From assembly GCF_009720365.1 (NCBI RefSeq), contig NZ_ML769318.1, positions 124,001 through 188,000 of the forward strand: 64,000 nucleotides of DNA, in the 5' to 3' direction. The notes below the pieces were generated by a model that saw nothing but the letters and a program-made list of their open reading frames with translations, was not told where the DNA came from and searched no databases. Source of the stretch: Catellatospora paridis (lineage in GTDB: Bacteria > Actinomycetota > Actinomycetes > Mycobacteriales > Micromonosporaceae). Of the stretch, positions 1 through 64,000 are shown one piece after another; position 1 is the stretch's first letter; each line of letters opens with the position of its first letter. Made by a program: the position numbers and the translations under genes.

Positions 1-628
1 GGCCGGCGCGGTGGTGCACGAGGTGCGCCGCCAGTTCCGCGAGCTGCCGGGCATCATGGACGGCACGCAGCGGCCCGAGTACGGCAAGGTCGTCGACATC
101 TGCACCCGCGACGCCCAGCGGGAGCTGATGACCCCGGGTCTGCTCGCGGTCCTCGCCCCGATCGCCGTCGGCTTCGGCCTCGGCGCGGGCGCGCTGGCGG
201 CGTACCTGGCCGGCGCCATCGGCGCGGGCACCCTGATGGCGGTGTTCCTGGCCAACTCCGGTGGCGCCTGGGACAACGCGAAGAAGATGGTCGAGGACGG
301 CGCGCACGGCGGCAAGGGCTCGTCGTCGCACGAGGCGACCATCATCGGCGACACGGTCGGCGACCCGTTCAAGGACACCGCCGGTCCGGCCATCAACCCG
401 CTGCTCAAGGTCATGAACCTGGTGTCGCTGCTGATCGCCCCCGCCGTGGTGGCGCTCTGGTACGGCAGCACCGAGAATGCCACCGCCCGCAACCTGATCG
501 CGATCGGCGCGACTCTGGTGATCGTGGTGGCCGTGGTCATCAGCAAGCGGAAGCCGATCACCGTCGGCGGCGACGACGAGGGAAAAGCTGACGCTGCGCC
601 GACGCAGCGCGAGAAGGTCAACGCCTGA
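1..628 (+). CDS. hppA: Membrane-bound proton-translocating pyrophosphatase, C-terminal part (5' end outside window)
   Basis: The last 208 residues of a membrane pyrophosphatase are visible, open from the first bases of the window. The enzyme couples PPi hydrolysis to proton pumping across the plasma membrane. The family-specific C-terminal signature is present: a Gly/Ala-rich helix, then GGAWDNAKK, then the acidic DTVGDPFKDTAGPAINP motif that lines the cytosolic active site. Two further hydrophobic helices and a short charged tail follow. The region that separates K+-dependent from K+-independent types lies upstream and cannot be read. A strong terminator follows at once, so this is the end of its transcription unit. 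Confidence 0.95.
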   Translation, partial: AGAVVHEVRRQFRELPGIMDGTQRPEYGKVVDICTRDAQRELMTPGLLAVLAPIAVGFGLGAGALAAYLAGAIGAGTLMAVFLANSGGAWDNAKKMVEDGAHGGKGSSSHEATIIGDTVGDPFKDTAGPAINPLLKVMNLVSLLIAPAVVALWYGSTENATARNLIAIGATLVIVVAVVISKRKPITVGGDDEGKADAAPTQREKVNA

Positions 629-642
629 CGCACCGCACCTCC

Positions 643-674
643 GCGGCGCCCTCCCCACCCGGGGAGGGCGCCGC
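643..674 (+). terminator. Rho-independent-type terminator of the pyrophosphatase gene
   Basis: A 14-bp perfect GC-rich stem (643-656 with 661-674) closes a 4-nt loop and is followed by TCCCTTTT. It starts 15 bases after the pyrophosphatase stop codon. Confidence 0.8.
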
Positions 675-824
675 TCCCTTTTGCGCCTCGTCCAGCCCGC
701 CCCCGGACCCGCCGCGCGGCGGCGACCCGGCGCGCAGGCCCGGAGCTGCCCCGTTTGCCCGTGTCGCGGCGTACATCCACGCAAGATCGCCGCGGCTGCG
801 GTAGGCGGCGCTAGGCTGCACATC

Positions 825-1358
825 ATGCGTAGGCCCCGCGCTGGTTTCTTGCCGCTGCTGTTCGTGGTGGTGGCGGTGTCGGGTGGGTGCGTGGCGGACG
901 GGCCACCGCCGAGGGTGTGGGCTGCTTCGGTGTGCGGGGCGCTCAATCCGTGGCGGGAGGAGATCGCCACGTTGACGACGCGGGCGCAGCAGCAGACGCC
1001 CACCTCGACCACGCCCCAGCAGGCCAAGGAGAACCTGGTCCGCATGCTGGAGGGGGCCAGGGACGCCAGCGAGAAGGCCCGCGGCCGCATCGTCGACGCC
1101 GGGGTGCCCGAGGTGGACGGCGGGGACGCCATCGCCGAAGGGGTGACCGAGTCGCTGGCGAAGGTGCGTGACGCCTACGGCCGGGCCGGCGAGGCGTTGC
1201 GGGGGCTGTCCACCGACGACGCGGCCGCCTTCTACACCGGCGTCAGCACGGTCATGACGACCCTGCAGCAGGAGTACGACGCCAGCGCGCTGGACACCGG
1301 CGAGCTGCGCTCCACCGAGCTGCAGCAGGCTTTCGGCGAGGTGCCGGAGTGTCTCTGA
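825..1358 (+). CDS. Putative secreted or lipid-anchored actinobacterial protein
   Basis: A 177-aa protein. The first 25 residues look like a signal peptide: MRRPR, then a hydrophobic run ending VSGGC, a plausible lipobox with the lipidated Cys near residue 23. The rest is soluble and mostly helical, rich in Ala, Glu and Thr, with two further cysteines (SVCGALNPW and the terminal PECL) that could form a disulfide. I started at the ATG at 825 because the signal peptide begins there; the open frame extends further upstream without a plausible start. Its last bases overlap the GTG of the next gene, so the two are probably co-transcribed. I cannot assign a function. Confidence 0.72.
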   Translation: MRRPRAGFLPLLFVVVAVSGGCVADGPPPRVWAASVCGALNPWREEIATLTTRAQQQTPTSTTPQQAKENLVRMLEGARDASEKARGRIVDAGVPEVDGGDAIAEGVTESLAKVRDAYGRAGEALRGLSTDDAAAFYTGVSTVMTTLQQEYDASALDTGELRSTELQQAFGEVPECL

Positions 1359-2224
1359 ACCGCCAGCTCGCCATGTTCTCCGCCGAGTCGGCCCGCCCCT
1401 CGGCGTACGACCTCGCGGGCCTGCTCATCGGGCCGGGCCAGGTGACCCGGATGGGCGGCACGGCACGGGTGTCGGTGGTGGTCGACGCGGCCTGGCGGGT
1501 GCACGCGCTGGCCGCCGAGTTCACCGCGCGCGGGCTGGAGACGAGCTGGGAGCCGGCCGCGATCGACGGCCACTTCGGGGTGCGCACCGCCTACACCGGG
1601 ATGCTGGCGCCGCTGGCCGAAGCGTGGCTGCGGGGCTCCGGCAAGCGCCCGCCCGCCGGATTCGCGCTCGACGGCGCGCGGCTGCGGCTGTGGTTCGCGG
1701 CGGCGGGCTCGGTCGATCCGGAGGGCGACGGCGCGGTGCTGCGGCTGGGCGGCAACGACGAGCACTGCGCGGCCCCAGCGCTGCGCGCCTTCACCGCGCT
1801 GGCCTGCATGGCCGAGTTGGGACGGGGGCCGGTGCTGCGGATCGCCGGGCGGCGCCGGGTGGCCCGCCTTCGTGAGCTGGTCGGTGAGCGCCCGGCCATG
1901 GCCCCGCTGGGCGCGTGGCCCGGCGACCAGCCGGTCGGCGAGGAGAGCGGCGACGAGCCGAACCCCGCGGACCAGGAGCAGGCGCGTCCGGTGCGGACGG
2001 TCCGGTCACCGCGGATGCGCCCGGCCGCCGTGGCTCCGGGCCAGCTCGACACCGGCCAGGTCCTGCCGGAGCTGGCCGCGCCGATCGCCGACGGGCCGGG
2101 CCGGGGCGAGCCCGTCACGGGCGAGCATGACCGAAGCGAGCCGGGTCAGGCCGCGATCGAGCGGGTGCCGGATCAGACCGCGGCGGCTGCGCTCGGGACG
2201 GGCAGCGAGCTCACCGGGCCGTAG
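1349..2224 (+). CDS. Conserved hypothetical actinobacterial protein
   Basis: A 291-aa soluble protein starting with GTG inside the end of the preceding gene (10-bp overlap), which suggests translational coupling. The N-terminal ~190 residues look folded (SLNRQLAMFSAES, later RLRLWFAAAGSVDPEG and an RIAGRRRVARLRELVG basic helix). The last ~100 residues are low-complexity, rich in Pro, Glu, Asp and Arg, and probably disordered. There is no signal peptide or membrane segment and no catalytic motif I recognise. Its 3' end overlaps the convergent dipeptidase gene by about 50 bases. Confidence 0.7.
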   Translation: MSLNRQLAMFSAESARPSAYDLAGLLIGPGQVTRMGGTARVSVVVDAAWRVHALAAEFTARGLETSWEPAAIDGHFGVRTAYTGMLAPLAEAWLRGSGKRPPAGFALDGARLRLWFAAAGSVDPEGDGAVLRLGGNDEHCAAPALRAFTALACMAELGRGPVLRIAGRRRVARLRELVGERPAMAPLGAWPGDQPVGEESGDEPNPADQEQARPVRTVRSPRMRPAAVAPGQLDTGQVLPELAAPIADGPGRGEPVTGEHDRSEPGQAAIERVPDQTAAAALGTGSELTGP

Positions 2225-2844
2225 CGGGCCGTCGGCGCGCCGGTGACGTGCGCCCAGTACCGGTCGCCGTAGGACCAGTGCCACCACTCGGTCGGGTAGT
2301 TCACCATGCCGACCGAGGTCAGCGCGTCGCACAGGTAGCGGCGGTTGCGGGCGGCCTCGGCGGAGACGTTCTCCGAGTCGGTGTGGCAGGCCTCGCTGTC
2401 GGTGTCGTTGACCTGCGTGCCCATCCACAGCTCGCTGCCGTCGGTGGTGCACAGCGTCAGGTCCACCGCGGCGCCCGCGACGTGCGGGGCGACCTCGGGC
2501 GGGGAGATGTACCGGCTGGCCCGGCGGTGGTACCAGGCGTCGTCGTGGCCGGGCTGGATGCCCCGCAGCCGCTGCTTGTGCGATTCGAAGTACTCCTGCT
2601 GCAGCGTGAGCGGGCGGTAGCACTCGACGATCAGCAGCCGCATCCCCGCGGGCAGCAGTGTCTGGGCGGTGACCAGCCGGTCCACCACACTCAGGCGGAC
2701 GTGGGCGAAGGCCCCGTCGCCGTCGGCCAGGCGTGGATCGATCCGCAGCGCGCCGACGCCACGCAGATCGACCAGGCACTCGTCGCACTCGGCCACCGGC
2801 GTCTCCACGACCGCCGTGTCCGACAGGAGCACCATCTCCGCCAT
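2173..2844 (-). CDS. ddpX: D-alanyl-D-alanine dipeptidase (VanX/DdpX family)
   Basis: A 223-aa zinc dipeptidase of the M15D family, expected to split D-Ala-D-Ala in the cytoplasm, in cell-wall recycling or glycopeptide tolerance. The family metal-site pattern is visible: HVAGAAVDLTL, with the His and Asp ligands separated as SxHxxGxAxD, and EWWHWSYGDRYW near the C terminus, with the catalytic Glu and the third ligand His. An Arg-containing CYRPL motif sits before them. The ATG at 2844 has a strong GGGGAGGG site 5 bases upstream; the longer open frame has none. No VanH/VanA or VanRS genes are adjacent, so a resistance role is not indicated. The 3' end overlaps the convergent neighbour. Confidence 0.88.
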   Translation of the reverse strand: MAEMVLLSDTAVVETPVAECDECLVDLRGVGALRIDPRLADGDGAFAHVRLSVVDRLVTAQTLLPAGMRLLIVECYRPLTLQQEYFESHKQRLRGIQPGHDDAWYHRRASRYISPPEVAPHVAGAAVDLTLCTTDGSELWMGTQVNDTDSEACHTDSENVSAEAARNRRYLCDALTSVGMVNYPTEWWHWSYGDRYWAHVTGAPTARYGPVSSLPVPSAAAAV

Positions 2845-3036
2845 GACATCCCTCCCCGCGCAGGCCCGTCCCCCGCTGCGCCCGAGGGGCCCCCCACCTG
2901 CCCGGTCGCGAAACAAACGCCGGGACGGGTGGCTCGCCCCGTGCCGAGCCACCCGTACCTCCGACGGGAGTGACACTCGCAGGTGGCGCTGGAACTTTTC
3001 TGTAATAGACGGCGGTCGTGCCCGGCCGTGGCCGGG

Positions 3037-6000
3037 TCAGCGGTCGCCGTCGAGTTCGCGGATCTCGCGGGCGCCGTGGTCGTGGAACACCCGCCGGGCA
3101 CTCGCCCGCGCCGTCTGCGCGCCGGCCGTGTCGCCGCGGGCCGCCAGCAGCCGGGACCGGTCCAGGTGCAGGCGGGCCTGCCAGACCGGCACGTCCATGG
3201 ACTGCCAGATGTCGTGCGCGGCGTCGAAGCAGGCCTCGGCGAGGTCGAGCCGGTGCGCGGCGAGATGGAGCTGCCCCAGCACGCGCAGCGTCGCGCCCTG
3301 GCCCCAGCGGTCGCCCATGGTGTGGCTGACCGACAGTGCCCACTCCAGCCGGGGCAGCGCCTCGCCGTGGTGGCCCTGGCGCATGCGCGCCTTGGCCAGC
3401 GCGCGCACCGCGTACGCCTCCATCAGCTCGTCGCCGAGTTCGTGGAAGATCTCGGCGGACTCGGCGCAGCGCCTTTCGGCGGCGGCCCACTCGTCCCTGG
3501 CCCGGTGGTAGAGACCGAGCGTGCGAAGAGTGTGCCCCTCGCCGAGCCGGCTGCCGGCCCGCCGGTACGCGGCCAGCGACTCGGTCAGGTCGGCCAGCGC
3601 CCCGGTGTAGTCGCCCAGCTCCAGCCGCACCGAACCCGCGATGCGGCGGGAGTAGCCGATGCCGATGTCGTCGCGGGCGTCGTGCAGCAGCGCCGCGGCC
3701 TGGTCGAGGAAGTGCACGCCCTCGGCGAACCGGCCCGGCTCGCGGCAGGCGATGCCCAGCCCGGCGAGCGCGGTGGCCTGCCCGGGGACGTCGTTCAGCT
3801 CGCGGAACAGGCTCAGCGCGGCCCGGAACTGCCGCCGTGCCTCGGTGTAGTGGTCCTGGTCGTAGCGCAGCTGGCCCAGCTCGGTGAGGATCACCGCCTC
3901 GTCGTGCGGCTTGCCCGCGCGGCGGGCCGCGGTCAGCGCCGCCTCGATCACCCGGGTGCGCGCAGCGAACCGGTTGGCGCCCATGAACGCCGACGCGTTG
4001 CGGGCCGAGGCGAACTCGAAGACCAGGTCGTACAGGCCGAGCGCGAGCGCCCGCTCCACCCCGGAGGCCAGCGCGGACTGCTCCGCCTCGAACCAGTCCC
4101 AGGGGTCGGCGATGACGAGCGCGGTCAGCTCCTCCGACACGTCGTGCGGGCTGAACGGCCGCCGCCACCGGATCTCGGCCGGCGGCGAGTCGACCGCGGC
4201 GCGGTGGATCAGGGCCAGCCAGCCGCGCAGCGCCCGGGCCACCGCGGCGGCGAGGTCCTCCGCGGGCTCCTCCAGCGCGGCGCACTCGCGGGCGTAGAGC
4301 CGGATCAGGTCGTGCAGGCGGTAGCGCAGCCCGCCCATCCGGTCCACCCCGACGAACTCCACCAACTGCGCGTCGACCAGCTGCTCGACGAGTTCCTCGG
4401 CCGCGTCCGGCGAGGTCTCGACGAGCCAGGACACCACCCAGGGCGAGAAGTCGGGCACGCCGAACCAGCCCAGCCGGCGCAGGGTGGTGCGGCCGTCGGG
4501 GTCCAGCGCCCGGTAGCTCAGCTCGATGCTGCTGCGTACGCCGACGTCGCCCGCCGACAGGTGGTTGAGCCGGCGGCTCTCGTCGGCGAGCCGATCGGCC
4601 AGCGGCTTGAGCGGCAGCGCCCGCCGCCCGGCCAGCCGCGCGCTGACGATGCGCAGCGCCAGCGGCAGGTTGCCGCAGTACTCGACGATCCGCCGGGCCG
4701 CGTCGACGTCCTCGTCGACCCGCTCCTCCCCGGCGAGCCGTCGCAGCAGCAGCAGCGCCTCGTCGGGCTCCAGCACGCGCAGGTCGGTCAGCGTGGTGCC
4801 GGAGAGCCCGGCCAGGCGGTCGCGGCTGGTGATCACGACGGCGTTGCCGGCCCGGCCCGGCAGCAGCGGCCGCACCTGCTGCTCGGACGCGGCGTCATCG
4901 AGCACGACCAGCATGCGGCGCTGCGCGAGCAGCGTGCGGTAGAGGTCGGCCCGCTCGCCGAGGCCCTCCGGCAGCTGGGCCTGCTCGACGCCGAGCGCGC
5001 GCAGGAACCGGGACAGCACCTCGCCCGGCTCGGCCGGGGCGTCGCTCATGCCGCGCAGCTCCGCGTAGAGCTGCCCGTCCGGGAAGTGCTCGGCCAGCCG
5101 GTGCGCCACCGCGGTGGCCAGGGTGGACTTGCCGGTGCCGCCCGGGCCGGCGATGACCTGCACGGCCGGGGCGCCGCCCGCGGGCAGCAGGGCCTGCGCC
5201 AGCGCCTCGATCTCGGCGGCGCGGCCGGTGAAGTCGGCCGGCACCGGCGGCAGCTGGGCCGGCACCGGGTGCACCGTGCCGGGTCCGGCCAGCTCCAGCG
5301 AGTGCGAGGCGACGGCCAGCTGCTCGGTCTCGCCGCGCAGGATCGCGTGGTGCAGCGCGTTGAGCTCGGGGCCGGGCTCCACGCCCAGCTCGCCGATGAG
5401 CACGTCGCGGCCCTCGCGATAGCAGGCCAGCGCTTCGGCCTGGCGGCCCAGCCGGTACAGCACCGTCATCAGCTGCCCGCGCAGCCGCTCGTTGGTCGGC
5501 TGGCGTCCCACCAGGACGGTCAGCTCGGCGACCAGGTCGCCCCACTGGCCGGAGGCGATCTCCGCGGCGATGCGCTCCTCGACGGCCGCGGCGCGCAGCT
5601 CGTCCAGGCGGGACGCCTGCACGGCGAGCTCGGTCGCGTCCAGGCCGGACAGCGCGGGACCCTGCCAGAGGGTGTCCGCCCGGCGCAGCAGGTCCGCCGC
5701 GGCGGGCTGGTCGCCGGCGGCAGCCGCGGCCCGTCCGGACGCCAGCAGGCGGGTGAACTCCTCGACGTCGAGCATCTGCGGGTCGATCCGGATGACGTAG
5801 CCAGGCGCGGCGGTGGCGATGAGGTCACCGGCGCCGTACCTGGCGAACGTGCGGCGCAGCGTGGAGACGTAGGTCTGGATCAGCGCGCGGGCGGTGTCCG
5901 GCGGGTCCTCACCCCAGAGGACGTCCACCAGCCGGTTCGCCGAGACGACCCGGCCGTGTTCCAACAGCAGGGTCGCGAGCAGCGCCTTCGGTTTCGTGCC

Positions 6001-6063
6001 GCCGAGCGGCACGGCCTCGCCTGCGGCGTGCGCCGAGACGGGCCCGAGCAGCCGGAATTCCAC
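3037..6063 (-). CDS. AfsR/SARP-family transcriptional regulator with NB-ARC and TPR domains
   Basis: A 1008-aa multidomain regulator. The N-terminal ~95 residues are an OmpR-type winged helix (FRLLGPVS, KPKALLATLLL, ANRLVDVLWG). A bacterial transcriptional-activator (BTAD) domain follows to about residue 245. Next comes an NB-ARC ATPase with P-loop GPGGTGKST near residue 308 and a Walker-B-like LVVLDDA. The C-terminal ~400 residues are TPR-like helical repeats. SARPs of this size activate secondary metabolism or development genes in response to unknown signals. I chose the GTG at 6063 because the winged-helix domain begins there. It is divergent from the secreted subtilase at 6312 and may regulate it; that link is inference. 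Confidence 0.9.
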   Translation of the reverse strand: MEFRLLGPVSAHAAGEAVPLGGTKPKALLATLLLEHGRVVSANRLVDVLWGEDPPDTARALIQTYVSTLRRTFARYGAGDLIATAAPGYVIRIDPQMLDVEEFTRLLASGRAAAAAGDQPAAADLLRRADTLWQGPALSGLDATELAVQASRLDELRAAAVEERIAAEIASGQWGDLVAELTVLVGRQPTNERLRGQLMTVLYRLGRQAEALACYREGRDVLIGELGVEPGPELNALHHAILRGETEQLAVASHSLELAGPGTVHPVPAQLPPVPADFTGRAAEIEALAQALLPAGGAPAVQVIAGPGGTGKSTLATAVAHRLAEHFPDGQLYAELRGMSDAPAEPGEVLSRFLRALGVEQAQLPEGLGERADLYRTLLAQRRMLVVLDDAASEQQVRPLLPGRAGNAVVITSRDRLAGLSGTTLTDLRVLEPDEALLLLRRLAGEERVDEDVDAARRIVEYCGNLPLALRIVSARLAGRRALPLKPLADRLADESRRLNHLSAGDVGVRSSIELSYRALDPDGRTTLRRLGWFGVPDFSPWVVSWLVETSPDAAEELVEQLVDAQLVEFVGVDRMGGLRYRLHDLIRLYARECAALEEPAEDLAAAVARALRGWLALIHRAAVDSPPAEIRWRRPFSPHDVSEELTALVIADPWDWFEAEQSALASGVERALALGLYDLVFEFASARNASAFMGANRFAARTRVIEAALTAARRAGKPHDEAVILTELGQLRYDQDHYTEARRQFRAALSLFRELNDVPGQATALAGLGIACREPGRFAEGVHFLDQAAALLHDARDDIGIGYSRRIAGSVRLELGDYTGALADLTESLAAYRRAGSRLGEGHTLRTLGLYHRARDEWAAAERRCAESAEIFHELGDELMEAYAVRALAKARMRQGHHGEALPRLEWALSVSHTMGDRWGQGATLRVLGQLHLAAHRLDLAEACFDAAHDIWQSMDVPVWQARLHLDRSRLLAARGDTAGAQTARASARRVFHDHGAREIRELDGDR

Positions 6064-6311
6064 CTCGCCACTCCTCCGCCGCGCAACTAGATCGTTCCAG
6101 CGTACGGCCGGACCGTGGCCGAGGACCACTGGCCGTTGCCGCATCGCAGGTCAGAGGTTAGCGCAACGAGAAGATGCCCAATTTGTCCAGGTGGCCCGGA
6201 CATGCCGTCAACGCAACCGATCCGACCTGGCAGTTGGCGGAGTTTCGCCATGGCGTAACCCCGCCATCGCCATCTATTCACTCCGTAACGGCGGGCCGGT
6301 AGACCGTTGTC
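6064..6311. promoter_or_regulatory. Divergent promoter region between the AfsR-type regulator and the subtilase
   Basis: A 248-bp non-coding stretch between two divergent starts. On the plus strand TTCACT (6277-6282) and TAGACC (6300-6305) are spaced 17 bases apart, and TAGACC ends 6 bases before the ATG at 6312. There is no clear ribosome-binding site there, so the subtilase mRNA may be leaderless. Both boxes are weak matches, so the promoter call is tentative. Confidence 0.4.
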
Positions 6312-9300
6312 ATGTTCTCCCCCTCACAGTCTTCCGCCTTCTGGCGCAGGCGATGGCGGCTGCTCTCGGCCGCCACCGCGGTGCCGCTGCTGGCCGCGGG
6401 TATCACCGCGCTGCAGGTGCCCGCGCAGGCCGCCCCGAGCAAGCCCTCCGTTCCCGCCAAGCCCTCGGCGACCCACAAGGTCACCCTGGTCACCGGCGAC
6501 GTCGTCACGGTCACCACGATGGCCGACGGCAACCAGATCGCCGACGTGGACCGGCCGGACAATGCCGTCGGCGGCGTGAAAATGCAGAAGATCAAGGGCG
6601 ACCTGTACGTCATTCCGGACGAGGCGGTGGCGCTGCTGGGCGCGAACAAGCTCGACCGGCGGCTGTTCAACGTCACCGACCTGATCGAGATGGGTTACGA
6701 CGACGCGAAGTCGTCAGGTGTGCCGCTGATCGCGACGTACACCGCGGCGCAGGCCCGCTCGGCCGTCGAGCCGAAGGCACCCCGGGGCAGCAAGCTGACC
6801 CGCAAGCTCAAGGGCATCCGCGGTGCGGCGCTGACCGCGGACAAGAAGCAGACCCGCTCGTTCTGGACCACCGTCGCGCCACAGGGCAGCACGACGGCGC
6901 AGAACAGCACCACGCTGGGCGAGGGTGTGGCCAAGCTGTGGCTCGACGGCCGCGTCGAGGTCAACCTGAAGGAGAGCGTGCCGCTGATCGGCGCGCCCGA
7001 GGCCTGGGCCGCCGGGTTCACGGGCAAGGGCTCCAAGGTCGCCGTGCTCGACACCGGGGTCGACGTCAGCCACCCCGACCTGGCCGGAGTCATCGACGGC
7101 ACGGCCAGCTTCGTGCCGGGCGAGTCGGCCACCGACGACGTCAACGGGCACGGCACGCACGTCGTCTCGACGATCGTCGGCACCGGCGCCGCCTCGGGCG
7201 GTGAGCAGAAGGGCGTCGCCCCTGACGCCGACATGATCGTCGGCAAGGTGCTCGGCGGCGCCGAGGGCTACGGCCAGGACTCGTGGATCATCGCGGGCAT
7301 GGAGTGGGCCGTCCAGCAGGGCGCCGACGTCGTCAGCATGAGCCTGGGCGACACCTACCCGTCCGACGGCTCCGACCCGATGTCGCAGGCGGTCGACGCG
7401 CTGTCCGCGCAGTACGGCGCGCTGTTCGTCATCGCCGCCGGCAACGCGGGCCCGGAGAGCATCTCCACCCCGGGTGCGGCCGCCTCGGCGCTGACCGTGG
7501 CCGCCACGGACAAGCAGGACCAGCTGGCGTACTTCTCCAGCACCGGCCCGCTGGCGTACTCCGGTGGCATGAAGCCGGACATCGCGGCGCCCGGTGTGGA
7601 CATCACCGCGGCCCGCTCGCAGCAGATGACCGACGGCGGCGAGGGCCTCTACCGCACCATCAGCGGCACCTCGATGGCCACCCCGCACGTGGCGGGCGCG
7701 GCGGCGATCCTGGCCCAGCAGCACCCGGACTGGACCGGCGCGATGCTCAAGGAACACCTGATGAGCAGCGCGAAGGGCCTGGCCGACTGGTACTCGCCGT
7801 ACGAGGTCGGCACCGGCCGCCTGGACGTGGCCAGCGCCGTGAAGACGTCGGTCCGCGGCACCGGGTCGCTGTTCTTCGGCAACTACACCTGGCCGCACGA
7901 GGCGAGCGACGTCGCGGTCACGAAGGACCTGACCTTCACCAACACCGGCTCCGCCGACGTCACGCTGAACCTGGCGCTGAGCAACGCGGGCGGCCCGTTC
8001 ACCCTGGGCGCATCCTCGGTGACCATCCCGGCGGGCGCCAAGGCGACCGTCCCGGTCACCGGCGACCCGCAGGCCGCGGCCCCGGGCCAGCGGCACGTGG
8101 GCTACGTGATCGGCACCGACGCGACCACCGGCCAGCCGGTGACCCGCACCTCGGTCGCGCTGCTCAAGGAGGACGAGCGCTACGACCTGACCATCAAGCT
8201 GATCGGTCGCGACGGCAAGCCCGCCGCCGGCTACGTCGGCGTCGCCATGGCCGGCGACCAGTGGCCCTACTCGCTGTACGTCGAGGGTTCGGCCACGCTG
8301 CGGCTGCCCGCGGGCACGTACACCACCACGTCGTACCTGGACGTTCCCGGTGAGAAGCCGGACCGCACCGGCGTCGCGACGCTGGTCGACCCGGAGACGG
8401 TGCTCGGCAACGGCCCCGCCGAGGTGGTGCTGGACGCCAGCAAGGCGCGCCTGCTGCAGACCGACGCACCGCAGCGCACCGAGGACCGGCAGCGCAAGGT
8501 GGACTTCAACGTCCACTTCACGGGCATGGACTCCTGGTACGACGTCCGGAGCGCTTTCCAGGTCCCGCCGATGTACGACGACCTCTACGTCTCGCCGACC
8601 GAGCCGATGACCAAGGGCGAGTTCGTGCTGACCACGCGCTGGCGCAAGGGCGAGCCGATGTTCAGCCTGAGCGCGCTCGGCGGGCTGCTGGACATCCCGA
8701 CGTTCGTGCAGAGCGGTTCGAAGCTCGACACCGCCACGGACCACCTCGACGCCGTCTACGGCGGCAAGGGCTCCGCGGCCGACTTCAAGAAGGTCAACGC
8801 CAAGGGCAAGATCGCCGTGGTGGAGCGCAGCGACGAGGTCTCCGCGGCCGAGCGTGTCGCCAACGCGATCGCCGACGGGGCCAAGGCCGTCGTCATCGTC
8901 AACGACGGCCCCGGCACCCTGCTGGAGTACGTCGGCGAGTCCTCCGTCCCGGTCACCTCCGTGCACCGGGACCTGGGCAAGCTGCTGATCGGCATGGCGA
9001 AGCTGGGCCTGTTCACCTTCACCGCCAAGCGCGTGGAGTACTCCCCGTTCGTCTACGACCTGGCCCGCGACTACCCCGGCCAGGTGCCGGACAAGCCGCT
9101 GGTCTACCAGCCGAGCCAGCGGGACCTCGCCAAGATCGACGCCCGGTGGTTCAACGCCGGCGCGCCGGCCGACGGCGGGGGCTACCGGTACGACTTGACC
9201 CTCAGCCCATCGCTCGGCTTCCACGAGCGCGAGTGGCACCCCGGCACCCGCACCGAGTGGGTCACCCCGGACCAGGTCTGGGTCGAGTCGCACGCGCAGT

Positions 9301-10070
9301 ACCTCGGCAGCCCGCTGCCGTGGGAGATGGTGTCCGGCGTCAACACGTTCGCCAAGGGCAGCACCACCCGCACGGACTGGTTCGCCCCGGCGACCCGGCC
9401 CGGGTTCAGCGACTCGTTCGGTGTCTACAACTCGCGTGCGCAGAACTACATGACCTGGAACGTGCAGGCGTGGAGTTCGGCGAGCGACACTATGCGGCTG
9501 GGCGGTTACCTGCCGTGGGGCGAGGTGCCGAGCCACCTGCAGGTGTTCCAGGGCGACACGCTGATCCACGACAATCCGTACAGCGCGGACATGCAGTGGA
9601 AGGAAGTGCCCGCGGGCAACCTGCCCTATCGTGCCGTCCTGGACGTGGAGCGGCCCGCCGACCAGTTCCGGCTGTCGACCCGCTCGCACAGCGAGTGGAC
9701 GTTCATGTCCGACACCGTCGACTCGGACTACTTCCAGCCGTTCTCGGTGCTGAACATGGACTACCTGCTGGAGACCGACCTGCACGGTGACGTGAAGGCC
9801 GGCGCCCTGCAGCAGATCCGCCTGCACCCCGTGTCGATGGACCTGGGCACCGTGCCCGGCAAGGTCACCACGGTGACCCTGGACGTCTCCTACAACGACG
9901 GCAAGAGCTGGCAGAAGATCAACCTGATCAAGGGCGCCGACGGCTACTGGACGGGCTCGTTCAAGGCGAACGGCAAGTCCGGCGGCTTCCTGTCGATCCG
10001 CGGCAGCGCGGCGACCGACGCCGGGTTCAGTGTGAAGCACGAGATCATCCGGGCCTACGGCCTGCGATGA
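6312..10070 (+). CDS. Secreted S8-family serine peptidase (subtilase) with PA insert
   Basis: A 1252-aa exported protease. A twin-basic N terminus and hydrophobic segment end near AQA-AP (residue 41), a likely signal peptide. A propeptide-like region runs to about residue 220. The catalytic domain has Asp247 (VAVLDTGVD), His280 (NGHGTHV), the oxyanion Asn378 (AAGNAG) and Ser454 (GTSMATP). A β-rich region follows, then a protease-associated (PA) type segment near residues 830-900 (AVVIVNDGPG). The C-terminal ~300 residues are β-rich and probably help substrate binding. It is followed by its own terminator and lies divergent from an AfsR-type regulator. Confidence 0.93.
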   Translation: MFSPSQSSAFWRRRWRLLSAATAVPLLAAGITALQVPAQAAPSKPSVPAKPSATHKVTLVTGDVVTVTTMADGNQIADVDRPDNAVGGVKMQKIKGDLYVIPDEAVALLGANKLDRRLFNVTDLIEMGYDDAKSSGVPLIATYTAAQARSAVEPKAPRGSKLTRKLKGIRGAALTADKKQTRSFWTTVAPQGSTTAQNSTTLGEGVAKLWLDGRVEVNLKESVPLIGAPEAWAAGFTGKGSKVAVLDTGVDVSHPDLAGVIDGTASFVPGESATDDVNGHGTHVVSTIVGTGAASGGEQKGVAPDADMIVGKVLGGAEGYGQDSWIIAGMEWAVQQGADVVSMSLGDTYPSDGSDPMSQAVDALSAQYGALFVIAAGNAGPESISTPGAAASALTVAATDKQDQLAYFSSTGPLAYSGGMKPDIAAPGVDITAARSQQMTDGGEGLYRTISGTSMATPHVAGAAAILAQQHPDWTGAMLKEHLMSSAKGLADWYSPYEVGTGRLDVASAVKTSVRGTGSLFFGNYTWPHEASDVAVTKDLTFTNTGSADVTLNLALSNAGGPFTLGASSVTIPAGAKATVPVTGDPQAAAPGQRHVGYVIGTDATTGQPVTRTSVALLKEDERYDLTIKLIGRDGKPAAGYVGVAMAGDQWPYSLYVEGSATLRLPAGTYTTTSYLDVPGEKPDRTGVATLVDPETVLGNGPAEVVLDASKARLLQTDAPQRTEDRQRKVDFNVHFTGMDSWYDVRSAFQVPPMYDDLYVSPTEPMTKGEFVLTTRWRKGEPMFSLSALGGLLDIPTFVQSGSKLDTATDHLDAVYGGKGSAADFKKVNAKGKIAVVERSDEVSAAERVANAIADGAKAVVIVNDGPGTLLEYVGESSVPVTSVHRDLGKLLIGMAKLGLFTFTAKRVEYSPFVYDLARDYPGQVPDKPLVYQPSQRDLAKIDARWFNAGAPADGGGYRYDLTLSPSLGFHEREWHPGTRTEWVTPDQVWVESHAQYLGSPLPWEMVSGVNTFAKGSTTRTDWFAPATRPGFSDSFGVYNSRAQNYMTWNVQAWSSASDTMRLGGYLPWGEVPSHLQVFQGDTLIHDNPYSADMQWKEVPAGNLPYRAVLDVERPADQFRLSTRSHSEWTFMSDTVDSDYFQPFSVLNMDYLLETDLHGDVKAGALQQIRLHPVSMDLGTVPGKVTTVTLDVSYNDGKSWQKINLIKGADGYWTGSFKANGKSGGFLSIRGSAATDAGFSVKHEIIRAYGLR

Positions 10071-10081
10071 GTCCAAGTGTC

Positions 10082-10111
10082 GGGCCCCGGGGAGGCGACT
10101 CCCCGGGGCCC
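10082..10111 (+). terminator. Terminator of the subtilase gene
   Basis: A 13-bp perfect GC stem (10082-10094 with 10099-10111) with a GCGA loop lies 12 bases after the subtilase stop. It has no long T run, as is usual for actinobacterial terminators. Confidence 0.75.
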
Positions 10112-10207
10112 TTCCCGTCACCGGGGTCGCGAACAGGGGCTATTCAAGATCTGCCGGTATGGCGCATACTCTCCCCGCCGCTGGTGATGGAGAGGGGCAG
10201 GTCGCCG

Positions 10208-11203
10208 ATGCTCGGTGCGCTGGGACTCGAACCCGACGAGGAGTTCGTCTACCGCGCGCTGCTCGGCCGGCCCAGCGCCACCGCCATGCTGCTGGCCGAC
10301 CTGCTGGACCGGCCCGAGGCCGGAATCGAGCAGGCGCTGGCCCGCCTGGTGGAGAGCGGCCTGGCGCTGCGCTCCGGCGGGGAGGCCTTCGTCGCCGCGC
10401 CGCCCGCGATGGCCCTCGGCGCGCTGATCACCGAGCGCCGCGACGGTCTGCGCATCGCCGAGCAGGCGTTGATCAGCCTCGCCGAGGAGCACCGGGCGGC
10501 GGTCGCCGGGCGCAGCATCAGCGAGCTGATCGAGGTGGTCTCCGGCGTCGACGCCATCCGGCACCGGTTTCAGCAGGTGCAGCAGGCGGCCCGCACGGAG
10601 ATCCGCAACTTCGTGACCTCGCCTTACATCGCGGTGCCGCCGGGCTCCAACGCCCAGGAGGATGCCGCGGCCGCGCGCGGGGTGCGCTTCCGGGTGGTCC
10701 TGGAGCGGTCGGTGCTGGCCGAGCCCGGCATCGTCGACGAGGTGGTCGACTCGCTGCAACGCGGCGTGGAGCTGCGGGTGGCCGACCGGCTGCCGATGAA
10801 GCTGATCCTCGCCGACGCCGACCTGGCCCTGGTGCCGGTCACCGCCCCGCACGCGGCACAGCCGGGCGGCGAGCCGGGAGCGGTGCTGCTGCACCGCAGT
10901 GGCCTGCTCGCCGCGCTGGAGGCCCTGTTCGAGACGGTGTGGCAGCGCGCCTACCCGCTGGAGCTGTCCGGTTTCGGATCGGGCGGGTTACCGTACGTCG
11001 AGCTGGACACCGACGAGCCCACCGAGCTGGACCGCCGGATCCTGTCGCTGCTGCTGTCCGGCCTCACCGACCAGGCCGTGGCCACGCAGCTCGACCTGTC
11101 GCTGCGCACCCTGCAGCGCAGGCTGCGCCACCTGATGGACCTCGCCGGCGTGGAGACCCGCATGCAGCTGGGTTGGCACGCCGCCCGACACGAATGGGCC
11201 TGA
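10208..11203 (+). CDS. LuxR-type regulator with N-terminal TrmB-like winged helix
   Basis: A 331-aa cytoplasmic regulator. Residues ~1-70 form a TrmB-like winged helix (EEFVYRALLGRPSATAMLLADLL, then LARLVESGLALRSG). A central ligand-binding-like region follows (VSGVDAIRHRFQQVQQAARTEI, PLD-like). The C terminus has a LuxR-type helix-turn-helix (LSLLLSGLTDQAVATQLDLS followed by RTLQRRLRHLM). Such TrmB-LuxR proteins are common orphan regulators in actinobacteria. I chose the ATG at 10208, preceded by GGAGAGGGGCAGG; upstream in-frame ATG/GTG codons lack such a site. A lipoprotein gene starts two bases after its stop, which suggests an operon. Confidence 0.85.
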   Translation: MLGALGLEPDEEFVYRALLGRPSATAMLLADLLDRPEAGIEQALARLVESGLALRSGGEAFVAAPPAMALGALITERRDGLRIAEQALISLAEEHRAAVAGRSISELIEVVSGVDAIRHRFQQVQQAARTEIRNFVTSPYIAVPPGSNAQEDAAAARGVRFRVVLERSVLAEPGIVDEVVDSLQRGVELRVADRLPMKLILADADLALVPVTAPHAAQPGGEPGAVLLHRSGLLAALEALFETVWQRAYPLELSGFGSGGLPYVELDTDEPTELDRRILSLLLSGLTDQAVATQLDLSLRTLQRRLRHLMDLAGVETRMQLGWHAARHEWA

Positions 11204-11204
11204 G

Positions 11205-11696
11205 TTGACGCGATCGCTGCTGTCCCTGCTCGCCGTGGCGCTGCTGACGACCTCGGCGGCCGGGTGCGGCGGCGGTGACGACGCGATGCCGCTGCGGCCG
11301 GGCGAGGCGCTGACGGTCGACGCGGACCGGCTGGTCCGGCAGCTGATGGAGATCGACTTCAAGGACCGCACGACGCTGGACCCGGTGCCGGTGACGTGCA
11401 GCGTCCGCTCGTTCGGCGCGGCGCCCGAGGGCGCGAGCAATGTCGGACAGCTCACGGTGATCTGGGCGAAGACCGTCTGCGGCACGCCCGGCCCGGACGG
11501 GTTGCTGAGCCTGTCCATGGTCCCCATCAAGATCACTTTGGGCGGTCGGCCGGAGCTGTTCATGCCCCGAGACGGTGCATCAAACGCCGATGACCTCGAG
11601 AAACTCTTCCCCGACCTGGGCATCGACGTGGCCGGGGAGTGGCCGGAGTTCCCGGAGATGCGGGCCGAGGCCGAGGCGCGCGCTAGCGGGCGGTGA
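11205..11696 (+). CDS. Putative lipoprotein
   Basis: A 163-aa protein with a lipoprotein signal peptide: MTRSLLSLLAVALLTTSAAGC, lipobox SAAGC with the Cys at residue 21, then a Gly-rich linker. The mature part is small and acidic with two cysteines (VTCSVR and KTVCGT) that may form a disulfide. The start appears to be TTG at 11205, one base after the stop of the LuxR-type gene, so translation is probably coupled. The closeness suggests the regulator controls it or shares its signal. I recognise no functional domain. Confidence 0.75.
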   Translation: MTRSLLSLLAVALLTTSAAGCGGGDDAMPLRPGEALTVDADRLVRQLMEIDFKDRTTLDPVPVTCSVRSFGAAPEGASNVGQLTVIWAKTVCGTPGPDGLLSLSMVPIKITLGGRPELFMPRDGASNADDLEKLFPDLGIDVAGEWPEFPEMRAEAEARASGR

Positions 11697-11989
11697 ACCC
11701 GGCTCACACCGGTCGGGACGGTTGCACCCGGGAATCCCCCTTGTCCGTATTGTGGCGGGGAGTATGGTGTCTGCGGTCACAGGAATGTGCCCGTACGTCG
11801 ATGGGGTGCGCAACCCTCGGCGCACACTGAGCGTTACCTTGGACATCCGCGGACCGTGTCGCTCCCGCGACGCCCACCGCACCGACCGCTGCGTAACCTC
11901 AGAACGAGCCACCTCAGACCCGAGCCACCTCAGACCGGCCGCCATCATTCTGGCGGCGCCAGCCACCCGGACCACTGCGGAGAAGAAAC
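11697..11989 (+). promoter_or_regulatory. Leader and promoter region of topA
   Basis: A 293-bp non-coding stretch. TTGTCC at 11740-11745 followed, 16 bases later, by TATGGT is a plausible vegetative promoter. Two exact, adjacent copies of a 16-bp unit lie at 11905-11920 and 11921-11936. No open frame here has convincing coding character. Confidence 0.4.
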
Positions 11990-14854
11990 GTGCCGACAGC
12001 TTCCAGGAACCGTCTCGTCATCGTCGAGTCTCCGGCGAAGGCGAAGACGATCTCGGGGTACCTCGGCCCGGGTTACGTCGTCGAGGCGAGCCTCGGGCAC
12101 ATCCGCGATCTGCCAGCCGGCGCGAAGCAGATGCCGGAGAAGTACAAGAAGGAACCGTGGGCCTACCTCGGCGTCGACGTCGACAACGGGTTCGCGCCGG
12201 TATATATCGTCAACCCGGACCGGGCCAAGCACGTCACCCGGCTCAAGGCCCTGATGAAGGACGCCGACGAAGTCCTGCTGGCGACAGATGAGGACCGCGA
12301 GGGCGAGGCGATCGCCTGGCACCTGGTGGAGACCCTGAAGCCCAAGGTCCCCGTCAAGCGGATGGTCTTCCACGAGATCACCAAGCCTGCCATCCAGGCC
12401 GCCGTGGCCAACCCGCGCGACATCGACCGCGACCTGGTCGACGCGCAGGAGACCCGGCGCATCCTGGACCGGCTCTACGGCTACGACGTCTCCGCCGTGC
12501 TGTGGAAGAAGGTGCAGCGCGGGCTGTCCGCGGGCCGGGTGCAGTCGGTCGCGACCCGCATCGTGGTCGAGCGCGAGAAGCAGCGTATGGCGTTCCGCGC
12601 CGCCGACTACTGGGACATCACCGCCACCCTCGCCGTCGAGAAGGCGAGCGAGACCGGCCCGCGCACGTTCACCGCGACGCTGATCGCGCTGGACGGCGAC
12701 CGCATCGCCACCGGCAAGGACTTCGAGCCGACCACCGGCCGGCTGCGTCCCGGCTCCGGTGTGGTGCAGCTCGACGGCGACGGCGCGCGCGGCCTGGCCG
12801 CCCGGCTCGACGACCGGCCGTTCACCGTCACCAAGGTCGAGGAGAAGCCGTACCGGCGCAAGCCGTACGCGCCGTTCATCACCTCGACCCTGCAGCAGGA
12901 GGCGGCCCGCAAGCTGCGCTTCTCCTCGGCCGCGACGATGCGCACCGCGCAGCGGCTGTACGAGAACGGCTACATCACCTACATGCGTACCGACTCGGTG
13001 AACCTGTCCGAGTCGGCGATCGCCGCCGCCCGCACCCAGATCGCCGAGCTGTACGGCTCCGGCGCGGTGCCGCCGCAGCCCCGCCGCTACACCGGCAAGG
13101 TCAAGAACGCGCAGGAGGCGCACGAGGCGATCCGCCCCGCGGGCGACACCTTCCGCACCCCGGGTGCGGTGCGCGGCGAGCTGTCCACCGAGGAGTACCG
13201 GCTCTACGAGCTGATCTGGCAGCGCACCATCGCCTCGCAGATGTCCGACGCGGTCGGCATGACGATGAGCGTGCGCATCCGCGCGACCACCGCCCAGAAC
13301 GAGGAGGCCGACTTCGCCGCGAGCGGCCGGACCATCACCGACCCCGGCTTCCTGCGGGCGTACGTGGAGTCCTCCGACGACGAGTCCGCCGAGGCCGACG
13401 ACGCCGAGCGCAAGCTGCCGGTGCTGGTCAAGGACCAGAAGCTGACCGAGGAGGGCCTGGAGGCGGTGGGTCACACCACCCAGCCGCCGTCCCGCTACAC
13501 CGAGGCGTCGCTGGTCAAGGCCCTCGAGGAGCTGGGCATCGGCCGCCCGTCGACGTACTCGTCGATCATGCAGACGATCCAGGACCGCGGCTACGTCGTC
13601 AAGCGTGGCCAGGCGCTGATCCCGACCTTCGTCGCGTTCGCCGTGATCGGGCTGTTGGAGCAGCACTACCCGCGGCTGGTCGACTACGGCTTCACCGCGG
13701 CGATGGAGGACCAGCTCGACCAGATCGCCGGCGGCGACGCCACCGCGCTGGAGTTCCTGACCTCCTTCTACTTCGGCTCGCCGACCGCCGAGGTGGGCTC
13801 CGTGGCGCAGGCCGGGGGCCTGAAGAAGCTGGTCACCGAGCACCTCGGCGAGATCGACGCGCGCAGCATCAACTCGATCAAGCTGTTCACCGACGAGCAG
13901 GGCCGCGACGTCGTGGTCCGGGTCGGCAAGTTCGGCCCGTACCTGCAGCGCGGCCCGCAGGGCGGCAACGGCAAGACGGCCGCGCCCGTGGCCGGGGACA
14001 CGGACATCCCGGCCGAGGAGGCCGCAGAGACCCCGTCCGACGGCGACCGGGCCTCGATCCCGGACGGCATCGCCCCCGACGAGCTGACCCCGGAGAAGGT
14101 CGACGAGCTGTTCCTGGGCGGCGGCGGCGAGCGCAAGCTCGGCGAGCACCCGGAGACCGGCGAGCCGGTGGTGCTCAAGTCAGGCCGGTACGGCCCGTAC
14201 GTGTCCAGCGGCGAGACGAACTCGTCCCTGCTGAAGACGCACGTGCCCGATCAGCTGACGCTGGCGGAGGCGCTCCGGCTGCTGTCGCTGCCGCGCCTGG
14301 TCGGCAAGGACGCCGAGGGCCAGGAGATCTTCGCCAAGAACGGGCGGTACGGCCCGTACATCGAGCGCGAGGGCGACTCCCGGTCGCTGGAGAACGAGGA
14401 GCAGCTCTTCACGGTCACCCTGGAGCAGGCGCTGACCCTGCTGGCCGCTCCGAAGCAGCGGGGCCGCCGCGCGGCGCAGCCCCCGCTGCGGGAGATGGGC
14501 GTCGACCCGCTCACCGACAAGCCTCTCGTCATCAAGGACGGCCGGTTCGGCCCGTACGTCACCGACGGGGAGTCCAACGCCTCGCTGCGGCGCGGGCAGA
14601 CCCCGGAGAGCCTGACCATGGAGCAGGCCAGCGAGATGCTGTCGGAGAAGCGGGCCAAGGGTCCGGCTCCGAAGAAAACTCCGGCGAAGAAGGCGCCCGC
14701 CAAGAAGGCGACGGCGGCCAAGGCGACGAAGGCCACAAAGGCTGTAGCTGCGAAGAAGGCCACCACGGCCAAGGCCGCGACCGCCAAGAAGGCCGCCACG
14801 GGCGCGACCAAGAGCGTGCCAAAGAAGGCTGCCGCGAAGAAGACAGCGAGCTGA
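11990..14854 (+). CDS. topA: DNA topoisomerase I (type IA)
   Basis: A 954-aa enzyme that relaxes negative supercoils by cutting one strand. The TOPRIM domain starts at once (RLVIVESPAKAKTIS) with an acidic DEDREGEAIAWH motif. The active-site Tyr is Tyr331 in YITYMRTDS. The C-terminal part has repeated GRYGPY/GRFGPYV modules, the topoisomerase C-terminal repeats typical of actinobacteria, instead of zinc fingers. The last ~75 residues are a Lys/Ala-rich tail of KKA and KAT repeats, which in related enzymes helps processivity. GTG at 11990 is the start; it fits the conserved N terminus. Confidence 0.97.
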   Translation: MPTASRNRLVIVESPAKAKTISGYLGPGYVVEASLGHIRDLPAGAKQMPEKYKKEPWAYLGVDVDNGFAPVYIVNPDRAKHVTRLKALMKDADEVLLATDEDREGEAIAWHLVETLKPKVPVKRMVFHEITKPAIQAAVANPRDIDRDLVDAQETRRILDRLYGYDVSAVLWKKVQRGLSAGRVQSVATRIVVEREKQRMAFRAADYWDITATLAVEKASETGPRTFTATLIALDGDRIATGKDFEPTTGRLRPGSGVVQLDGDGARGLAARLDDRPFTVTKVEEKPYRRKPYAPFITSTLQQEAARKLRFSSAATMRTAQRLYENGYITYMRTDSVNLSESAIAAARTQIAELYGSGAVPPQPRRYTGKVKNAQEAHEAIRPAGDTFRTPGAVRGELSTEEYRLYELIWQRTIASQMSDAVGMTMSVRIRATTAQNEEADFAASGRTITDPGFLRAYVESSDDESAEADDAERKLPVLVKDQKLTEEGLEAVGHTTQPPSRYTEASLVKALEELGIGRPSTYSSIMQTIQDRGYVVKRGQALIPTFVAFAVIGLLEQHYPRLVDYGFTAAMEDQLDQIAGGDATALEFLTSFYFGSPTAEVGSVAQAGGLKKLVTEHLGEIDARSINSIKLFTDEQGRDVVVRVGKFGPYLQRGPQGGNGKTAAPVAGDTDIPAEEAAETPSDGDRASIPDGIAPDELTPEKVDELFLGGGGERKLGEHPETGEPVVLKSGRYGPYVSSGETNSSLLKTHVPDQLTLAEALRLLSLPRLVGKDAEGQEIFAKNGRYGPYIEREGDSRSLENEEQLFTVTLEQALTLLAAPKQRGRRAAQPPLREMGVDPLTDKPLVIKDGRFGPYVTDGESNASLRRGQTPESLTMEQASEMLSEKRAKGPAPKKTPAKKAPAKKATAAKATKATKAVAAKKATTAKAATAKKAATGATKSVPKKAAAKKTAS

Positions 14855-14864
14855 CCGCTTACCG

Positions 14865-14897
14865 ACCCTGCCCAGGGTCGTTGACCCTGGGTAGGGT
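14865..14897 (+). terminator. Terminator downstream of topA
   Basis: A 15-bp stem with one G-U pair (14865-14879 with 14883-14897) and a GTT loop, beginning 10 bases after the topA stop. Confidence 0.7.
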
Positions 14898-14960
14898 GTC
14901 GATGCGAGCGTGGCGACCGGTTCGGTTCCCGGAACGCGCGCCGCGGTGAGGAGCGGATCA

Positions 14961-15590
14961 GTGTCCACACCAGCTGTCAGTGCCGGGCCGTTGCGCCGGG
15001 TGCCGGTACAGGGGCGCAGTGTCGCGCGGGTGCAGCGCATGCTCGACGCGTGCGCTGAGTTGATCGACGAAGTCGGGTACGACGGGCTCAGCACCACGCT
15101 GCTGGCCGAGCGGGCCGGCGTCGCGATCGGGTCGGTCTACCAGTTCTTCCCGGACAAGCGGGCCATCGTGCAGGCGCTGACCCTGCGCAACGTCGAGGCC
15201 TACCTGGAGCGGCTGGCCGAGCGGATCCCCGCCGGCGAGCTCTCGCACTGGTGGGACGGCGTCGACGGGGCCATCGAGGAGTACATCGAGCTGCACCGCA
15301 GCGTGCCGGGTTTCCGCACGCTGCACTTCGGCGACGTGGTGGACGTGCACCTGATCGACCCGGAGCGCGACAACAACGCGGTCATCGCCGATCACCTGGC
15401 CGACCTGCTCATCCGCTTCCACCACGCGCCGGACTCGCGCGAGCTGCGCTTCGCGTTGACCGTCTCGGTCGAGGCCGCCGACGCGTTGATCAAGCTCGCG
15501 TTCCGCCGTCACCCGGACGGCGACGCCGCCGTGCTGGCAGAATCGAAGCGGCTGGTGCGCGGATACCTCCAGACCTTCGCGCTGGCCTGA
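14961..15590 (+). CDS. TetR/AcrR-family transcriptional regulator
   Basis: A 209-aa repressor-type protein. A TetR helix-turn-helix covers residues ~25-75 (RVQRMLDACAELIDEVGYDG, then TLLAERAGVAIGSVYQFFPDK), with the typical YQFF recognition end. The C-terminal helical domain carries the ligand pocket and dimer face; the ligand is unknown. The GTG at 14961 is preceded by GTGAGGAGCGG, a good ribosome-binding site. It lies between topA and the MFS-kinase fusion, both on the same strand, so it has no obvious divergent target. Confidence 0.88.
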   Translation: MSTPAVSAGPLRRVPVQGRSVARVQRMLDACAELIDEVGYDGLSTTLLAERAGVAIGSVYQFFPDKRAIVQALTLRNVEAYLERLAERIPAGELSHWWDGVDGAIEEYIELHRSVPGFRTLHFGDVVDVHLIDPERDNNAVIADHLADLLIRFHHAPDSRELRFALTVSVEAADALIKLAFRRHPDGDAAVLAESKRLVRGYLQTFALA

Positions 15591-15773
15591 CGACAGGCAG
15601 GGGCCGTACCACTCCCTCGTTTTTGTGGCAAGTCTTCAGGGTCGAACCAGGGTCGGCCCTCGCCGGGGCAGGACTAGAGTGAAGCCGCAGGACGCCCGGG
15701 CGCTATTGCCATGGCCATGCCTCAGCGAGCACGCTGAGGCCAGGACGGGCAGTGACGCGGGGAGGGTACGGCC
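15591..15773 (+). promoter_or_regulatory. Intergenic region upstream of the MFS-thymidylate kinase gene
   Basis: A 183-bp spacer. It holds a TAGAGT hexamer near 15675, a possible -10 box, a small inverted repeat around 15719-15740 (CCTCAGCG and its complement), and a strong GGAGGG ribosome-binding site at 15761-15766 that decides the kinase start. Confidence 0.4.
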
Positions 15774-17987
15774 ATCAGCACGCCATCGCAGGGAGCGGAC
15801 GCCGCGCCGTTCCCGGCCGCCATCGCCCAGGCGGATCTGAGCGGCGGCGCCGAGCTGCGCGCGATCCTGCGCATCCGGCCGTTCCGCCGCCTGTGGCTGG
15901 TGCTCAGTGTGGCCTCGCTCGGAGACTGGCTGGGCCTGCTGGCCACGGCGACGTTCGCCTCCGCGCAGGTGTCCGGCAACGCCGCGAAGGGCCTGGCCTT
16001 CGGCTCGGTCATCGCGGTGCGCCTGCTGCCCGCGCTGGTGCTGGGTCCGCTGGCCGGCGTCATGGCCGACCGGTGGGACCGGCGCTACACGATGGTCATC
16101 TGTGACCTGCTGCGATTCGTGTTGTTCGCCACGATCCCGACCGTCGCGCTCTACTCCTCGGACGCCAAGATCACGGTCGGCTGGGCGGCCGCCGCGACGT
16201 TCCTCATCGAGGCGATCACGCTGATCTGGATCCCGGCCAAGGACGCCGCGGTCCCGAACCTGATCCCGCGCGCCCGGCTGGAGGCCGCGAACCAGCTCAC
16301 GCTGATCACGACGTACGGCATCACCCCGGTGCTCGCCGCCGCGGTGCTGGCCGGGCTGAACCAGCTCTACCAGTGGCTGGAGCGCTCCGGCGTGATCGTC
16401 GCGGCCTGGGCCGCCCCGTCGAGCCTCGCCCTGTACTTCCTCGCTTTCTCCCGCCTGGCCAGCGCCCTGGTCGTCTTCTACGGCATCCGCGAGATCTCCG
16501 GCCACAACGGCGGCGCCAAGCAGGAAACCAGCATGCTGCGCCAGTTCACCGACGGGTGGCGCTTCATCGGCAAGACGCCGATGGTGCGCGGCCTGGTGTT
16601 GGGCATCCTGGGTGCGTTCGCGGCCGGCGGCGTGGTCATCGGCACCGGCCAGTTCTTCGCCCTGTCGCTGGGCGGCGGTGACGCGACCTTCGCCATCCTG
16701 TTCGCGGCGATCTTCATCGGGCTGGGGCTGGGTATCGCCCTGGGGCCGCGCCTGATCGGCGGGCTGTCCCGGCGGCGCTGGTTCTGCCTGAGCATCATGC
16801 TGGCCGGCGTGTCCGTCGGGCTGCTGTCGCTGGCACCGCACCTGTCGCTGGCCGTCGTCGGCGCGCTGCTGGTCGGCTCCGGCGCGGGCATGGCCTTCCT
16901 GTCCGGCACCACGCTGCTCGGCGGTGAGGTGGACGACGAGGTCCGGGGCCGGGTGTTCGCCGTGGTGCAGACCGGCACCCGGGTGGTGCTGATGCTGGCC
17001 ATCGCGCTGTCCAGCGTGCTGGCCGGTGGCGGCGGCTCGCACGACGTGGGCAGCACCGGCGTGCCGATCTCCTCGACCCGGGTGCTGCTGGCCGTCGCCG
17101 GGGTGCTGGGCGTGCTGGCCGGGTTCTGGGCGCTGCGCCAGATGGACGACAAGCCCGGGGTGCCGCTGATGGCCGACCTGTTCAGCTCGATGCGCGGCCG
17201 TCCCCTCGGGGTCGCCGAGCCGTCGCCGAAGACCGGCGTGTTCATCGTCTTCGAGGGCGGCGAAGGCGCGGGCAAGTCGACCCAGATCGCCCAGCTCGCC
17301 CAGCGGCTGCTGGGCGAGGGCCGCTCCGTCGTGGTGACCCGCGAGCCGGGCGCGACCGAGATCGGCGCGCGCATCCGCAAGATGGTGCTGGACACCCACA
17401 CCACGGCATCCGGGCCGGTCGGCGCGAGCGCGCTGGCCCCGCGGGCCGAGGCGCTGCTCTACGCCGCCGACCGGGCCCACCACGTGTCGACCTTGGTGCG
17501 TCCCGCGCTTCGCCGCGGCGAGATCGTCATCTCCGACCGCTACGTGGACAGCTCCCTGGCATACCAGGGGGCCGGCCGCACCCTGCCGGTCGACGAGATC
17601 TCCTGGCTGTCCACGTGGGCGACCGGTGGCCTCAAGCCCGACCTGGTGGTGCTGCTCGACATAGACCCGCAGACCGGGCTGGCCCGGGTCGGCCGGCGCG
17701 GCGAGGCCGACCGGCTGGAGCAGGAGTCGACCGATTTCCACGAGCGGGTCCGGCACGGATACCTCGACCTGGCCGCGGCCGACCCCGCGCGCTACCTGGT
17801 GCTCGACGGCACCCGCGACGAGCGGGAGCTGGCCGCGGAGATCGTGCTGCGGGTCGCCAAGCTGCTGCCGCCCGCGCCGGTCGCCGCCGACGGGGCCGGG
17901 GGCGGCGCCGCGGGGCGGGTTCCCGCACCCGGCGAGCCGCGCTCCGCGGGCGACAGTTCCGCCGAGTTACGCGCCACCCGCACGTGA
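15774..17987 (+). CDS. tmk: MFS-domain-fused thymidylate kinase
   Basis: A ~737-aa fusion. Residues ~1-470 are an MFS membrane domain with about 12 helices (RIRPFRRLWLVLSVASLGDW, later DRWDRR between helices 2 and 3). The last ~250 residues are thymidylate kinase, which phosphorylates dTMP: P-loop FEGGEGAGKST near residue 497, DR(Y) motif ISDRYVDSSLAYQGAG, and a VVLLDIDPQTGLAR strand. Such fusions are known in actinobacteria. No ATG, GTG or TTG occurs in frame between the upstream stop (15753) and GTG at 15900, which would cut into the first helix. ATC at 15774, 7 bases after GGAGGG, gives a natural MSTPSQ-like N terminus, so I infer an ATC start. A base error is the alternative. Confidence 0.88.
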   Translation: MSTPSQGADAAPFPAAIAQADLSGGAELRAILRIRPFRRLWLVLSVASLGDWLGLLATATFASAQVSGNAAKGLAFGSVIAVRLLPALVLGPLAGVMADRWDRRYTMVICDLLRFVLFATIPTVALYSSDAKITVGWAAAATFLIEAITLIWIPAKDAAVPNLIPRARLEAANQLTLITTYGITPVLAAAVLAGLNQLYQWLERSGVIVAAWAAPSSLALYFLAFSRLASALVVFYGIREISGHNGGAKQETSMLRQFTDGWRFIGKTPMVRGLVLGILGAFAAGGVVIGTGQFFALSLGGGDATFAILFAAIFIGLGLGIALGPRLIGGLSRRRWFCLSIMLAGVSVGLLSLAPHLSLAVVGALLVGSGAGMAFLSGTTLLGGEVDDEVRGRVFAVVQTGTRVVLMLAIALSSVLAGGGGSHDVGSTGVPISSTRVLLAVAGVLGVLAGFWALRQMDDKPGVPLMADLFSSMRGRPLGVAEPSPKTGVFIVFEGGEGAGKSTQIAQLAQRLLGEGRSVVVTREPGATEIGARIRKMVLDTHTTASGPVGASALAPRAEALLYAADRAHHVSTLVRPALRRGEIVISDRYVDSSLAYQGAGRTLPVDEISWLSTWATGGLKPDLVVLLDIDPQTGLARVGRRGEADRLEQESTDFHERVRHGYLDLAAADPARYLVLDGTRDERELAAEIVLRVAKLLPPAPVAADGAGGGAAGRVPAPGEPRSAGDSSAELRATRT

Positions 17988-18137
17988 CACCGGGCAGCAC
18001 GTGGACCGTGTCAGCGGGTCCCCGTACTGTCGTCAGGGTGCGAGCGTGGCGGACGGCCGCGTGAGCCGGACGCGGACGGGTGCACGGGCCGTGCGCGCCA
18101 GGGAGCAGGGAGCAGGCGTGAACGAGCGGGAGGCAGC

Positions 18138-19337
18138 GTGACGGACGTCTTCGACCAGCTCGTCGGCCAGCCCGACGCCATTGTCACCCTGCGTGCCGCC
18201 GCGGCCGCGGGTGCCGCGGTGCTCCGCGGGGAGACCGTCGGCGCGGCCGGGATGACCCACGCCTGGCTGTTCACCGGCCCGCCCGGCTCCGGCCGCTCGG
18301 TCGCCGCCCGGTCCTTCGCCGCAGCGCTGCAGTGCACCGACCAGGCCGCCGGGCCTGGCTGCGGCCACTGCACCGGCTGCCACACCACGCTGGCCGGCAC
18401 TCATCCCGACGTGCGCCTCGTGGTGCCGGACGGGCTGAGCATCCCGGTCGCGCTGATGCGCGAGCTGGTGATGCGCTCGGCCACCACCCCGGCCAACGGC
18501 CGCTGGCAGGTGCTGCTCGTCGAGGACGCCGACCGGCTCACCGAGGCTGCCGGCAACGCCCTGCTCAAGGCCGTCGAAGAGCCGCCGGAGCGCACCATCT
18601 TCCTGCTCTGCGCGCCGTCGGACCACCCCGACGACATCTCCGTCACCCTCCGCTCGCGATGCCGGGTGGTGCCGCTGCGCCAGCCGGCCGCCGACGCGGT
18701 GAGCGCGCTGCTGGTGGAGCGCGACGGGGTCGATCCCCGCACCGCGGCCTGGGTCGCCGCGGCCGCGCAGGGCCACGTCGGGCGCGCGCGCCGGCTCGCC
18801 GGGGACGCCCAGGCACGCGACCGCCGGGCCGCGGTGCTGGCCGTGCCGCGTCAGCTGACCGGCGTGGGCGCCTGCTTCGACGCCGCGAGCGCGCTGATCG
18901 AGGCCGCCGAGGCCGAGGCAGCCGCGGCGGTCGCCGAGACCGACGCCGCCGAGCGGGCGGCGCTGGAGATGGCACTGGGCGCGGGCGGCACCGGCAAGGG
19001 CGCCGCGGGCGCGGCCCGCGGCATCGCCGGGCAGCTGAAGGACCTGGAGAAGCGGCAGAAGTCGCGGGCCACCCGGGCCCAGCGCGACGCCCTCGACCGG
19101 GCCCTGCTGGACCTGGCGGGCTTCTACCGCGACGTGCTCAACGCCCGCTGGGGCGGCCCGGTCTCGCCGGTGCACGCGGACACCGCCGCGCTGGCCGAGG
19201 CCGCCAGCCAGCGCTGGACCGCCGAGAGCACGCTGCGCCGCCTCGAATCGATCCTCGCCTGCCGCACCGCCATCGACGCCAACGTCAAACCCCGGATCGC
19301 CGTCGAAGCCATGATGCTCGAACTCTGGCGCGGCTGA
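18138..19337 (+). CDS. holB: DNA polymerase III subunit delta'
   Basis: A 399-aa clamp-loader subunit. The AAA+ core shows a P-loop-like GPPGSGRS (altered from GKS, as expected for a non-hydrolysing delta'), a zinc-binding CGHCTGCH cluster, LLVEDADRLTEAAGNALLKAVEEPP, and sensor-like LRSRCRVVPLR. With DnaX and HolA it loads the β clamp. GTG at 18138 follows GAGCGGGAGGCAGC. The location directly after tmk is the standard bacterial tmk-holB pairing, which supports both calls. Confidence 0.95.
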   Translation: MTDVFDQLVGQPDAIVTLRAAAAAGAAVLRGETVGAAGMTHAWLFTGPPGSGRSVAARSFAAALQCTDQAAGPGCGHCTGCHTTLAGTHPDVRLVVPDGLSIPVALMRELVMRSATTPANGRWQVLLVEDADRLTEAAGNALLKAVEEPPERTIFLLCAPSDHPDDISVTLRSRCRVVPLRQPAADAVSALLVERDGVDPRTAAWVAAAAQGHVGRARRLAGDAQARDRRAAVLAVPRQLTGVGACFDAASALIEAAEAEAAAAVAETDAAERAALEMALGAGGTGKGAAGAARGIAGQLKDLEKRQKSRATRAQRDALDRALLDLAGFYRDVLNARWGGPVSPVHADTAALAEAASQRWTAESTLRRLESILACRTAIDANVKPRIAVEAMMLELWRG

Positions 19338-19353
19338 TCTGCCCTGGGGCCAC

Positions 19354-19375
19354 TTGTCCACAGGGGTTGTCCACA
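19354..19375 (+). other. Two tandem DnaA boxes
   Basis: Two exact TTGTCCACA nonamers, the preferred DnaA box of high-GC actinobacteria, lie in the same orientation at 19354-19362 and 19367-19375, 13 bases apart. They are in the holB/YbaB-like spacer. Two clustered perfect copies in 22 bases are unlikely by chance. Binding by DnaA is inference. Confidence 0.55.
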
Positions 19376-19447
19376 GGGGTGTCGGCGGCGGGGGATCTAC
19401 CGGTACCGTTCTGGCGGAACCGATGCCGTCCATTGAGGAGCCCCCGC

Positions 19448-19777
19448 ATGCCCCGGGAGATCGACGACGCCTGGATCGAGGAGGCGATCGCGTCATACCG
19501 GCGGATCGAGGAGCGGCAGGCAAGCCTCGCCCGCGCCCTGGCCGAGCTGGAGGTGACCGTGCGCGACCCCGACGACCTGGTCGAGGTCGTGGTGGACGGT
19601 GACGGCGCGGTGCGCCGGGTGGTGGTGACCGGTTCGCTCGACGGGCTGACCGGCCCGCAGCTGTCGCGCGCCATCCAGCAGGCGATCACCGCGGCGCACG
19701 ACGCGGCGGCGTGGGCCCGGCGCAAGGTTTACGAGGAGACGTTCGGCGACTTCACGGCGCTCGGAGGTGCCCGGTGA
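19448..19777 (+). CDS. YbaB/EbfC-family nucleoid-associated-like protein
   Basis: A 109-aa small protein. An N-terminal amphipathic helix (IDDAWIEEAIASYRRIEERQ) is followed by β strands of YbaB type (VRDPDDLVEVVVDGDGAVRRVVV) and a C-terminal helix (LSRAIQQAITAAHDAAAWARRK). The YbaB fold dimerises and in known members binds DNA. Many actinobacterial paralogues like this one sit beside WXG/ESX-type genes and their DNA binding is unproven. A GGAG site precedes the ATG at 19448. It overlaps the next gene by 4 bases (GTGA), so these three genes form one operon. Confidence 0.78.
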   Translation: MPREIDDAWIEEAIASYRRIEERQASLARALAELEVTVRDPDDLVEVVVDGDGAVRRVVVTGSLDGLTGPQLSRAIQQAITAAHDAAAWARRKVYEETFGDFTALGGAR

Positions 19778-20067
19778 CGGACGAGCTGGCAGTGTCGATC
19801 AGTGGGATCGGCGCCGATACGGCCGGGCTGGTCCCGGCGCTGGACCGCACGGCGCCCGTCCCGGCGGTGCTCGACGTGCCGGGACGCCTGTCGCTCCTCG
19901 CCGACGCGGTCGGGGACTGGCAGCGCGCGTCCTGGTCCGGGCATCTGGACGGCGCGCGCCGCCTCGACCGGGAGATCGCCGAGCTGGCCGACGCGGTGCG
20001 CGCCGCCGGGACCACCTACCGCATGGTCGAACGGGACCTGGACGGGGTGACCGGATGGACGCACTGA
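19774..20067 (+). CDS. Small helical protein, WXG100/ESX-like
   Basis: A 97-aa protein predicted to be mainly two α-helices, with no signal peptide. It contains a DWQRASWSGHLDGARRLDREI segment: a W-S-G turn between helices as in WXG100 proteins. It starts at GTG 19774, inside the stop of the YbaB-like gene and after a GGAGG site, and overlaps the next gene by 13 bases. Size, fold and position suggest an ESX-type helical-hairpin partner. No secretion ATPase is in the window, so export is unproven. Confidence 0.65.
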   Translation: MTDELAVSISGIGADTAGLVPALDRTAPVPAVLDVPGRLSLLADAVGDWQRASWSGHLDGARRLDREIAELADAVRAAGTTYRMVERDLDGVTGWTH

Positions 20068-20762
20068 GGCGCCTGAACGCGAGCACGGCCGGGCTGCTGG
20101 CCCGGGTCGATGACAGCCTCGCCCGCTGGGGCGCGCCCGAGGAGCACCCGGTGTGGCCGCTGCTGCGGCGCACGGGCGCGTTGCCCGGTGACGTGGTGTC
20201 CGGGCTGGCCGACTGGTCGCCGGAGCCGTGGCGGCAGCAGGCGGCGGCTCTGCGCGGGCATGCCGAGGCGGCGAGGGCCGTCGGCGGCGGCCTGGACCGG
20301 TTGCCGTCCTGGGAGGGCACTGCCGGTGACGCATTCGCGGTGGCCCGGCAGCGGATCAGCCGGGAGGCCCGGCACCGGGCCGACCGGCTGCGGGCCGACG
20401 CCGTGTTCCACGACGAACTGGCCGACGTGCTGACCGCGGGCCGAGCTCGGGTCGCCCGCGGACTGGCCCGGGTCGCCGGCAGCGCGGAGGCGGTCGCCCT
20501 GGTCACGGGCGTCACGGTCGGGGCCGCGGCGGCCACCAGGCCCGGGCGGGGTGTCGGTGCGATCGGCGAAACCGAGTTCGGGCTGGCGCCCGGCCTCCGG
20601 GCGCAGGCTGCCGCGGCGATCGCGGTGGCGCTGCTGACCGACGTCGACGCCCTGCTGACGGAGCTCGACGAGCTGCTGGCGCGCGGGCCCGCGGTCGTGG
20701 AGACGAAAGTGGTGGCGGCGGACATCCCGTCCACCGCCACCACGTTGCGCGTCGAGCTGTAG
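20055..20762 (+). CDS. WXG-motif-containing protein, probable type VII-like substrate or partner
   Basis: A 235-aa protein. Helical segments surround a clear W-x-G turn (PSWEGTAGDAFAVARQRI) near residue 87, the hallmark of WXG100/LXG-type helical hairpins. A Gly/Ala-rich helix (VALVTGVTVGAAAATRPG) and an acidic C-terminal helix (TDVDALLTELDELLARG) follow. The start is the ATG at 20055 within the end of the preceding gene, which suggests translational coupling. It may form a heterodimer with that small partner. It ends 8 bases before the convergent LPxTG protein gene. Confidence 0.68.
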   Translation: MDALRRLNASTAGLLARVDDSLARWGAPEEHPVWPLLRRTGALPGDVVSGLADWSPEPWRQQAAALRGHAEAARAVGGGLDRLPSWEGTAGDAFAVARQRISREARHRADRLRADAVFHDELADVLTAGRARVARGLARVAGSAEAVALVTGVTVGAAAATRPGRGVGAIGETEFGLAPGLRAQAAAAIAVALLTDVDALLTELDELLARGPAVVETKVVAADIPSTATTLRVEL

Positions 20763-20770
20763 ATACGGCG

Positions 20771-22321
20771 TCAGCCCAGCAGGTCCTCCGGCCCGCCCGA
20801 GGTGCGGCGGCGGGTCAGCAGGAGCAGGAACCGGCCCGCCACGAACAGCAGGGTGCCGGTGCCCGCGATCAGGGCGATGCTCGTGCCCGTACGCGGCAGG
20901 CTGCAGCCGGGACCACCGCAGCCGTCATCGTCGTCATCGGTGCCGGAAGCCGGCGAGGGGGTGGTGCCACCGCCGCCGTTGCCCGGCCCGCCGGTGCTCG
21001 GCGAGGCGGACGGCCGTGCGGTCGGCGAGGTGGACGGCGCGGCCTTGGCCGGCGCGGTCGCGGAGGCGTTGAGCAGGCCCACGCCCAGGTCGAGCACGGT
21101 GGCGGGCTTGCTGTTCGGGCGGCTCAGCGCGAGCACCTGGATGCGGATGCTCGCCGCCTGCGCGGTCACGCCGCGGTCGGTGACCCGCTTCTCCAGCTTG
21201 CCGATGGAGATCTTGACCACGGCGAGCTCGCACAGCCCGAGCAGGTTGCCCCCACTGCCGCCGAGCAGGCCGCCCAGGTCGGGCAGGCCGCCCAGTTCCG
21301 GCAGCGCGGGCAGGCCGGTGCCGCCGCCCCCGGTGCCGCCGAGGCCCTTGACGGTCTCCGTCAGGCTGCCCAGCGGCAGGCCGTCGAGCAGGCCGCCGAG
21401 CGGGTTCGCGGCCAGCAGCGGCAGGCCCTCGGCCTTGGCGCGCTGCTGCACGCTGCCGAGGTCCAGAGCGCCGAGGAGCCCGCCGGCCGACGGTGCCGGA
21501 ACGGCGAACTCGATCTCGCGGTGCACTCCGGAGAGGGTCTTGGTGCCGATGCCGGGACCGGAGACCTTCAGGATCGGGGCCTGGTAGTCGACCACCGAAG
21601 TGGCGGCGCGGCCGGTGGCCAGCACGGTCAGCCTCGGCGGCTCGAGCACCTCGACGCCGATCGCGCCGCCGAGCAGTTCCAGGTCGGTCAGGCCGATCTC
21701 GGCCAGCGCGCCGGAGGCGATGGTGCGGTCCTCCATCCGCACCGTCGCGGTGCGCGCCTCGCCGGAGGCGTTGTGCGTCGCCTTCACCAGGGCGCCTCGG
21801 GCGCCGGGCAGGATCGCGGCGTCGACCAGGGCGGCGTCGGCCTCGCCCGCGGGGCCGTCGGTCTTGCCGCAGGCCATGCCCTCGGCCCAGCGCGCGTGTG
21901 CGGTGAGGTCACCGGTGCCGGCCTTGACCAGGCCGAGGTCCACCGAGAGCGCCTGGTTCTTCACGCCGGTCGTGTTCGTCGGCGGGGCCTGCTGGTAGAC
22001 CCGTCCGTCCAGTGGTCCGGTGGGCAGCTGGAGGCCGAGCAGCTTGGCGTCGGCATAGCGGGCCGCGGCCGAGCTGGTGACCCGGCTGGTGGCGGACATG
22101 CCGGCGTTGGCCGAGGCGATGGTCAGGTCGGCGACCGTGGGCAGTTTCAGCCCGAGTGGGCCGAGGTTCAGCACGCCCACCTTCAACAGGTCGGCCCCGG
22201 CGCGTGCGGCGTATCCGGCAGGCCGGTCGCACACCCCGGCCGTGGCGGGGGCGGACAGGATCGTCAGCGAGCTCAGCGAGACAAGGGCGACCGTGCTGGC
22301 TGCGGCGAGATGGCGGCGCAT
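20771..22321 (-). CDS. LPxTG-type cell-wall-anchored surface protein (LPRTG)
   Basis: A 516-aa secreted protein. A signal peptide (MRRHLAAASTVALVSLSS, cleaved near ATA-GV) opens it. The mature part has β-rich repeats and Leu/Gly/Pro-rich segments (GGLLDGLPLGSL, PELGGLPDLGGLLGG). A Ser/Thr/Pro linker and DDDDD run precede the sorting signal LPRTG, a hydrophobic helix and an RRR tail, so sortase anchoring is expected. The overall plan recalls the SCO1860-type LAETG-anchored proteins, but I am unsure of that assignment. The ATG at 22321 follows a perfect GGAGGA site. No sortase gene is nearby. Confidence 0.82.
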   Translation of the reverse strand: MRRHLAAASTVALVSLSSLTILSAPATAGVCDRPAGYAARAGADLLKVGVLNLGPLGLKLPTVADLTIASANAGMSATSRVTSSAAARYADAKLLGLQLPTGPLDGRVYQQAPPTNTTGVKNQALSVDLGLVKAGTGDLTAHARWAEGMACGKTDGPAGEADAALVDAAILPGARGALVKATHNASGEARTATVRMEDRTIASGALAEIGLTDLELLGGAIGVEVLEPPRLTVLATGRAATSVVDYQAPILKVSGPGIGTKTLSGVHREIEFAVPAPSAGGLLGALDLGSVQQRAKAEGLPLLAANPLGGLLDGLPLGSLTETVKGLGGTGGGGTGLPALPELGGLPDLGGLLGGSGGNLLGLCELAVVKISIGKLEKRVTDRGVTAQAASIRIQVLALSRPNSKPATVLDLGVGLLNASATAPAKAAPSTSPTARPSASPSTGGPGNGGGGTTPSPASGTDDDDDGCGGPGCSLPRTGTSIALIAGTGTLLFVAGRFLLLLTRRRTSGGPEDLLG

Positions 22322-22544
22322 GCTTCCTCCGGGGCGGACGGGTGCGCGGGGGTGCGCACCTACGTCGTGGCCCAACGAAGGCTTGTGGGCAGGGTTACGG
22401 CAAACCCGAAGACCTATCCATAAGAGCTAACGACGAATCAACCGAAAAGGTACGCAACTAGATCTGTTCCTCCAGGCTGCGCTTTCCCGGATCCCGACCG
22501 TCGCGGATCTCCGCGGATGCGCGAAACCGGGCTATCGTGTGCCG
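22322..22544. promoter_or_regulatory. Divergent intergenic region
   Basis: A 223-bp spacer between the divergent LPRTG-protein and PSP1-type genes. It is noticeably less GC-rich around 22420-22480 (ATAAGAGCTAACGACGAATC, AGGTACGCAACTAG), as expected for promoters. I could not fix either -10 or -35 box confidently. Confidence 0.35.
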
Positions 22545-23399
22545 ATGGGCATGCTCTGCGCGGTCACCTTCAACCGGTACGGGAAGCTGTACTACCTCGA
22601 TCCCGGTGAGTTCCGGCCGCGTGTCGGCGACAAGGTGCTGGTGCACACCGACGACGGCCCCGAGGTGGCCGACTGCGTGTGGGCGGCCGAGTGGAGCGAG
22701 GAGGACACCTCCGGCTTCCCGAAGGTCATCGGCATCGCCGGTCCCGAGGACGTGGGCCGCGACGAGCTGATCCGCCAGCGCAAGGCCGAAGCCCGCGTCG
22801 CGTCGAACCGGCTGATCCGCGAGCACCAGCTGCCCATGAAGGTCATCGCAGTGGACCACGTGCCCGGCGGCCCGGCCGACGGCGACGACCCCGGCCCGAG
22901 CCCGCGCACCACCGTCTACTTCACCGCCCCGCACCGGGTCGACTTCCGCTCGCTCGTCCGCGACCTGGGCGCGACCCTGCGCTGCCGGGTGGAGCTGCGC
23001 CAGCTGTCGGCCCGCGACTCGGCGAAGGTGCAGGGCGGCATCGGCTCGTGCGGCCGCGACCTGTGCTGCGCGACGTTCCTGACCGAGTTCGAGCCGGTCA
23101 GCATCCGCATGGCCAAGGAGCAGGATCTGCCGCTCAACCCGATGCGCATCTCGGGGGCGTGCGGCCGGCTGATGTGTTGTCTGAAGTACGAACATCCCAT
23201 GTACCAGGATTTCCACGGTTCCGCGCCGGCCATCGGCGAGCAGGTCAGCACGCCCGAGGGCGACGGCCGCGTGGTCGGGCACTCGGTGCCCCGCGACGCC
23301 GTGGTGATCCGGCTGGCAGCGGACGGCTCCCGCACCGTCTGCCCGAAGGCTTCGGTGTGCGGGAGCCGCAAGTCGTACGAGGACCGCTACGCCGTGTGA
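22545..23399 (+). CDS. PSP1 domain-containing protein (RicT/YaaT-like)
   Basis: A 284-aa protein of the PSP1/YaaT family. It has the conserved Cys-rich core GSCGRDLCC and, later, ISGACGRLMCCLKYE, which in Bacillus RicT helps bind Fe-S clusters in the Y-complex for RNA processing. The role in actinobacteria is less clear. I chose ATG 22545 (MGMLCAVTF); GTG at 22539 is also possible. It is the only intact copy, but its last 79 bases are repeated at 24507-24585, beyond an inserted gene. Its tail therefore differs in origin from, or was duplicated with, that islet. Confidence 0.92.
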   Translation: MGMLCAVTFNRYGKLYYLDPGEFRPRVGDKVLVHTDDGPEVADCVWAAEWSEEDTSGFPKVIGIAGPEDVGRDELIRQRKAEARVASNRLIREHQLPMKVIAVDHVPGGPADGDDPGPSPRTTVYFTAPHRVDFRSLVRDLGATLRCRVELRQLSARDSAKVQGGIGSCGRDLCCATFLTEFEPVSIRMAKEQDLPLNPMRISGACGRLMCCLKYEHPMYQDFHGSAPAIGEQVSTPEGDGRVVGHSVPRDAVVIRLAADGSRTVCPKASVCGSRKSYEDRYAV

Positions 23400-23400
23400 C
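23322..23400 (+). repeat. Direct repeat copy 1: 3' end of the PSP1-type gene
   Basis: A 79-base segment covering the last 25 codons and stop of the PSP1-type gene. It matches 24507-24585 at 76 of 79 positions. The three differences are Ala GCT/GCG, Arg CGC/CGT and Lys AAG/Arg AGG, that is, two silent changes and one conservative change. Together the repeats bound a ~1.1-kb islet. Confidence 0.9.
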
Positions 23401-23429
23401 GTGGTTCGGCACGCAGGATCGGCATGTGC

Positions 23430-23462
23430 GAGGGCCCTCGGCGGTGCTTGCCGAGGGCCCTC
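23430..23462. terminator. Bidirectional terminator between PSP1-type and CPBP genes
   Basis: A perfect 13-bp stem (23430-23442 with 23450-23462) around a 7-nt loop lies between the converging PSP1-type and CPBP genes. It is inside the islet, not in the displaced original end. Confidence 0.7.
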
Positions 23463-23508
23463 TGCTCATGTGGGCCGTGTTGCGCGGATCAGGAAGGTCG
23501 GCTGGCGG

Positions 23509-23622
23509 TCACCCGCGCCGGTCGGTGGGTCGACGTAGACCGAACTCCATGTCCACGGTATGGCCCGCGGCCTCGATCGCGGCGACCGTGCGGGTCCGCA
23601 TCGCCTCGGCGTATCCGGTCAC
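23509..23622 (-). CDS. Possible 37-aa small protein coupled to the CPBP gene
   Basis: A 37-codon frame starting with GTG at 23622, overlapping the CPBP stop by 4 bases (GTGA), a typical coupling arrangement. It encodes a short amphipathic helix (AEAMRTRTVAAIEAAGH) and a basic end (LRRPTDRRG). It is too short to identify and could be a chance frame or remnant. The overlap is the main support. Confidence 0.3.
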   Translation of the reverse strand: MTGYAEAMRTRTVAAIEAAGHTVDMEFGLRRPTDRRG

Positions 23623-24431
23623 GGCGTCACGCCCAGGATGATCGCGATGGTGCCGGCCGTGGCCATGAGCAGGCAGGTGCCGGGGTGCATGCCGATGGAG
23701 ATCCGGATGTCGTGCTTGCGCCAGACGAGCCAGACCGCCGGGAACAGGAAGATGATCTTCGACAGGACGGTCCACGGCGCCCAGAAGTGGTAGACCGAGA
23801 ACAGGACCGTGTTGAGCACGGGTGCTCCCCAGCGCAGGTGGGAGATGCGGGGCAGCAGGAACCCGCGGAAGTAGTACTCCTCGATCAGGGGCAGCGTGAA
23901 GCCGGTCAACGGCAGACAGATCAGCATCGTGACGACCAGCTGTGCGTGGGAGTACCCGTCGATGTAGGTGGTGGCGCTGCCGCCGGCTCCTTCGAAGGGG
24001 ATCCAGGTGAAGAAGTTGTCGAAGACGAAGTTGTCCAGCGGGACGAGGGCGAGCGACACCACCGTCATCCACACGATGAGGCCGGCGACGAGGGCGATGA
24101 TCTTCCCGCGCCCGATCGGTTTGTCCCGGTAGTGGGCCACGGTGCGCAGTGTGTAGCGGCCGGTGCGTTTGCGGCCCAGCCACAACAGGCCGAACAGCAG
24201 CGGTGCGAGCACGATGACCAGGGCGATCGCCCAGGCGAGGAAGACCGGGTAGTCGATCGCTTTGACGAACGGCTCGGCGAGGAACAGGTAGGCGGCGACG
24301 ACCAGGGCACCGGGCACGAGGTGTAGCGCGATCGACAGCGGAAGCGAGTGACGGTCGGCGAGCAGCAGTTCGACCAGGCGGTTCGGGCGGGTGGCCGTCG
24401 TGGCGGCGGTGCGGGTCAGGGTGTTCTCCAT
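23619..24431 (-). CDS. CPBP-family intramembrane metalloprotease
   Basis: A 270-aa membrane protein with about seven hydrophobic segments. It has the CPBP (CAAX protease/bacteriocin-processing, Rce1-like) motifs: EEYYFRGFLLPR (EExxxR) and a later H in SVYHFWAPW, with a final Asn/His-type helix replaced by GMHPGT. Members cleave within the membrane or aid immunity to peptides; the substrate is unknown. The ATG at 24431 has no clear ribosome-binding site. It is the only full gene of an islet bounded by a duplicated PSP1 3' end, which suggests it arrived by recombination. Confidence 0.88.
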   Translation of the reverse strand: MENTLTRTAATTATRPNRLVELLLADRHSLPLSIALHLVPGALVVAAYLFLAEPFVKAIDYPVFLAWAIALVIVLAPLLFGLLWLGRKRTGRYTLRTVAHYRDKPIGRGKIIALVAGLIVWMTVVSLALVPLDNFVFDNFFTWIPFEGAGGSATTYIDGYSHAQLVVTMLICLPLTGFTLPLIEEYYFRGFLLPRISHLRWGAPVLNTVLFSVYHFWAPWTVLSKIIFLFPAVWLVWRKHDIRISIGMHPGTCLLMATAGTIAIILGVTP

Positions 24432-24454
24432 ACCGCAGAGATTCGCCGCGCCTC

Positions 24455-24502
24455 CTGACATCGGCCTGTCTCGGCCCTGACACGGCGCGAAGGGTTCTGA
24501 CA
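24455..24502 (-). promoter_or_regulatory. Three TGTCAG repeats upstream of the CPBP gene
   Basis: On the minus strand TGTCAG occurs three times (24455-24460, 24477-24482, 24497-24502), at 22- and 20-base spacing, just upstream of the CPBP start. The roughly two-turn phasing suggests an activator or repressor site. No known factor is assigned. Confidence 0.35.
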
Positions 24503-24506
24503 GTCC

Positions 24507-24585
24507 GACGGCTCCCGCACCGTCTGCCCGAAGGCGTCGGTGTGCGGGAGCCGTAGGTCGTACGAGGACCGCTACGCCGTGTGAC
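24507..24585 (+). repeat. Direct repeat copy 2: displaced 3' end of the PSP1-type gene
   Basis: This copy preserves the reading frame of the last PSP1 codons to the stop but has no gene body upstream. The convergent metallophosphoesterase gene ends within it (stop at 24572), so before the islet the two genes overlapped tail to tail by about 13 bases. It looks like the original end, now displaced. Confidence 0.85.
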
Positions 24586-26338
24586 TCGGGTCCTCCGCGT
24601 CGGAGGGCAGCACGGTGGGCGGGGCGGCGTGCTGCTTGGCCGGGCCGAGGGTGATGACCTCGTCGACCAGGCGCGGCTTCAGCGCCGTGGCCGGGCGGAA
24701 CCAGGATCCCGTCGGCTGGGCCAGCCACTTCTTCGAGATCTTGTCGACGCCGACCACGTAGATGCTCAGCGTGCCGTCGGGGGCGAAGCGCATCCGCAGG
24801 AAGCTCTTGAAGTCCTCGATGCCCTGGCCGGCGTACAGCTCGTTGACGTTCACCTTGAACGAGGCCGCGATCAGCAGGTACAGCGACACCAGCAGCGCCG
24901 CCGCGACCCCCGCCGGGGTCAGGTACACCACCACCGCCAGGGCGGCCTGCACCGCGGGTTTGTAGCCGTCGAACGGCAGCAGCCGCCACAGGGACAGCCC
25001 CACCACGCCCAGCGCGATGTGCGCGCAACCGTGTAGCGCGCCCAGCACCACCGGTGTCGTCTTCGCCGCGGCCTCGGTCAGGCCGACCGAGAAGAACACG
25101 CACGAGAACATCACCAGCGCGGTCATCATGAAGATCGGCACGGTGAGGATGCGGCCCGCCGCGTTGTTCAGCGACAGCATCAGCATCGTGTGCATGATGC
25201 CGAGCATGGTGGCGAAGCCCGGGTTGCGCCACGGCAGGCGGGCGAAGACGCCGCTGCCCAGCCAGCGCGAGCGCAGCTTGCTCGGGTACGTCTTCTGCAG
25301 CGCGTACGGCATGCCGGTGCTCTGCCGGCGCACCTGTGAGTGCTTGGGCGGCACGGTGATGGCCTGGGGCAGGTGGTTGGTGGCCGCCATGTAGGCGCCG
25401 CCGCCGCCGCAGGTGATGAGCTGCTGGCCGCTGTCACTCTGCGCGTAGCGCGCGTAGTGGTGCAGGTCGCCGCTGACCATCAGGGCCACGCTCGCGCCGG
25501 TCGGGTCGATCACGGTACGCAGGAAGTAGTCGATGGTGTCGTAGTAGAGCGGGTGCTCCTCGGACTGCACCCAGGCCGGCTGCGGGGTGACCAGGATGAT
25601 CCGGTCACCTTCCTCGATGTTGGCGGCCACGCCCCGGAAGTACTCCAACTGCGGGTCGTCCATGTAGGCCGCGCCCTGGGCGTCCAGCGCCAGCAGCCAC
25701 CAGCGGTGCGGCAGCTGCAGCGCGAAGTACGAGCGGGTCTGCTTGGTGCGCCAGCCGCCGATGCGCGAACCCTCGCGCCGGGCGAACAGGCGCAGGAACG
25801 CGGTCAGGCCGTCGTACCAGTCGTGGTTGCCGGGCAGCGCGAACAGCGTCGGCCCGTTCTCCGGCGGGACCTGCGGCAGCGCCGCGCGGAACGGGCCCTC
25901 GAAGCGGTCCTCGTATGCCTTGCCGCTGGCCGTCGGGTACACGGAGTCGCCGCCGAGCACCAGCACCCGGCCGCGCGGCAGCCGCTCGCCGCTCGCCTCG
26001 ACCTCCTCCTGCGCCAGCAGGTAGGCCATCGAGTAGGTGGCGTCGAACCCGTCGCCGAGGTCGGCGATGTAGTCCAGCCACAGCTCCTCGTCGTTGACGT
26101 GCTCGTCGTGGACCTTGGTGGGGAAGGCGTTCTGGAGTTCGCGCTTGTCCAGATAGGCGCCGAACTGTGCGGCGAACGCGACGCGGACGCCCGTGGCGGC
26201 GAGCTGGAGCGGGCTCAGCCAGGCCACCGGAGGTTGGGGGGTGAATCCGAGCTGCGCGGGCTCGAGTTTGCTCGGACGGTGCGTCCGGCCCGACACCGGC
26301 GTCGGGTCTGAGGGACTGCGCGGAGGGATCACGGTCAC
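24572..26338 (-). CDS. Metallophosphoesterase with C-terminal membrane domain
   Basis: A 588-aa protein. The N-terminal ~380 residues form a calcineurin-like phosphoesterase with metal-site motifs LGGDSVYP, ALPGNHDWYDG and MVSGDLHHYAR. The C-terminal part holds several hydrophobic helices (GIMHTMLMLSLNNAAG, IFMMTALVMFSCVFF, ALAVVVYLTPAGVAA), so it is membrane-anchored. A soluble tail follows. The substrate is not evident. I chose GTG 26338; an upstream start at 26398 in the same frame is possible. Its last codons lie inside the displaced PSP1 end. Confidence 0.85.
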   Translation of the reverse strand: MTVIPPRSPSDPTPVSGRTHRPSKLEPAQLGFTPQPPVAWLSPLQLAATGVRVAFAAQFGAYLDKRELQNAFPTKVHDEHVNDEELWLDYIADLGDGFDATYSMAYLLAQEEVEASGERLPRGRVLVLGGDSVYPTASGKAYEDRFEGPFRAALPQVPPENGPTLFALPGNHDWYDGLTAFLRLFARREGSRIGGWRTKQTRSYFALQLPHRWWLLALDAQGAAYMDDPQLEYFRGVAANIEEGDRIILVTPQPAWVQSEEHPLYYDTIDYFLRTVIDPTGASVALMVSGDLHHYARYAQSDSGQQLITCGGGGAYMAATNHLPQAITVPPKHSQVRRQSTGMPYALQKTYPSKLRSRWLGSGVFARLPWRNPGFATMLGIMHTMLMLSLNNAAGRILTVPIFMMTALVMFSCVFFSVGLTEAAAKTTPVVLGALHGCAHIALGVVGLSLWRLLPFDGYKPAVQAALAVVVYLTPAGVAAALLVSLYLLIAASFKVNVNELYAGQGIEDFKSFLRMRFAPDGTLSIYVVGVDKISKKWLAQPTGSWFRPATALKPRLVDEVITLGPAKQHAAPPTVLPSDAEDPSHTA

Positions 26339-26453
26339 AGCAGCGCAGCCTAGTCCGCAGTGGAACAGGTCGCACCGGCCCGATCGGGCAATCCGCACCG
26401 GCTGCCGTCAACCGGACACCCGCGGTGGTGCTCGTGTGGGCGACCAGCGAAAG

Positions 26454-26472
26454 TTAGGTTAACCTAACTGAA
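26454..26472 (+). promoter_or_regulatory. Iron box (DtxR/IdeR/DmdR-type operator)
   Basis: The 19 bases here match the DtxR-family consensus TTAGGTTAGCCTAACCTAA at 16 positions. Within them TTAGGTTAACCTAA is a perfect palindrome, which extends to AGTTAGGTT/AACCTAACT. The box runs into the ATG at 26472, so repressor binding would block initiation. Assignment to an iron repressor is by sequence match only. Confidence 0.65.
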
Positions 26473-26765
26473 TGCTGATCGTTGAGGGGAACGCCCCCAC
26501 CACCCGCGCCGCCCGCTACCTCAAGCAGGTGCTCACCCATTTCAGCCACAAGATCGACGTGGAGTTGGCCGAGGACCGCGGCAGTGCCCGTTTCGAGGCC
26601 GGCCGGGCCGAGCTGACCGCCACCGACGAGGCCCTCGTGGTCCGGATCGAGGCCGAGGACGCCGAGCGGGCCGCCACCGTGCAGCGCGTGATCGTGAGCC
26701 ACGCCGAGCGCTTCGGCGAGAAGGACGGCCTCAAGTTCGGGCAGTTCACGCCCGTCGCGGCGTGA
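26472..26765 (+). CDS. DUF2218 domain-containing protein
   Basis: A 97-aa protein with the DUF2218 pattern: TRAARYLKQVLTHFSHK near the N terminus, then strand-rich middle and an RVIVSHAERFGEK helix. Family members often neighbour siderophore or iron-uptake genes, but no such gene is visible here. The start has no ribosome-binding site and directly follows an iron box, which suggests a leaderless, iron-repressed mRNA. The fold is small (α/β) and cytoplasmic. Confidence 0.82.
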   Translation: MLIVEGNAPTTRAARYLKQVLTHFSHKIDVELAEDRGSARFEAGRAELTATDEALVVRIEAEDAERAATVQRVIVSHAERFGEKDGLKFGQFTPVAA

Positions 26766-26813
26766 AAATGTGACCCACCGCCTACCCGTTCGCCCGGGGG
26801 CCACCTGATCGCG

Positions 26814-26819
26814 TATAGT
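26814..26819 (+). promoter_or_regulatory. -10 box of the tRNA-Thr promoter
   Basis: TATAGT lies 11 bases upstream of the mature tRNA 5' end, matching the vegetative -10 consensus except at one base. No clear -35 was seen. Confidence 0.5.
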
Positions 26820-26830
26820 GATGCGACGTT

Positions 26831-26903
26831 GCCGCCTTAGCTCAGTCGGTAGAGCGTGTTACTCGTAATAACAAGGTCAACGGTTCGATTCCGTTAGGCG
26901 GCT
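26831..26903 (+). tRNA. tRNA-Thr (anticodon CGT)
   Basis: A 73-base cloverleaf: acceptor arms GCCGCCT/AGGCGGC, D arm GCTC-GAGC, anticodon stem TGTTA/TAACA with loop CTCGTAA giving anticodon CGT, and TψC arm AACGG-TTCGATT-CCGTT. The discriminator base is T and no CCA is encoded. It reads the ACG codon, common in this GC-rich genome. Confidence 0.96.
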
Positions 26904-26912
26904 CTGCAACGT

Positions 26913-26945
26913 AAGCCCCGGGTCAGTACATCTGACCCGGGGCTT
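26913..26945 (+). terminator. Terminator of tRNA-Thr
   Basis: A 14-bp perfect stem (26913-26926 with 26932-26945) with loop TACAT, ending in TTT, 9 bases after the tRNA. Confidence 0.85.
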
Positions 26946-27047
26946 TCTGCTGTTCGGTCGCAGTCCTGGGCCACACGCCCGTCCTGCCCGGAGAGCGCTC
27001 AGACGGGGCACCAAGATCGGCAACCTTACCGGTGGCTCGGGCGTAGT

Positions 27048-27284
27048 GTGCTGGCGGAGGGCTTCACCGGTGACGAATCGGTGCTCGTCCGCCAGCAGTA
27101 TGTCTCCGTGCTGGACAGCACCGGGGAGTCGGCCGGGCAGGGCGGCGTGGCGCTGTACGCCCTGATCCGGATGCGGGACGTGATCACGGTCCTCTACCTG
27201 CAGAAGGACCAGCCGGAGCGGATCGAGGCACTGGCGCCGAAGGCCGCGGCGCGGCTGTGCGTGGTGGTGCCGCGCTGCCGCTGA
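27048..27284 (+). pseudogene. Short ORF, probable C-terminal remnant of a secreted protein gene
   Basis: A 78-aa frame starting at GTG 27048. The sequence (VRQQYVSVLDSTG, GGVALYALIRMRDVITVLYLQ) looks like the β-rich C-terminal half of an actinobacterial secreted or lipoprotein domain. The frame stays open upstream for over 100 bases, through the tRNA terminator, without a signal peptide or convincing start. It sits directly after tRNA-Thr, so the 5' part may have been lost in recombination at the tRNA. It could also be a short real gene. Confidence 0.45.
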
Positions 27285-27298
27285 ACGGCAGGCGGAAT

Positions 27299-27337
27299 GC
27301 CTTCGGGGCGGGCGCCGGAAGCGCCCGCCCCGAAGGC
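27299..27337. terminator. Bidirectional terminator
   Basis: A 16-bp perfect stem (27299-27314 with 27322-27337) with a 7-nt loop between the remnant at 27284 and the convergent ALF-repeat gene. Confidence 0.75.
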
Positions 27338-27374
27338 GCGAGAGATGATCAGACCGGTCCGGTGTCGGGCGTGG

Positions 27375-28187
27375 TCACGCCCGGCGGCGGCGGGCGATCA
27401 CGACTCCGGCAGCACCACAGATGACCAGGGACGCACCCACGATCAGCAGGGCCACGGTGTTCGAGCCGGTGACGGGCAGCGTGGGTCCGCTGGGTGTCAC
27501 GGCCTGCACGGGAGTCGGCGTCGAAGCAGAAGTCGGCCTCGGCGTCGGTGTGACCGTCGCCTGGTCCTTGGCGTGCGCGGCAAGCCAGCCACTGCACAGG
27601 AACACGCGCAGGTCCTCGAAGGTGCCCGCCAGTGCGGCCGTCGCGGCCTTGCCGACCTCGGGTCCGCCGGTGCGCTTGGCCTCGGTGACGAGGTCGCGGT
27701 AGTCCTGCGCGCGTGCCGTGTGCTGGCCCTCGTCGAGGAAACCGAGCATCGCTCCGATGGAGTCGACGCCGAGCACCTTGTTCGCGGCTTCCTTGACAGC
27801 AGGACCGCCCGCGGCCATGGTCTGCGACGTCAGGAGCCGTACGTCCGTGTACCACCTCGACTGTGCACCGGATTTGAGGAAGTCACGGGTGTCCTTCTCC
27901 GGGCCTTCCTTCTTGCCGTCCAGCGCCTCCTGCGCCGCCTCGGCCACTCGGCCGTAGATGCCCTTGCTCGCAGCGAGGACCTGGTCCACCTTGACCCGCA
28001 CCTGGCTGTCGGTCATGGCGTCGACATCGACGTCGAGCAGCGGCTGCAGATCCGGGTAGGACACCGGTTGCCCGAGCTTGCATGCCTGGCTGAGGCCGAT
28101 CTGGACCGGCTCGTTGGCGGCTGCCGGGACTGCCGGTGCCAGCCATGCCAAGGCAATGACGACACCGGCCAGCGTTTTCCATCGCAT
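27375..28187 (-). CDS. ALF-repeat LPxTG surface protein (LPVTG)
   Basis: A 270-aa exported protein. Signal peptide MRWKTLAGVVIALAWLAP (cleaved near AAA-NE). The mature domain holds ALF-type short repeats (KEAANKVLGVDSIGAMLGFL; GKAATAALAGTFEDLRVFL), typical of actinobacterial surface proteins. A Thr/Pro linker and a sorting signal follow: LPVTG, a hydrophobic helix and RRRR. The ATG at 28187 follows a GGAGGC site. It lies just downstream of the sigma factor and its partner on the same strand, 77 bases from the partner, so it may be part of that regulon. Function unknown. Confidence 0.82.
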   Translation of the reverse strand: MRWKTLAGVVIALAWLAPAVPAAANEPVQIGLSQACKLGQPVSYPDLQPLLDVDVDAMTDSQVRVKVDQVLAASKGIYGRVAEAAQEALDGKKEGPEKDTRDFLKSGAQSRWYTDVRLLTSQTMAAGGPAVKEAANKVLGVDSIGAMLGFLDEGQHTARAQDYRDLVTEAKRTGGPEVGKAATAALAGTFEDLRVFLCSGWLAAHAKDQATVTPTPRPTSASTPTPVQAVTPSGPTLPVTGSNTVALLIVGASLVICGAAGVVIARRRRA

Positions 28188-28263
28188 GTTGCGTGCCTCC
28201 CCGTGATCACCAAAGGGGGCCAGGGTAGAGCACACCGTCCTCATCTGGCAACGAACTTGTCGG

Positions 28264-29451
28264 TCAGCAGCGCCACCGCACCGGGACGCTGTCGTCCCCG
28301 TCGTACGAGTCCCCGAAGACCGTCCCGTCGTCGGCGACCGCCTTGGCCTTGGCCACCCCTCCGGCCACCACGGCGGGCAGCGCGAGCTTGACGCCGTCGA
28401 CGAGCACGGTTGCCGTCGGGGCGCTGGTGACGACCCAGCCGGAGCTGTTCACGCCGACGCCCAGCCCGGCGGCGAGTTCCCTCGCCTCACCCGTGCGCAG
28501 GTTCCACAGCATCACCGTGGGGCCCTGCTGCCCTGACCGCCACGCTCCGCCGGTCGCCCACTCGCCGCGTGCGGCGTGGGCGTTGGTCCTCGTCCCGGCG
28601 GGTCCGGCCAGTTTCCGGCCGTCGCCCCGCGGGTCCCACAGGTACGCGTCGAGCGCGCCCGCGTCGCCCACGGTCCCGCCGACGATCCGGCCGTCGTCGC
28701 CGATGCCCTGCGCGCGGGCGTTCTCCGACAGGGGGAGGACCACCGGGACTCGGGTGCCCGCTCTCCACCACACCACGACCGTGCCCGCCTCGTCGTCGTA
28801 CCCCGCCTTCGGCTTCGCGTTCATCGTGATGTCGCCCGCCGCGTTGAGGTACGGCTGCGGATAGAGGAACAACTTGTGGGGTGGCGGCAGCAGTTTGGTG
28901 ACCGTGCCGTGGTCGTACCGGTAGGGGCGGGGGGCGGCGCTGGCCATGCCGACGACCACGCCGTGCTCGTTGATCGCGTCGATGCTCGCCGTCGTCGGAT
29001 CGATCGGCAGCACCTGCGGCACTCCGTCGGTCCACAGGATCGGGATGAGGTTCTGCCCGATGACCGCGTGCCCGCCGATGTAGCGTCCGGTCGGGTCCGC
29101 GGTGTTGACCTCCACCCGCTGGAACTTCGGCTGGTTCTGCCAGGCCTGGTACTCGGCGGGCATGGCCAGCGCGGTCACCGTGCAGGTCCGCGGGCCGGCG
29201 GACGGGCCGGCGGTGGCGGCCGCGCCCGAGGCGGTGGGGTCGGTTTCGGACTGTCCGCCGCCGGTCGGGCCGAGGGTCAGCGGCACCACCCCGGCCACGG
29301 CCAGCATGACCGCGAGGGTGCCGCCCACTCCGGCCAGGCTGCGGTGGCGGGCCCGGCGTCGGCCGGCGTGGAGCACCCGGCCGACGTCGACGCCGGTGGG
29401 CGGCACGTCAGCGTCGTTGAGCAGCGCGCGGAACTCGTTCTCCTCGAACAT
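28264..29451 (-). CDS. Membrane-anchored β-propeller-like protein, partner of the SigE-family sigma factor
   Basis: A 395-aa protein. The N-terminal cytoplasmic ~45 residues (MFEENEFRALLNDADVPPTG) look like an anti-sigma region, followed by one membrane helix (VGGTLAVMLAVAGVVPLTLG). The extracellular part has repeated β segments with NEHGVVVGMA, GDDGRIVGG, NSSGWVV and ADDGTVFG motifs, consistent with a HAF-type/propeller sensor. The ATG at 29451 lies 2 bases after the sigma stop, whose end provides the GGAGG site, so translation is coupled. By position and layout it probably controls the sigma factor; that is inference. Confidence 0.78.
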   Translation of the reverse strand: MFEENEFRALLNDADVPPTGVDVGRVLHAGRRRARHRSLAGVGGTLAVMLAVAGVVPLTLGPTGGGQSETDPTASGAAATAGPSAGPRTCTVTALAMPAEYQAWQNQPKFQRVEVNTADPTGRYIGGHAVIGQNLIPILWTDGVPQVLPIDPTTASIDAINEHGVVVGMASAAPRPYRYDHGTVTKLLPPPHKLFLYPQPYLNAAGDITMNAKPKAGYDDEAGTVVVWWRAGTRVPVVLPLSENARAQGIGDDGRIVGGTVGDAGALDAYLWDPRGDGRKLAGPAGTRTNAHAARGEWATGGAWRSGQQGPTVMLWNLRTGEARELAAGLGVGVNSSGWVVTSAPTATVLVDGVKLALPAVVAGGVAKAKAVADDGTVFGDSYDGDDSVPVRWRC

Positions 29452-29453
29452 CT

Positions 29454-29972
29454 TCAGTGACCTCCTCGGTGGCGTGCGGCGGCCGGCTCGGGCACGGCCA
29501 TGATGGTGCGCAGCGTGGCCAGGCCCCGCGAGCACTGGCTCTTCACGTTCCCGGTCGAGCAGCCCAGCGCCTGTGCCGTCGACTCCACCGACAGGTCGCT
29601 GAAGTAGCGCAGCACGAGGATGGCGCGCTGGCCCTTGGGCAGTTGCTGCAGCGCGGCGATGAGCGAGTCGCGGTGCTCGACGCTGTCGTCGGCCGGGGTG
29701 GGCCGCTCCGGCACGGTGTCCCGCAGGAACACCCGGGACCAGCGCGAGCGCTTCAGGTCGAGGAAGCGGCGCGTCATGATCCGGTAGACGTACCCGTCGA
29801 GGTTGTCGGCCGACCTGGCGTGCCGCCACCTCCCGTACAGCGAGAGGAGCGTGGCCTGGACGACGTCGTCGGCCGTGTGGGTGTCGCCGCACATGAAGTA
29901 CGCGGTGCGATGCAGCCGTTCCAGGCGCGCCGAGACGTACTCGGTGAAGTCGCCGTCGGATTCCCGCGACAT
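29454..29972 (-). CDS. SigE-family RNA polymerase sigma factor (ECF type)
   Basis: A 172-aa sigma-70 family factor. Region 2 has the core-binding LHRTAYFMCGDTHTADDVVQATL and -10-recognition YVYRIMTRRFLDLKR. Region 4 has the -35 helix-turn-helix (QLPKGQRAILVLRYFSDLS, then ALGCSTGNVKSQ). No region 1.1 or 3 is present. The ATG at 29972 follows GGAGGT. The next gene is a coupled membrane protein resembling an anti-sigma factor. A sequence GCAACC-16-CCGATGA upstream (30001-30029) suggests autoregulation. Confidence 0.92.
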   Translation of the reverse strand: MSRESDGDFTEYVSARLERLHRTAYFMCGDTHTADDVVQATLLSLYGRWRHARSADNLDGYVYRIMTRRFLDLKRSRWSRVFLRDTVPERPTPADDSVEHRDSLIAALQQLPKGQRAILVLRYFSDLSVESTAQALGCSTGNVKSQCSRGLATLRTIMAVPEPAAARHRGGH

Positions 29973-30000
29973 CCGTTACCTCCAAACTTCCGTCGCCCTC

Positions 30001-30029
30001 TCATCGGCCGCCCGGGCCTGAAAGGTTGC
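30001..30029 (-). promoter_or_regulatory. Putative ECF-type promoter of the sigma operon
   Basis: On the minus strand GCAACC (30024-30029) and CCGATGA (30001-30007) lie 16 bases apart, about 30 bases upstream of the sigma ATG. AAC-type -35 boxes are typical of ECF sigma factors. Autoregulation is inferred. Confidence 0.4.
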
Positions 30030-30051
30030 ACGGCCGCTCGGAAACGGCGAA

Positions 30052-30079
30052 GGGCCCCGGATCGGTGGATCCGGGGCCC
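30052..30079 (-). terminator. Terminator of the methyltransferase gene
   Basis: A 12-bp perfect stem (30052-30063 with 30068-30079) lies 13 bases downstream of the methyltransferase stop. Confidence 0.7.
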
Positions 30080-30091
30080 GTTCGGTTCGGG

Positions 30092-31054
30092 TCACTGGGG
30101 CGGGACGAAGTCCCAGAACGCCCCGTGGCGGTGGTAGGTGTGGTCGCAGCGGGTGCAGGTCGCGGTCTCCGGCGTCCAGTTCAGCCGGGTCATGCACACC
30201 GGGCAGACCATGCGCCGGGCCAGGCCGGCCAGCTCGGGCGGCAGGTCCACGGTGTGTCCGCCCGGCCGGTCGTATGCCGGCCGCGCGGGATCGTGGCGTC
30301 GGGCGACCAGGAATTGGCTGGGCCCCCACCAGCCCTTGCCCCAGGTCTGCGCGACCACCTCCATGCCGTGCACGAAGGGCCGGGCCAGCTTGTTCGCGCG
30401 CGGGGCGACCTTCTCCCACTGCCGGAAGTTGTTCACGCTCGCGCCCAGTGAGGTGCGCCAGCCGAGGTCGCCGAGCCGGTCGCGGACCGCGCCCAGCCGG
30501 AAGTTCCAGAACTGCTCCTCGACGCCCATGGCCACCGGGTCCGGGCTGCGCACGTCGCGCAGCTGCCCGCAGCGCAGGCCCCGGGCCAGTCCCAGCACGT
30601 GGTGTTTGATCGGCACGTCGACCAGCCAGCGGCTGCCGACGGTGCGGCTCATCTCGGTCAGCCCGCGGTTCACCTCGGACAGGTGGTGCAGCACCCGGAC
30701 CACCATGCCCGCGTCGAACGCGAAATCCCGGAACGGGATGCGGTAGAGGTCGGCGCGCACCAGGTGCAGTTTGCCGGTGGCGACCTCGGCAGCGTGGCGC
30801 TCACCGGCGTTGCGCAGGTTGGTCGCCGAGAAGTCCATGATCACGGAGTGTTCGGCGCGGGCGAGGTAGTGGCCCGCGTTGCGGCCGAACGCCCCGCCGA
30901 AGTCGGCGAACCAGGCCGGCCGGCCCAGCTTCGGCACCAGCCGCCGCAGCACCCGCTGCTCGGCCCAGAGTTCGTAGTCCCGGCCCGACCAGTATTCGCG
31001 GTAGTCGTAGCCGTTTGCGTCGTAGTCGATGACCTCGACGGGTGTGGTCTGCAT
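30092..31054 (-). CDS. Class I SAM-dependent methyltransferase with C-terminal zinc ribbon
   Basis: A 320-aa enzyme. A Rossmann-type methyltransferase core shows motif I (ADFGGAFGRNAGHYL), an acidic strand end (VIMDFSATNLRNA) and motif IV region (FDAGMVVRVLHHL). The last 35 residues form a four-Cys zinc ribbon (CPVCMTRL-x8-CTRC), as in Trm112-like or nucleic-acid-binding modules. The substrate is unknown; the ribbon could recruit RNA or a protein. I chose ATG 31054 (MQTTPVEV), preceded by GGAACGGAG. Confidence 0.8.
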   Translation of the reverse strand: MQTTPVEVIDYDANGYDYREYWSGRDYELWAEQRVLRRLVPKLGRPAWFADFGGAFGRNAGHYLARAEHSVIMDFSATNLRNAGERHAAEVATGKLHLVRADLYRIPFRDFAFDAGMVVRVLHHLSEVNRGLTEMSRTVGSRWLVDVPIKHHVLGLARGLRCGQLRDVRSPDPVAMGVEEQFWNFRLGAVRDRLGDLGWRTSLGASVNNFRQWEKVAPRANKLARPFVHGMEVVAQTWGKGWWGPSQFLVARRHDPARPAYDRPGGHTVDLPPELAGLARRMVCPVCMTRLNWTPETATCTRCDHTYHRHGAFWDFVPPQ

Positions 31055-31159
31055 GGCGACCGCTCCGTTCCGCCTCGCGAATTGCCCCAACAGGAGGCTA
31101 AGCCACCAGCTGGCACGAAAGTGACCGAATAGGCAGAAACCTTCCGTCGGCCGAATCGT

Positions 31160-32467
31160 TCACGCGGGAGTCGGGGCCCCGGCCGGGCGGAGGGCGGCGA
31201 GTTCGGCGGCGCGGGCGGCCTCCTCGGCCTGCTTGCGGGCCAGGCCCTCGCGACCGTCGTAGCGCAGGAAGGCGGGCAGCGCGGCGGCCAGCGCGCCGGT
31301 GCCGGCCACGCAGAGCACGCCGCCCCAGACGACCGCGCCGCTGTAACCCCACCAGCGGGCGCTCAGCCCGGCGCGGGTCTGCCCCAGCATCGGGCCGGTC
31401 AGGTAGGACAGCATCTCGATGCCGGCCAGGCGGCCGCGCAGGTGGTCGGGGATGGTCTGGTTCCAGATCACGCCCCGGAACAAGCCGGAGATCATGTCCG
31501 AGGCCCCCGCGACGACCAGGCCGAGCAGGGCCAGCCAGAGTGAGCCGGCCAGGCCGAACAGCACGATGCCCAGGCCCCAGGCGCCTGCGGCCAGCAGCAC
31601 TGCCAGGCCGTGCCGGTGCACCCGGGCCGTCCAGCCGGAGGTGACCGTGACCAGCAGGGAGCCGACCGCCAGCGCGGCGTAGAAGAGGCCGAGCACCGAC
31701 GCGCCGCCGTACTTGTCGGCCACCCACGGGTAGAGGGCGACCGGGAAGGCGAAGAACATCGCGTTGACGTCGACCAGGTAGGTGCCGATCAGCTCGGGGC
31801 GGCTGCGGGCGTACCGGATGCCCTCGACGACCGAGCGCAGCGACGGCCGCTCGGCGGCCTCCGGCGGGGCGACCGCGCGCACCAGCCCGAAGCAGACCAG
31901 CGCGACCGCGAACGTGGCCAGGTCGAACGCGAACACCCAGGCCACGTCGAAGTTGGCGATCATGAGACCGGCCAGGGTGGGGCCGGCGATCTGGGCGATC
32001 TGCCAGCGCAGCGAGTTCAGCGAGCCGACGGCGGCCATCTCCTCGGCCGGGGCCAGCCGCGGCATCATCGCGTCCATCGCCGGGCGGTGGATGCCGTCGA
32101 CCGCGGCGGCCAGGCCCGCGATGACGAACAGCACCCAGACCTTCGGGGTGCCGACCAGGGCGTTGAGCAGCAGGAGCGCGGTGAGCCCGGCGAGCGCCGC
32201 CTCGGCCCAGAAGACGAGCTTGCGCCGGTCCATGTAGTCGGCCAGCGCCCCGCCGACGAACGCCATGAACAGCAGCGGGGCCAGCTCGACCACGCCCAGC
32301 AGGCCGACCGTCAGCGGATCGCCGGTCATCTGCTTGAGCTGGAACGGGATGGTCACGTACGTGATCATCGAACCGAAGCTGCTGACCCCGGCCGCGGTGT
32401 ACACCAGGCGGAAGTCACGCCGCCGCAGCGGCGACAGGTCCAGCGCGAAGCGCCTCTTGCTCGTCAC
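31160..32467 (-). CDS. MFS transporter, enterobactin/macrolide-exporter-like
   Basis: A 435-aa protein with about 12 membrane helices. Residues 14-40 (LRRRDFRLVYTAAGVSSFGSM) and the ADYMDRRK loop between helices 2 and 3 are typical of the EntS/MefA (MFS_3) exporters. The C terminus is a charged Ala/Arg/Glu-rich tail. Substrate unknown; drug or siderophore export is the family's usual role. GTG at 32467 is the start and fits the conserved N terminus. It is followed by the methyltransferase on the same strand. Confidence 0.88.
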   Translation of the reverse strand: MTSKRRFALDLSPLRRRDFRLVYTAAGVSSFGSMITYVTIPFQLKQMTGDPLTVGLLGVVELAPLLFMAFVGGALADYMDRRKLVFWAEAALAGLTALLLLNALVGTPKVWVLFVIAGLAAAVDGIHRPAMDAMMPRLAPAEEMAAVGSLNSLRWQIAQIAGPTLAGLMIANFDVAWVFAFDLATFAVALVCFGLVRAVAPPEAAERPSLRSVVEGIRYARSRPELIGTYLVDVNAMFFAFPVALYPWVADKYGGASVLGLFYAALAVGSLLVTVTSGWTARVHRHGLAVLLAAGAWGLGIVLFGLAGSLWLALLGLVVAGASDMISGLFRGVIWNQTIPDHLRGRLAGIEMLSYLTGPMLGQTRAGLSARWWGYSGAVVWGGVLCVAGTGALAAALPAFLRYDGREGLARKQAEEAARAAELAALRPAGAPTPA

Positions 32468-32518
32468 GTGCGCCGATACTGCCTGGTGGGCCGCGGTCGC
32501 GGCAAGCCGTTATGGCGC

Positions 32519-33016
32519 TCAGTCGGAGTAGATCTGGCCGGTCTCCTCGAAGCGGGCCAGGTGGTCCAGCGTCCAGCGCACCGCGCCCGAGGTCGGCTCC
32601 GGCAGGTCCTCCGGGGAGAACCAGCCCGCGTCGGCGGCCTCGTCCGGATCGGGGGCCAGTTCGCCGGAGACCTCGGTCAGCAGGTACGACCCGGAGACGT
32701 GCTGGTACGTGTCGCCGAAGATGTTCGTGAAGGTGTACTGCGGGCCGGACAGGAAGGCGAACAGCGTCGCCCGCCCGGCCTTCAGCCCGGTCTCCTCGAA
32801 CGTCTCCCGGACCGCGCAGTCGCGCATCGACTCGCCGAGCTCCATGGCCCCGGCGGGGAAGGCCCAGTACCCGTTGTCGGTGCGTTTGATCAGCAGGACC
32901 CGGCCCTGCTCGTCCCGGATGACGCCACGCGCACCCAGGAAGAAGAGCGTCGCGTCGCCCATGGCCGCACGCATCCTGCCGTGGTACGAGTTCACCCAGC
33001 CGTCGTCAGAACCCAT
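32519..33016 (-). CDS. Nudix hydrolase
   Basis: A 165-aa enzyme with a complete Nudix box, GAMELGESMRDCAVRE followed by TFEETGL, giving the metal-binding Gx5Ex7REUxEExGU pattern. It is preceded by the usual VLLIKRTDNGYWAFPAG strand. Such enzymes hydrolyse NDP-X compounds; the substrate cannot be predicted. I chose ATG 33016; the longer frame upstream overlaps the promoter shared with ku. It is divergent from ku by 65 bases. Confidence 0.9.
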   Translation of the reverse strand: MGSDDGWVNSYHGRMRAAMGDATLFFLGARGVIRDEQGRVLLIKRTDNGYWAFPAGAMELGESMRDCAVRETFEETGLKAGRATLFAFLSGPQYTFTNIFGDTYQHVSGSYLLTEVSGELAPDPDEAADAGWFSPEDLPEPTSGAVRWTLDHLARFEETGQIYSD

Positions 33017-33069
33017 GGGCGCCAGCCTAGATCCCACACGGTTCTTGCGGTACACGGCCGCCTATCGGG

Positions 33070-33075
33070 CATACT
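33070..33075 (+). promoter_or_regulatory. -10 box of ku, suggesting a leaderless mRNA
   Basis: CATACT ends 6 bases before the ATG at 33082, and no ribosome-binding site lies between. A TTGCGG hexamer is 19 bases further upstream. Transcription would start at or next to the start codon. Confidence 0.45.
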
Positions 33076-33081
33076 TCCCAT

Positions 33082-34119
33082 ATGAGGGCGATCTGGAAGG
33101 GCGCCGTCTCGTTCGGCCTGGTCTCCATCTCGGTGAAGCTCTACTCCGCCACGGAGGAGAAGGACATCCGATTTCACCAGGTGCACCGTGCCGACGGCGG
33201 ACGGATCAAGTATCAGCGCGTCTGCGCACTCGACGGTGAGCAGGTCAGCTATGACCAGATCGCCAAGGGGTACGACGTGGGCGGCGGCGAGATCGTGGTG
33301 CTAACCGACGACGATTTCAAGAATCTGCCCCTGACCAGCTCCCGCGCCATCGAGGTGCTGGAGTTCGTGCCCAACGAGCAGATCGACCCGATCCTCTACG
33401 ACAAGGCGTACTTCCTCGAGCCCGACGGCGCGGCCGGGGTGAAGCCGTACCTGCTGCTGCGCGAGGCGCTGGAGAACGTGGACCGGGTCGCGGTGGTGAA
33501 GGTGGCGCTGCGGCAGCGCGAGACCCTGGCGACGGTACGCGTGCACGAGGGCGTGCTGGTGCTCAACACCATGCTGTGGCCGGACGAGGTGCGCGAGGCC
33601 GCGTTCGACTTCCTCGACGACGACGTGAAGCTGCGCCCGCAGGAGGTCAAGATGGCCGCCTCGCTGGTCGACTCGATGTCGGGCGACTTCCGGCCCGAGG
33701 AGTTCACCGACTCCTACCGCGAGGCGCTGCAGCAGGTCATCGACGTGAAGATCGGCAAGAAGGACACCGTGGTGCAGCCGACCACGGAGGAGCCGATCGC
33801 GCCGACGATCGACCTGATGGCGGCGCTGCGCCAGTCGGTGGAGCGGGCTCGCGCGGCCCGCGGTGGCGCGGCCGAGCCGGCGGAGAAGCGCACCGGTAAC
33901 GCCACCGTGCACCCGATCAAGAAGGCAGCCAAGGCCGAACCGGAGCACGCCGAGCCCGCGCCGAAGAAGGCGGCGGCCCGCAAGGCGCAGCCCGCGAAGG
34001 CCGCATCCGCGGCGGCCGCCTCGGCCAAGGGCGGGTCGGCACAGGCCGAGGCGAAGAAGTCCACCGCCAAGAAGACGGCGGCCAAGAAGGCGCCGGCGAA
34101 GAAGGCCAAGGCAGCTTGA
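33082..34119 (+). CDS. ku: Non-homologous end-joining protein Ku
   Basis: A 345-aa Ku protein that binds DNA ends as a homodimer and recruits the ligase and polymerase encoded next to it. The Ku core spans residues ~1-255 (WKGAVSFGLVSISVKLYSAT, FHQVHRADGGRIKYQRVC, GVKPYLLLREAL). The ~75-residue C-terminal tail is Lys/Ala-rich (KKAAARKAQPAKAA, KKTAAKKAPAKKAKAA), a known extension in some actinobacterial Ku proteins that aids DNA binding. It overlaps the ligase gene by 4 bases. Confidence 0.97.
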   Translation: MRAIWKGAVSFGLVSISVKLYSATEEKDIRFHQVHRADGGRIKYQRVCALDGEQVSYDQIAKGYDVGGGEIVVLTDDDFKNLPLTSSRAIEVLEFVPNEQIDPILYDKAYFLEPDGAAGVKPYLLLREALENVDRVAVVKVALRQRETLATVRVHEGVLVLNTMLWPDEVREAAFDFLDDDVKLRPQEVKMAASLVDSMSGDFRPEEFTDSYREALQQVIDVKIGKKDTVVQPTTEEPIAPTIDLMAALRQSVERARAARGGAAEPAEKRTGNATVHPIKKAAKAEPEHAEPAPKKAAARKAQPAKAASAAAASAKGGSAQAEAKKSTAKKTAAKKAPAKKAKAA

Positions 34120-34973
34120 TCCGCGTCGCGTCCGGCCGGACCGCCATCGCGCCGATGCTGGCCACGGCCGGCCCGCTGCCGAGCGGCCCGCTGTGGGCGT
34201 ACGAGGTGAAGTGGGACGGCTACCGGGCCGTCTACGCCGGCGGGCGGTTCCTCGGCCGGTCCGGGCGGCAGCTGACCGGTCCCGCGCTGCCGCCGGTGCC
34301 CGAGGTGCTCGACGGCGAACTGGTCGCGTTCGACGCGGCCGGCCTGCCCAGCTTCCACGCCATGCAGCAGGGCGCCGCCCCGGTGTACGTCGCCTTCGAC
34401 GTGATCCGCCCGGAGCTGACCTACGACCAGCGCCGCGAGGTGCTGGACGGGCTGCGCCTGCCCGCGGTCTGCCCGGCCGCGACCGTCTCACCGAGCTTCG
34501 ACGACGGTCCGGCCACCGTCGCGGCGGCCCGCGAACTCGGCCTCGAAGGGGTCATGGCCAAGCGCCGGGCCTCGCGCTACCAGCCCGGGGTGCGCTCACC
34601 CGACTGGATCAAGTGGAAGTTCGTCCGCACCGGCGACTTCGTGATCGGCGGCTGGCGCGCCGGGGCCCGCCCGCTGGGCGCGCTGCTCATCGGCACGCCG
34701 CTGCCGGACGGCACGCTGCGCTACCGCGGTCGGGTCGGCGGCGGGCTGACCGTGCGCACCGAGCGGGCGCTGCTGCCCGTGCTGCGGGACCTGGTCCGCC
34801 CGGCCTCGCCGTTCGCCGGCCCGGCGGAACCGGGAACGTGGGTGGAGCCGCTGCTGGTGGTCGAGGTCCGGTTCAGCGAGATCACGCCCGACGGCCGCCT
34901 GCGGTTCCCGATCTTCCTGCGGCTGCGCCCGGACAAGCTGCCCGGCGACTGCCTGGGCGAGGACTGCGGATGA
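34116..34973 (+). CDS. ATP-dependent DNA ligase (LigD ligase-domain type)
   Basis: A 285-aa stand-alone ligase equal to the LigD ligase domain. The nucleotidyl-transfer site is Lys32 in EVKWDGYR (KxDGxR). Further motifs are LDGELVAFD, LEGVMAKR and DWIKWKF. A C-terminal OB fold follows (DFVIGGWRAGARPLGALLIG). It seals breaks brought together by Ku. The start is TTG at 34116 inside the Ku stop (TTGA). No nuclease (PE) or polymerase domain is fused; the polymerase is the next gene. Confidence 0.93.
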   Translation: MIRVASGRTAIAPMLATAGPLPSGPLWAYEVKWDGYRAVYAGGRFLGRSGRQLTGPALPPVPEVLDGELVAFDAAGLPSFHAMQQGAAPVYVAFDVIRPELTYDQRREVLDGLRLPAVCPAATVSPSFDDGPATVAAARELGLEGVMAKRRASRYQPGVRSPDWIKWKFVRTGDFVIGGWRAGARPLGALLIGTPLPDGTLRYRGRVGGGLTVRTERALLPVLRDLVRPASPFAGPAEPGTWVEPLLVVEVRFSEITPDGRLRFPIFLRLRPDKLPGDCLGEDCG

Positions 34974-35797
34974 AGGTCAGCGTCGACGCCCGCGAGCTGA
35001 GCCTGTCGAACCTGGACAAGCCGCTCTATCCCGACGGCACCACCAAGGCCGAGGTGATCGACTACTACCACCGGATCGCGCCGGTGATCCTGCCGCACCT
35101 GGCCGGCCGTGCGCTGACCCGCATCCGCTTCCCCGACGGCGCGGACCGGCCCGGCTTCTTCGAGAAGAACGCCCCGCCCAAGAAGCCCGCCTGGGTGCCC
35201 GTCTCGCCCGACGGCCTGATCATCTGCCAGGAGCCGGCCACCCTGGTCTGGCTGGCCAATCTCGCCGCCCTGGAACTGCACACCCACCAGTGGAGGGTCG
35301 GCGGCCCCGGTCCCGACCGGGTGGTCTTCGACCTGGACCCGGGCCCGCCCGCCGGCCTCGACGAGTGCCGCGCCGTCGCCCTCGCGCTGCGCGACCGCCT
35401 GGCCGTCGACGGCCGCGAGGCCTTCCCGAAGACCTCCGGCCGCAAGGGCATGCAGGTCAGCAGCACCTTCGCGGGCACCTTCGACGAGGTGGCGACCTAC
35501 GCCCGGGACATCGCGGCCGAGTTCGCCGCGGCCGCCAAGGACATGGTCACCGACCAGATGGCCAAGGAGCTGCGCCCCGGCAAGGTCTTCATCGACTGGA
35601 GCCAGAACAACCAGGCCAAGACGACGGTATGCGTCTACTCCCTGCGCGCCGGCCCCACACCCACCGTCTCCGCCCCCCTGACCTGGGACGAGGTCGCCCA
35701 TGGCGACTTCACCGCAGCCTCCTTCGGCCCCGTCGAGGTCCTCGACCGCGCCGCCCGACTCGGCGACCTCCACGCGGGCCTGCTGGCCGGGCTCTGA
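34970..35797 (+). CDS. Non-homologous end-joining polymerase (LigD polymerase-domain type)
   Basis: A 275-aa archaeo-eukaryotic-primase-like polymerase that fills gaps at joined ends. It has LSNLDKPLYPDGTTKAEVIDYY at the start, the metal-binding Asp pair in VVFDLDPGP, HTHQWR upstream, and KTSGRKGMQV plus FIDWSQNNQAKT for nucleotide binding. It overlaps the ligase stop (ATGA at 34970), so the three genes form one translationally coupled operon. Confidence 0.95.
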   Translation: MKVSVDARELSLSNLDKPLYPDGTTKAEVIDYYHRIAPVILPHLAGRALTRIRFPDGADRPGFFEKNAPPKKPAWVPVSPDGLIICQEPATLVWLANLAALELHTHQWRVGGPGPDRVVFDLDPGPPAGLDECRAVALALRDRLAVDGREAFPKTSGRKGMQVSSTFAGTFDEVATYARDIAAEFAAAAKDMVTDQMAKELRPGKVFIDWSQNNQAKTTVCVYSLRAGPTPTVSAPLTWDEVAHGDFTAASFGPVEVLDRAARLGDLHAGLLAGL

Positions 35798-35811
35798 GCC
35801 TGCGGAGCCGG

Positions 35812-35896
35812 ATATCCACAGGTCAGGGGCGTTGTCCACAGCGTGATATCCACAGGTAGTGACGCGATGTCCACAAGCAGTAGTGAGTTACCCACA
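35812..35896 (+). other. Cluster of five DnaA-box-like sites
   Basis: Five same-oriented nonamers of type (A/T)T(A/G)TCCACA or TTACCCACA lie at 35812-35820, 35832-35840 (perfect TTGTCCACA), 35846-35854, 35867-35875 and 35888-35896. Starts are 20, 14, 21 and 21 bases apart, mostly two helical turns. The cluster fills the 128-bp gap between the convergent polymerase and XPB genes. It could titrate DnaA; there is no sign of an origin. Confidence 0.6.
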
Positions 35897-35925
35897 GGGC
35901 GACCGTCCGGAGCCGGCGCGGGTGC

Positions 35926-37599
35926 TCAGGCGCCTGCGGGGCCGCCGCTGAGCACGTCGTCGGCGTCGACGATCGTGTACGCGTAGCCCTGCTCGGCGAG
36001 GAAGCGCTGGCGGTGCGCCGCGTACTCGGTGTCGATGGTGTCGCGGGAGACGACGGTGTAGAAGTGCGCCTGGCGACCGTCGCCCTTGGGCCGCAGCACC
36101 CGGCCCAGGCGCTGCGCCTCCTCCTGGCGCGAGCCGAAGGTGCCCGACACCTGCACCGCCACCGCCGCCTCGGGCAGGTCGATGGAGAAGTTGCCGACCT
36201 TGGACAGGATCAGGGTGCGCACCGAGCCGTCGCGGAACGCGTCGAACAGCCGCTCGCGCTCCTTGTTCGTGGTGCCGCCGTGCACGATCGGCGCGGACAC
36301 GCCCTTCTCCTCCAGGTAGCGGCCGATCTCGTGCAGCTGCTCCAGGTAGGCCCCGATCACCAGGACCTGCTCGTCGGAGTGCCGCTCGATCAGCGCCTCG
36401 ATCACCGGCAGCTTCGCCTTCGCGGTGGCCGCGAACTTGTACTTCTCCTCCGGCTCGATCGCCGCGTAGGTCAGCCGGTCGGCGTCGGACAGGGTGACCC
36501 GGACCTCGGTGCAGTCGGCGGGGGCGATCCAGCCCTGGGACTCGATGTCCTTCCACGGTGCGTCGTACCGCTTGGGGCCGATCAGGCTGAACACGTCGCC
36601 CTCCTTGCCGTCCTCGCGGACCAGGGTGGCCGTCAGGCCCAGCCGCCGCCGGGCCTGCAGGTCGGCGGTGAACCGGAACATCGGCGCGGGCAGCAGGTGC
36701 ACCTCGTCGTAGACGATGAGTCCCCAGTCGCGCGCGTCGAACACGTTCAGGTGCGGGAACGTGCCGTTGCGGCGGGTCGTGAGCACCTGGTACGTGGCGA
36801 TGGTGACCGGGCGGATCTCCTTGCGCTCGCCGGAGTACTCGCCGATCTCGTCCTCGGTGAGGGTGGTGCGGGCCAGTAGCTCGCGCCGCCACTGGCGGCC
36901 GGCGACGGTGTTGGTGACCAGGATCAGCGTGGTCGCGCTGACGTCGGCCATCGCGGCCGCCCCGACCAGGGTCTTGCCCGCGCCGCAGGGCAGCACCACC
37001 ACGCCCGAGCCGCCGGCCTGGAAGTGCTCCACGGCTTCGCGCTGGTAGGAGCGCAGCTGCCAGCCGTCCTGACGCAGCGCGATCGGGTGCGCCTCGCCGT
37101 CGACGTATCCGGCGAGGTCCTCGGCGGGCCAGCCGAGCTTCAGCAGCACCTGCTTGAGGTGGCCGCGCTCGGAGCCGTGCACGGCGATGGTGTCCGGGTC
37201 GAGCTGCGCACCGAGCATCCCGGCGACCTTCTTCGACTTCGCCACCTCGACCAGCACGGCGCGGTCCAGCCCGCGCAGCACCAGCCCGTGCGCGGGGTCG
37301 TTGAGCAGCTGCAGCCGGCCGTAGCGGTCCATCGTCTCGGCCACGTCGACCAGCAGCGAGTGCGGCACCGGGTAGCGGGAGAAGCGCAGCAGCGCGTCCA
37401 CCACGCTCTCGGCGTCGTGCCCGGCCGCGCGGGCGTTCCACAACCCGAGCGGCGTCAGCCGGTACGTGTGCATGTGCTCGGGCGAGCGCTCCAGCTCGGC
37501 GAACGGCGCGATCGCCATCCGGCACGCGGTCGCGTCAGGGTGGTCCACCTCGAGCAGCAGGGTCTTGTCGGACTGGACGATCAGCGGGCCGTTCGTCAT
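35926..37599 (-). CDS. XPB-type DNA repair helicase
   Basis: A 557-aa superfamily-2 helicase of the XPB/ERCC3 family. An N-terminal ~180-residue domain (SDKTLLLEVDHPDATACR) precedes a RecA-like core: Q-like RSYQREAVEHF, Walker A VLPCGAGKT, DEVH box VYDEVHLL, SAT-like GLTATLVREDG, and motif VI QRLGRVLRPKG. It unwinds DNA 3' to 5' in repair. The ATG at 37599 follows GAGGTGAGC. The next minus-strand gene upstream codes for its usual neighbour (39145-41544). Confidence 0.95.
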   Translation of the reverse strand: MTNGPLIVQSDKTLLLEVDHPDATACRMAIAPFAELERSPEHMHTYRLTPLGLWNARAAGHDAESVVDALLRFSRYPVPHSLLVDVAETMDRYGRLQLLNDPAHGLVLRGLDRAVLVEVAKSKKVAGMLGAQLDPDTIAVHGSERGHLKQVLLKLGWPAEDLAGYVDGEAHPIALRQDGWQLRSYQREAVEHFQAGGSGVVVLPCGAGKTLVGAAAMADVSATTLILVTNTVAGRQWRRELLARTTLTEDEIGEYSGERKEIRPVTIATYQVLTTRRNGTFPHLNVFDARDWGLIVYDEVHLLPAPMFRFTADLQARRRLGLTATLVREDGKEGDVFSLIGPKRYDAPWKDIESQGWIAPADCTEVRVTLSDADRLTYAAIEPEEKYKFAATAKAKLPVIEALIERHSDEQVLVIGAYLEQLHEIGRYLEEKGVSAPIVHGGTTNKERERLFDAFRDGSVRTLILSKVGNFSIDLPEAAVAVQVSGTFGSRQEEAQRLGRVLRPKGDGRQAHFYTVVSRDTIDTEYAAHRQRFLAEQGYAYTIVDADDVLSGGPAGA

Positions 37600-37690
37600 G
37601 CTCACCTCGCGCTGGGGAACTGAGGGTCAACAGTCCAGTCTCCCACGCTCTGACCGAACGGCTGGCAACCGTGCGTCCAGCACAGGCGTC

Positions 37691-37696
37691 TATAGT
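37691..37696 (+). promoter_or_regulatory. -10 box of the L,D-transpeptidase gene
   Basis: TATAGT lies about 35 bases upstream of the GTG start at 37732, in the gap divergent from the XPB gene. No convincing -35 was found. Confidence 0.45.
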
Positions 37697-37731
37697 CCCG
37701 ACACCGGCGATATCGAACCTGGGGAGGCCTG

Positions 37732-38583
37732 GTGCGCCGTTTACTCGTGGGCCTGTTGGCAGTCACGACTCTGGCCCTCGCGGCCGCCTGCGACCCGAAG
37801 GACAACACTGCCGGTGGGCAGCCGGACTTCGTGGCCGCACCGACTGATCAGCCCATCCCGGCACCCGCGTCGAGCGATCCGGAGCCGAGCGTGGAGCCTT
37901 CGCCGAGCGTGGTGCCTTCACCCAGCGTGAAGCCCTCGCCCAGCGTGAAGCCCTCACCGACGAAGAAGCCGACGACCAGCCCGGCCGCCGCCGTCTGCCC
38001 GCAGGGGGAGCACCAGAAGGCCGTCGAGCAGGCACTGGTCACACTCGGCGGATACGGCACGGTCACGGTGGACGGCAAGCAGTCCGCCGCCGACTGCGCC
38101 GCGATCAAGAAGTTCCAGAGGCGCTTCGACATCCGGCCCGTCAACGGCAAGGCCGGCCCGCTGACCAACAGCGTGTCGCAGCGCCTGCTGAAGTCGAAGC
38201 CGAGCAGCTGCAACGCGGGCAACGCGCTCACCGCGTGCATCGACCTGACCAACCAGACCACCTGGATCATGAGCGGTGGCAGGGTCATCTACGGCCCGAC
38301 GGTGACCCGGACCGGCATGGCCGGCTTCACCACGCCGACCGGCTCGTACACGATCCACGACCGGCAGACGAAGAACTGGTCCACCGACTGGGACGTGTGG
38401 CTGCCACTGTGGCAGCGGATCGTGGAGGGAAAGGGTTTCCACACCACCACGACCTACATCCACAACTCCAGCATCGGTTCGCACGGATGTGTCAACCTGC
38501 TGCCCGCCGACTCGCAGAAGTACTGGAGCACGCTCAAGAGCGGCACCCCGGTCAAGATTTTCGGTCGCCGTCCCGGCACCTGA
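37732..38583 (+). CDS. L,D-transpeptidase lipoprotein with peptidoglycan-binding domain
   Basis: A 283-aa lipoprotein. Signal peptide MRRLLVGLLAVTTLALAAAC with lipobox LAAAC. A Pro/Ser linker has tandem PSPSV/KPSP units. A peptidoglycan-binding-like domain (VEQALVTLGGYG, AIKKFQRRFDI) precedes the YkuD catalytic domain with IHNSSIGSHGCVNL, containing the His and catalytic Cys of SHGC. It forms 3-3 cross-links in peptidoglycan on the outer face of the membrane. GTG 37732 follows GGGGAGG. Confidence 0.93.
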   Translation: MRRLLVGLLAVTTLALAAACDPKDNTAGGQPDFVAAPTDQPIPAPASSDPEPSVEPSPSVVPSPSVKPSPSVKPSPTKKPTTSPAAAVCPQGEHQKAVEQALVTLGGYGTVTVDGKQSAADCAAIKKFQRRFDIRPVNGKAGPLTNSVSQRLLKSKPSSCNAGNALTACIDLTNQTTWIMSGGRVIYGPTVTRTGMAGFTTPTGSYTIHDRQTKNWSTDWDVWLPLWQRIVEGKGFHTTTTYIHNSSIGSHGCVNLLPADSQKYWSTLKSGTPVKIFGRRPGT

Positions 38584-38722
38584 CCGGTCCTCCCCCGAAT
38601 GGTCGATGACGGTCAGTCTTTCGGCCTGAATCGATGCAGGACCGCAACCGCTTACCGTGCGGGATGCGTAATCCGATTGCCGTGCGCGTTCGGGGCGCCA
38701 AACGGGGGCGAGCGCAACGTCG

Positions 38723-38759
38723 GATGGGCCGTGGCGGTTAGGGGCAGCCACGGCCCATC
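38723..38759. terminator. Bidirectional terminator
   Basis: A 13-bp perfect stem (38723-38735 with 38747-38759) between the convergent L,D-transpeptidase and small membrane-protein genes. Confidence 0.65.
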
Positions 38760-38775
38760 ACCCTTCGCTCGAGGG

Positions 38776-39021
38776 TCACCTGCGACTGCGGTAGGTCGCC
38801 CCCGCCACGGACAGCACCAGCAGCAGGAAGATGCCGCTGCCGATCGACTCCCCGGCCGCGTCCACCACGTTGCGGCGCAGGCCCAGCCAGGCGTAGAAGA
38901 ACCAGGCCACCAGCCCGCCGCCGGCACCGCCGGCGATCATGACCATGTTGCGCGAGGGCCCCCGCACCGCGGGCGGCGTCGGTTCGCTCTGCTCGGTCGC
39001 CGTCTCCTGGTCAGTCGTCAT
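38776..39021 (-). CDS. Small membrane protein
   Basis: An 81-aa protein with an acidic Thr/Glu/Pro-rich N terminus (TTDQETATEQSEPTPP), then two hydrophobic helices (NMVMIAGGAGGGLVAWFFYA and SGIFLLLVLSVAGATY) and an RSRR end. The ATG at 39021 is preceded by GAGGGATGCG, the best ribosome-binding site; an ATG 12 bases upstream is possible. Function unknown. Confidence 0.7.
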   Translation of the reverse strand: MTTDQETATEQSEPTPPAVRGPSRNMVMIAGGAGGGLVAWFFYAWLGLRRNVVDAAGESIGSGIFLLLVLSVAGATYRSRR

Positions 39022-39144
39022 CGCATCCCTCATCCCTTCCCGGTTCCAGCGTGCCATCCGATGCCGGATTGCGGCAGAAATGCCAGGCATTAGGGGGATA
39101 TCGCGATGATCATCGGCGGTGGCGGCGCACCGTGCCGACGACGG

Positions 39145-41544
39145 TCAGTCCGCGGGTGCCGCCGCGGTTATCCGGTGCAGGGCGAAGGTGTGCAGGGTCT
39201 GCGTGCGGTCGTCCTCGGCGCGCAGGTAGCCCGCGCCGATGGAGACCGGCCGGACCAGCCGCGAGGCGTTCGCGCCGTGCGCGTCCACGTACCCCACCCA
39301 GACCGTCGCCTTGTCCCGGACCGCCTGCTGCAGCACGGCCAGCGCGTGGCTGTGCGCCTGCACCGCGGTCAGGCTGGACATCGGCTGCCCGGCGGCGGCC
39401 CGCACCTCGGCCGGCGCGCGGCGGGCGGCACGGGCGCGAGCGTCCCCGCGCCGGATCTCCTCGACGATGCCGAGCAGCCGCGGCGCGGTCAGCCCGGGGG
39501 CGTCGAGGGCGTCGGGTGCCGGCTCCAGCGCGGGCCGGGCCGCGGCACGGCGCACCTTCGGCGGGGTCAGCACCGCCGCGCCGGTGGCGTCCTCGGGCAC
39601 CGGTGCGTATCCGGCGTCGCGCAGCGCGGTCAGCAGCCGTGCCGAGCTGTACGCGGTCACCAGCACCGTCGGCGCGAGCCGGCGCATCAGCAGCCCGCTC
39701 AGCCGCCGGTCGGCCAGCACTGCCGAGATCAGGCCTTCGTCGTCGCTGCGCAGGTAACTGGTGGCGGTGCCGGTGCGCAGCCCGCCGTGCGTCCGCGACA
39801 CGTCGTCCACCAGGTAGGTCAGCGCCTGCGGAACCGAGGTGCGGGAGCGGCGCGCGAACAGCGTGTGCAGGTCCGGCCCGGCGTACCCGGCGTCCAGCGC
39901 CCGGCGCAGGCTCGCCGCGGTGACCCGGTAGACGCTCGCCCCGCCACCGGACTCGTGCTCGGCGATCAGGTCCAGCTCGGCGGCGAGCGCCGGCTCCGGC
40001 GGCCCCGGGACCACCACGGTCAGGTCGGCCTGGATCAGCACGTGGTCCACCGGCGGCGGCAGCAGTTTCGCCAGCGCTACGGCCACCGGAGTCTCCTCCG
40101 GGGGCAGCTCCGCCTCCGGCCGCCGCCCGAGCGGATCGTCGTCGGCACCCGCCGCGGCCGCCTGCTCCACCAGCGCCCGACCGTATCCGGTCAGCCCGCC
40201 CAACGCGGTGATGCCCAGATCGGCGGCCTCCGCCAGCGCCTCGCGGTGCAGGTCCTCCCGCCCCCGCAGCCGTCGCGGCGCCTGCCAGCGCAGCCATTCC
40301 AGCAGCTCGTCGGCGTCCGGGCCGGTCCCCGGCACCAGCTCGCCGAGCGCCGAGAGCACCGCCCGGCGGACCGCGGGCGTGCCGGCCCGCTCCAGCTGCG
40401 GCGACAGCACGGTCAGCGGCCGGTCCTTCAGATCGCGCTGCCCGGCCAGGCCCGGCTGGCGCGGCATGGCCAGCCACGCGCCGGCCAGCAGCGTCCAGCG
40501 CTGGGCCAGCGGCGCCACCCGCCACTGGTCGTAGCCGGCCGCGGGGAGGAACGCCAGCTCCGAGCCGAGTTCGAGCTCGCCGATCAGCCCGGCCGCGGCG
40601 GCGGTCTCCAGGAGCAGCCCGGCCAGCGGCTCAGCGATCCCGGCGGCCTTGGCCAGGCGGCGCATCGGCAGCACCCCGATGCCGCCGGCGCGCAGCACCG
40701 CGGCGGGCTCCTCGCCCAGCGCCTCCAGCAGGTCCTCGGTATGGCGCACGACGGTCATCGCCTGCCCCGCGCCGGCCCGGTCCACCGTGGTCACCGCGCG
40801 TGGCGCGGCGCTGATGGTGGGCGGCAGCGGGTGCAGCGGCCCCAGCGGGCCCGCGTCGCGGCGCAGCAGCAGGCCCAGTTCACGGGGCAGCTCGACGGCC
40901 CCCTCGGCGGTCTCCACCAGCAGGTGGTGTTCGAGCAGCCAGGCCACCGGCTCGGTGCGGTTGGTGGTGGTGCCCACCGGCGGGCCCTCGGCGAGCCGGT
41001 CCAGCACCGCGCGGGCGGCCGGCGGGGCGGCCAGCAGCGTGCGGCGCAGCCGCGCCGGATCGGTGACCAGCGCGATGACCGCGCCCTTCAGGTCGGCCGC
41101 GGTGTCCAGCTCGACCGCTGGACGGCCGAGACCGGCCAGGTACGGCGAGCAGACCTCGTCGACGGTGGGCACCAGTCGCAGCGTGTCGGGGTCGCCGGGG
41201 GTCGCCGGGTAGAGCAGGAGGCGGGCGCGCAGCCGCTCGATCGCCTCGGTGACCCGGGCCGGCTCGGGCCCGCCGGTCGGCGCGCACGCCATGGCCACGA
41301 TCTCGGCGGCCGAGGTGGTGCCGTCCGATGGGGACCGGGTGAAGCGGGCCGCGTCGAGGATCTCCAGGGTGAACCGGTCGAGCGTGTCGAGCGTGCGCGC
41401 CACCGACACCCGGGTCTGGGCCCGCGCGGCCAGCACCGTCAGGTCGGTGGGCACGGGGGTGATCAGGTCAGGGCGCAGGCGCAGCAGCGCGCCGAGGGCG
41501 TCGTCGGACAGCGCGCGCAGATGGTCGGACAGCTCGGTGCTCAT
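39145..41544 (-). CDS. XPB-associated helicase-like protein with WYL-type C terminus
   Basis: A 799-aa protein conserved beside XPB in actinobacteria (annotated as helicase C-terminal/XPB-Ssl2-like). It has no Walker A or DExH motif, so it is not itself a helicase. The N-terminal part is Ala/Leu-rich helical (MSTELSDHLRALSDDALGALL). The middle has HVLIQADLTVVVPG as in XPB N-terminal-like domains. The end (VWVGYVDAHGANASRLVRPVSI) is a WYL-type ligand or DNA-sensing module. It probably works with XPB in repair; the mechanism is unknown. Confidence 0.88.
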   Translation of the reverse strand: MSTELSDHLRALSDDALGALLRLRPDLITPVPTDLTVLAARAQTRVSVARTLDTLDRFTLEILDAARFTRSPSDGTTSAAEIVAMACAPTGGPEPARVTEAIERLRARLLLYPATPGDPDTLRLVPTVDEVCSPYLAGLGRPAVELDTAADLKGAVIALVTDPARLRRTLLAAPPAARAVLDRLAEGPPVGTTTNRTEPVAWLLEHHLLVETAEGAVELPRELGLLLRRDAGPLGPLHPLPPTISAAPRAVTTVDRAGAGQAMTVVRHTEDLLEALGEEPAAVLRAGGIGVLPMRRLAKAAGIAEPLAGLLLETAAAAGLIGELELGSELAFLPAAGYDQWRVAPLAQRWTLLAGAWLAMPRQPGLAGQRDLKDRPLTVLSPQLERAGTPAVRRAVLSALGELVPGTGPDADELLEWLRWQAPRRLRGREDLHREALAEAADLGITALGGLTGYGRALVEQAAAAGADDDPLGRRPEAELPPEETPVAVALAKLLPPPVDHVLIQADLTVVVPGPPEPALAAELDLIAEHESGGGASVYRVTAASLRRALDAGYAGPDLHTLFARRSRTSVPQALTYLVDDVSRTHGGLRTGTATSYLRSDDEGLISAVLADRRLSGLLMRRLAPTVLVTAYSSARLLTALRDAGYAPVPEDATGAAVLTPPKVRRAAARPALEPAPDALDAPGLTAPRLLGIVEEIRRGDARARAARRAPAEVRAAAGQPMSSLTAVQAHSHALAVLQQAVRDKATVWVGYVDAHGANASRLVRPVSIGAGYLRAEDDRTQTLHTFALHRITAAAPAD

Positions 41545-41735
41545 CGTGCCTCCACGCTATCCGGTCGGCGGTCCGCGCGCGGCAGTCGTAAGGACGGGAC
41601 GGTGACGCGGAAGCGGGGATTCCAGTTGGGCCCCCGGATCACGATCGCTAGCCTTGTCAGCGGGCCACCACCGGCGTGGCCGTTCGGACGTGCCGGGCGC
41701 CTGGCGCCCTCGGGGAAAGAAGCAGGTGTGCAGCA

Positions 41736-42122
41736 GTGCCTACGGGTCGCGTGAAGTGGTACGACACGGAGAAGGGATTCGGTTTCCTGACCCGTGACGA
41801 GGGCGGCGACGTCTTCGTGCACAAGGCCGCGCTGCCTGACGGCGTCGGCGAGCTCAAGCCCGGCCAGAAGGTCGAGTTCGGGGTCGCCGCGGGCCGCAAG
41901 GGAGACCAGGCGCTGCAGGTCAAGCTCATCGACGCGCCGCCCTCGCTGCAGGAGCTGCGCCGCCGTCCGGCCGACGAGCTGAACACCCTGATCGAAGACA
42001 TGATCAAGGTGTTGGAGGCGAAGATCCTCCCGGATCTCAAGCGCGGCCGCTTCCCGGAGAAGAAGACCGCCCAGGCCCTCGCCCAGGCCCTCCACACCAT
42101 CGCCCGCGACCTCGAGGTCTGA
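41736..42122 (+). CDS. Cold-shock domain protein with C-terminal extension
   Basis: A 128-aa protein. Residues ~1-65 form a cold-shock (CSD) fold: TGRVKWYDTEKGFGFL with RNP1, and DVFVHKAAL with RNP2. The second half is helical (ELRRRPADELNTLIEDMIKVLEAKI). It binds single-stranded nucleic acid and is longer than typical 67-aa Csp proteins. I chose GTG 41736 with AGGTG upstream; the open frame before it lacks the domain. Confidence 0.93.
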   Translation: MPTGRVKWYDTEKGFGFLTRDEGGDVFVHKAALPDGVGELKPGQKVEFGVAAGRKGDQALQVKLIDAPPSLQELRRRPADELNTLIEDMIKVLEAKILPDLKRGRFPEKKTAQALAQALHTIARDLEV

Positions 42123-42169
42123 CCGCCCGCGGGCCCTCCGGCCCGCCGCCCTCGGGACAACTCCTAAAA

Positions 42170-42204
42170 ACTTGCGCCCTCACGGACTCCGTGAGGGCGC
42201 AAGT
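42170..42204. terminator. Bidirectional terminator
   Basis: A 16-bp perfect stem (42170-42185 with 42189-42204), loop ACT, flanked by A-run on the left and T-run on the right, between convergent csp-like and mqnD genes. Outer AACTC/GAGTT extends it. Confidence 0.85.
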
Positions 42205-42232
42205 CTTTAAGAGTTGCGGCAAGGGGGTGGGG

Positions 42233-43036
42233 TCACAGGTCGACCGGCGGGACGAGGCCGGCGGTGGCGGCGCGGAGGAGGAGGGCGCGGGCGGCGGCGT
42301 GGCCGTCGGGGCCGAGGTCCTCGGTGAACTCGTTGACGTACAGCTTGATGTGCTGGTCGACGACGTCCGGCTCCATCTCCTGGGCGTGTGCGAGCACGTA
42401 CGCGCGGCTGGCCTCGGGGTCGGCCCAGGCGGCCCGCACGGAGGACCGGATCCAGCCGGTGGCGGCCGCGGCGTCGACGGCGCCCCGCTTGGCCAGGATC
42501 GCGCCGAGCGGGATGGGCAGGCCGGTGTCGGCCTCCCACCACTCGCCGAGGTCGACCAGGCTCGTCAGCCCATACCGCTGGAAAGTGAAGCGGGCCTCGT
42601 GGATGACCAGGCCGGCGTCGTAGCGACCGGCCGCGACCCCCGGCATGATCTCGTGGAACGGCACCACCTCGATGCGCCCCGGGACCTGCCCGGACTGCTC
42701 CGCCCACAACCGGAAGAGCAGGTAGGCCGTGGTGCGGTCGCCGGGCACCGCGACCGTCGCGCCGGTGATGTCGGCGCGGCCCCCGGTCAGCAGCAGCGGA
42801 CCGCAGCCGCGCCCCAGCGCCCCGCCGCACGGCAGCAGCTCGTAGGTGTCCAGCAGCCACGGCAGTGCCGCGTAGCTGACCTTGACCAGGTCGAAGCGCC
42901 CGTCGAGGGCGGCGGTGTTGGTGACGTCCACGTCGGCGAAGGTGACGTCCAGCTCCGGCGCGCCGGGCACCAGGCTGTGCACGAGGGCGTGGAAGACGAA
43001 GGTGTCGTTCGGGCACGGCGAGAAGGCGATCCTCAT
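42233..43036 (-). CDS. mqnD: 1,4-dihydroxy-6-naphthoate synthase (menaquinone, futalosine route)
   Basis: A 267-aa enzyme converting cyclic dehypoxanthine futalosine to 1,4-dihydroxy-6-naphthoate. It has the periplasmic-binding-like MqnD fold: start MRIAFSPCPNDTFVFHALVH, KVSYAALPWLL, and GLVIHEARFTFQRYGL with a conserved His. The ATG at 43036 overlaps the stop of the upstream DUF2530 gene (ATGA), so they are co-translated. The futalosine hydrolase mqnB lies nearby at 44112, confirming the pathway. Confidence 0.94.
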   Translation of the reverse strand: MRIAFSPCPNDTFVFHALVHSLVPGAPELDVTFADVDVTNTAALDGRFDLVKVSYAALPWLLDTYELLPCGGALGRGCGPLLLTGGRADITGATVAVPGDRTTAYLLFRLWAEQSGQVPGRIEVVPFHEIMPGVAAGRYDAGLVIHEARFTFQRYGLTSLVDLGEWWEADTGLPIPLGAILAKRGAVDAAAATGWIRSSVRAAWADPEASRAYVLAHAQEMEPDVVDQHIKLYVNEFTEDLGPDGHAAARALLLRAATAGLVPPVDL

Positions 43037-43263
43037 GTGCGGCGCGCCTTCCGGTGCCGGTCGTGCACGATCATGGTGGCCAGTCCGGGCAGGCCCCAGA
43101 CCACACCGGCGACGCAGATCCACAGCCAACTGGAATGACCGTTGGCCGACAGCCAGTCGCGGAAGAACAACAACACGAGCCCGACCAGCGCGAACGCGGC
43201 CATGCCGCCGATGGCGAAGGGGACGGTCGGGGGGTCCAGCGGTTTGGGTGGTTCCAAGGGCAC
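43033..43263 (-). CDS. DUF2530 small membrane protein
   Basis: A 76-aa protein. A Pro-rich N terminus (PLEPPKPLDPPTVP) precedes two hydrophobic helices (FAIGGMAAFALVGLVLLFF and SWLWICVAGVVWGLPGLATM) and a basic HDRHRKARR end. This matches the small actinobacterial DUF2530 family. GTG 43263 is the only good start. It overlaps mqnD by 4 bases. Confidence 0.8.
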   Translation of the reverse strand: MPLEPPKPLDPPTVPFAIGGMAAFALVGLVLLFFRDWLSANGHSSWLWICVAGVVWGLPGLATMIVHDRHRKARRT

Positions 43264-43296
43264 GACAACAGCGTACGCGCTGGCAGGATAGGCACC

Positions 43297-44115
43297 ATGC
43301 CCCTGCTGCGCGCGCTCCAGACGTTCGCGGACGTCGTGGTCCGGACCATCCGGGTGCTCATCGCCACGGTGAGCAGATCGGTCGTCGGCATCCGCTGGCT
43401 GACCCGCACCGCCCTGCGGATACGGGTGCAGGGCTCGGGCGGCGTCACCGGCGTCGCCCGGCTCTACGACCTGCACGCGGTCGTCGTCGCCGCGGACCTG
43501 TCCCTGCTCGCCGGACTGGTCTGGGCGGTCGGCGCGCCCAGCCCGACGGAACTGTCGCTGGCCGTCGGGGCCGGGGTGCTGGCAGCCGTGCCCGCGGGCC
43601 TGGCCGTCGCGGCGGCACCCGCCTCGGGGCGGGCGCTGATCGGCCTGCTGCTGGTCGGGCGGGCCGTCGCGACACTGCTCGCCGCGCAGTGGCTGACGAG
43701 CTGGATCCTGCTGCTGGTGCTGGTCGCGCTGATCCTGCCGCAGTGGGTGGTGCACCTGGTCCTGCTGCGCCGCCTGCTGCCGCGCGAAGCGCACGGGTTC
43801 GGCGCGCTGTGGCGGGCTGTGCAGTACGCCTCCATCGCCGGTCTGGTGGCCGGGGTGACGGGCCTGGTCATCGGCGCGTTCCTGGGCGGCTGGCCGCTCT
43901 GGGTGGCCGTGTTCTGCCTGGCCGTCGGCGCGCTGCTGGCGCTGCGGCTGCCCGCGCCGGGCGGCCCGGCGCCCGGCCCGGCCAAGCCGCTGCCGCCGGT
44001 GCCCCCGGCCAAGCGGCTGCCGCAGCAGGAGCAGCGCACCATCCCCGAGGGCTTCCACGTGTACCGTCCGTCGTCGCTGGACCCGTCCGGCGACGAGGGG
44101 AGGAAGAAGCAGTGA
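43297..44115 (+). CDS. Polytopic membrane protein, operon with mqnB
   Basis: A 272-aa protein with 5-6 hydrophobic segments (LSLAVGAGVLAAVPAGLAVAA, SWILLLVLVALILPQWVVHL, WPLWVAVFCLAVGALLAL) and a Pro/Lys/Gln-rich cytoplasmic tail. I recognise no family. It starts at ATG 43297, divergent from DUF2530, and overlaps mqnB by 4 bases (GTGA), so it may help menaquinone biosynthesis or simply share the operon. Confidence 0.75.
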   Translation: MPLLRALQTFADVVVRTIRVLIATVSRSVVGIRWLTRTALRIRVQGSGGVTGVARLYDLHAVVVAADLSLLAGLVWAVGAPSPTELSLAVGAGVLAAVPAGLAVAAAPASGRALIGLLLVGRAVATLLAAQWLTSWILLLVLVALILPQWVVHLVLLRRLLPREAHGFGALWRAVQYASIAGLVAGVTGLVIGAFLGGWPLWVAVFCLAVGALLALRLPAPGGPAPGPAKPLPPVPPAKRLPQQEQRTIPEGFHVYRPSSLDPSGDEGRKKQ

Positions 44116-44741
44116 CGCTGCTGATCGTGACGGCGGTCGCCGCCGAAGCCGAGGCGCTGTCCCGGGGCCTGCCGCCGGGCGCGGACGTGACCGTGGCCCC
44201 GGTCGGGGTCGGCCCGGCCGCGGCCGCCGCGGGCACCGCGCGGCTGCTGGCACTGGCCGGGGACCGCTACCGGGCGGTGGTGTCGGCGGGCATCGGCGGC
44301 GGCATCGGCCTGGCCCCGGGCACGACGGCGCTGGCCACCCGCTGCATCGCCGCGGACCTGGGCGCGGACTCGCCGCAGGGTTTCCTGAGCCTCGACGAGC
44401 TGGGCTTCGGCAGCGCCACCGCCGAGGTGGACACCGCACTGCTGGCCGCCCTGCGGAAAGCGCTGCCGGACGCCACCACCGGGGAGATCCTGACCGTCTC
44501 GACCGTCACCGGCACCGCCGAGGGCACCGCCGAGCTGCTGCGCCGTCACCCCAACGCGGTCGCCGAGGCGATGGAGGGCTACGGCGTGGCCTGCGCCGCC
44601 CAGGGCGCGGGCCTGTCCTTCGCCGAACTCCGCACCATCTCCAACGCCGTCGGCCCCCGCGACCGCGCCGCCTGGCGCATCGGCGACGCCTTCGCCGCGC
44701 TCACCGCCGCCGGCCCGGCCCTGGCTTCGCTGCGCCCCTGA
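44112..44741 (+). CDS. mqnB: Futalosine hydrolase
   Basis: A 209-aa nucleosidase of the MTAN/PNP fold that removes hypoxanthine from futalosine in menaquinone synthesis. The motifs are VTAVAAEAEALSRGL at the start, VVSAGIGGGIG, and AEAMEGYGVACAAQ with catalytic Glu, then ELRTISNAVGPRDR. GTG 44112 overlaps the preceding stop. It is the second gene of this pathway in the window. Confidence 0.93.
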   Translation: MTLLIVTAVAAEAEALSRGLPPGADVTVAPVGVGPAAAAAGTARLLALAGDRYRAVVSAGIGGGIGLAPGTTALATRCIAADLGADSPQGFLSLDELGFGSATAEVDTALLAALRKALPDATTGEILTVSTVTGTAEGTAELLRRHPNAVAEAMEGYGVACAAQGAGLSFAELRTISNAVGPRDRAAWRIGDAFAALTAAGPALASLRP

Positions 44742-44794
44742 CGGCGCTGCGCGCCGGCACTGCAGGTTCGGGGAAACTGCGGCTATGAAGACGT

Positions 44795-44829
44795 CGATGG
44801 CTGCAGTTTCACTGAAACTGCAGCCATCG
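44795..44829. terminator. Bidirectional terminator
   Basis: A 16-bp stem (44795-44810 with 44814-44829), loop ACT, between convergent mqnB and DUF3027 genes. Upstream, GAAACTGCGGCTAT is an imperfect second copy of the right arm. Confidence 0.75.
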
Positions 44830-44850
44830 CAAGCCGGACGCGGTGCGGGG

Positions 44851-45609
44851 TCATTCGATGTCTTCGACCACGCCGTCGTCGTAGATGGTGGGCGGGGCGG
44901 GGATGACGGTCTCGTCGATCAGGACCTCGGAGTGGCCGCCGCAGCCGTGGTCCAGGGAGACGATGCGGCCGTCGTCGGGGGCGTACACATTGGCGCAGGC
45001 GCCGAACATGCGGCCCAACGAACCGCCGAGTTTCACGTAGAACGCGCAGGACACGCAGCGCGCCGTGCGGGGCGCGGCCAGCGAGATCGGGGCGTCGGGG
45101 CCGTTCTCGCCGTCGTACCAGCGCTGGGCGGCCTCCTCGCGGCCCAGCGGGGACAGCACGCGCGGGCGGCCCAGGCCGAGTTCCCAGGCGACCTCGTCGA
45201 CCTCGGGATCGCCGCCGAGCATATAGCCGGGGGTGAGCCGGTCGTCGTCCTCGGGTGTGGGCAGCAGGTCGCCGACGCCCAGGTCGCCGGGGTGCAGCCG
45301 CTCGTGCCAGGGCACCCAGCCGGGGGCGAGCAGCGCGTCGCCGCCGGGCAGCAGCACGGTCTCGCAGACGGTGACGTGCTTGCTGCGCGGGGCGCGGGTC
45401 ACCGTGACGGCCCACTGCCAGCCGCGGTAGCCCGGCAGGTCGCAGGCGAAGTAATGGGTGACCACGCGATCGCCCTCGGCGACCACGTTCAGATGCTCGC
45501 CGATGTGCCCGGCTTCCTCGGTGATCGCGGCACGTGCGATGTCCACGGCCTCGGCGCAGGCTTGATCGACTTTCGGGGCGCGGGTGGCGGTCCTGGTCAC
45601 ATTCCCCAT
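44851..45609 (-). CDS. DUF3027 domain-containing protein
   Basis: A 252-aa protein of the actinobacterial DUF3027 family. Typical features are ACDLPGYRGWQWAVTVTRA in the first half and a likely zinc site in the second half (CVSCAFYVKLGG, FGACANVYAPDDGR, DHGCGGHSE). It is cytoplasmic with no membrane segment. The function is unknown. It is divergent from the purine permease by 130 bases. Confidence 0.9.
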   Translation of the reverse strand: MGNVTRTATRAPKVDQACAEAVDIARAAITEEAGHIGEHLNVVAEGDRVVTHYFACDLPGYRGWQWAVTVTRAPRSKHVTVCETVLLPGGDALLAPGWVPWHERLHPGDLGVGDLLPTPEDDDRLTPGYMLGGDPEVDEVAWELGLGRPRVLSPLGREEAAQRWYDGENGPDAPISLAAPRTARCVSCAFYVKLGGSLGRMFGACANVYAPDDGRIVSLDHGCGGHSEVLIDETVIPAPPTIYDDGVVEDIE

Positions 45610-45739
45610 TCTTCCTCATCGCTGATTTGGAGTTTCGGTGACCCGGCAGCCCTGGCCGAGGGCTTGCCCGGCGGGTCGCTGCGGGACGATCTTCGTGGCT
45701 CGGTACACAATCGGCCTTCGATCTGGAACGATGCGCCCC

Positions 45740-47179
45740 ATGAGCACAGCTGGTCCTGGTGTGGTCGGGGGAGTCGACCGCTACTTCGAGATCTCCGCCC
45801 GCGGGTCGACGATGTCCCGCGAAGTGCGTGGTGGCCTGGCCACTTTCTTCACGATGGCCTACATCGTGGTGCTGAACCCGCTCATCCTCGGCGGCGGCAA
45901 GGACATGGACGGCGCGACGCTGCCGCTGGCGGCGGTCGCGGCGGCCACGGCGCTGATGGCGGGCCTGCTGACGATCCTGATGGGTGTCGTCGGCCGGTTC
46001 CCCCTCGCGCTGGCGGCGGGCCTCGGCGTCAACGCCCTCGTGGCGTACGAGATCGCACCGCTGATGACCTGGGCCGACGCGATGGGTCTGGTGGTCATCG
46101 AAGGCGTGATCATCGCGATCCTGGTGCTGACCAACCTGCGGGTGGCGGTCTTCCACAGCGTGCCGATGCAGCTGAAGACGGCGATCGGCGTCGGCATCGG
46201 CCTGTTCCTGACCATCATCGGCTTCGTCGACGCCGGGTTCGTACGCTCGACCGGGCAGGGCTCGCCGCCGATCGGGCTGGGCATCGGCGGCAAGATCGTG
46301 ACCTGGCCGGGCCTGGTCTTCGTGATCGGCCTGCTGGTGACGATCGTGCTGGTCGCCCGCAAGGTCAAGGGCGCGATCCTGATCGGCATCATCGGCTCGA
46401 CCGTGCTGGCGATCATCGTCGAGGCGATCGCGCAGGTCGGCCCGATGGGCGGCCCGGCGGGCACCCCGGCCGGCTGGGCGCTGAACGTGCCGGTCGTGCC
46501 GGACAAGTGGGTCGGCGTGCCCGACCTGTCCCTGCTCGGCAACTTCAACGTGCTGGGCGGATGGCAGACCGCGGGCATCGTGGTCTGTGCGATGTTCGTC
46601 TTCACGCTGCTGCTGACGGACTTCTTCGACACGATGGGCACCATGGTCGCCGTCGCCCAGGAGGGCGGCATGCTGACCGAGGACGGCATGGTCCCGCGTA
46701 CCAAGGAGATCCTGCTGGTCGACTCGATCGCGGCCGCGGCGGGCGGTGCGGCGAGCACGTCGAGCAACACGTCGTACATCGAGAGCGCGGCCGGTGTCGC
46801 CGAGGGCGCGCGGACCGGTTTCGCCAACCTCGTCACCGGTGGCCTGTTCCTGCTGGCGATGTTCCTGGCCCCGCTGGTGACCGTGGTGCCCTTCGAGGCC
46901 GCCTCGGTGGCGCTGGTGGTCGTCGGCTTCCTGATGATGACCGCGGTGCGCAACATCGACTGGACCGACTACGAGATCGGCATCCCGGCGTTCCTCACCA
47001 TCGTGATCATGCCGTTCACGTACTCGATCTCGAACGGCATCGGCGCGGGCGTCATCACGTATGTCCTGATCAAGGCCACTAAGGGCAAGCTTCGGGACGT
47101 GCATCCGCTGCTGTGGATCGTGGCGCTGCTCTTCGTGCTCTATTTCGCCGTGGGCGCGCTCGAGAAGCTGGTTTTCTGA
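45740..47179 (+). CDS. NCS2-family purine permease (AzgA-like)
   Basis: A 479-aa transporter with 12-14 membrane helices. DRYFEISARGSTMSREVRGGLATFF at the start and the FFDTMGTMVAVAQEGG and SSNTSYIESAAGVAEGARTG motifs identify the AzgA subfamily of proton-driven adenine, guanine or hypoxanthine uptake. I chose ATG 45740; an ATG 9 bases upstream is also possible. No purine riboswitch was seen upstream. Confidence 0.93.
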   Translation: MSTAGPGVVGGVDRYFEISARGSTMSREVRGGLATFFTMAYIVVLNPLILGGGKDMDGATLPLAAVAAATALMAGLLTILMGVVGRFPLALAAGLGVNALVAYEIAPLMTWADAMGLVVIEGVIIAILVLTNLRVAVFHSVPMQLKTAIGVGIGLFLTIIGFVDAGFVRSTGQGSPPIGLGIGGKIVTWPGLVFVIGLLVTIVLVARKVKGAILIGIIGSTVLAIIVEAIAQVGPMGGPAGTPAGWALNVPVVPDKWVGVPDLSLLGNFNVLGGWQTAGIVVCAMFVFTLLLTDFFDTMGTMVAVAQEGGMLTEDGMVPRTKEILLVDSIAAAAGGAASTSSNTSYIESAAGVAEGARTGFANLVTGGLFLLAMFLAPLVTVVPFEAASVALVVVGFLMMTAVRNIDWTDYEIGIPAFLTIVIMPFTYSISNGIGAGVITYVLIKATKGKLRDVHPLLWIVALLFVLYFAVGALEKLVF

Positions 47180-47223
47180 GAGCGTGACCGCGCTCACCTG
47201 GGTAAAGGGATATCGTTAGCCAG

Positions 47224-47246
47224 GCTTATTAGCTAAGCTAATAAGC
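47224..47246 (+). promoter_or_regulatory. Perfect palindromic operator of the MarR-type gene
   Basis: A perfect 23-bp inverted repeat: half-site GCTTATTAGCT, one central A, then its complement. It is AT-rich in a GC-rich genome and ends exactly at the base before the GTG at 47247. Autorepression by the MarR-type protein is the likely role. Confidence 0.75.
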
Positions 47247-47696
47247 GTGACGGAGCAGGTGGTGATGGTGACGCAAGCTTCTCCCGAGGAGCTGACCGAG
47301 CGGCTCCGCGACGCCATCACCCGGCTCAACCGTCGGCTGCGCCAGGAGCGCCCGGTCGGCGATCTCACCGTGACCCAGCTGTCCGCCCTCACCAGCCTCC
47401 GGATCGGCGGCGCGCTCACCCCGCGCGAACTGTCCGAGGCGGAGCGGGTGCAACCGCCCACGATGACGAAGATCGTGGCGAAGCTGGAAGAACGCGGTCT
47501 GATCAGCCGGACCCCGCACCCCACCGACGGGCGGCAGGTTCTGCTGTCGCCCAGTGAACAGGGGCTCGCGGTGCTGGAGGACTACCAGCGGGTGCGCGAC
47601 GAATGGCTGGCCGGCAAGCTGGCGGGTTTCACCGCCCAGGAACGCGACACGGTGGTACGTGCCGCAGCACTGCTGGAGCGGCTCGCGCGCGACTGA
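47247..47696 (+). CDS. MarR-family transcriptional regulator
   Basis: A 149-aa winged-helix repressor. The core has TVTQLSALTSLRIGGALTPR, recognition helix RVQPPTMTKIVAKLEERG, and wing ISRTPHPTDGRQVLLSPS. Helices at both ends make the dimer. It starts with GTG immediately after a perfect palindrome, without a ribosome-binding site between, so the mRNA may be leaderless. The next gene is an MFS transporter on the same strand, a common MarR target. Confidence 0.92.
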   Translation: MTEQVVMVTQASPEELTERLRDAITRLNRRLRQERPVGDLTVTQLSALTSLRIGGALTPRELSEAERVQPPTMTKIVAKLEERGLISRTPHPTDGRQVLLSPSEQGLAVLEDYQRVRDEWLAGKLAGFTAQERDTVVRAAALLERLARD

Positions 47697-47712
47697 TCGC
47701 GGGGGAACTCGC

Positions 47713-47736
47713 GATCAGGCAAGCGGAGGCCTGATC
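47713..47736 (+). other. Small hairpin between MarR-type and MFS genes
   Basis: GATCAGGC (47713-47720) pairs with GCCTGATC (47729-47736) around an 8-nt loop. It may attenuate read-through into the MFS gene or be without function. Confidence 0.35.
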
Positions 47737-47804
47737 CGTCCGATCCGACCGGGGCACCCCGGCCGGTGAGCGGCGGCAAGGCTATCCGAGGAGGCGCACT
47801 CCGC

Positions 47805-49100
47805 GTGCGGGCAAGACTGAGCACCACCTTCCGTTCCCTGACGGTTCGCAACTACCGGCTCTTCGCGGGCGGTCAGCTGATCAAGCTGATCGGCGTGTGG
47901 ATGATGTACGTCGCCCAGGACTGGCTGGTCCTGGAGCTGAGCAACGACTCCCCGACCGCGCTGGGCCTGGTCACCGCACTTCAGTTCGTCCCGGTCATGC
48001 TCCTCACCCTGTACGCCGGCACGCTGGCCGACCGCTTCGACAAGCGCACCCTGCTGATGGTCTCCAACGGCGTATGGGCCGTGCTGGCCATCGCGCAGGC
48101 CGTCCTGATCGCCACCGGCGTCATCGAGCTGTGGCACATCATGATCTTCGCGGGCATGCTCGGCGTGGCCCAGGCCATCGAGACGCCCGTGCGCCAGGCG
48201 TTCGTGTCGGAGCTGGTCGGCAAGCCGCTGCTGCCCAACGCCCTGTCGCTGTCCGCCGCCACCTTCCAGACCGCCCGCATCACCGGCCCGGCGCTGGCCG
48301 GTGTCGCCATCGCGTGGCTGGGCACCGGCCCGGTCTTCCTGGTCAGCACGGTGATGGCGATCGCTCCCGTGCTCATGCAGGCCCGGATGCGCCCGGCCGA
48401 GCTGCACCGCCCCGAGCTGCTGCCCCGTGACGAGCGCGCCGAGGCGAAGGTGATCGATGGGCTGCGCTATGTGCGCACCCGGCACGACCTGCTGCTGCCG
48501 ATGGCGATGATGTTCGTGATCGCCATGTTCGGCTACAACTTCCAGCTCACGCTCGCGCTGCTCGCCAAGACGGTGTTCGCCACCGGTGCGGCCACCTTCG
48601 GCCTGTTCAACACGGCGCTGGCGGTCGGCTCCCTGGCCGGAGCGCTGGCGGGCACCGCCCGCAAGGGCCGGCCCTCGGTCTACCTGCTGCTGGCCGCCGC
48701 GGTCGCGTTCGGCCTGCTGGCGATCGCGGTCGGGCTCGCGCCGACCAAGTGGCTGGTCCTGCTGCTGCTGGTGCCGACCGGGTTCAGTTCGGTCTTCCTG
48801 GGCCAGGCCGCGAACCAGCGGGTGCAGCTCGGCGTGGACGGCGCGTTCCGCGGCCGGGTCATGGCGCTGTACGTGCTGATCTTCCTGGGCACCGCGCCCA
48901 TCGGCTCGATGGCCATCAGCTGGGTCGCGGAGCACTTCGGCGCGGCGGCGAGCATCTGGCTCGGCGGCGCGGTCTCTCTGCTCGCGGCGCTGGCCGCGCT
49001 TGTCTGGCAGCTGCGCCACGCCGGGGACCGGCTGGCCTTCCAGGCCCGGCCGACGCCGCGGGTGCGGGTCGTGCGCCAGGAGAGTGTCGCCGTCGCGTGA
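47805..49100 (+). CDS. MFS transporter, probably controlled by the MarR-type repressor
   Basis: A 431-aa exporter-type MFS_3 protein with about 12 helices. Residues 8-35 (FRSLTVRNYRLFAGGQLIK) and LADRFDKRTLLMV between helices 2 and 3 are conserved. A short Arg-rich C-terminal tail follows. I chose GTG 47805, 10 bases after GAGGAGG; a GTG at 47766 is also in frame. Being downstream of marR suggests inducible drug export. The substrate is unknown. Confidence 0.9.
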   Translation: MRARLSTTFRSLTVRNYRLFAGGQLIKLIGVWMMYVAQDWLVLELSNDSPTALGLVTALQFVPVMLLTLYAGTLADRFDKRTLLMVSNGVWAVLAIAQAVLIATGVIELWHIMIFAGMLGVAQAIETPVRQAFVSELVGKPLLPNALSLSAATFQTARITGPALAGVAIAWLGTGPVFLVSTVMAIAPVLMQARMRPAELHRPELLPRDERAEAKVIDGLRYVRTRHDLLLPMAMMFVIAMFGYNFQLTLALLAKTVFATGAATFGLFNTALAVGSLAGALAGTARKGRPSVYLLLAAAVAFGLLAIAVGLAPTKWLVLLLLVPTGFSSVFLGQAANQRVQLGVDGAFRGRVMALYVLIFLGTAPIGSMAISWVAEHFGAAASIWLGGAVSLLAALAALVWQLRHAGDRLAFQARPTPRVRVVRQESVAVA

Positions 49101-49113
49101 TGGAATGCGGCCT

Positions 49114-49854
49114 ATGGACTTCCACGCCGCACTCGACTCGGATTTCGCCCGGCTGGTCGAGGTCAGCACCGGTAGCCTCGACCGGCCGGTGCCGACCTGC
49201 CCCGGCTGGACGGTCGCCGATCTGGATCGTCACGTCGCCGAGGTCTACCTACACAAGATCGCCTGCATGCGGGACGGGGCCGAGCCCAAGGACTGGCCCC
49301 CGCCGCAGCTCGCCACGGAGGAACCGCAGGCGCTGCTGCGCCGGGCCTACCGGGAGCTGACCGAGGAACTGGCCGCACGCGCCGACGACGAGCCGGCCGG
49401 CAACTGGTACGAGCCCGACCCCACGGTCGGCTTCTGGCGACGCCGGATGGCCCAGGAGACGGTGATCCACCGCATCGACGCCGAGCTGGCGGCCGGGACG
49501 CCGTCCGTCGACGTGCCGGAGGACCTGGCCCTCGACGGCATCGACGAGGTGCTGCGCATCTTCCTGGAATACTGCGCCGCCACCTGGCGCGACGACTTCG
49601 TCGACGACCTGGCGGCCGGCGGCGGGCGGTCCGTCGCGCTGGCCGCGGCCGGGCGGCGCTGGCTGGTCGCGATCGGACCGGACACGCTCACCGTGACCGA
49701 GGGCGACGGGCCGGCCGCCGCCGAGGTCGCCGGCACACCGGACGCGCTGCTGCGCTGGCTGTGGCGGCGCGCGGGCGACGAGACGGTGACCGTCACCGGC
49801 GACCCCGCCCCGGTCGCGCAACTGCGCGTACTACTACGCACGGCAACGCAGTAG
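49114..49854 (+). CDS. Maleylpyruvate isomerase-family mycothiol-dependent enzyme
   Basis: A 246-aa protein of the DinB/mycothiol S-transferase superfamily. The N-terminal helical bundle has TCPGWTVADLDRHVAEVYLH and ETVIHRIDAEL, which supply the metal-binding His residues. A C-terminal SCP2-like domain (TVTEGDGPAAAEVAGTPDAL) follows. Such enzymes use mycothiol, the actinobacterial thiol, but the substrate is unknown. ATG 49114 is preceded by a weak GGA site. Confidence 0.86.
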   Translation: MDFHAALDSDFARLVEVSTGSLDRPVPTCPGWTVADLDRHVAEVYLHKIACMRDGAEPKDWPPPQLATEEPQALLRRAYRELTEELAARADDEPAGNWYEPDPTVGFWRRRMAQETVIHRIDAELAAGTPSVDVPEDLALDGIDEVLRIFLEYCAATWRDDFVDDLAAGGGRSVALAAAGRRWLVAIGPDTLTVTEGDGPAAAEVAGTPDALLRWLWRRAGDETVTVTGDPAPVAQLRVLLRTATQ

Positions 49855-49872
49855 CTCCCACCCGACTCTCCC

Positions 49873-49937
49873 ATGTTCGCCGTCTCAGGTCGGAAGCTGT
49901 GGTCTGACCTGAGTTTCCGACCTGAGACAGCGATCAT
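49873..49937. repeat. Hairpin repeat, copy 1
   Basis: Arms 49873-49895 and 49915-49937 pair over 23 bases with two mismatches; loop 19 nt. It shares the apical GGAA-xx-TGTGGTCT-x-ACC and an outer GATCGCTGT with 51653-51716, while the middle arm differs (CTCAGGTC here). It lies between two same-strand genes. Confidence 0.7.
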
Positions 49938-49966
49938 GCCGTCCCCTCACCCCATCGGAGCCCGGC

Positions 49967-50419
49967 GTGAGCCACGCATCCTGGATCAAGCGCGTCGGCG
50001 CGGCGCTGATCGACCTCCTGACCGCCGCCGTCTTCGTCGTCCTCGCCTTCGTGCTGGACGGACCCGTCGTGGTCGCGCCCTCGCTCGACCCGCGCACAGG
50101 GCAGGTCGTGCCAGGGGAGCCGAGCGGCGGCGGCGTCGTCTACTGGACCGTCCTGCTGCTGGGGCTCGCCGTGGTCGGATACCACCGCTGGATCCAGGCC
50201 GGCGACACCGGTTTCAGCTGGGGACGGCGCGTGCTGGGCGTCAAACTGGTCGACGCGGACACCGGCACGCCGGTCGGCGCGGGCCGGGCGTTCCTGCGCG
50301 ACCTGGCCCACCTCGTCGACGCGGTCATCTGCTACCTGGGCTTCCTGTTCCCACTGTGGGACGCCAAGCGGCAGACCATCGCGGACAAGCTGGTGCAGAC
50401 AGTCGTGGTCGAGTCCTGA
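49967..50419 (+). CDS. RDD-family membrane protein
   Basis: A 150-aa protein with three hydrophobic segments (LIDLLTAAVFVVLAFVL, VYWTVLLLGLAVVGY, LVDAVICYLGFLFPLW). The family pattern is present: WIKRVGAALID near the start, SWGRRVLGVKLVDADTG, and FLRDLAHLVD. In some bacteria RDD proteins aid stress tolerance or ion exchange; the role here is unknown. GTG 49967 is the start. Confidence 0.88.
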   Translation: MSHASWIKRVGAALIDLLTAAVFVVLAFVLDGPVVVAPSLDPRTGQVVPGEPSGGGVVYWTVLLLGLAVVGYHRWIQAGDTGFSWGRRVLGVKLVDADTGTPVGAGRAFLRDLAHLVDAVICYLGFLFPLWDAKRQTIADKLVQTVVVES

Positions 50420-50501
50420 CCGCCGGTGTCGCACGCGCAGAAATATTCCGGTTGCGCGACCACTCGTCCGTGACGTCAATCAACTGGCGAGGAAAGGGCA
50501 G

Positions 50502-51071
50502 GTGGGCATAGTGTCGTTTGATGTGGCGACCGACAGCGCTCTTCCGCTCACTCTCGGAGTGATGGCGCTCGTCGGTATGCCCGCGGCCATCGCCGCCGCG
50601 ATCTGCGCCGATGACGTCGTCACGCAGATGCGCACCCGGGCCGAGCAGGTCCGCGAGTCCTGGCACGAGCAGCGCACCCTCGACCGGCTGGAGCGCGCGT
50701 TCGACCCGGCCCCGCCCGCCGGGCCGCCCTGGGTCGCCGCGGCCCGGGTCGCCACCGTCGCCATCGGCTCCGCCCGGGAGAGCATGGTCCAGTTCGCCGC
50801 CGAGCGGCTCAGCGCGGTGGGCCTCGCGCCCGCCTGGCTGCCACAGCCCGCGCCGGCCGGCCCGCCGCTGGTGCCGTTCGAGGAGATCGTCGACCGGCTG
50901 CGCGAGCTGCCCCGCGACGACGCCGGCTACGACCAGGCGCTGCGCGACGCGTGCCAGTGCCTCGGCATCGACGAGCACCTGACCGAGGTGGACGGCCTCG
51001 ACCTGCAGATCGAGCGGGTGCGGGTCGAGGGCGCCCTGATCGCCGCGGGAGTCGTTCTCGCGGAGGGCTGA
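50502..51071 (+). CDS. Hypothetical actinobacterial protein
   Basis: A 189-aa protein. One hydrophobic stretch near the N terminus (LPLTLGVMALVGMPAAIAAAI) could be a membrane anchor. The rest is helical and acidic (TQMRTRAEQVRESWHEQRTLDRLERAF, FEEIVDRLRELPRDD). GAGGAAAGGG precedes GTG 50502; GTG 50511 is also possible. It lies 23 bases before the RNA phosphodiesterase gene, so they may be co-transcribed. Function unknown. Confidence 0.65.
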   Translation: MGIVSFDVATDSALPLTLGVMALVGMPAAIAAAICADDVVTQMRTRAEQVRESWHEQRTLDRLERAFDPAPPAGPPWVAAARVATVAIGSARESMVQFAAERLSAVGLAPAWLPQPAPAGPPLVPFEEIVDRLRELPRDDAGYDQALRDACQCLGIDEHLTEVDGLDLQIERVRVEGALIAAGVVLAEG

Positions 51072-51094
51072 GCCGAGCGCTGAACGGAGGCCTG

Positions 51095-51637
51095 ATGCGC
51101 CTGTTCGTCGCCGTCTTCCCGCCGCCGGAGGCGGTGGACCACCTGGCCGCCGTGGTGGACTCCCTCGCCGTCAGCCGGGCTCGCGCCCGGGTCACGCCCA
51201 CCGAACGGTGGCATCTGACGCTGGCGTTCCTCGGCGAGGTGCCCGACGAGTCGGCCGGTCCAGCCGAGCAGGCCGTGTCCGCCGTGGACGGTGCCGTCGG
51301 CGAGCTGTGGATCCGCGGCGGCGGAAAGTTCGGCCACGGGCGCTCCGCGGTGCTCTGGGCGGGCGTCGAGGGCGATGTCGAAGGCCTCACCCGGTTGGGC
51401 CGCACCGTACGCCGCGAGCTGCGGGCGCGCCGCCTGCACCCCGACGACAAACGCTTCACCCCGCACCTCACCGTCGCCCGCCCCGGCGACCGGATGACCC
51501 ACGCCGACCTGGCGACCGACCTGGCCGCCCTGCGCGACTACACCGGCCCGGCCTGGCCGGTGACCGAACTCGTCCTGGTCCGCAGCCACCTCGGCCCACA
51601 CCCGACGTACGCGCCGCTCGCCCGTCACCCGCTCTGA
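51095..51637 (+). CDS. thpR: RNA 2',3'-cyclic phosphodiesterase (2H/LigT superfamily)
   Basis: A 180-aa 2H phosphoesterase. The two catalytic HxTx motifs are HLTLAFLGE near residue 46 and HLTVARPGD near residue 129. The start is typical (MRLFVAVFPPPEAVDHLAAV). It opens 2',3'-cyclic phosphates at RNA ends. ATG 51095 follows GGAGG. Confidence 0.93.
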   Translation: MRLFVAVFPPPEAVDHLAAVVDSLAVSRARARVTPTERWHLTLAFLGEVPDESAGPAEQAVSAVDGAVGELWIRGGGKFGHGRSAVLWAGVEGDVEGLTRLGRTVRRELRARRLHPDDKRFTPHLTVARPGDRMTHADLATDLAALRDYTGPAWPVTELVLVRSHLGPHPTYAPLARHPL

Positions 51638-51652
51638 GCCGCTGGGGTGTAG

Positions 51653-51716
51653 AAGATCGCTGTTTCGTGTCGGAAAGTGTGGTCTCACCCCACCTTTGAC
51701 ACGAAACAGCGATCTT
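51653..51716. repeat. Hairpin repeat, copy 2
   Basis: Arms 51653-51671 and 51698-51716 form a perfect 19-bp stem; loop 26 nt. It shares GATCGCTGT and the apical GGAA-xx-TGTGGTCT-x-ACC with 49873-49937, but the middle arm is TTCGTGTC, with its partner changed to match. It lies between convergent genes and can act as a terminator. Confidence 0.75.
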
Positions 51717-51735
51717 CGCCTACCGGGAGAACCGG

Positions 51736-52722
51736 TTACCAGGCCCAGGCTTCGGGGCCCGGGCCGCCCTTGCCGACGGGCGGGAACAGCTCGTCGAGGC
51801 GGGTCAGGGTGTCGGAGTCCAGGGTGAGGGCGAGCGCGCCGAGGGTCTTGTCGAGCTGTTCCGCGGTGCGCGGGCCGATGATGGGGGCGGTCACGCCGGG
51901 GCGCGACAGCAGCCAGGCCAGCGCGACGTCGGCCGGGTCGGCGTCGAGCGACTCGCAGAGCTTCTCGTATGCCTCGATGGTGCCGCGGTGCTCGGCCAGC
52001 GTGTCGGTCGACCGGCCCTCACCGGACCGGGCCGCCGTGCCGTCCTTGATCTTGCGGAGGGCCCCGCTCAGCAGCCCGCCGTGCAGCGGCGACCACGGGA
52101 TGATGCCGACGCCGTACTGCATCGCCGCGGGCACCACCTCCAGCTCGACGTGGCGCGTCATCAGGTTGTAGATGCACTGCTCGGAGACCAGGCCGAGGAA
52201 GTGGCGGCTGCGCGCGGCCTCCTGCGCGGCCGCGATGTGCCAGCCGGCGAAGTTGGACGAGCCCACGTAGAGCACCTTGCCGGCGGCGACGAGGGTCTCC
52301 ATCGCCTGCCAGATCTCGTCCCACGGCGTCTTCCGGTCCACGTGGTGCATCTGGTACAGGTCGATGTGGTCGGTCTGCAGCCGGCGCAGCGACGCGTCGG
52401 CGGCCTTGACGATGTGCCGGGCGGACAGGCCCTGGTCGTTGGGCCATTCGCCCATCTTCCCGTACACCTTCGTGGCCAGCACGACCTTGTCGCGGCGCCC
52501 CCCGCCCTGCGCGAACCAGCGGCCGATGATCTGCTCGGTGAGGCCCTCGCCGAGCTGCCAGCCGTACACGTCGGCGGTGTCGAAGAAGTTGATGCCGTGG
52601 TCGAGGGCGCGGTCCATGATGGCGTGGCTGTCGGGTTCGGACGTCTTGGGTCCGAAGTTCATGGTGCCGAGGCAGAACCTGCTGACGGTCAGGCCGGTGC
52701 GGCCCACAGTGGTGAACTCCAT
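51736..52722 (-). CDS. Aldo/keto reductase
   Basis: A 328-aa NADPH-dependent oxidoreductase with a TIM barrel. The catalytic tetrad is visible: Asp and Tyr in FFDTADVYGW, Lys in VVLATKVYG, and His in LYQMHHVD. The start FTTVGRTGLTVSRFCLGTMNFG is typical of the AKR subfamily of YajO/general stress protein 69. Substrate unknown. ATG 52722 is conserved. Confidence 0.95.
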   Translation of the reverse strand: MEFTTVGRTGLTVSRFCLGTMNFGPKTSEPDSHAIMDRALDHGINFFDTADVYGWQLGEGLTEQIIGRWFAQGGGRRDKVVLATKVYGKMGEWPNDQGLSARHIVKAADASLRRLQTDHIDLYQMHHVDRKTPWDEIWQAMETLVAAGKVLYVGSSNFAGWHIAAAQEAARSRHFLGLVSEQCIYNLMTRHVELEVVPAAMQYGVGIIPWSPLHGGLLSGALRKIKDGTAARSGEGRSTDTLAEHRGTIEAYEKLCESLDADPADVALAWLLSRPGVTAPIIGPRTAEQLDKTLGALALTLDSDTLTRLDELFPPVGKGGPGPEAWAW

Positions 52723-52777
52723 GAGTACTCACCCTATCCCCACCGGAACGCCGCCCGGCGGGGCGAAACGGACGAGG

Positions 52778-53797
52778 TCAGCTCTCCCGGGCCGCCGGGG
52801 CGCCGCCGAAGAGCACGTCGTCCCAGCTCGGCAGGCGCTTGCGCGGCTTGTCGCCGGGGCCGGTCGCGGTGTTGTCGGCCGGGGGCTGCCGGCGCGGGCG
52901 CAGCACGGCCAGCGAGGGCACGGCCGGCACCTCCTTGGGCGCGTCCGCGTCCTCGTCGAAGGCGCTGCTGTCGCGGCCACCGGCCAGCACGGCGCTGGCC
53001 GGGCGCTGGCGCGGCGCGTCGGAGGGCACGTCGAGGCCGCGGCCGGGGCCGCTGCCCAGGGGCCGGTCCATCGCGGCGACCAGCGCGTCGCGGCCGGCCC
53101 GGATCGGGTCGCGGCCGGGGCGGCGCGTGGTGTCGGTCGGCGTGGGCAGGCCGTGGCCGCTGCGGCTGGGCGCGTTGGTCTGGCCCGCGGTCGGGTCCTG
53201 GCCCAGGATCTGGGTCGGACGCTCGGCGCACAGGTACTGCGCCATGTCGTCGTAGGGCGACACCGACTGCCGGTTGCGGTCGAGCTCCCAGATCGCCTGC
53301 GCGGTGGCCTTGCCCGACGGCCAGGTGGCGACGATGCGCCAGGTGCCGTCGTCGCGCCGGTAGGCGTCCCAGGAGATCTTCTCCGTGTCGATGCCGTGCT
53401 GGGCCAGCCGGCCGTCGACGACGTCGGCGAGGGTCGCGCCCTTGTCGGAGCTCTTCAGTCGGGTGCGCCGCGCGTGCTGGGCCAGCATGGCCCGCTCCTG
53501 CAGCACCGGGCCGGCGTAGCGCAGCACACGGTCGACCGGCACGCCCGCGATGCGGGCCACGTCCTCGGCGCTCTCGCCGGAGCGGATGCGCGACTGGATG
53601 TCCCGCGGGGACAGCACGGTGGCGGCGTCGAAGGGCGACGCGGTGATGGTCATCGTGTGCGCGCCGGAGCCGCGGTCGGGATGCGTCGCCGAGGCGACCC
53701 GGTCGTCGATGGGCAGCGCCAGTAGACGACCGACCTCGTCCGCGAGGACGAGCGCCTGGCCGTCTTCGGAGAGGGCGACGAACCGTACGGGTCGCAT
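52778..53797 (-). CDS. sepH: Septation protein SepH
   Basis: A 339-aa cell-division protein. The N-terminal DUF3071 domain (MRPVRFVALSEDGQALVLAD to LRYAGPVL) contains a helix-turn-helix-like segment (ESAEDVARIAGVPVDRVLR), which in Streptomyces SepH binds and stimulates FtsZ assembly. The rest is disordered, Pro/Arg-rich, with a conserved end KRLPSWDDVLFG. ATG 53797 follows GGAGG. Its nearness to serC is conserved in actinobacteria, as I recall from mycobacteria. Confidence 0.93.
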   Translation of the reverse strand: MRPVRFVALSEDGQALVLADEVGRLLALPIDDRVASATHPDRGSGAHTMTITASPFDAATVLSPRDIQSRIRSGESAEDVARIAGVPVDRVLRYAGPVLQERAMLAQHARRTRLKSSDKGATLADVVDGRLAQHGIDTEKISWDAYRRDDGTWRIVATWPSGKATAQAIWELDRNRQSVSPYDDMAQYLCAERPTQILGQDPTAGQTNAPSRSGHGLPTPTDTTRRPGRDPIRAGRDALVAAMDRPLGSGPGRGLDVPSDAPRQRPASAVLAGGRDSSAFDEDADAPKEVPAVPSLAVLRPRRQPPADNTATGPGDKPRKRLPSWDDVLFGGAPAARES

Positions 53798-53990
53798 CGT
53801 CAGCCTCCGTCCCCTGTGCCGGTCCATGCCGTGGCTGCCGGGGGGAGCTCCCGGCCACGGTATGACGTTCCCAAGACAACACCGTACGCGTTGAAGGCAC
53901 ACCCGCGCACCCGCCACGCCGAGTCTGACGACACGCTCACATTCGCGTGCGGACATATCCGGCGTGTCCATGGTGGCCGGTGGGGGCGGT

Positions 53991-55292
53991 TCAGCCCCTG
54001 CGTACGGCCGCGAGCGAGGTGTCGAGACCGCGTTTGAGGCGGCCGCCGAGCGGACGTTCCACATAGCGGTGGACGAGCCAGGACACGCCCAGCATCGCCG
54101 CCACGATCCCGGCCAGCAGCAGCCAGGGCGGCACGTGTCCGCGCAGCGCCAGGATCAGCGTCTGCCCGATGGCCTGGTGGATCAGGTAGAGCGGGTAGGT
54201 CAGCGCGCCCGCGACGGTCAGCCAGCGCCAGCCGACGCGCTGGAACGCGCCGAGCGCGATCGCCGCCAGCAGCCCGAAGCAGCCGGTGACCACGGCCGCG
54301 ACGCTCCACCAGCTGAGGTGGAAGTGCTCCAGGGCCGGGTGGCCCTGCAGCCGGTACAGCGCGATCAGCCAGTTGACGCCGACCAGCCCCCACAGCAGCA
54401 GGTTGGCCCCGAACCGGTGGATCAGGAACAGCGCCACGCCCGCGACGAAGTACGGGGCGAACTCCGGCACGATCATGTTGTCGAGCCAGCGCTGGTCCCA
54501 GGTGGTGGAGAAGACGGCGAGCAGGGTCCACAGCGCGCAGAAGTAGACGACGCGCCGGCAGGTCACGCCCAGCCGCACCACGATCGCGAACAGCAGGTAG
54601 AAGCGCAGCTCCGCGCCGAGCGACCAGTACGACCAGTCCTGGTCGGTGACGCCCAGGCCGCTCTGCAGCATGGTCAGGTTGACCAGCGACTCGGGGGCGG
54701 GCAGCGGCCCGCGCAGCGCGGGCCAGATGGCCAGCACCGCGGTGGTCAGCACGACGCCGACCCAGTAGGCCGGGAACAGCCGCACGGCCCGGGAGACCGC
54801 GAACTCGCCGAGGCCGCGACCCCAGCTGCTCAGGCAGATGACGAAGCCGCTGATGAGGAAGAACAGGTTCACGCCGAGCCAGCCGAAGGAGGCGACGGCG
54901 GCCAGCGGGCCGAACAGCGCGCCGGGTTCGACGCCCCACGGTCCGCGTACCAGATGATGGGCGACCACCAGCAGCGCCGCGGCCAGCCGCAGCCCGTCGA
55001 GCACCAGCAGCCGGCGGGACGGAGCCGCCCGCTCCCCGGGTGCGGCCGCGACGTCCGGCTGGGGGATCACCGGCTGCGCGGCCTCCGGCCGGACGGCTTC
55101 GGGCCCGGGTGTCTCCGGCGGTGCCGGGCGGGCGCCGGTGACCCGGCCGACGAGGCGGGTCGTGTTCGCGGCCGCCGGGGCGCCCGGCGCCGCGGGACGG
55201 ACGGTGGTCGGGTGCTGGGCGGCGCGCGCCGCGGGCCGGGTCGGGCCGCCGCGTGTCGTGTGCGGCGTGCCCGCTTCCTGCTGCGTCGTCAC
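53991..55292 (-). CDS. Acyltransferase 3-family membrane protein
   Basis: A 433-aa protein. A ~90-residue disordered Pro/Ala/Thr-rich N terminus precedes an acyltransferase-3 domain with about 10 helices. The conserved catalytic His is in LLVVAHHLVRG; FFLISGFVICLS and FAVSRAVRLFPAYW follow. It probably O-acetylates a cell-surface glycan or a secondary metabolite. GTG 55292 was chosen; upstream frame lacks a start with a ribosome-binding site. Confidence 0.87.
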   Translation of the reverse strand: MTTQQEAGTPHTTRGGPTRPAARAAQHPTTVRPAAPGAPAAANTTRLVGRVTGARPAPPETPGPEAVRPEAAQPVIPQPDVAAAPGERAAPSRRLLVLDGLRLAAALLVVAHHLVRGPWGVEPGALFGPLAAVASFGWLGVNLFFLISGFVICLSSWGRGLGEFAVSRAVRLFPAYWVGVVLTTAVLAIWPALRGPLPAPESLVNLTMLQSGLGVTDQDWSYWSLGAELRFYLLFAIVVRLGVTCRRVVYFCALWTLLAVFSTTWDQRWLDNMIVPEFAPYFVAGVALFLIHRFGANLLLWGLVGVNWLIALYRLQGHPALEHFHLSWWSVAAVVTGCFGLLAAIALGAFQRVGWRWLTVAGALTYPLYLIHQAIGQTLILALRGHVPPWLLLAGIVAAMLGVSWLVHRYVERPLGGRLKRGLDTSLAAVRRG

Positions 55293-55442
55293 CAGAGGGA
55301 CCCCTTGCGCTGGTCGGTCGGGCTCACCTCTGGCGGTTGCCCAGCCGTCGCGCCGGCTACACCCGGCGGAAGGGGCGAGCCTATCCAAGACTTACGCAAA
55401 TCACCCAAAATGCCGCATACATTCACCGGTACGCGGACGAAA

Positions 55443-55473
55443 ATGCGGCGGGGCCCTTCGGGCCCCGCCGCAT
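55443..55473 (-). terminator. Terminator of serC
   Basis: A 14-bp perfect stem (55443-55456 with 55460-55473), loop TTC, 17 bases downstream of the serC stop. Confidence 0.85.
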
Positions 55474-55490
55474 CAGTTGCGCGAAACGGT

Positions 55491-56615
55491 CTACAGCTGC
55501 TCGATCACGTAGTCGATGCTCGCGGTCAGCGCCTGCACGTCCGACGGCTCGACCGCCGGGTAGAGCGCGACGCGCAGCTGGTTGCGGCCCAGCTTGCGGT
55601 ACGGCTCGGTGTCGACCACGCCGTTGGCGCGCAGCGTCTTCGCGATCGCGGCCGCGTCGACGCCGTCGTTGAAGTCGATCGTGGCGACCACATTGGAGCG
55701 CAGCCCCGGGTCGGTCACGAACGGCGTCGCCACCGGCGACTTCTCCGCCCAGCGGTACAGGATCTCGGCGCTCTCCGCGGTGCGCTGCGCCGCCCAGGAC
55801 AGGCCGCCCTGCGCGTTCATCCAGTCGGTCTGCTCGGCGGCCAGGAAGATGGTGGCCAGCGCGGGCGTGTTCAGGGTCTGCTCCAGCCGCGAGTTCTCGA
55901 TCGCGGTGACCAGGTCCAGGAACGCCGGGATGTACCGGCCGCCCGCCTTGATCTGTTCGGCGCGCGCGATGGCGGCCGGGGAGAGGATGGCGATCCACAG
56001 GCCGCCGTCCGAGGCGAAGCACTTCTGCGGCGCGAAGTAGTAGACGTCGCTCTGGGTCAGGTCCACGTCCAGGCCGCCCGCGGCCGAGGTGGCGTCGTGC
56101 AGGATCAGCGCGCCGGGGTCGGCCCCCGCCACCCGCTGCACGGGCACGGCGACACCGGTCGACGTCTCGTTCTGCGTGATGCCGTACGCGTCCACGCCCT
56201 CCTCGGCGACCAGGAACGCGGCGCTGCCCGGCTCGCCCTTGTGGACCGTCGGCGCACCCAGGAACGGGGCGTCCTTGACAGCCTTGGCGAACTTCGCGCC
56301 GAACTCGCCGAACGTGGCGAACTGGGCCCGGTCCTTGATCAGGGAGAACGCGGCGACCTCCCAGAAGGCGGTGGTGCCACCGTTGCCGATGATCACCTCG
56401 TAGCCCTCGGGCAGGCCGAAGAAGTCGGCCAGGCCCTGCCGGAAGCGGGCGACCTGGTTCTTCACCGTCTTCTGCCGGTGCGACGTGCCGAGGAAGGAGC
56501 CGGCGACCGAACTGAGCGCCTCCACCGCCTGGGGCCGCACCTTGGACGGGCCGCAGCAGAACCGGCCGTCGACAGGCAGGAGCTCGGCAGGGATCTTGAT
56601 CGGCGTCTCGGCCAT
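55491..56615 (-). CDS. serC: Phosphoserine transaminase
   Basis: A 374-aa PLP enzyme of serine synthesis, converting 3-phosphohydroxypyruvate and glutamate to phosphoserine. It has GRFCCGPSKVRP at the start, GNGGTTAFWEV, ITQNETSTGV, HDATSAAGGLDVD, and the PLP Lys in YYFAPQKCFASDGGLW. Length and motifs match the actinobacterial SerC type. It ends in a strong terminator. Confidence 0.97.
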   Translation of the reverse strand: MAETPIKIPAELLPVDGRFCCGPSKVRPQAVEALSSVAGSFLGTSHRQKTVKNQVARFRQGLADFFGLPEGYEVIIGNGGTTAFWEVAAFSLIKDRAQFATFGEFGAKFAKAVKDAPFLGAPTVHKGEPGSAAFLVAEEGVDAYGITQNETSTGVAVPVQRVAGADPGALILHDATSAAGGLDVDLTQSDVYYFAPQKCFASDGGLWIAILSPAAIARAEQIKAGGRYIPAFLDLVTAIENSRLEQTLNTPALATIFLAAEQTDWMNAQGGLSWAAQRTAESAEILYRWAEKSPVATPFVTDPGLRSNVVATIDFNDGVDAAAIAKTLRANGVVDTEPYRKLGRNQLRVALYPAVEPSDVQALTASIDYVIEQL

Positions 56616-56770
56616 GACATCAGTCCTTCAGGCGTGTCAGATCGTGCGAGAGAGCATCGGCGACGCTGCCAATGCCGCATTCTCCCACGTCAACGACCCA
56701 CCCCCAGGCGCCGTCCCACCGTTTCCCCCGTGACGGTCCTCACCCCTGCGCCCCGCCCGTGGTGAGACGG

Positions 56771-56802
56771 CGAAGGGCGCCCGCGCGAGCGGACGCCCTT
56801 CG
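56771..56802 (-). terminator. Terminator of citrate synthase 2
   Basis: CGAAGGGCG (56771-56779) pairs with 56794-56802; partial pairing extends inward. It starts 13 bases downstream of the citrate synthase stop. Confidence 0.65.
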
Positions 56803-56814
56803 TTCAAGGCCGGA

Positions 56815-57918
56815 TCAGTGGTGGCTGATGGCGTTCCAGCCCTCGACTTCCTGGGCCTTGCGGGTGCCGGGGCCGACGTACGTCGCCGACGGGCGGACCA
56901 GGCGGCTCAGCTTCTTCTGCTCCAGGATGTGCGCGGACCAGCCGGCCACCCGGGCGCAGGTGAACATCGAGGTGAACATGTGCGCGGGCACCTCGGCGAA
57001 GTCGAGCACGACCGCGGACCAGAACTCGACGTTCGTCTCCAGCACCCGGTCGGGGCGGCGGGCGCGCAGCTCGGCCAGCGCGGCCTTCTCCAGCGCCTCG
57101 GCCACCTCGTAGCGGGCCGCGCCCAGCTCCTTGGCGGTGCGGCGCAGCACGCGGGCGCGCGGGTCCTCGGCCCGGTAGACCCGGTGGCCGAAGCCCATCA
57201 GCCGCTCGCCGCGGTCCAGCACGCCCTTGACGTAGCCCTCGGCGTCGCCGGAGCGCTCCACACCCTCGATCATGTGCAGCACCCGCGAGGGCGCGCCGCC
57301 GTGCAGCGGGCCGGACAGCGCGCCGATGCCGGAGGAGATGCAGGCCGCGGCGTCGGCGCCGGTGGAGGCGACGACCCGGGTGGTGAACGTGGAGGCGTTC
57401 ATGCCGTGCTCGGCGGCCGAGATGAAGTACGCGTCGACGGCCTTGACGTGCCGCGGGTCGGGCTCGCCGCGCCAGCGCTTCATGAAGCGCTCGACGATGG
57501 TCTGCGCCTTGTCGATCTCCTTCTGCGGCACGGCCGGCAGGCCCAGGCCGCGGGCCGACTGCGCGACGAAGGACAGCGCGGTCACCGACACCCGGGCGAG
57601 GTCCTCGCGGGCCTGCTCGTCGGAGATGTCGAGCAGCTGGCCCAGGCCCCAGTACGGGGCGAGCATGGCGACCGCGGACTGCACGTCGACGCGGATGTCA
57701 CCGGAGTGCACGGGCACCGGGAACGGCTCGGCGGGCGGCAGGCCCGGGCCGAACTTGCCGTCCACCAGCAGCGCCCAGACGTTGCCGAAGGAGACCTGGC
57801 CGATCAGATCCTCGATGTCGACGCCCCGGTAACGAAGCGCGCCGCCCTCCTTGTCGGGCTCGGCGATCTCGGTCTCGAAGGCGATCACGCCCTCCAGGCC
57901 CGGCTTGAAGTCGGACAT
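56815..57918 (-). CDS. Citrate synthase 2
   Basis: A 367-aa citrate synthase that condenses acetyl-CoA and oxaloacetate. The conserved sites are AAEHGMNASTFT, LSGPLHGGAPSRV, MGFGHRVYRAEDPRA and NVEFWSAVVLDF (catalytic Asp region). The start LEGVIAFETEIAEPDKEGG is typical of the CitA-like second actinobacterial enzyme. ATG 57918 follows GGGAG; the long upstream frame has no support. Confidence 0.95.
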   Translation of the reverse strand: MSDFKPGLEGVIAFETEIAEPDKEGGALRYRGVDIEDLIGQVSFGNVWALLVDGKFGPGLPPAEPFPVPVHSGDIRVDVQSAVAMLAPYWGLGQLLDISDEQAREDLARVSVTALSFVAQSARGLGLPAVPQKEIDKAQTIVERFMKRWRGEPDPRHVKAVDAYFISAAEHGMNASTFTTRVVASTGADAAACISSGIGALSGPLHGGAPSRVLHMIEGVERSGDAEGYVKGVLDRGERLMGFGHRVYRAEDPRARVLRRTAKELGAARYEVAEALEKAALAELRARRPDRVLETNVEFWSAVVLDFAEVPAHMFTSMFTCARVAGWSAHILEQKKLSRLVRPSATYVGPGTRKAQEVEGWNAISHH

Positions 57919-58138
57919 GTCGTTCTCCCGGTTCTCGGACCTGAGGTTAGGTTCAGTTCGAGCAACATCTTGCCCCGCGGGTAACCGTTTGGCGACCCGC
58001 CCCGCACGTGCCGGAAGCGACATCTTCGGTCTGCGGGAGCCTTGTCAACGGGATTTCCACCGGTGGCGAGCTGGCACGACATGATTTCCGCTGCTGATAC
58101 GCAGTGCGACAGGATGACTACGTGACTTGGAGCACACC
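57919..58138. promoter_or_regulatory. Divergent intergenic region
   Basis: A 220-bp spacer between divergent citrate synthase and pdxH genes. GGTTAGGTTCAG near 57945 resembles half an iron box but lacks the second half. No firm promoter was read. Confidence 0.3.
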
Positions 58139-58846
58139 TTGACCACCGGCCCCTCCGCCGCGCCCCACGACCTGGCGCGCATGCGCCGTGAATACGAGCC
58201 CGCCGCCGCGCACCGCCCGGCCGTCCGCGAGGAGCCGCTCGTCGAGGAGCACCTCGCCGCGGACTGGCCGACCCAGTTCGGGCGGTGGTTCGCCGAGGCG
58301 GTGGCCGCGGACCTGCCCGAGCCCAACGCGATGATCGTCGCCACGGCCGACGCGCAGGGGCGGCCCAGCAGCCGCACCGTGCTGCTCAAGGGCTATGACG
58401 AGCGCGGTTTCGTGTTCTTCACCAACTACGCCTCGCGCAAGGGCCGCGAGGCGCTGGAAAACCCGTACGCCAGCCTGCTCTTCCCGTGGTTCGCGATGGG
58501 CCGCCAGGTGGTGGTGTGCGGTCGGATCACGCCCGTGGACCGGCACGTGAGCGAGGAGTACTTCCGGGTGCGCCCGCGCGGGGCGCAGCTGGGCGCGTGG
58601 GCCAGCGCGCAGTCCTCGGTGCTGCCCGACCGGCAGGCGCTGGAGGACGCGTACGCCGCCGCCGAGCAGTCGTTCCCGGCCGAGGCCGACGTGCCGCTGC
58701 CCGAGCACTGGGGCGGGCTGCGGGTGGAGCCGGAGACCGTGGAGTTCTGGCAGGGCAGGCGCAGCAGGCTGCACGATCGGCTCCGTTTCCGCAGGGAGCC
58801 CGACGGCGGCGCGGACAGGTGGATCGTGGAGCGCCTGGCGCCTTAG
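58139..58846 (+). CDS. pdxH: Pyridoxamine 5'-phosphate oxidase
   Basis: A 235-aa FMN enzyme making PLP. Motifs: EPNAMIVATADAQGRPSSRTVLLKGYDERGFVFFTNY, SRKGREALENPYA, then the C-terminal EFWQGRRSRLHDRLRFRR that binds substrate. TTG 58139 (MTTGPSAAP) has GGAG six bases upstream; a TTG at 58127 is the alternative. It supplies PLP to enzymes such as the nearby SerC. Confidence 0.96.
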   Translation: MTTGPSAAPHDLARMRREYEPAAAHRPAVREEPLVEEHLAADWPTQFGRWFAEAVAADLPEPNAMIVATADAQGRPSSRTVLLKGYDERGFVFFTNYASRKGREALENPYASLLFPWFAMGRQVVVCGRITPVDRHVSEEYFRVRPRGAQLGAWASAQSSVLPDRQALEDAYAAAEQSFPAEADVPLPEHWGGLRVEPETVEFWQGRRSRLHDRLRFRREPDGGADRWIVERLAP

Positions 58847-58869
58847 AAAGCAATGTAGGGTGCGAGATC

Positions 58870-59793
58870 GTGACCAACTTTCGGCCGTCCGGCACCCAAT
58901 GGACGCTCAGCCACGGTGACCAGACCGCAACCGTCGTCGAGGTCGGCGGCGGTCTGCGCAGCTACACCGTGAACGGGACGGAGATCCTCGACGGGTACGC
59001 CGAGGGCGAGCTCTGCCCGGCCGGCTCCGGCCAACTGCTGATGCCCTGGCCGAACCGGATCCGCGACGGCCACTACCGCCACGCCGGTGTGGCGCACCAG
59101 CTGCCGCTGAGCGAGCCGTCCCTGCACAACGCCATCCACGGCCTGGTCCGCTGGCTGCCCTGGCACGCGGCGGAGCAGTCGGACGGCCTGCTCGCGGTGG
59201 AGTGCGGGCTGGAGCCGCAGCTCGGCTACCCGTGGCGGCTGGCCCTGCGGGTCGAATACCGGCTGGGCGACCTCGGCCTGACCGTGACGCACCACGTCGT
59301 GAACCGCGCCGACACCCCTGTGCCGTTCGGCGTCGGCACCCACCCGTACCTGCGCATCCCCGGCCACGCGGTGGACGACCTGACGCTGACCGTGCCCGCG
59401 CGCACCCGGCTGCTGGTCGACGGCCGCATGCTGCCGATCGGCGCGGCCAAGGTGGCCGGGGGCGAGTTCGACTTCACCGAGCCGCGGCGCATCGGCGCGC
59501 TCGAGCTCGACACGGCGTTCGGCGACCTGGTCCGCGACGGCGACGGCGGCTCGACGGTCACCATCAGCGCCCCCGACGGGCGGGCGGTGCACGTCTGGGC
59601 CGACGCGAACTTCCACTGGTGGCAGCTGTTCACCGCGCACACGCTGACCGGCGAGCGGCACCGCCGCGCGGTCGCGATCGAGCCGATGACCTGCCCGCCG
59701 GACGCGATGCGCTCGGGCCGGGACCTGATCGAACTGGCCCCGGCCGAGACCTGGCAGGGCACCTGGGGAATCCGCGCCGACCTCGGGGCCTGA
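58870..59793 (+). CDS. Aldose 1-epimerase family protein
   Basis: A 307-aa galactose-mutarotase-like protein. Substrate-site motifs are LLMPWPNRIRDG, SLHNAIHGLVRW (His), and GVGTHPYLRI (His). A final Glu occurs in AVAIEPMTCPPDA. It interconverts α and β hexoses. GTG 58870 is the start; the next gene begins two bases after its stop, suggesting an operon. Confidence 0.93.
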   Translation: MTNFRPSGTQWTLSHGDQTATVVEVGGGLRSYTVNGTEILDGYAEGELCPAGSGQLLMPWPNRIRDGHYRHAGVAHQLPLSEPSLHNAIHGLVRWLPWHAAEQSDGLLAVECGLEPQLGYPWRLALRVEYRLGDLGLTVTHHVVNRADTPVPFGVGTHPYLRIPGHAVDDLTLTVPARTRLLVDGRMLPIGAAKVAGGEFDFTEPRRIGALELDTAFGDLVRDGDGGSTVTISAPDGRAVHVWADANFHWWQLFTAHTLTGERHRRAVAIEPMTCPPDAMRSGRDLIELAPAETWQGTWGIRADLGA

Positions 59794-59795
59794 GC

Positions 59796-60455
59796 GTGGA
59801 GTTCGCCGACGTCGTCCGCCGACGCCGGATGGTGCGCCGCTACGACCCGGACCGGCCGGTGCCGGCCGAGGTCGTGCAGCGGCTGCTGAGCCATGCCACC
59901 CGGGCGCCCTCGGCCGGGTTCGCCCAGGGCTGGGCGTTCCTGGTGCTGGAGACGGCGGATGAGCGGGAACGCTTCTGGGCGGCGGCGAGCCCGCAGGCCG
60001 GATCGCGGACCCGGTGGCTGGACGGCATGCGCACCGCGCCGCTGATCATCGTGCCGCTGTCGGACAAGTCGGCGTACCTGGACCGGTACGCCGAGGCGGA
60101 CAAGGGCTGGACGGATCGCGACGAGGCGCGCTGGCCGGTGCCGTACTGGCACGTCGACACCGGCATGGCCGCGCTGCTGATGCTGCTCACCGCGGTGGAC
60201 GAGGGCCTGGGCGGGTGCTTCTTCGGCATCCCGCCGCAGCGCCACGACGTGTTCCGCGAGGCGTTCGGGGTGCCGGCCGCGTACACCCCGGTCGGCGCGG
60301 TGAGCGTCGGCTACCGGGCCGCCGATCACCGGTCGGCGTCACTCGCCCGGGGCCGCAGGTCACTCGACGAGGTGGTCCACCGCGGGACCTGGGGAGCGAC
60401 CGTGGAAGCGGCGCAGGCGTCGGCGGGTGCGCGTAACGTCGCCGACGGCGGTTAG
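59796..60455 (+). CDS. Nitroreductase family protein
   Basis: A 219-aa FMN-dependent oxidoreductase. Typical motifs: VVRRRRMVRRYDPDRPVP at the start, HATRAPSAGFAQGWAFLVLE, and DTGMAALLMLLTAVDEGLGGCFFGI. Reduces nitro or quinone compounds, or acts in F420/flavin chemistry; substrate unknown. GTG 59796. Confidence 0.92.
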   Translation: MEFADVVRRRRMVRRYDPDRPVPAEVVQRLLSHATRAPSAGFAQGWAFLVLETADERERFWAAASPQAGSRTRWLDGMRTAPLIIVPLSDKSAYLDRYAEADKGWTDRDEARWPVPYWHVDTGMAALLMLLTAVDEGLGGCFFGIPPQRHDVFREAFGVPAAYTPVGAVSVGYRAADHRSASLARGRRSLDEVVHRGTWGATVEAAQASAGARNVADGG

Positions 60456-60490
60456 GCTGAGCGCACTCGGTTTCGGAGGGGAGGGCAGGC

Positions 60491-60784
60491 GTGATCTTCA
60501 AGGCGGTGCGCGACGGGCGGCCGTACCCGGAGCACGGGTACACCCTCAAGCAGTGGGCCGAGATCCCGCCGGAGCGGGTGTCACTCAACCAGCTGATCAC
60601 GATCAAGCTGGAGATGGCCCTGGACCGGGTCCTGGCCGACGACTCCACGTTCTACGGCGACCTCTTCCCGCACGTGGTGCAGTGGAAGGGTGAGCTCTAC
60701 CTGGAGGACGGGCTGCACCGGGCGCTGCGGGCAGCGCTCCAGCAGCGGCACCAGATCCACGTCCGCATTCTCGTGCTCAGCTGA
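60491..60784 (+). CDS. ParB/sulfiredoxin-like small conserved protein
   Basis: A 97-aa actinobacterial protein. DSTFYGDLFPHVVQWKGELY and EDGLHRALRAALQQR resemble the ParB/Srx fold, where DGxHR is the conserved active or CTP-binding motif; here the form is EDGLHR. It lacks the helix-turn-helix of true ParB. It could bind a nucleotide. GTG 60491 follows GGAGGGGAGGGCAGGC. Confidence 0.78.
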   Translation: MIFKAVRDGRPYPEHGYTLKQWAEIPPERVSLNQLITIKLEMALDRVLADDSTFYGDLFPHVVQWKGELYLEDGLHRALRAALQQRHQIHVRILVLS

Positions 60785-60826
60785 GTCCGGCTACCCCGTC
60801 GGCTTAGCCGCCGTTAAGGTGACCTC

Positions 60827-61999
60827 GTGACGACTCCGGTGCTCCCCCTCGATCTCCTCGACCTGGACTCGCTGCTCACCGACGAGGAGCTGCAGATCCG
60901 CGCCGTGGTCCGGCGCCTGGTCGACGACAAGGTACGCCCGCACGTGGCCGGCTGGTACGAGACCGGCCACGCCCCGGTGCGCGAGCTGGCCCGCGACTTC
61001 GGCGCGCTCGGCCTGCTCGGCATGCACCTGGACGGCTACGGCTGCGCCGGGTCGTCCGCGGTCGCGTACGGGCTGGCCTGCCTGGAGCTGGAGGCGGCTG
61101 ACTCGGGGGTGCGCTCGCTGGTGAGCGTGCAGGGCTCGCTGGCCATGTTCGCGATCTGGAAGTACGGCTCCGAGGTGCAGAAGCAGCGCTGGCTGCCCGG
61201 TATGGCCAAGGGTGAGCTGATCGGCTGTTTCGGCCTGACGGAGCCCGACCACGGCTCCGACCCGGCGAACATGTCGACCCGGGCCCGCCGCGACGGCGAC
61301 GGCTGGGTACTGCACGGCGGCAAGATGTGGATCACCAACGCGCCGGTGGCCGACGTGGCCGTGGTCTGGGCCCGCACCGACGAGGGCGTACGCGGCTTCG
61401 CGGTGCCCATGGACACGCCCGGCGTGACCGCCAAGGAGATCACCGGCAAGCTCTCGCTGCGGGCCAGCGCCACCGGCGAGATCGTGCTGGACGAGGTGCG
61501 CCTGCCCGCCGACGCGATCCTGCCCGGCGCGCAGGGCCTGAAGGCCCCGCTGAGCTGCCTCACCGAGGCCCGCTACGGCATCGTCTGGGGGGCGCTCGGC
61601 GCGGCCCGCGACTGCCTGCACACGGCGATCGCGTACGCCGGCACCCGCACCCAGTTCGGCAAGCCGATCGCGGGCTTCCAGCTCACCCAGGCCAAGCTCG
61701 CCGACATGGCCCTCGAATTGCAGAAGGGCTTCCTGCTCGCGCTGCACCTGGGCCGTACGGCCGACCGCGGCGCGCTGCGCCCCGAGATGGTCAGCGCGGG
61801 CAAGCTGAACAACGTGCGCGAGGCGATCGCGATCGCCCGGCAGTGCCGCACCATCCTCGGCGCCAACGGCGTCTCCGGGGAGTACCCGGTGCTGCGCCAC
61901 GCCAACAACCTGGAGAGCGTGCTCACCTACGAGGGCACCTCGGAGATCCACCAGCTGGTGCTCGGCCAGCGGCTGACCGGCATAGCCGCCTTCGGCTGA
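60827..61999 (+). CDS. Acyl-CoA dehydrogenase, glutaryl-CoA dehydrogenase-like
   Basis: A 390-aa FAD enzyme. Motifs: CFGLTEPDHGSDPANM, KMWITNAPVADVAVVWA, RTQFGKPIAGFQLTQAKLADM, and the C-terminal GEYPVLRHANNLESV followed by TYEGTSEIHQLVLG with the catalytic Glu in YEGT. This C-terminal signature is that of GcdH. It probably degrades glutaryl-CoA from lysine or tryptophan, but a related acyl-CoA cannot be excluded. GTG 60827. Confidence 0.92.
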   Translation: MTTPVLPLDLLDLDSLLTDEELQIRAVVRRLVDDKVRPHVAGWYETGHAPVRELARDFGALGLLGMHLDGYGCAGSSAVAYGLACLELEAADSGVRSLVSVQGSLAMFAIWKYGSEVQKQRWLPGMAKGELIGCFGLTEPDHGSDPANMSTRARRDGDGWVLHGGKMWITNAPVADVAVVWARTDEGVRGFAVPMDTPGVTAKEITGKLSLRASATGEIVLDEVRLPADAILPGAQGLKAPLSCLTEARYGIVWGALGAARDCLHTAIAYAGTRTQFGKPIAGFQLTQAKLADMALELQKGFLLALHLGRTADRGALRPEMVSAGKLNNVREAIAIARQCRTILGANGVSGEYPVLRHANNLESVLTYEGTSEIHQLVLGQRLTGIAAFG

Positions 62000-62120
62000 C
62001 CGCCGCGCGCGGGTCGTCCGCCCGCTCCGGCGTATTCGTCCGACCGCAGAGGGTGCTTGTTGTCGGCGTCGGGTAATACCGTGGTGTCCGTACACCCCAG
62101 CGGTCAGACAGGAGACGTCA

Positions 62121-62891
62121 ATGGGCGCCGCCGACGAGCCGACGCAGAACCTGCCGGAATTCAAGCCCGGCCGGTCCCGGCCGACCGAACCGCTGCCCCG
62201 GCAGCGTCCCGACGAGGAGGAGACCCTGCTGGTCGAGCCGCCCCGCCGCTCGCGGCTGGGCCGCGCGTTCCTGGCCCTGGTGGTCGTGCTCGGCGTGCTG
62301 GCCGGCGGCTACTTCGGGCTGACCGCGGCCGGGTTGATCCCGAAGTTCGGCAACCCGTTCGCGGAGCGGACGACCGACAACTCGCAGCCGCCGCTGCTGC
62401 TGTCGATCAAGGACTTGAGCCGGTTCGTCGCGGCCGAGGGCAACTTCGAGGTCATCGTCGACCTCAAGGAGGACCGCAAGTTCATCCCCGACTGGCTGCT
62501 CAACCAGCGCACCCTGTTCGTGGCCGCGGGCACGGTCGAGGCCTACGTCGACTTCGGCAACCTGTCCGACGACAAGATCGTCGTTTCGCCGGACCGCAAG
62601 TCGGTCACCATCACCCTGCCCCCGCCGACGGTCGCCGAGCCGAAGCTGGACCTGGACCGCAGCTACGTCTTCGCCGAGGAGCGGGGTCTGATCAACCGGG
62701 TCGGCGAGTTCTTCGACGGCGACCCGAACCGGCAGCAGGAGACCATGCTGCGGGCCGAGCAGCAGCTGGCCGATGCGGCGAAGAAGAGCACGCTGCAGCA
62801 GCGGGCCGAGGACAACACCCGCAAGACCCTGGAGAGCATGATGCGCTCGCTGGGCTACACCTCGGTGACCGTGATCTTCGAAGGGGCGTGA
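62121..62891 (+). CDS. DUF4230 membrane-anchored protein
   Basis: A 256-aa protein. A charged ~45-residue N terminus (Pro/Glu/Arg-rich) precedes one membrane helix (AFLALVVVLGVLAGGYFGLTAAG). The outer domain matches DUF4230 (LLLSIKDLSRFVAAEGNFEVIVDL, VEAYVDFGNLSDDKI, TLPPPTVAEPKLD). ATG 62121 follows CAGGAG. Function unknown. Confidence 0.9.
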   Translation: MGAADEPTQNLPEFKPGRSRPTEPLPRQRPDEEETLLVEPPRRSRLGRAFLALVVVLGVLAGGYFGLTAAGLIPKFGNPFAERTTDNSQPPLLLSIKDLSRFVAAEGNFEVIVDLKEDRKFIPDWLLNQRTLFVAAGTVEAYVDFGNLSDDKIVVSPDRKSVTITLPPPTVAEPKLDLDRSYVFAEERGLINRVGEFFDGDPNRQQETMLRAEQQLADAAKKSTLQQRAEDNTRKTLESMMRSLGYTSVTVIFEGA

Positions 62892-62893
62892 GC

Positions 62894-64000
62894 TCAGGCC
62901 GCCGGGGCGGGCGCGCCGTCGGGGTTCAGCATGCGGTTCACCAGGTTCGCGGTGGCGTGCTGGACCCGGGTGTCGCGGTGGCCCCGGCGGTTGAGCGCGA
63001 GCGGCCAGTTGAAGGTGCCCGCGCAGAACACCACGGCGCCCGAGGCAGCCTCGTACACGCTGGTGTTCTGCATGGCGGGCTGGCCCTTGGCGGTCAGGTA
63101 AGGCGAGGCGGACAGCAGGGTCTGCACGCCGTCGGCGAACGGGTAGGCGGCGTCGCGGCCGTCCGCCTCGCCCGCCACCAGGTTGCGGATCGCCATCCCG
63201 TCCTGGACCCCGGCGCCCTGCCACATCCAGTGGCCGGCCCCCTGCACGATCAGCGGCGCGGCCGTCCCGACGACACCGTTGTACTGCACGCCGAGCAGCC
63301 GCTGCTCCGCATCGTGCGGGCTGAGGGAGCGCCAGGTGACGGTCGACCGGCGGGCCGTCGAGCCGGGATCCTCCTGGGGGCTCTTGTAGCAGGCGACGAC
63401 CCGGTCCGGCCGGTCGCCGGCGGGCTCGTAGCCGATGTTCCAGTAGACGTTGTTGGCGGCGAGGAAGGCCAGGCTCACGCCGCCCGCCACCGCGGCCTCG
63501 GTGGCCGCCCGCATCTCCGCCGACCAGTACTCGTCGTGCCCGGGGAAGACGAGTCCCGCGTGCCGGAGCGGATCGAGCCGCCCGGTGTGCAGGTCCTCGC
63601 TCGTGGCGTAGGTCACGTCGTAGCCGCCGCGCTCGGCCCACTGGATCAGGTCGTAGTCGGTGTCGAACATGTAGGGCAGGCCGGAGCCGCTGTAGGGCCG
63701 GTCGTGGGAGACCTTGCGGGACCGCTCCTCGGTGCCGATCACGCCGTCGGGCCGGTAACCCTGGTAGAGGTTGCGCCCGAGGCGGCCGTCGCGCGGCCAG
63801 AAGTTGTAGGCCTGGTACGTCGAGAACGGCAGCACGACGCAGAGGTTGCCGGTCCGGCGGTCGTCGCGGACCACGAAGACGGCGTGGCTGCGGTGGTTCG
63901 TGGCGGTGGTGAACACCGCCACGTACGTGCCGGACACCCAGCCGGCCGGCACCTTCAGGGTCCATGCCACCGGCCAGTCGCAGGCGACGAGGTTGGTCTT
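62894..64000 (-). CDS. N,N-dimethylformamidase β-subunit-like protein (partial, 5' end outside window)
   Basis: The C-terminal 368 residues of a protein of the DMF amidase large-subunit C-terminal family. The pattern includes VVLPFSTYQAYNFWP, PYMFDTDYDLIQWAE, VFPGHDEYWSAEMRAA and FLAANNVYWNI, a glutamine-amidotransferase-like fold. Frame is open to the last base, so its start lies beyond 64000. The true substrate is probably a surface or secreted amide. Confidence 0.88.
   Translation of the reverse strand, partial: KTNLVACDWPVAWTLKVPAGWVSGTYVAVFTTATNHRSHAVFVVRDDRRTGNLCVVLPFSTYQAYNFWPRDGRLGRNLYQGYRPDGVIGTEERSRKVSHDRPYSGSGLPYMFDTDYDLIQWAERGGYDVTYATSEDLHTGRLDPLRHAGLVFPGHDEYWSAEMRAATEAAVAGGVSLAFLAANNVYWNIGYEPAGDRPDRVVACYKSPQEDPGSTARRSTVTWRSLSPHDAEQRLLGVQYNGVVGTAAPLIVQGAGHWMWQGAGVQDGMAIRNLVAGEADGRDAAYPFADGVQTLLSASPYLTAKGQPAMQNTSVYEAASGAVVFCAGTFNWPLALNRRGHRDTRVQHATANLVNRMLNPDGAPAPAA

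What the first reader, a model, noticed from the sequence alone, without database searches (positions are those of the whole stretch)
23322..24585. Gene islet bounded by a duplicated 3' end of the PSP1-type gene
Seen: 23322-23400 and 24507-24585 match at 76 of 79 bases, in the PSP1 reading frame to the stop, with only one conservative amino-acid change. Between them lie a hairpin, a CPBP protease gene and a possible small ORF. The metallophosphoesterase gene ends inside copy 2, so before the event the two genes overlapped tail to tail. Inference: DNA entered at the PSP1 3' end, brought a replacement tail, and displaced the original, much as integrative elements do at tRNA ends, but no integrase is present. 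The mismatches fit a donor from a related species or an older duplication.
Basis: partly seen in the sequence, partly recalled or inferred. Interest (0 to 1): 0.72.

Follow-up and report, generated by a model that had tools for sequence, protein, structure and literature searches.

The report
Swappable gene islets behind RicT gene
In soil bacteria of the genus Catellatospora, small groups of accessory genes have slotted into the very end of the housekeeping gene ricT, with a spare copy of that end keeping the gene whole, and one such package also turns up, tail included, in another genus.

Summary
The repeat is real: 76 of 79 bases, next best place in the window 43 of 79. The gene is ricT/yaaT; the genome is a Catellatospora. 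In six of eleven genomes of the genus the site is empty and ricT overlaps the phosphoesterase-like gene tail to tail by 13 or 4 bases. Four carry cargo, different or differently ordered, closed by a tail copy, often decayed; one has a bare tail duplication. Both flanks match the closest relative's empty site at 95-100%, so foreign DNA lies between the tails. Micromonospora arborensis has a Micromonospora-like ricT body, a Catellatospora-type tail, then the same CPBP gene. Displaced tails keep the hairpin arms better than the loop. No recombinase was recognised in these islets. Elsewhere in the family a large serine integrase uses another site in the same gene, about codon 214, and also displaces the tail. 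Insertion with tail replacement is well supported; homologous versus site-specific recombination is open.

The parts
22539..23399 (+). ricT/yaaT (PSP1-domain) gene
   Evidence: PF04468 E 1.6e-20; NF041131 RicT_YaaT_fam 226 bits, cut-off 70
23322..23400 (+). Tail copy 1, read as the incoming tail, now ricT's 3' end
   Evidence: 76/79 to copy 2; 1 difference from G002's native tail; diverges from the empty site right after the stop
23325..23367 (.). Hairpin within tail copy 1
   Evidence: Fold -32.5 kcal/mol, z -4.8; exact pattern found at this locus in 11 of 11 genus genomes and once elsewhere
23401..23618 (.). Extra stretch X of this islet, not seen between tail and CPBP in the four other ricT-linked copies
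   Evidence: Read; a 37-aa minus-strand piece has no Pfam hit
23430..23462 (.). Second hairpin, terminator-like
   Evidence: Fold of 23426-23470 -34.7 kcal/mol, z -6.6
23619..24431 (-). CPBP (Rce1-like) membrane protease gene, the cargo
   Evidence: PF02517 E 6.1e-11; clade of ricT-linked CPBPs
24507..24585 (+). Tail copy 2, read as the displaced original tail
   Evidence: 2 differences from G002's native tail; continuous with native MPE
24510..24552 (.). Hairpin within tail copy 2
   Evidence: Fold -34.7 (+) and -33.6 (-) kcal/mol; arms conserved in displaced copies
24572..26398 (-). Metallophosphoesterase-like gene, ending inside copy 2
   Evidence: ORF; PF00149 E 0.004, under its cut-off

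Best explanation
In Catellatospora the 3' ends of ricT and the convergent MPE gene share one segment of about 80 bp: ricT's last 26 codons, a hairpin that probably ends transcription from both sides, and the MPE stop codon. An insertion there is viable only if this module is doubled. Units of foreign DNA that carry a module copy enter by recombination inside the module; the incoming copy becomes ricT's new tail, and the old copy stays with MPE as its end and terminator. Further exchange between copies adds, removes and reorders units, and units spread between species and genera. SHOWN: doubled module, empty sites, alternative cargo and order, native flanks, chimeric ricT in M. arborensis, better conservation of hairpin arms than loop in displaced copies. 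INFERRED: terminator function; that the crossover is homologous or short-homology recombination (a circle with one module, or a linear occupied locus) rather than a dedicated recombinase; the direction (gain in this lineage); how the first unit arose.
For: Empty sites with 13-nt overlap (G001, G002, G005, G006) or 4-nt overlap (G008, G009); cargo in WIN, G003, G004, G010; bare duplication in G007. CPBP and the 116-aa ORF stand in opposite order in G004 and G010. Against empty G002, WIN matches at 96-100% in seven 100-bp windows of ricT before the tail and at 95-100% in ten windows of MPE. M. arborensis ricT: body 88.8% to Micromonospora-genus G248 and 77.0% to WIN; tail 65.4% to G248 and 85.9% to WIN; then CPBP at 92.8% nt to WIN. 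The five ricT-linked CPBPs, of three genera, form one clade (support 0.978) apart from the CPBPs elsewhere in C. coxensis and C. sichuanensis (18 of 20 sequences used; two partial ones left out). Nine displaced copies: 9/198 changes in arms, 38/207 in loop, 25/54 in the 3' flank; Fisher p 1e-5, positions pooled. Of 54 surveyed loci, four with native-type tail, 373-4401 bp of insert and neither displaced copy nor integrase (G020, G052, G097, G109; MPE in the other direction in G097) show no tail duplication.
Against: No circle or intermediate was seen. M. arborensis and WIN share about 16 identical bases at the inferred crossover (read), short for ordinary homologous recombination. G003's first copy runs about 13 bases past the stop into MPE-like sequence. 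Native flanks also fit an older insertion cleanly lost in G002 and G005; CPBP identities within the genus (WIN-G010 92.0, WIN-G004 89.7, G010-G004 92.2%) run parallel to ricT body identities (95.3, 93.6, 94.9%), as vertical descent would give, and WIN's own place in the CPBP clade has support 0.474. The overlap contrast rests on few loci that were not drawn at random. Covariation is not significant: one double change, reached in 67 of 500 shuffles.
Confidence: 0.5

Rival explanations
1. Site-specific integration: the ricT tail is an attB site, and the units are remnants or passengers of elements whose integrase is lost or acts in trans. The att copy restores the gene, as for Tn5253 in rbgA.
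For: Repeat of about 79 bp from the hairpin to the stop; gene restored; tail copies that begin about codon 258-262 in Catellatospora, M. arborensis and G066; accretion of units; native flanks on both sides. Tn5253 has an 83-bp attB whose duplication restores rbgA (PMC8571831, abstract).
Against: No recombinase recognised in the four cargo-bearing islets (ORF lists for three; G003 read); none of the listed integron-integrase-model hits or serine-integrase hits lies at these loci; 0 matches of one tail pattern in viral contigs; G003's repeat runs past the gene end.
Confidence: 0.22
2. Duplication first, insertion later: a tandem duplication of the tail made a free gap into which unrelated DNA fell by chance.
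For: G007 has the bare duplication; explains why each cargo is bounded by tails and why the cargo is ordinary genes.
Against: M. arborensis has a foreign tail together with CPBP, and ricT-linked CPBPs of three genera form one clade, so tail plus cargo appears to move as a unit.
Confidence: 0.18
3. Decayed remnant of the large-serine-integrase elements that target ricT about codon 214 in the same family.
For: Same gene; a displaced ricT tail downstream in 12 other family genomes, five of them with a substantial integrase copy.
Against: Breakpoint differs by about 45 codons; no attR-like sequence seen by eye in the window; in 11 genus genomes only two distant integrase hits (29 and 32%, not at ricT); Catellatospora tails are of the native type.
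Confidence: 0.06
4. Assembly artefact or chance repeat.
For: None found.
Against: Similar architecture in separately assembled species; 76/79 against a next best 43/79.
Confidence: 0.01

Closest known systems
Integrative elements at 3' ends of protein genes (Tn5253/rbgA, abstract; SGI1/trmE, start of abstract in the listing)
   Same: Integration at the end of a conserved gene; for Tn5253 a short duplication that restores the gene
   Different: No integrase or transfer gene recognised; very small inserts (0-2.4 kb); repeat also carries the stop codon of the convergent neighbour and a hairpin
Integron gene-cassette arrays (general features recalled)
   Same: Small units in different orders with a hairpin repeat between them
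   Different: No integron integrase over the family cut-off in 11 genomes; repeat is the end of a housekeeping gene
Large serine integrase elements in ricT of other family members (this work)
   Same: Same target gene, displaced old tail
   Different: Attachment about codon 214 and an integrase (phrog_95 for the two scanned) beside the displaced tail; not found in Catellatospora
Homology-facilitated illegitimate recombination or single-crossover integration (recalled)
   Same: Would give a donor tail plus cargo and a displaced recipient tail
   Different: Both ends here fall inside the same 79-bp module

Membership tests
Gene-3'-end integrative element | Direct repeats flank the insert and the target gene stays whole | tested here: met
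Gene-3'-end integrative element | Empty site in relatives | tested here: met
   6 of 11 genus genomes
Gene-3'-end integrative element | Encodes an integrase | tested here: not met
   Four cargo-bearing islets: CPBP, glyoxalase-like gene (PF00903), 116-aa ORF and 281-aa ORF without Pfam hit; no recombinase recognised
Gene-3'-end integrative element | Excised circle with one att copy | not testable with these tools
   Needs PCR or reads
Integron cassette array | Integron integrase in the genome | tested here: not met
   TIGR02249: 0 of 11 genomes over the cut-off; sub-threshold hits in 11 of 11 and in 14 of 14 control genomes
Integron cassette array | attC site with conserved R boxes | not tested
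   No motif search was run; none noticed by eye in alignment A1; consensus recalled
Integron cassette array | Units in variable order with a repeat between them | tested here: met
   G004 and G010 carry CPBP and the 116-aa ORF in opposite order with hairpin copies
ricT-targeting serine integrase element | Serine integrase next to the displaced tail | tested here: not met
   None at the window locus; no close relative in 11 genomes
ricT-targeting serine integrase element | Breakpoint about codon 214 (CLKYEHPLY) | tested here: not met
   Window copy 2 starts at about codon 262; compare

The most novel reading that the evidence does not exclude
An integron-like cassette system without its own integrase: the hairpin-bearing 3' end of ricT is the recombination site, small genes travel as circles carrying one tail copy, and units are stacked and swapped at this one site within and between genera of the family, by host recombination or a recombinase acting in trans.
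Probability: 0.17. Interest if true: 0.8.

Novelty: new variant of a known kind. Interest (0 to 1): 0.56.

Why it matters
It shows how a compact, overlapping pair of convergent genes can still gain DNA: the shared end (codons, hairpin, stop) is doubled and the foreign copy becomes part of a conserved protein. ricT is then an insertion hotspot reached by at least two routes in one family, and in several genera its C-terminal tail appears to have been replaced. Serine integrases that target a conserved ricT motif might also serve as integration tools for actinomycetes.

Tried and rejected
Genome-wide repeat or REP-like hairpin: rejected. The exact pattern was found at this locus in 11 of 11 genomes and once elsewhere, in G002 between an MFS-like and a lipase-like ORF that converge (names by eye). 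Integron: no integrase over the cut-off. Phage attP: one tail pattern gave 0 matches in viral contigs; the G298 serine integrase found no relative there either, by peptide patterns of that single protein. Descent from the serine-integrase elements: breakpoint does not fit. Papers: 0 papers hold serine integrase + attB + PSP1; searches gave only analogies. I saw passages of PMC3218068 and the abstract of PMC8571831, otherwise listings. Gain or loss in the window's lineage could not be settled: G002 and G005 are empty, G004 and G010 occupied (tree). The slight decay of copy 2 favours recent gain; gene conversion could mimic it.

Left out of counts: the query named up_20771 in q.fa was translated in a wrong frame (16 stops) and its rows were ignored; the tail strings printed for minus-strand loci were not oriented, and redid those loci oriented. 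Alignment A1 holds 16 hairpins: all nine displaced or ectopic ones I had seen and seven attached ones; the attached copies of G001, G002, G003, G006, G008 and G051 were not included. The find by protein missed the short tail copies of G003, G004, G007 and G010, so the family counts of second copies are lower bounds.

Full report
OBSERVATION. The two tails match at 76 of 79 bases; nothing else in the window exceeds 43 of 79, and no third copy was found in the own genome. The gene is ricT/yaaT (NF041131; PF04468). Between the tails lie a strong hairpin, a CPBP/Rce1-like protease gene and a short unassigned stretch. The MPE-like gene ends in copy 2.

GENUS COMPARISON. The window is G000:C9:124001-188000 of a 9.0-Mb genome. 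All 11 genomes held for the genus were compared. Empty with ricT/MPE overlap of 13 nt: G001, G002, G005, G006; of 4 nt: G008, G009. G007: a 91-nt gap that is a second tail, no cargo. G003: a 116-aa ORF and a tail copy. G004: a 281-aa ORF (no Pfam hit), the 116-aa ORF, hairpin, CPBP, hairpin. G010: CPBP, hairpin, glyoxalase-like gene (PF00903), the 116-aa ORF, hairpin tail. WIN: stretch X, CPBP, tail. So CPBP and the 116-aa ORF occur in either order. CPBP is present in 6 of 11 genomes, at ricT in 3, partial in G002; the 116-aa ORF in 7 of 11, at ricT in 3, one match per genome, partial in G007.

PRECISION. Against the closest relative G002 (empty), WIN matches at 96-100% in each of seven 100-bp windows of ricT before the tail and at 95-100% in ten windows of MPE. 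Copy 1 differs from G002's tail at one base, copy 2 at two. Foreign DNA is therefore confined between points inside the two tails, or was cleanly lost there in G002 and G005. The slight decay of copy 2, against the decayed displaced tails of G010 and G004, favours recent gain. Against that, CPBP divergence within the genus runs parallel to that of ricT.

TRANSFER BETWEEN GENERA. Micromonospora arborensis NRRL 8041 (G196; contig of 111,683 bases as in L066) has a ricT whose first 783 aligned bases are 88.8% identical to G248 of its own genus and 77.0% to WIN, while its last 78 are 65.4% and 85.9%. CPBP follows, 93.7% identical in protein and 92.8% in DNA. A stop three codons early shortens its ricT. 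The contig ends beyond CPBP, so a displaced tail cannot be seen. G066, of a third genus, has a Catellatospora-like tail copy and CPBP behind a ricT with another type of tail. The five ricT-linked CPBPs form one clade (0.978), apart from those elsewhere in C. coxensis and C. sichuanensis. Of 49 CPBP loci found in GTDB genomes, three had ricT within the fetched flank.

HAIRPIN. The exact pattern occurs at this locus in 11 of 11 genus genomes and once elsewhere, in G002, between two convergent ORFs. In nine displaced copies (eight downstream copies and the ectopic one) the arms changed at 9 of 198 positions, the loop at 38 of 207, the 3' flank at 25 of 54. Pairs kept: 9 to 11 of 11. In seven attached, coding copies arms changed at 2 of 154 and loop at 12 of 161, so the arms are the better conserved part there too. 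Covariation is not significant: one double change, 67 of 500 shuffles. This fits selection for the hairpin itself, most simply as a two-sided terminator; transcription was not tested.

FAMILY. Of 300 family genomes, 266 have a ricT match at the threshold. Fourteen besides WIN had two matches; in 13 the second is a C-terminal piece downstream on the same strand, in one (G095) two pieces of a gene on different contigs. Of the 13, ten begin at codon 200-219, the others at 239 (G028), 243 (G224) and 258 (G066). I surveyed 54 loci, chosen for second matches, low scores or genus spread, not at random. Two of the five, G298 and G200, were scanned: Resolvase and Recombinase domains and phrog_95 integrase. 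In each of the five the integrase lies beside the displaced tail. In 31 of 54 loci ricT bears a second type of tail (low scores were sampled on purpose), in 23 of them with neither displaced tail nor integrase left. Of the 12 displaced-tail loci other than G066, five have the second type and seven the native type of attached tail. That the second type is brought by elements is inferred. So ricT is a real integration target in the family, but that site is about 45 codons upstream of the window's breakpoint, and Catellatospora has no close relative of the integrase.

MECHANISM. Best supported: the shared 3' module of two overlapping convergent genes is doubled on insertion; incoming units bring a copy; recombination between copies adds and shuffles units. 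In favour of an overlap-driven need: 4 of 4 cargo-bearing Catellatospora loci have a tail copy, while four native-tail loci of other genera with inserts and neither displaced copy nor integrase have none (one of these, G097, has MPE in the other direction). Homologous versus site-specific crossover is not decided. Tn5253, whose 83-bp duplication restores rbgA, is the nearest published parallel I saw (abstract).

NOVELTY. Gene-end-restoring insertion is known. The variant here, with tiny units without a recognised integrase, changed order, a module serving two genes, and presence of tail plus cargo in another genus, I did not find in the papers searched (open-access library only).

On rereading the calls I corrected the flank range (95-100%), the description of attached tails in the integrase loci, the starts of displaced tails, and stated the sampling limits.

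Noticed in passing
L120:4455-6002 (G298); L124 (G200); L119 (G173); L122 (G119); L117 (G101): Large serine integrase family beside a displaced ricT tail, apparently using a site about codon 214 of ricT; in G200 little else lies between ricT and the displaced tail.
   Followed up: partly
31 of 54 surveyed loci: ricT carries a second, distinct type of C-terminal tail (GQRVETP..KVVSRHPPSETVTVRQ) in many genera; in 23 of the 31 neither displaced tail nor integrase is left: possibly scars of tail replacement.
   Followed up: partly
L065:5249-5292 (G002 C1:6098248): Single ectopic relative of the ricT-tail hairpin, without the coding tail, between two convergent ORFs.
   Followed up: partly
L027:1510-2340: The Catellatospora-type tail in M. 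arborensis has an in-frame TAG three codons before the usual end.
   Followed up: no
L064 (G002 C1:377053): Partial CPBP gene away from ricT (residues 139-270 only).
   Followed up: no
window 23553-23605: Piece of stretch X with short look-alikes scattered in the genus genomes, perhaps a common protein motif.
   Followed up: no
window 26831-26904: tRNA-Thr (CGT) lies 2.2 kb downstream of the islet.
   Followed up: no
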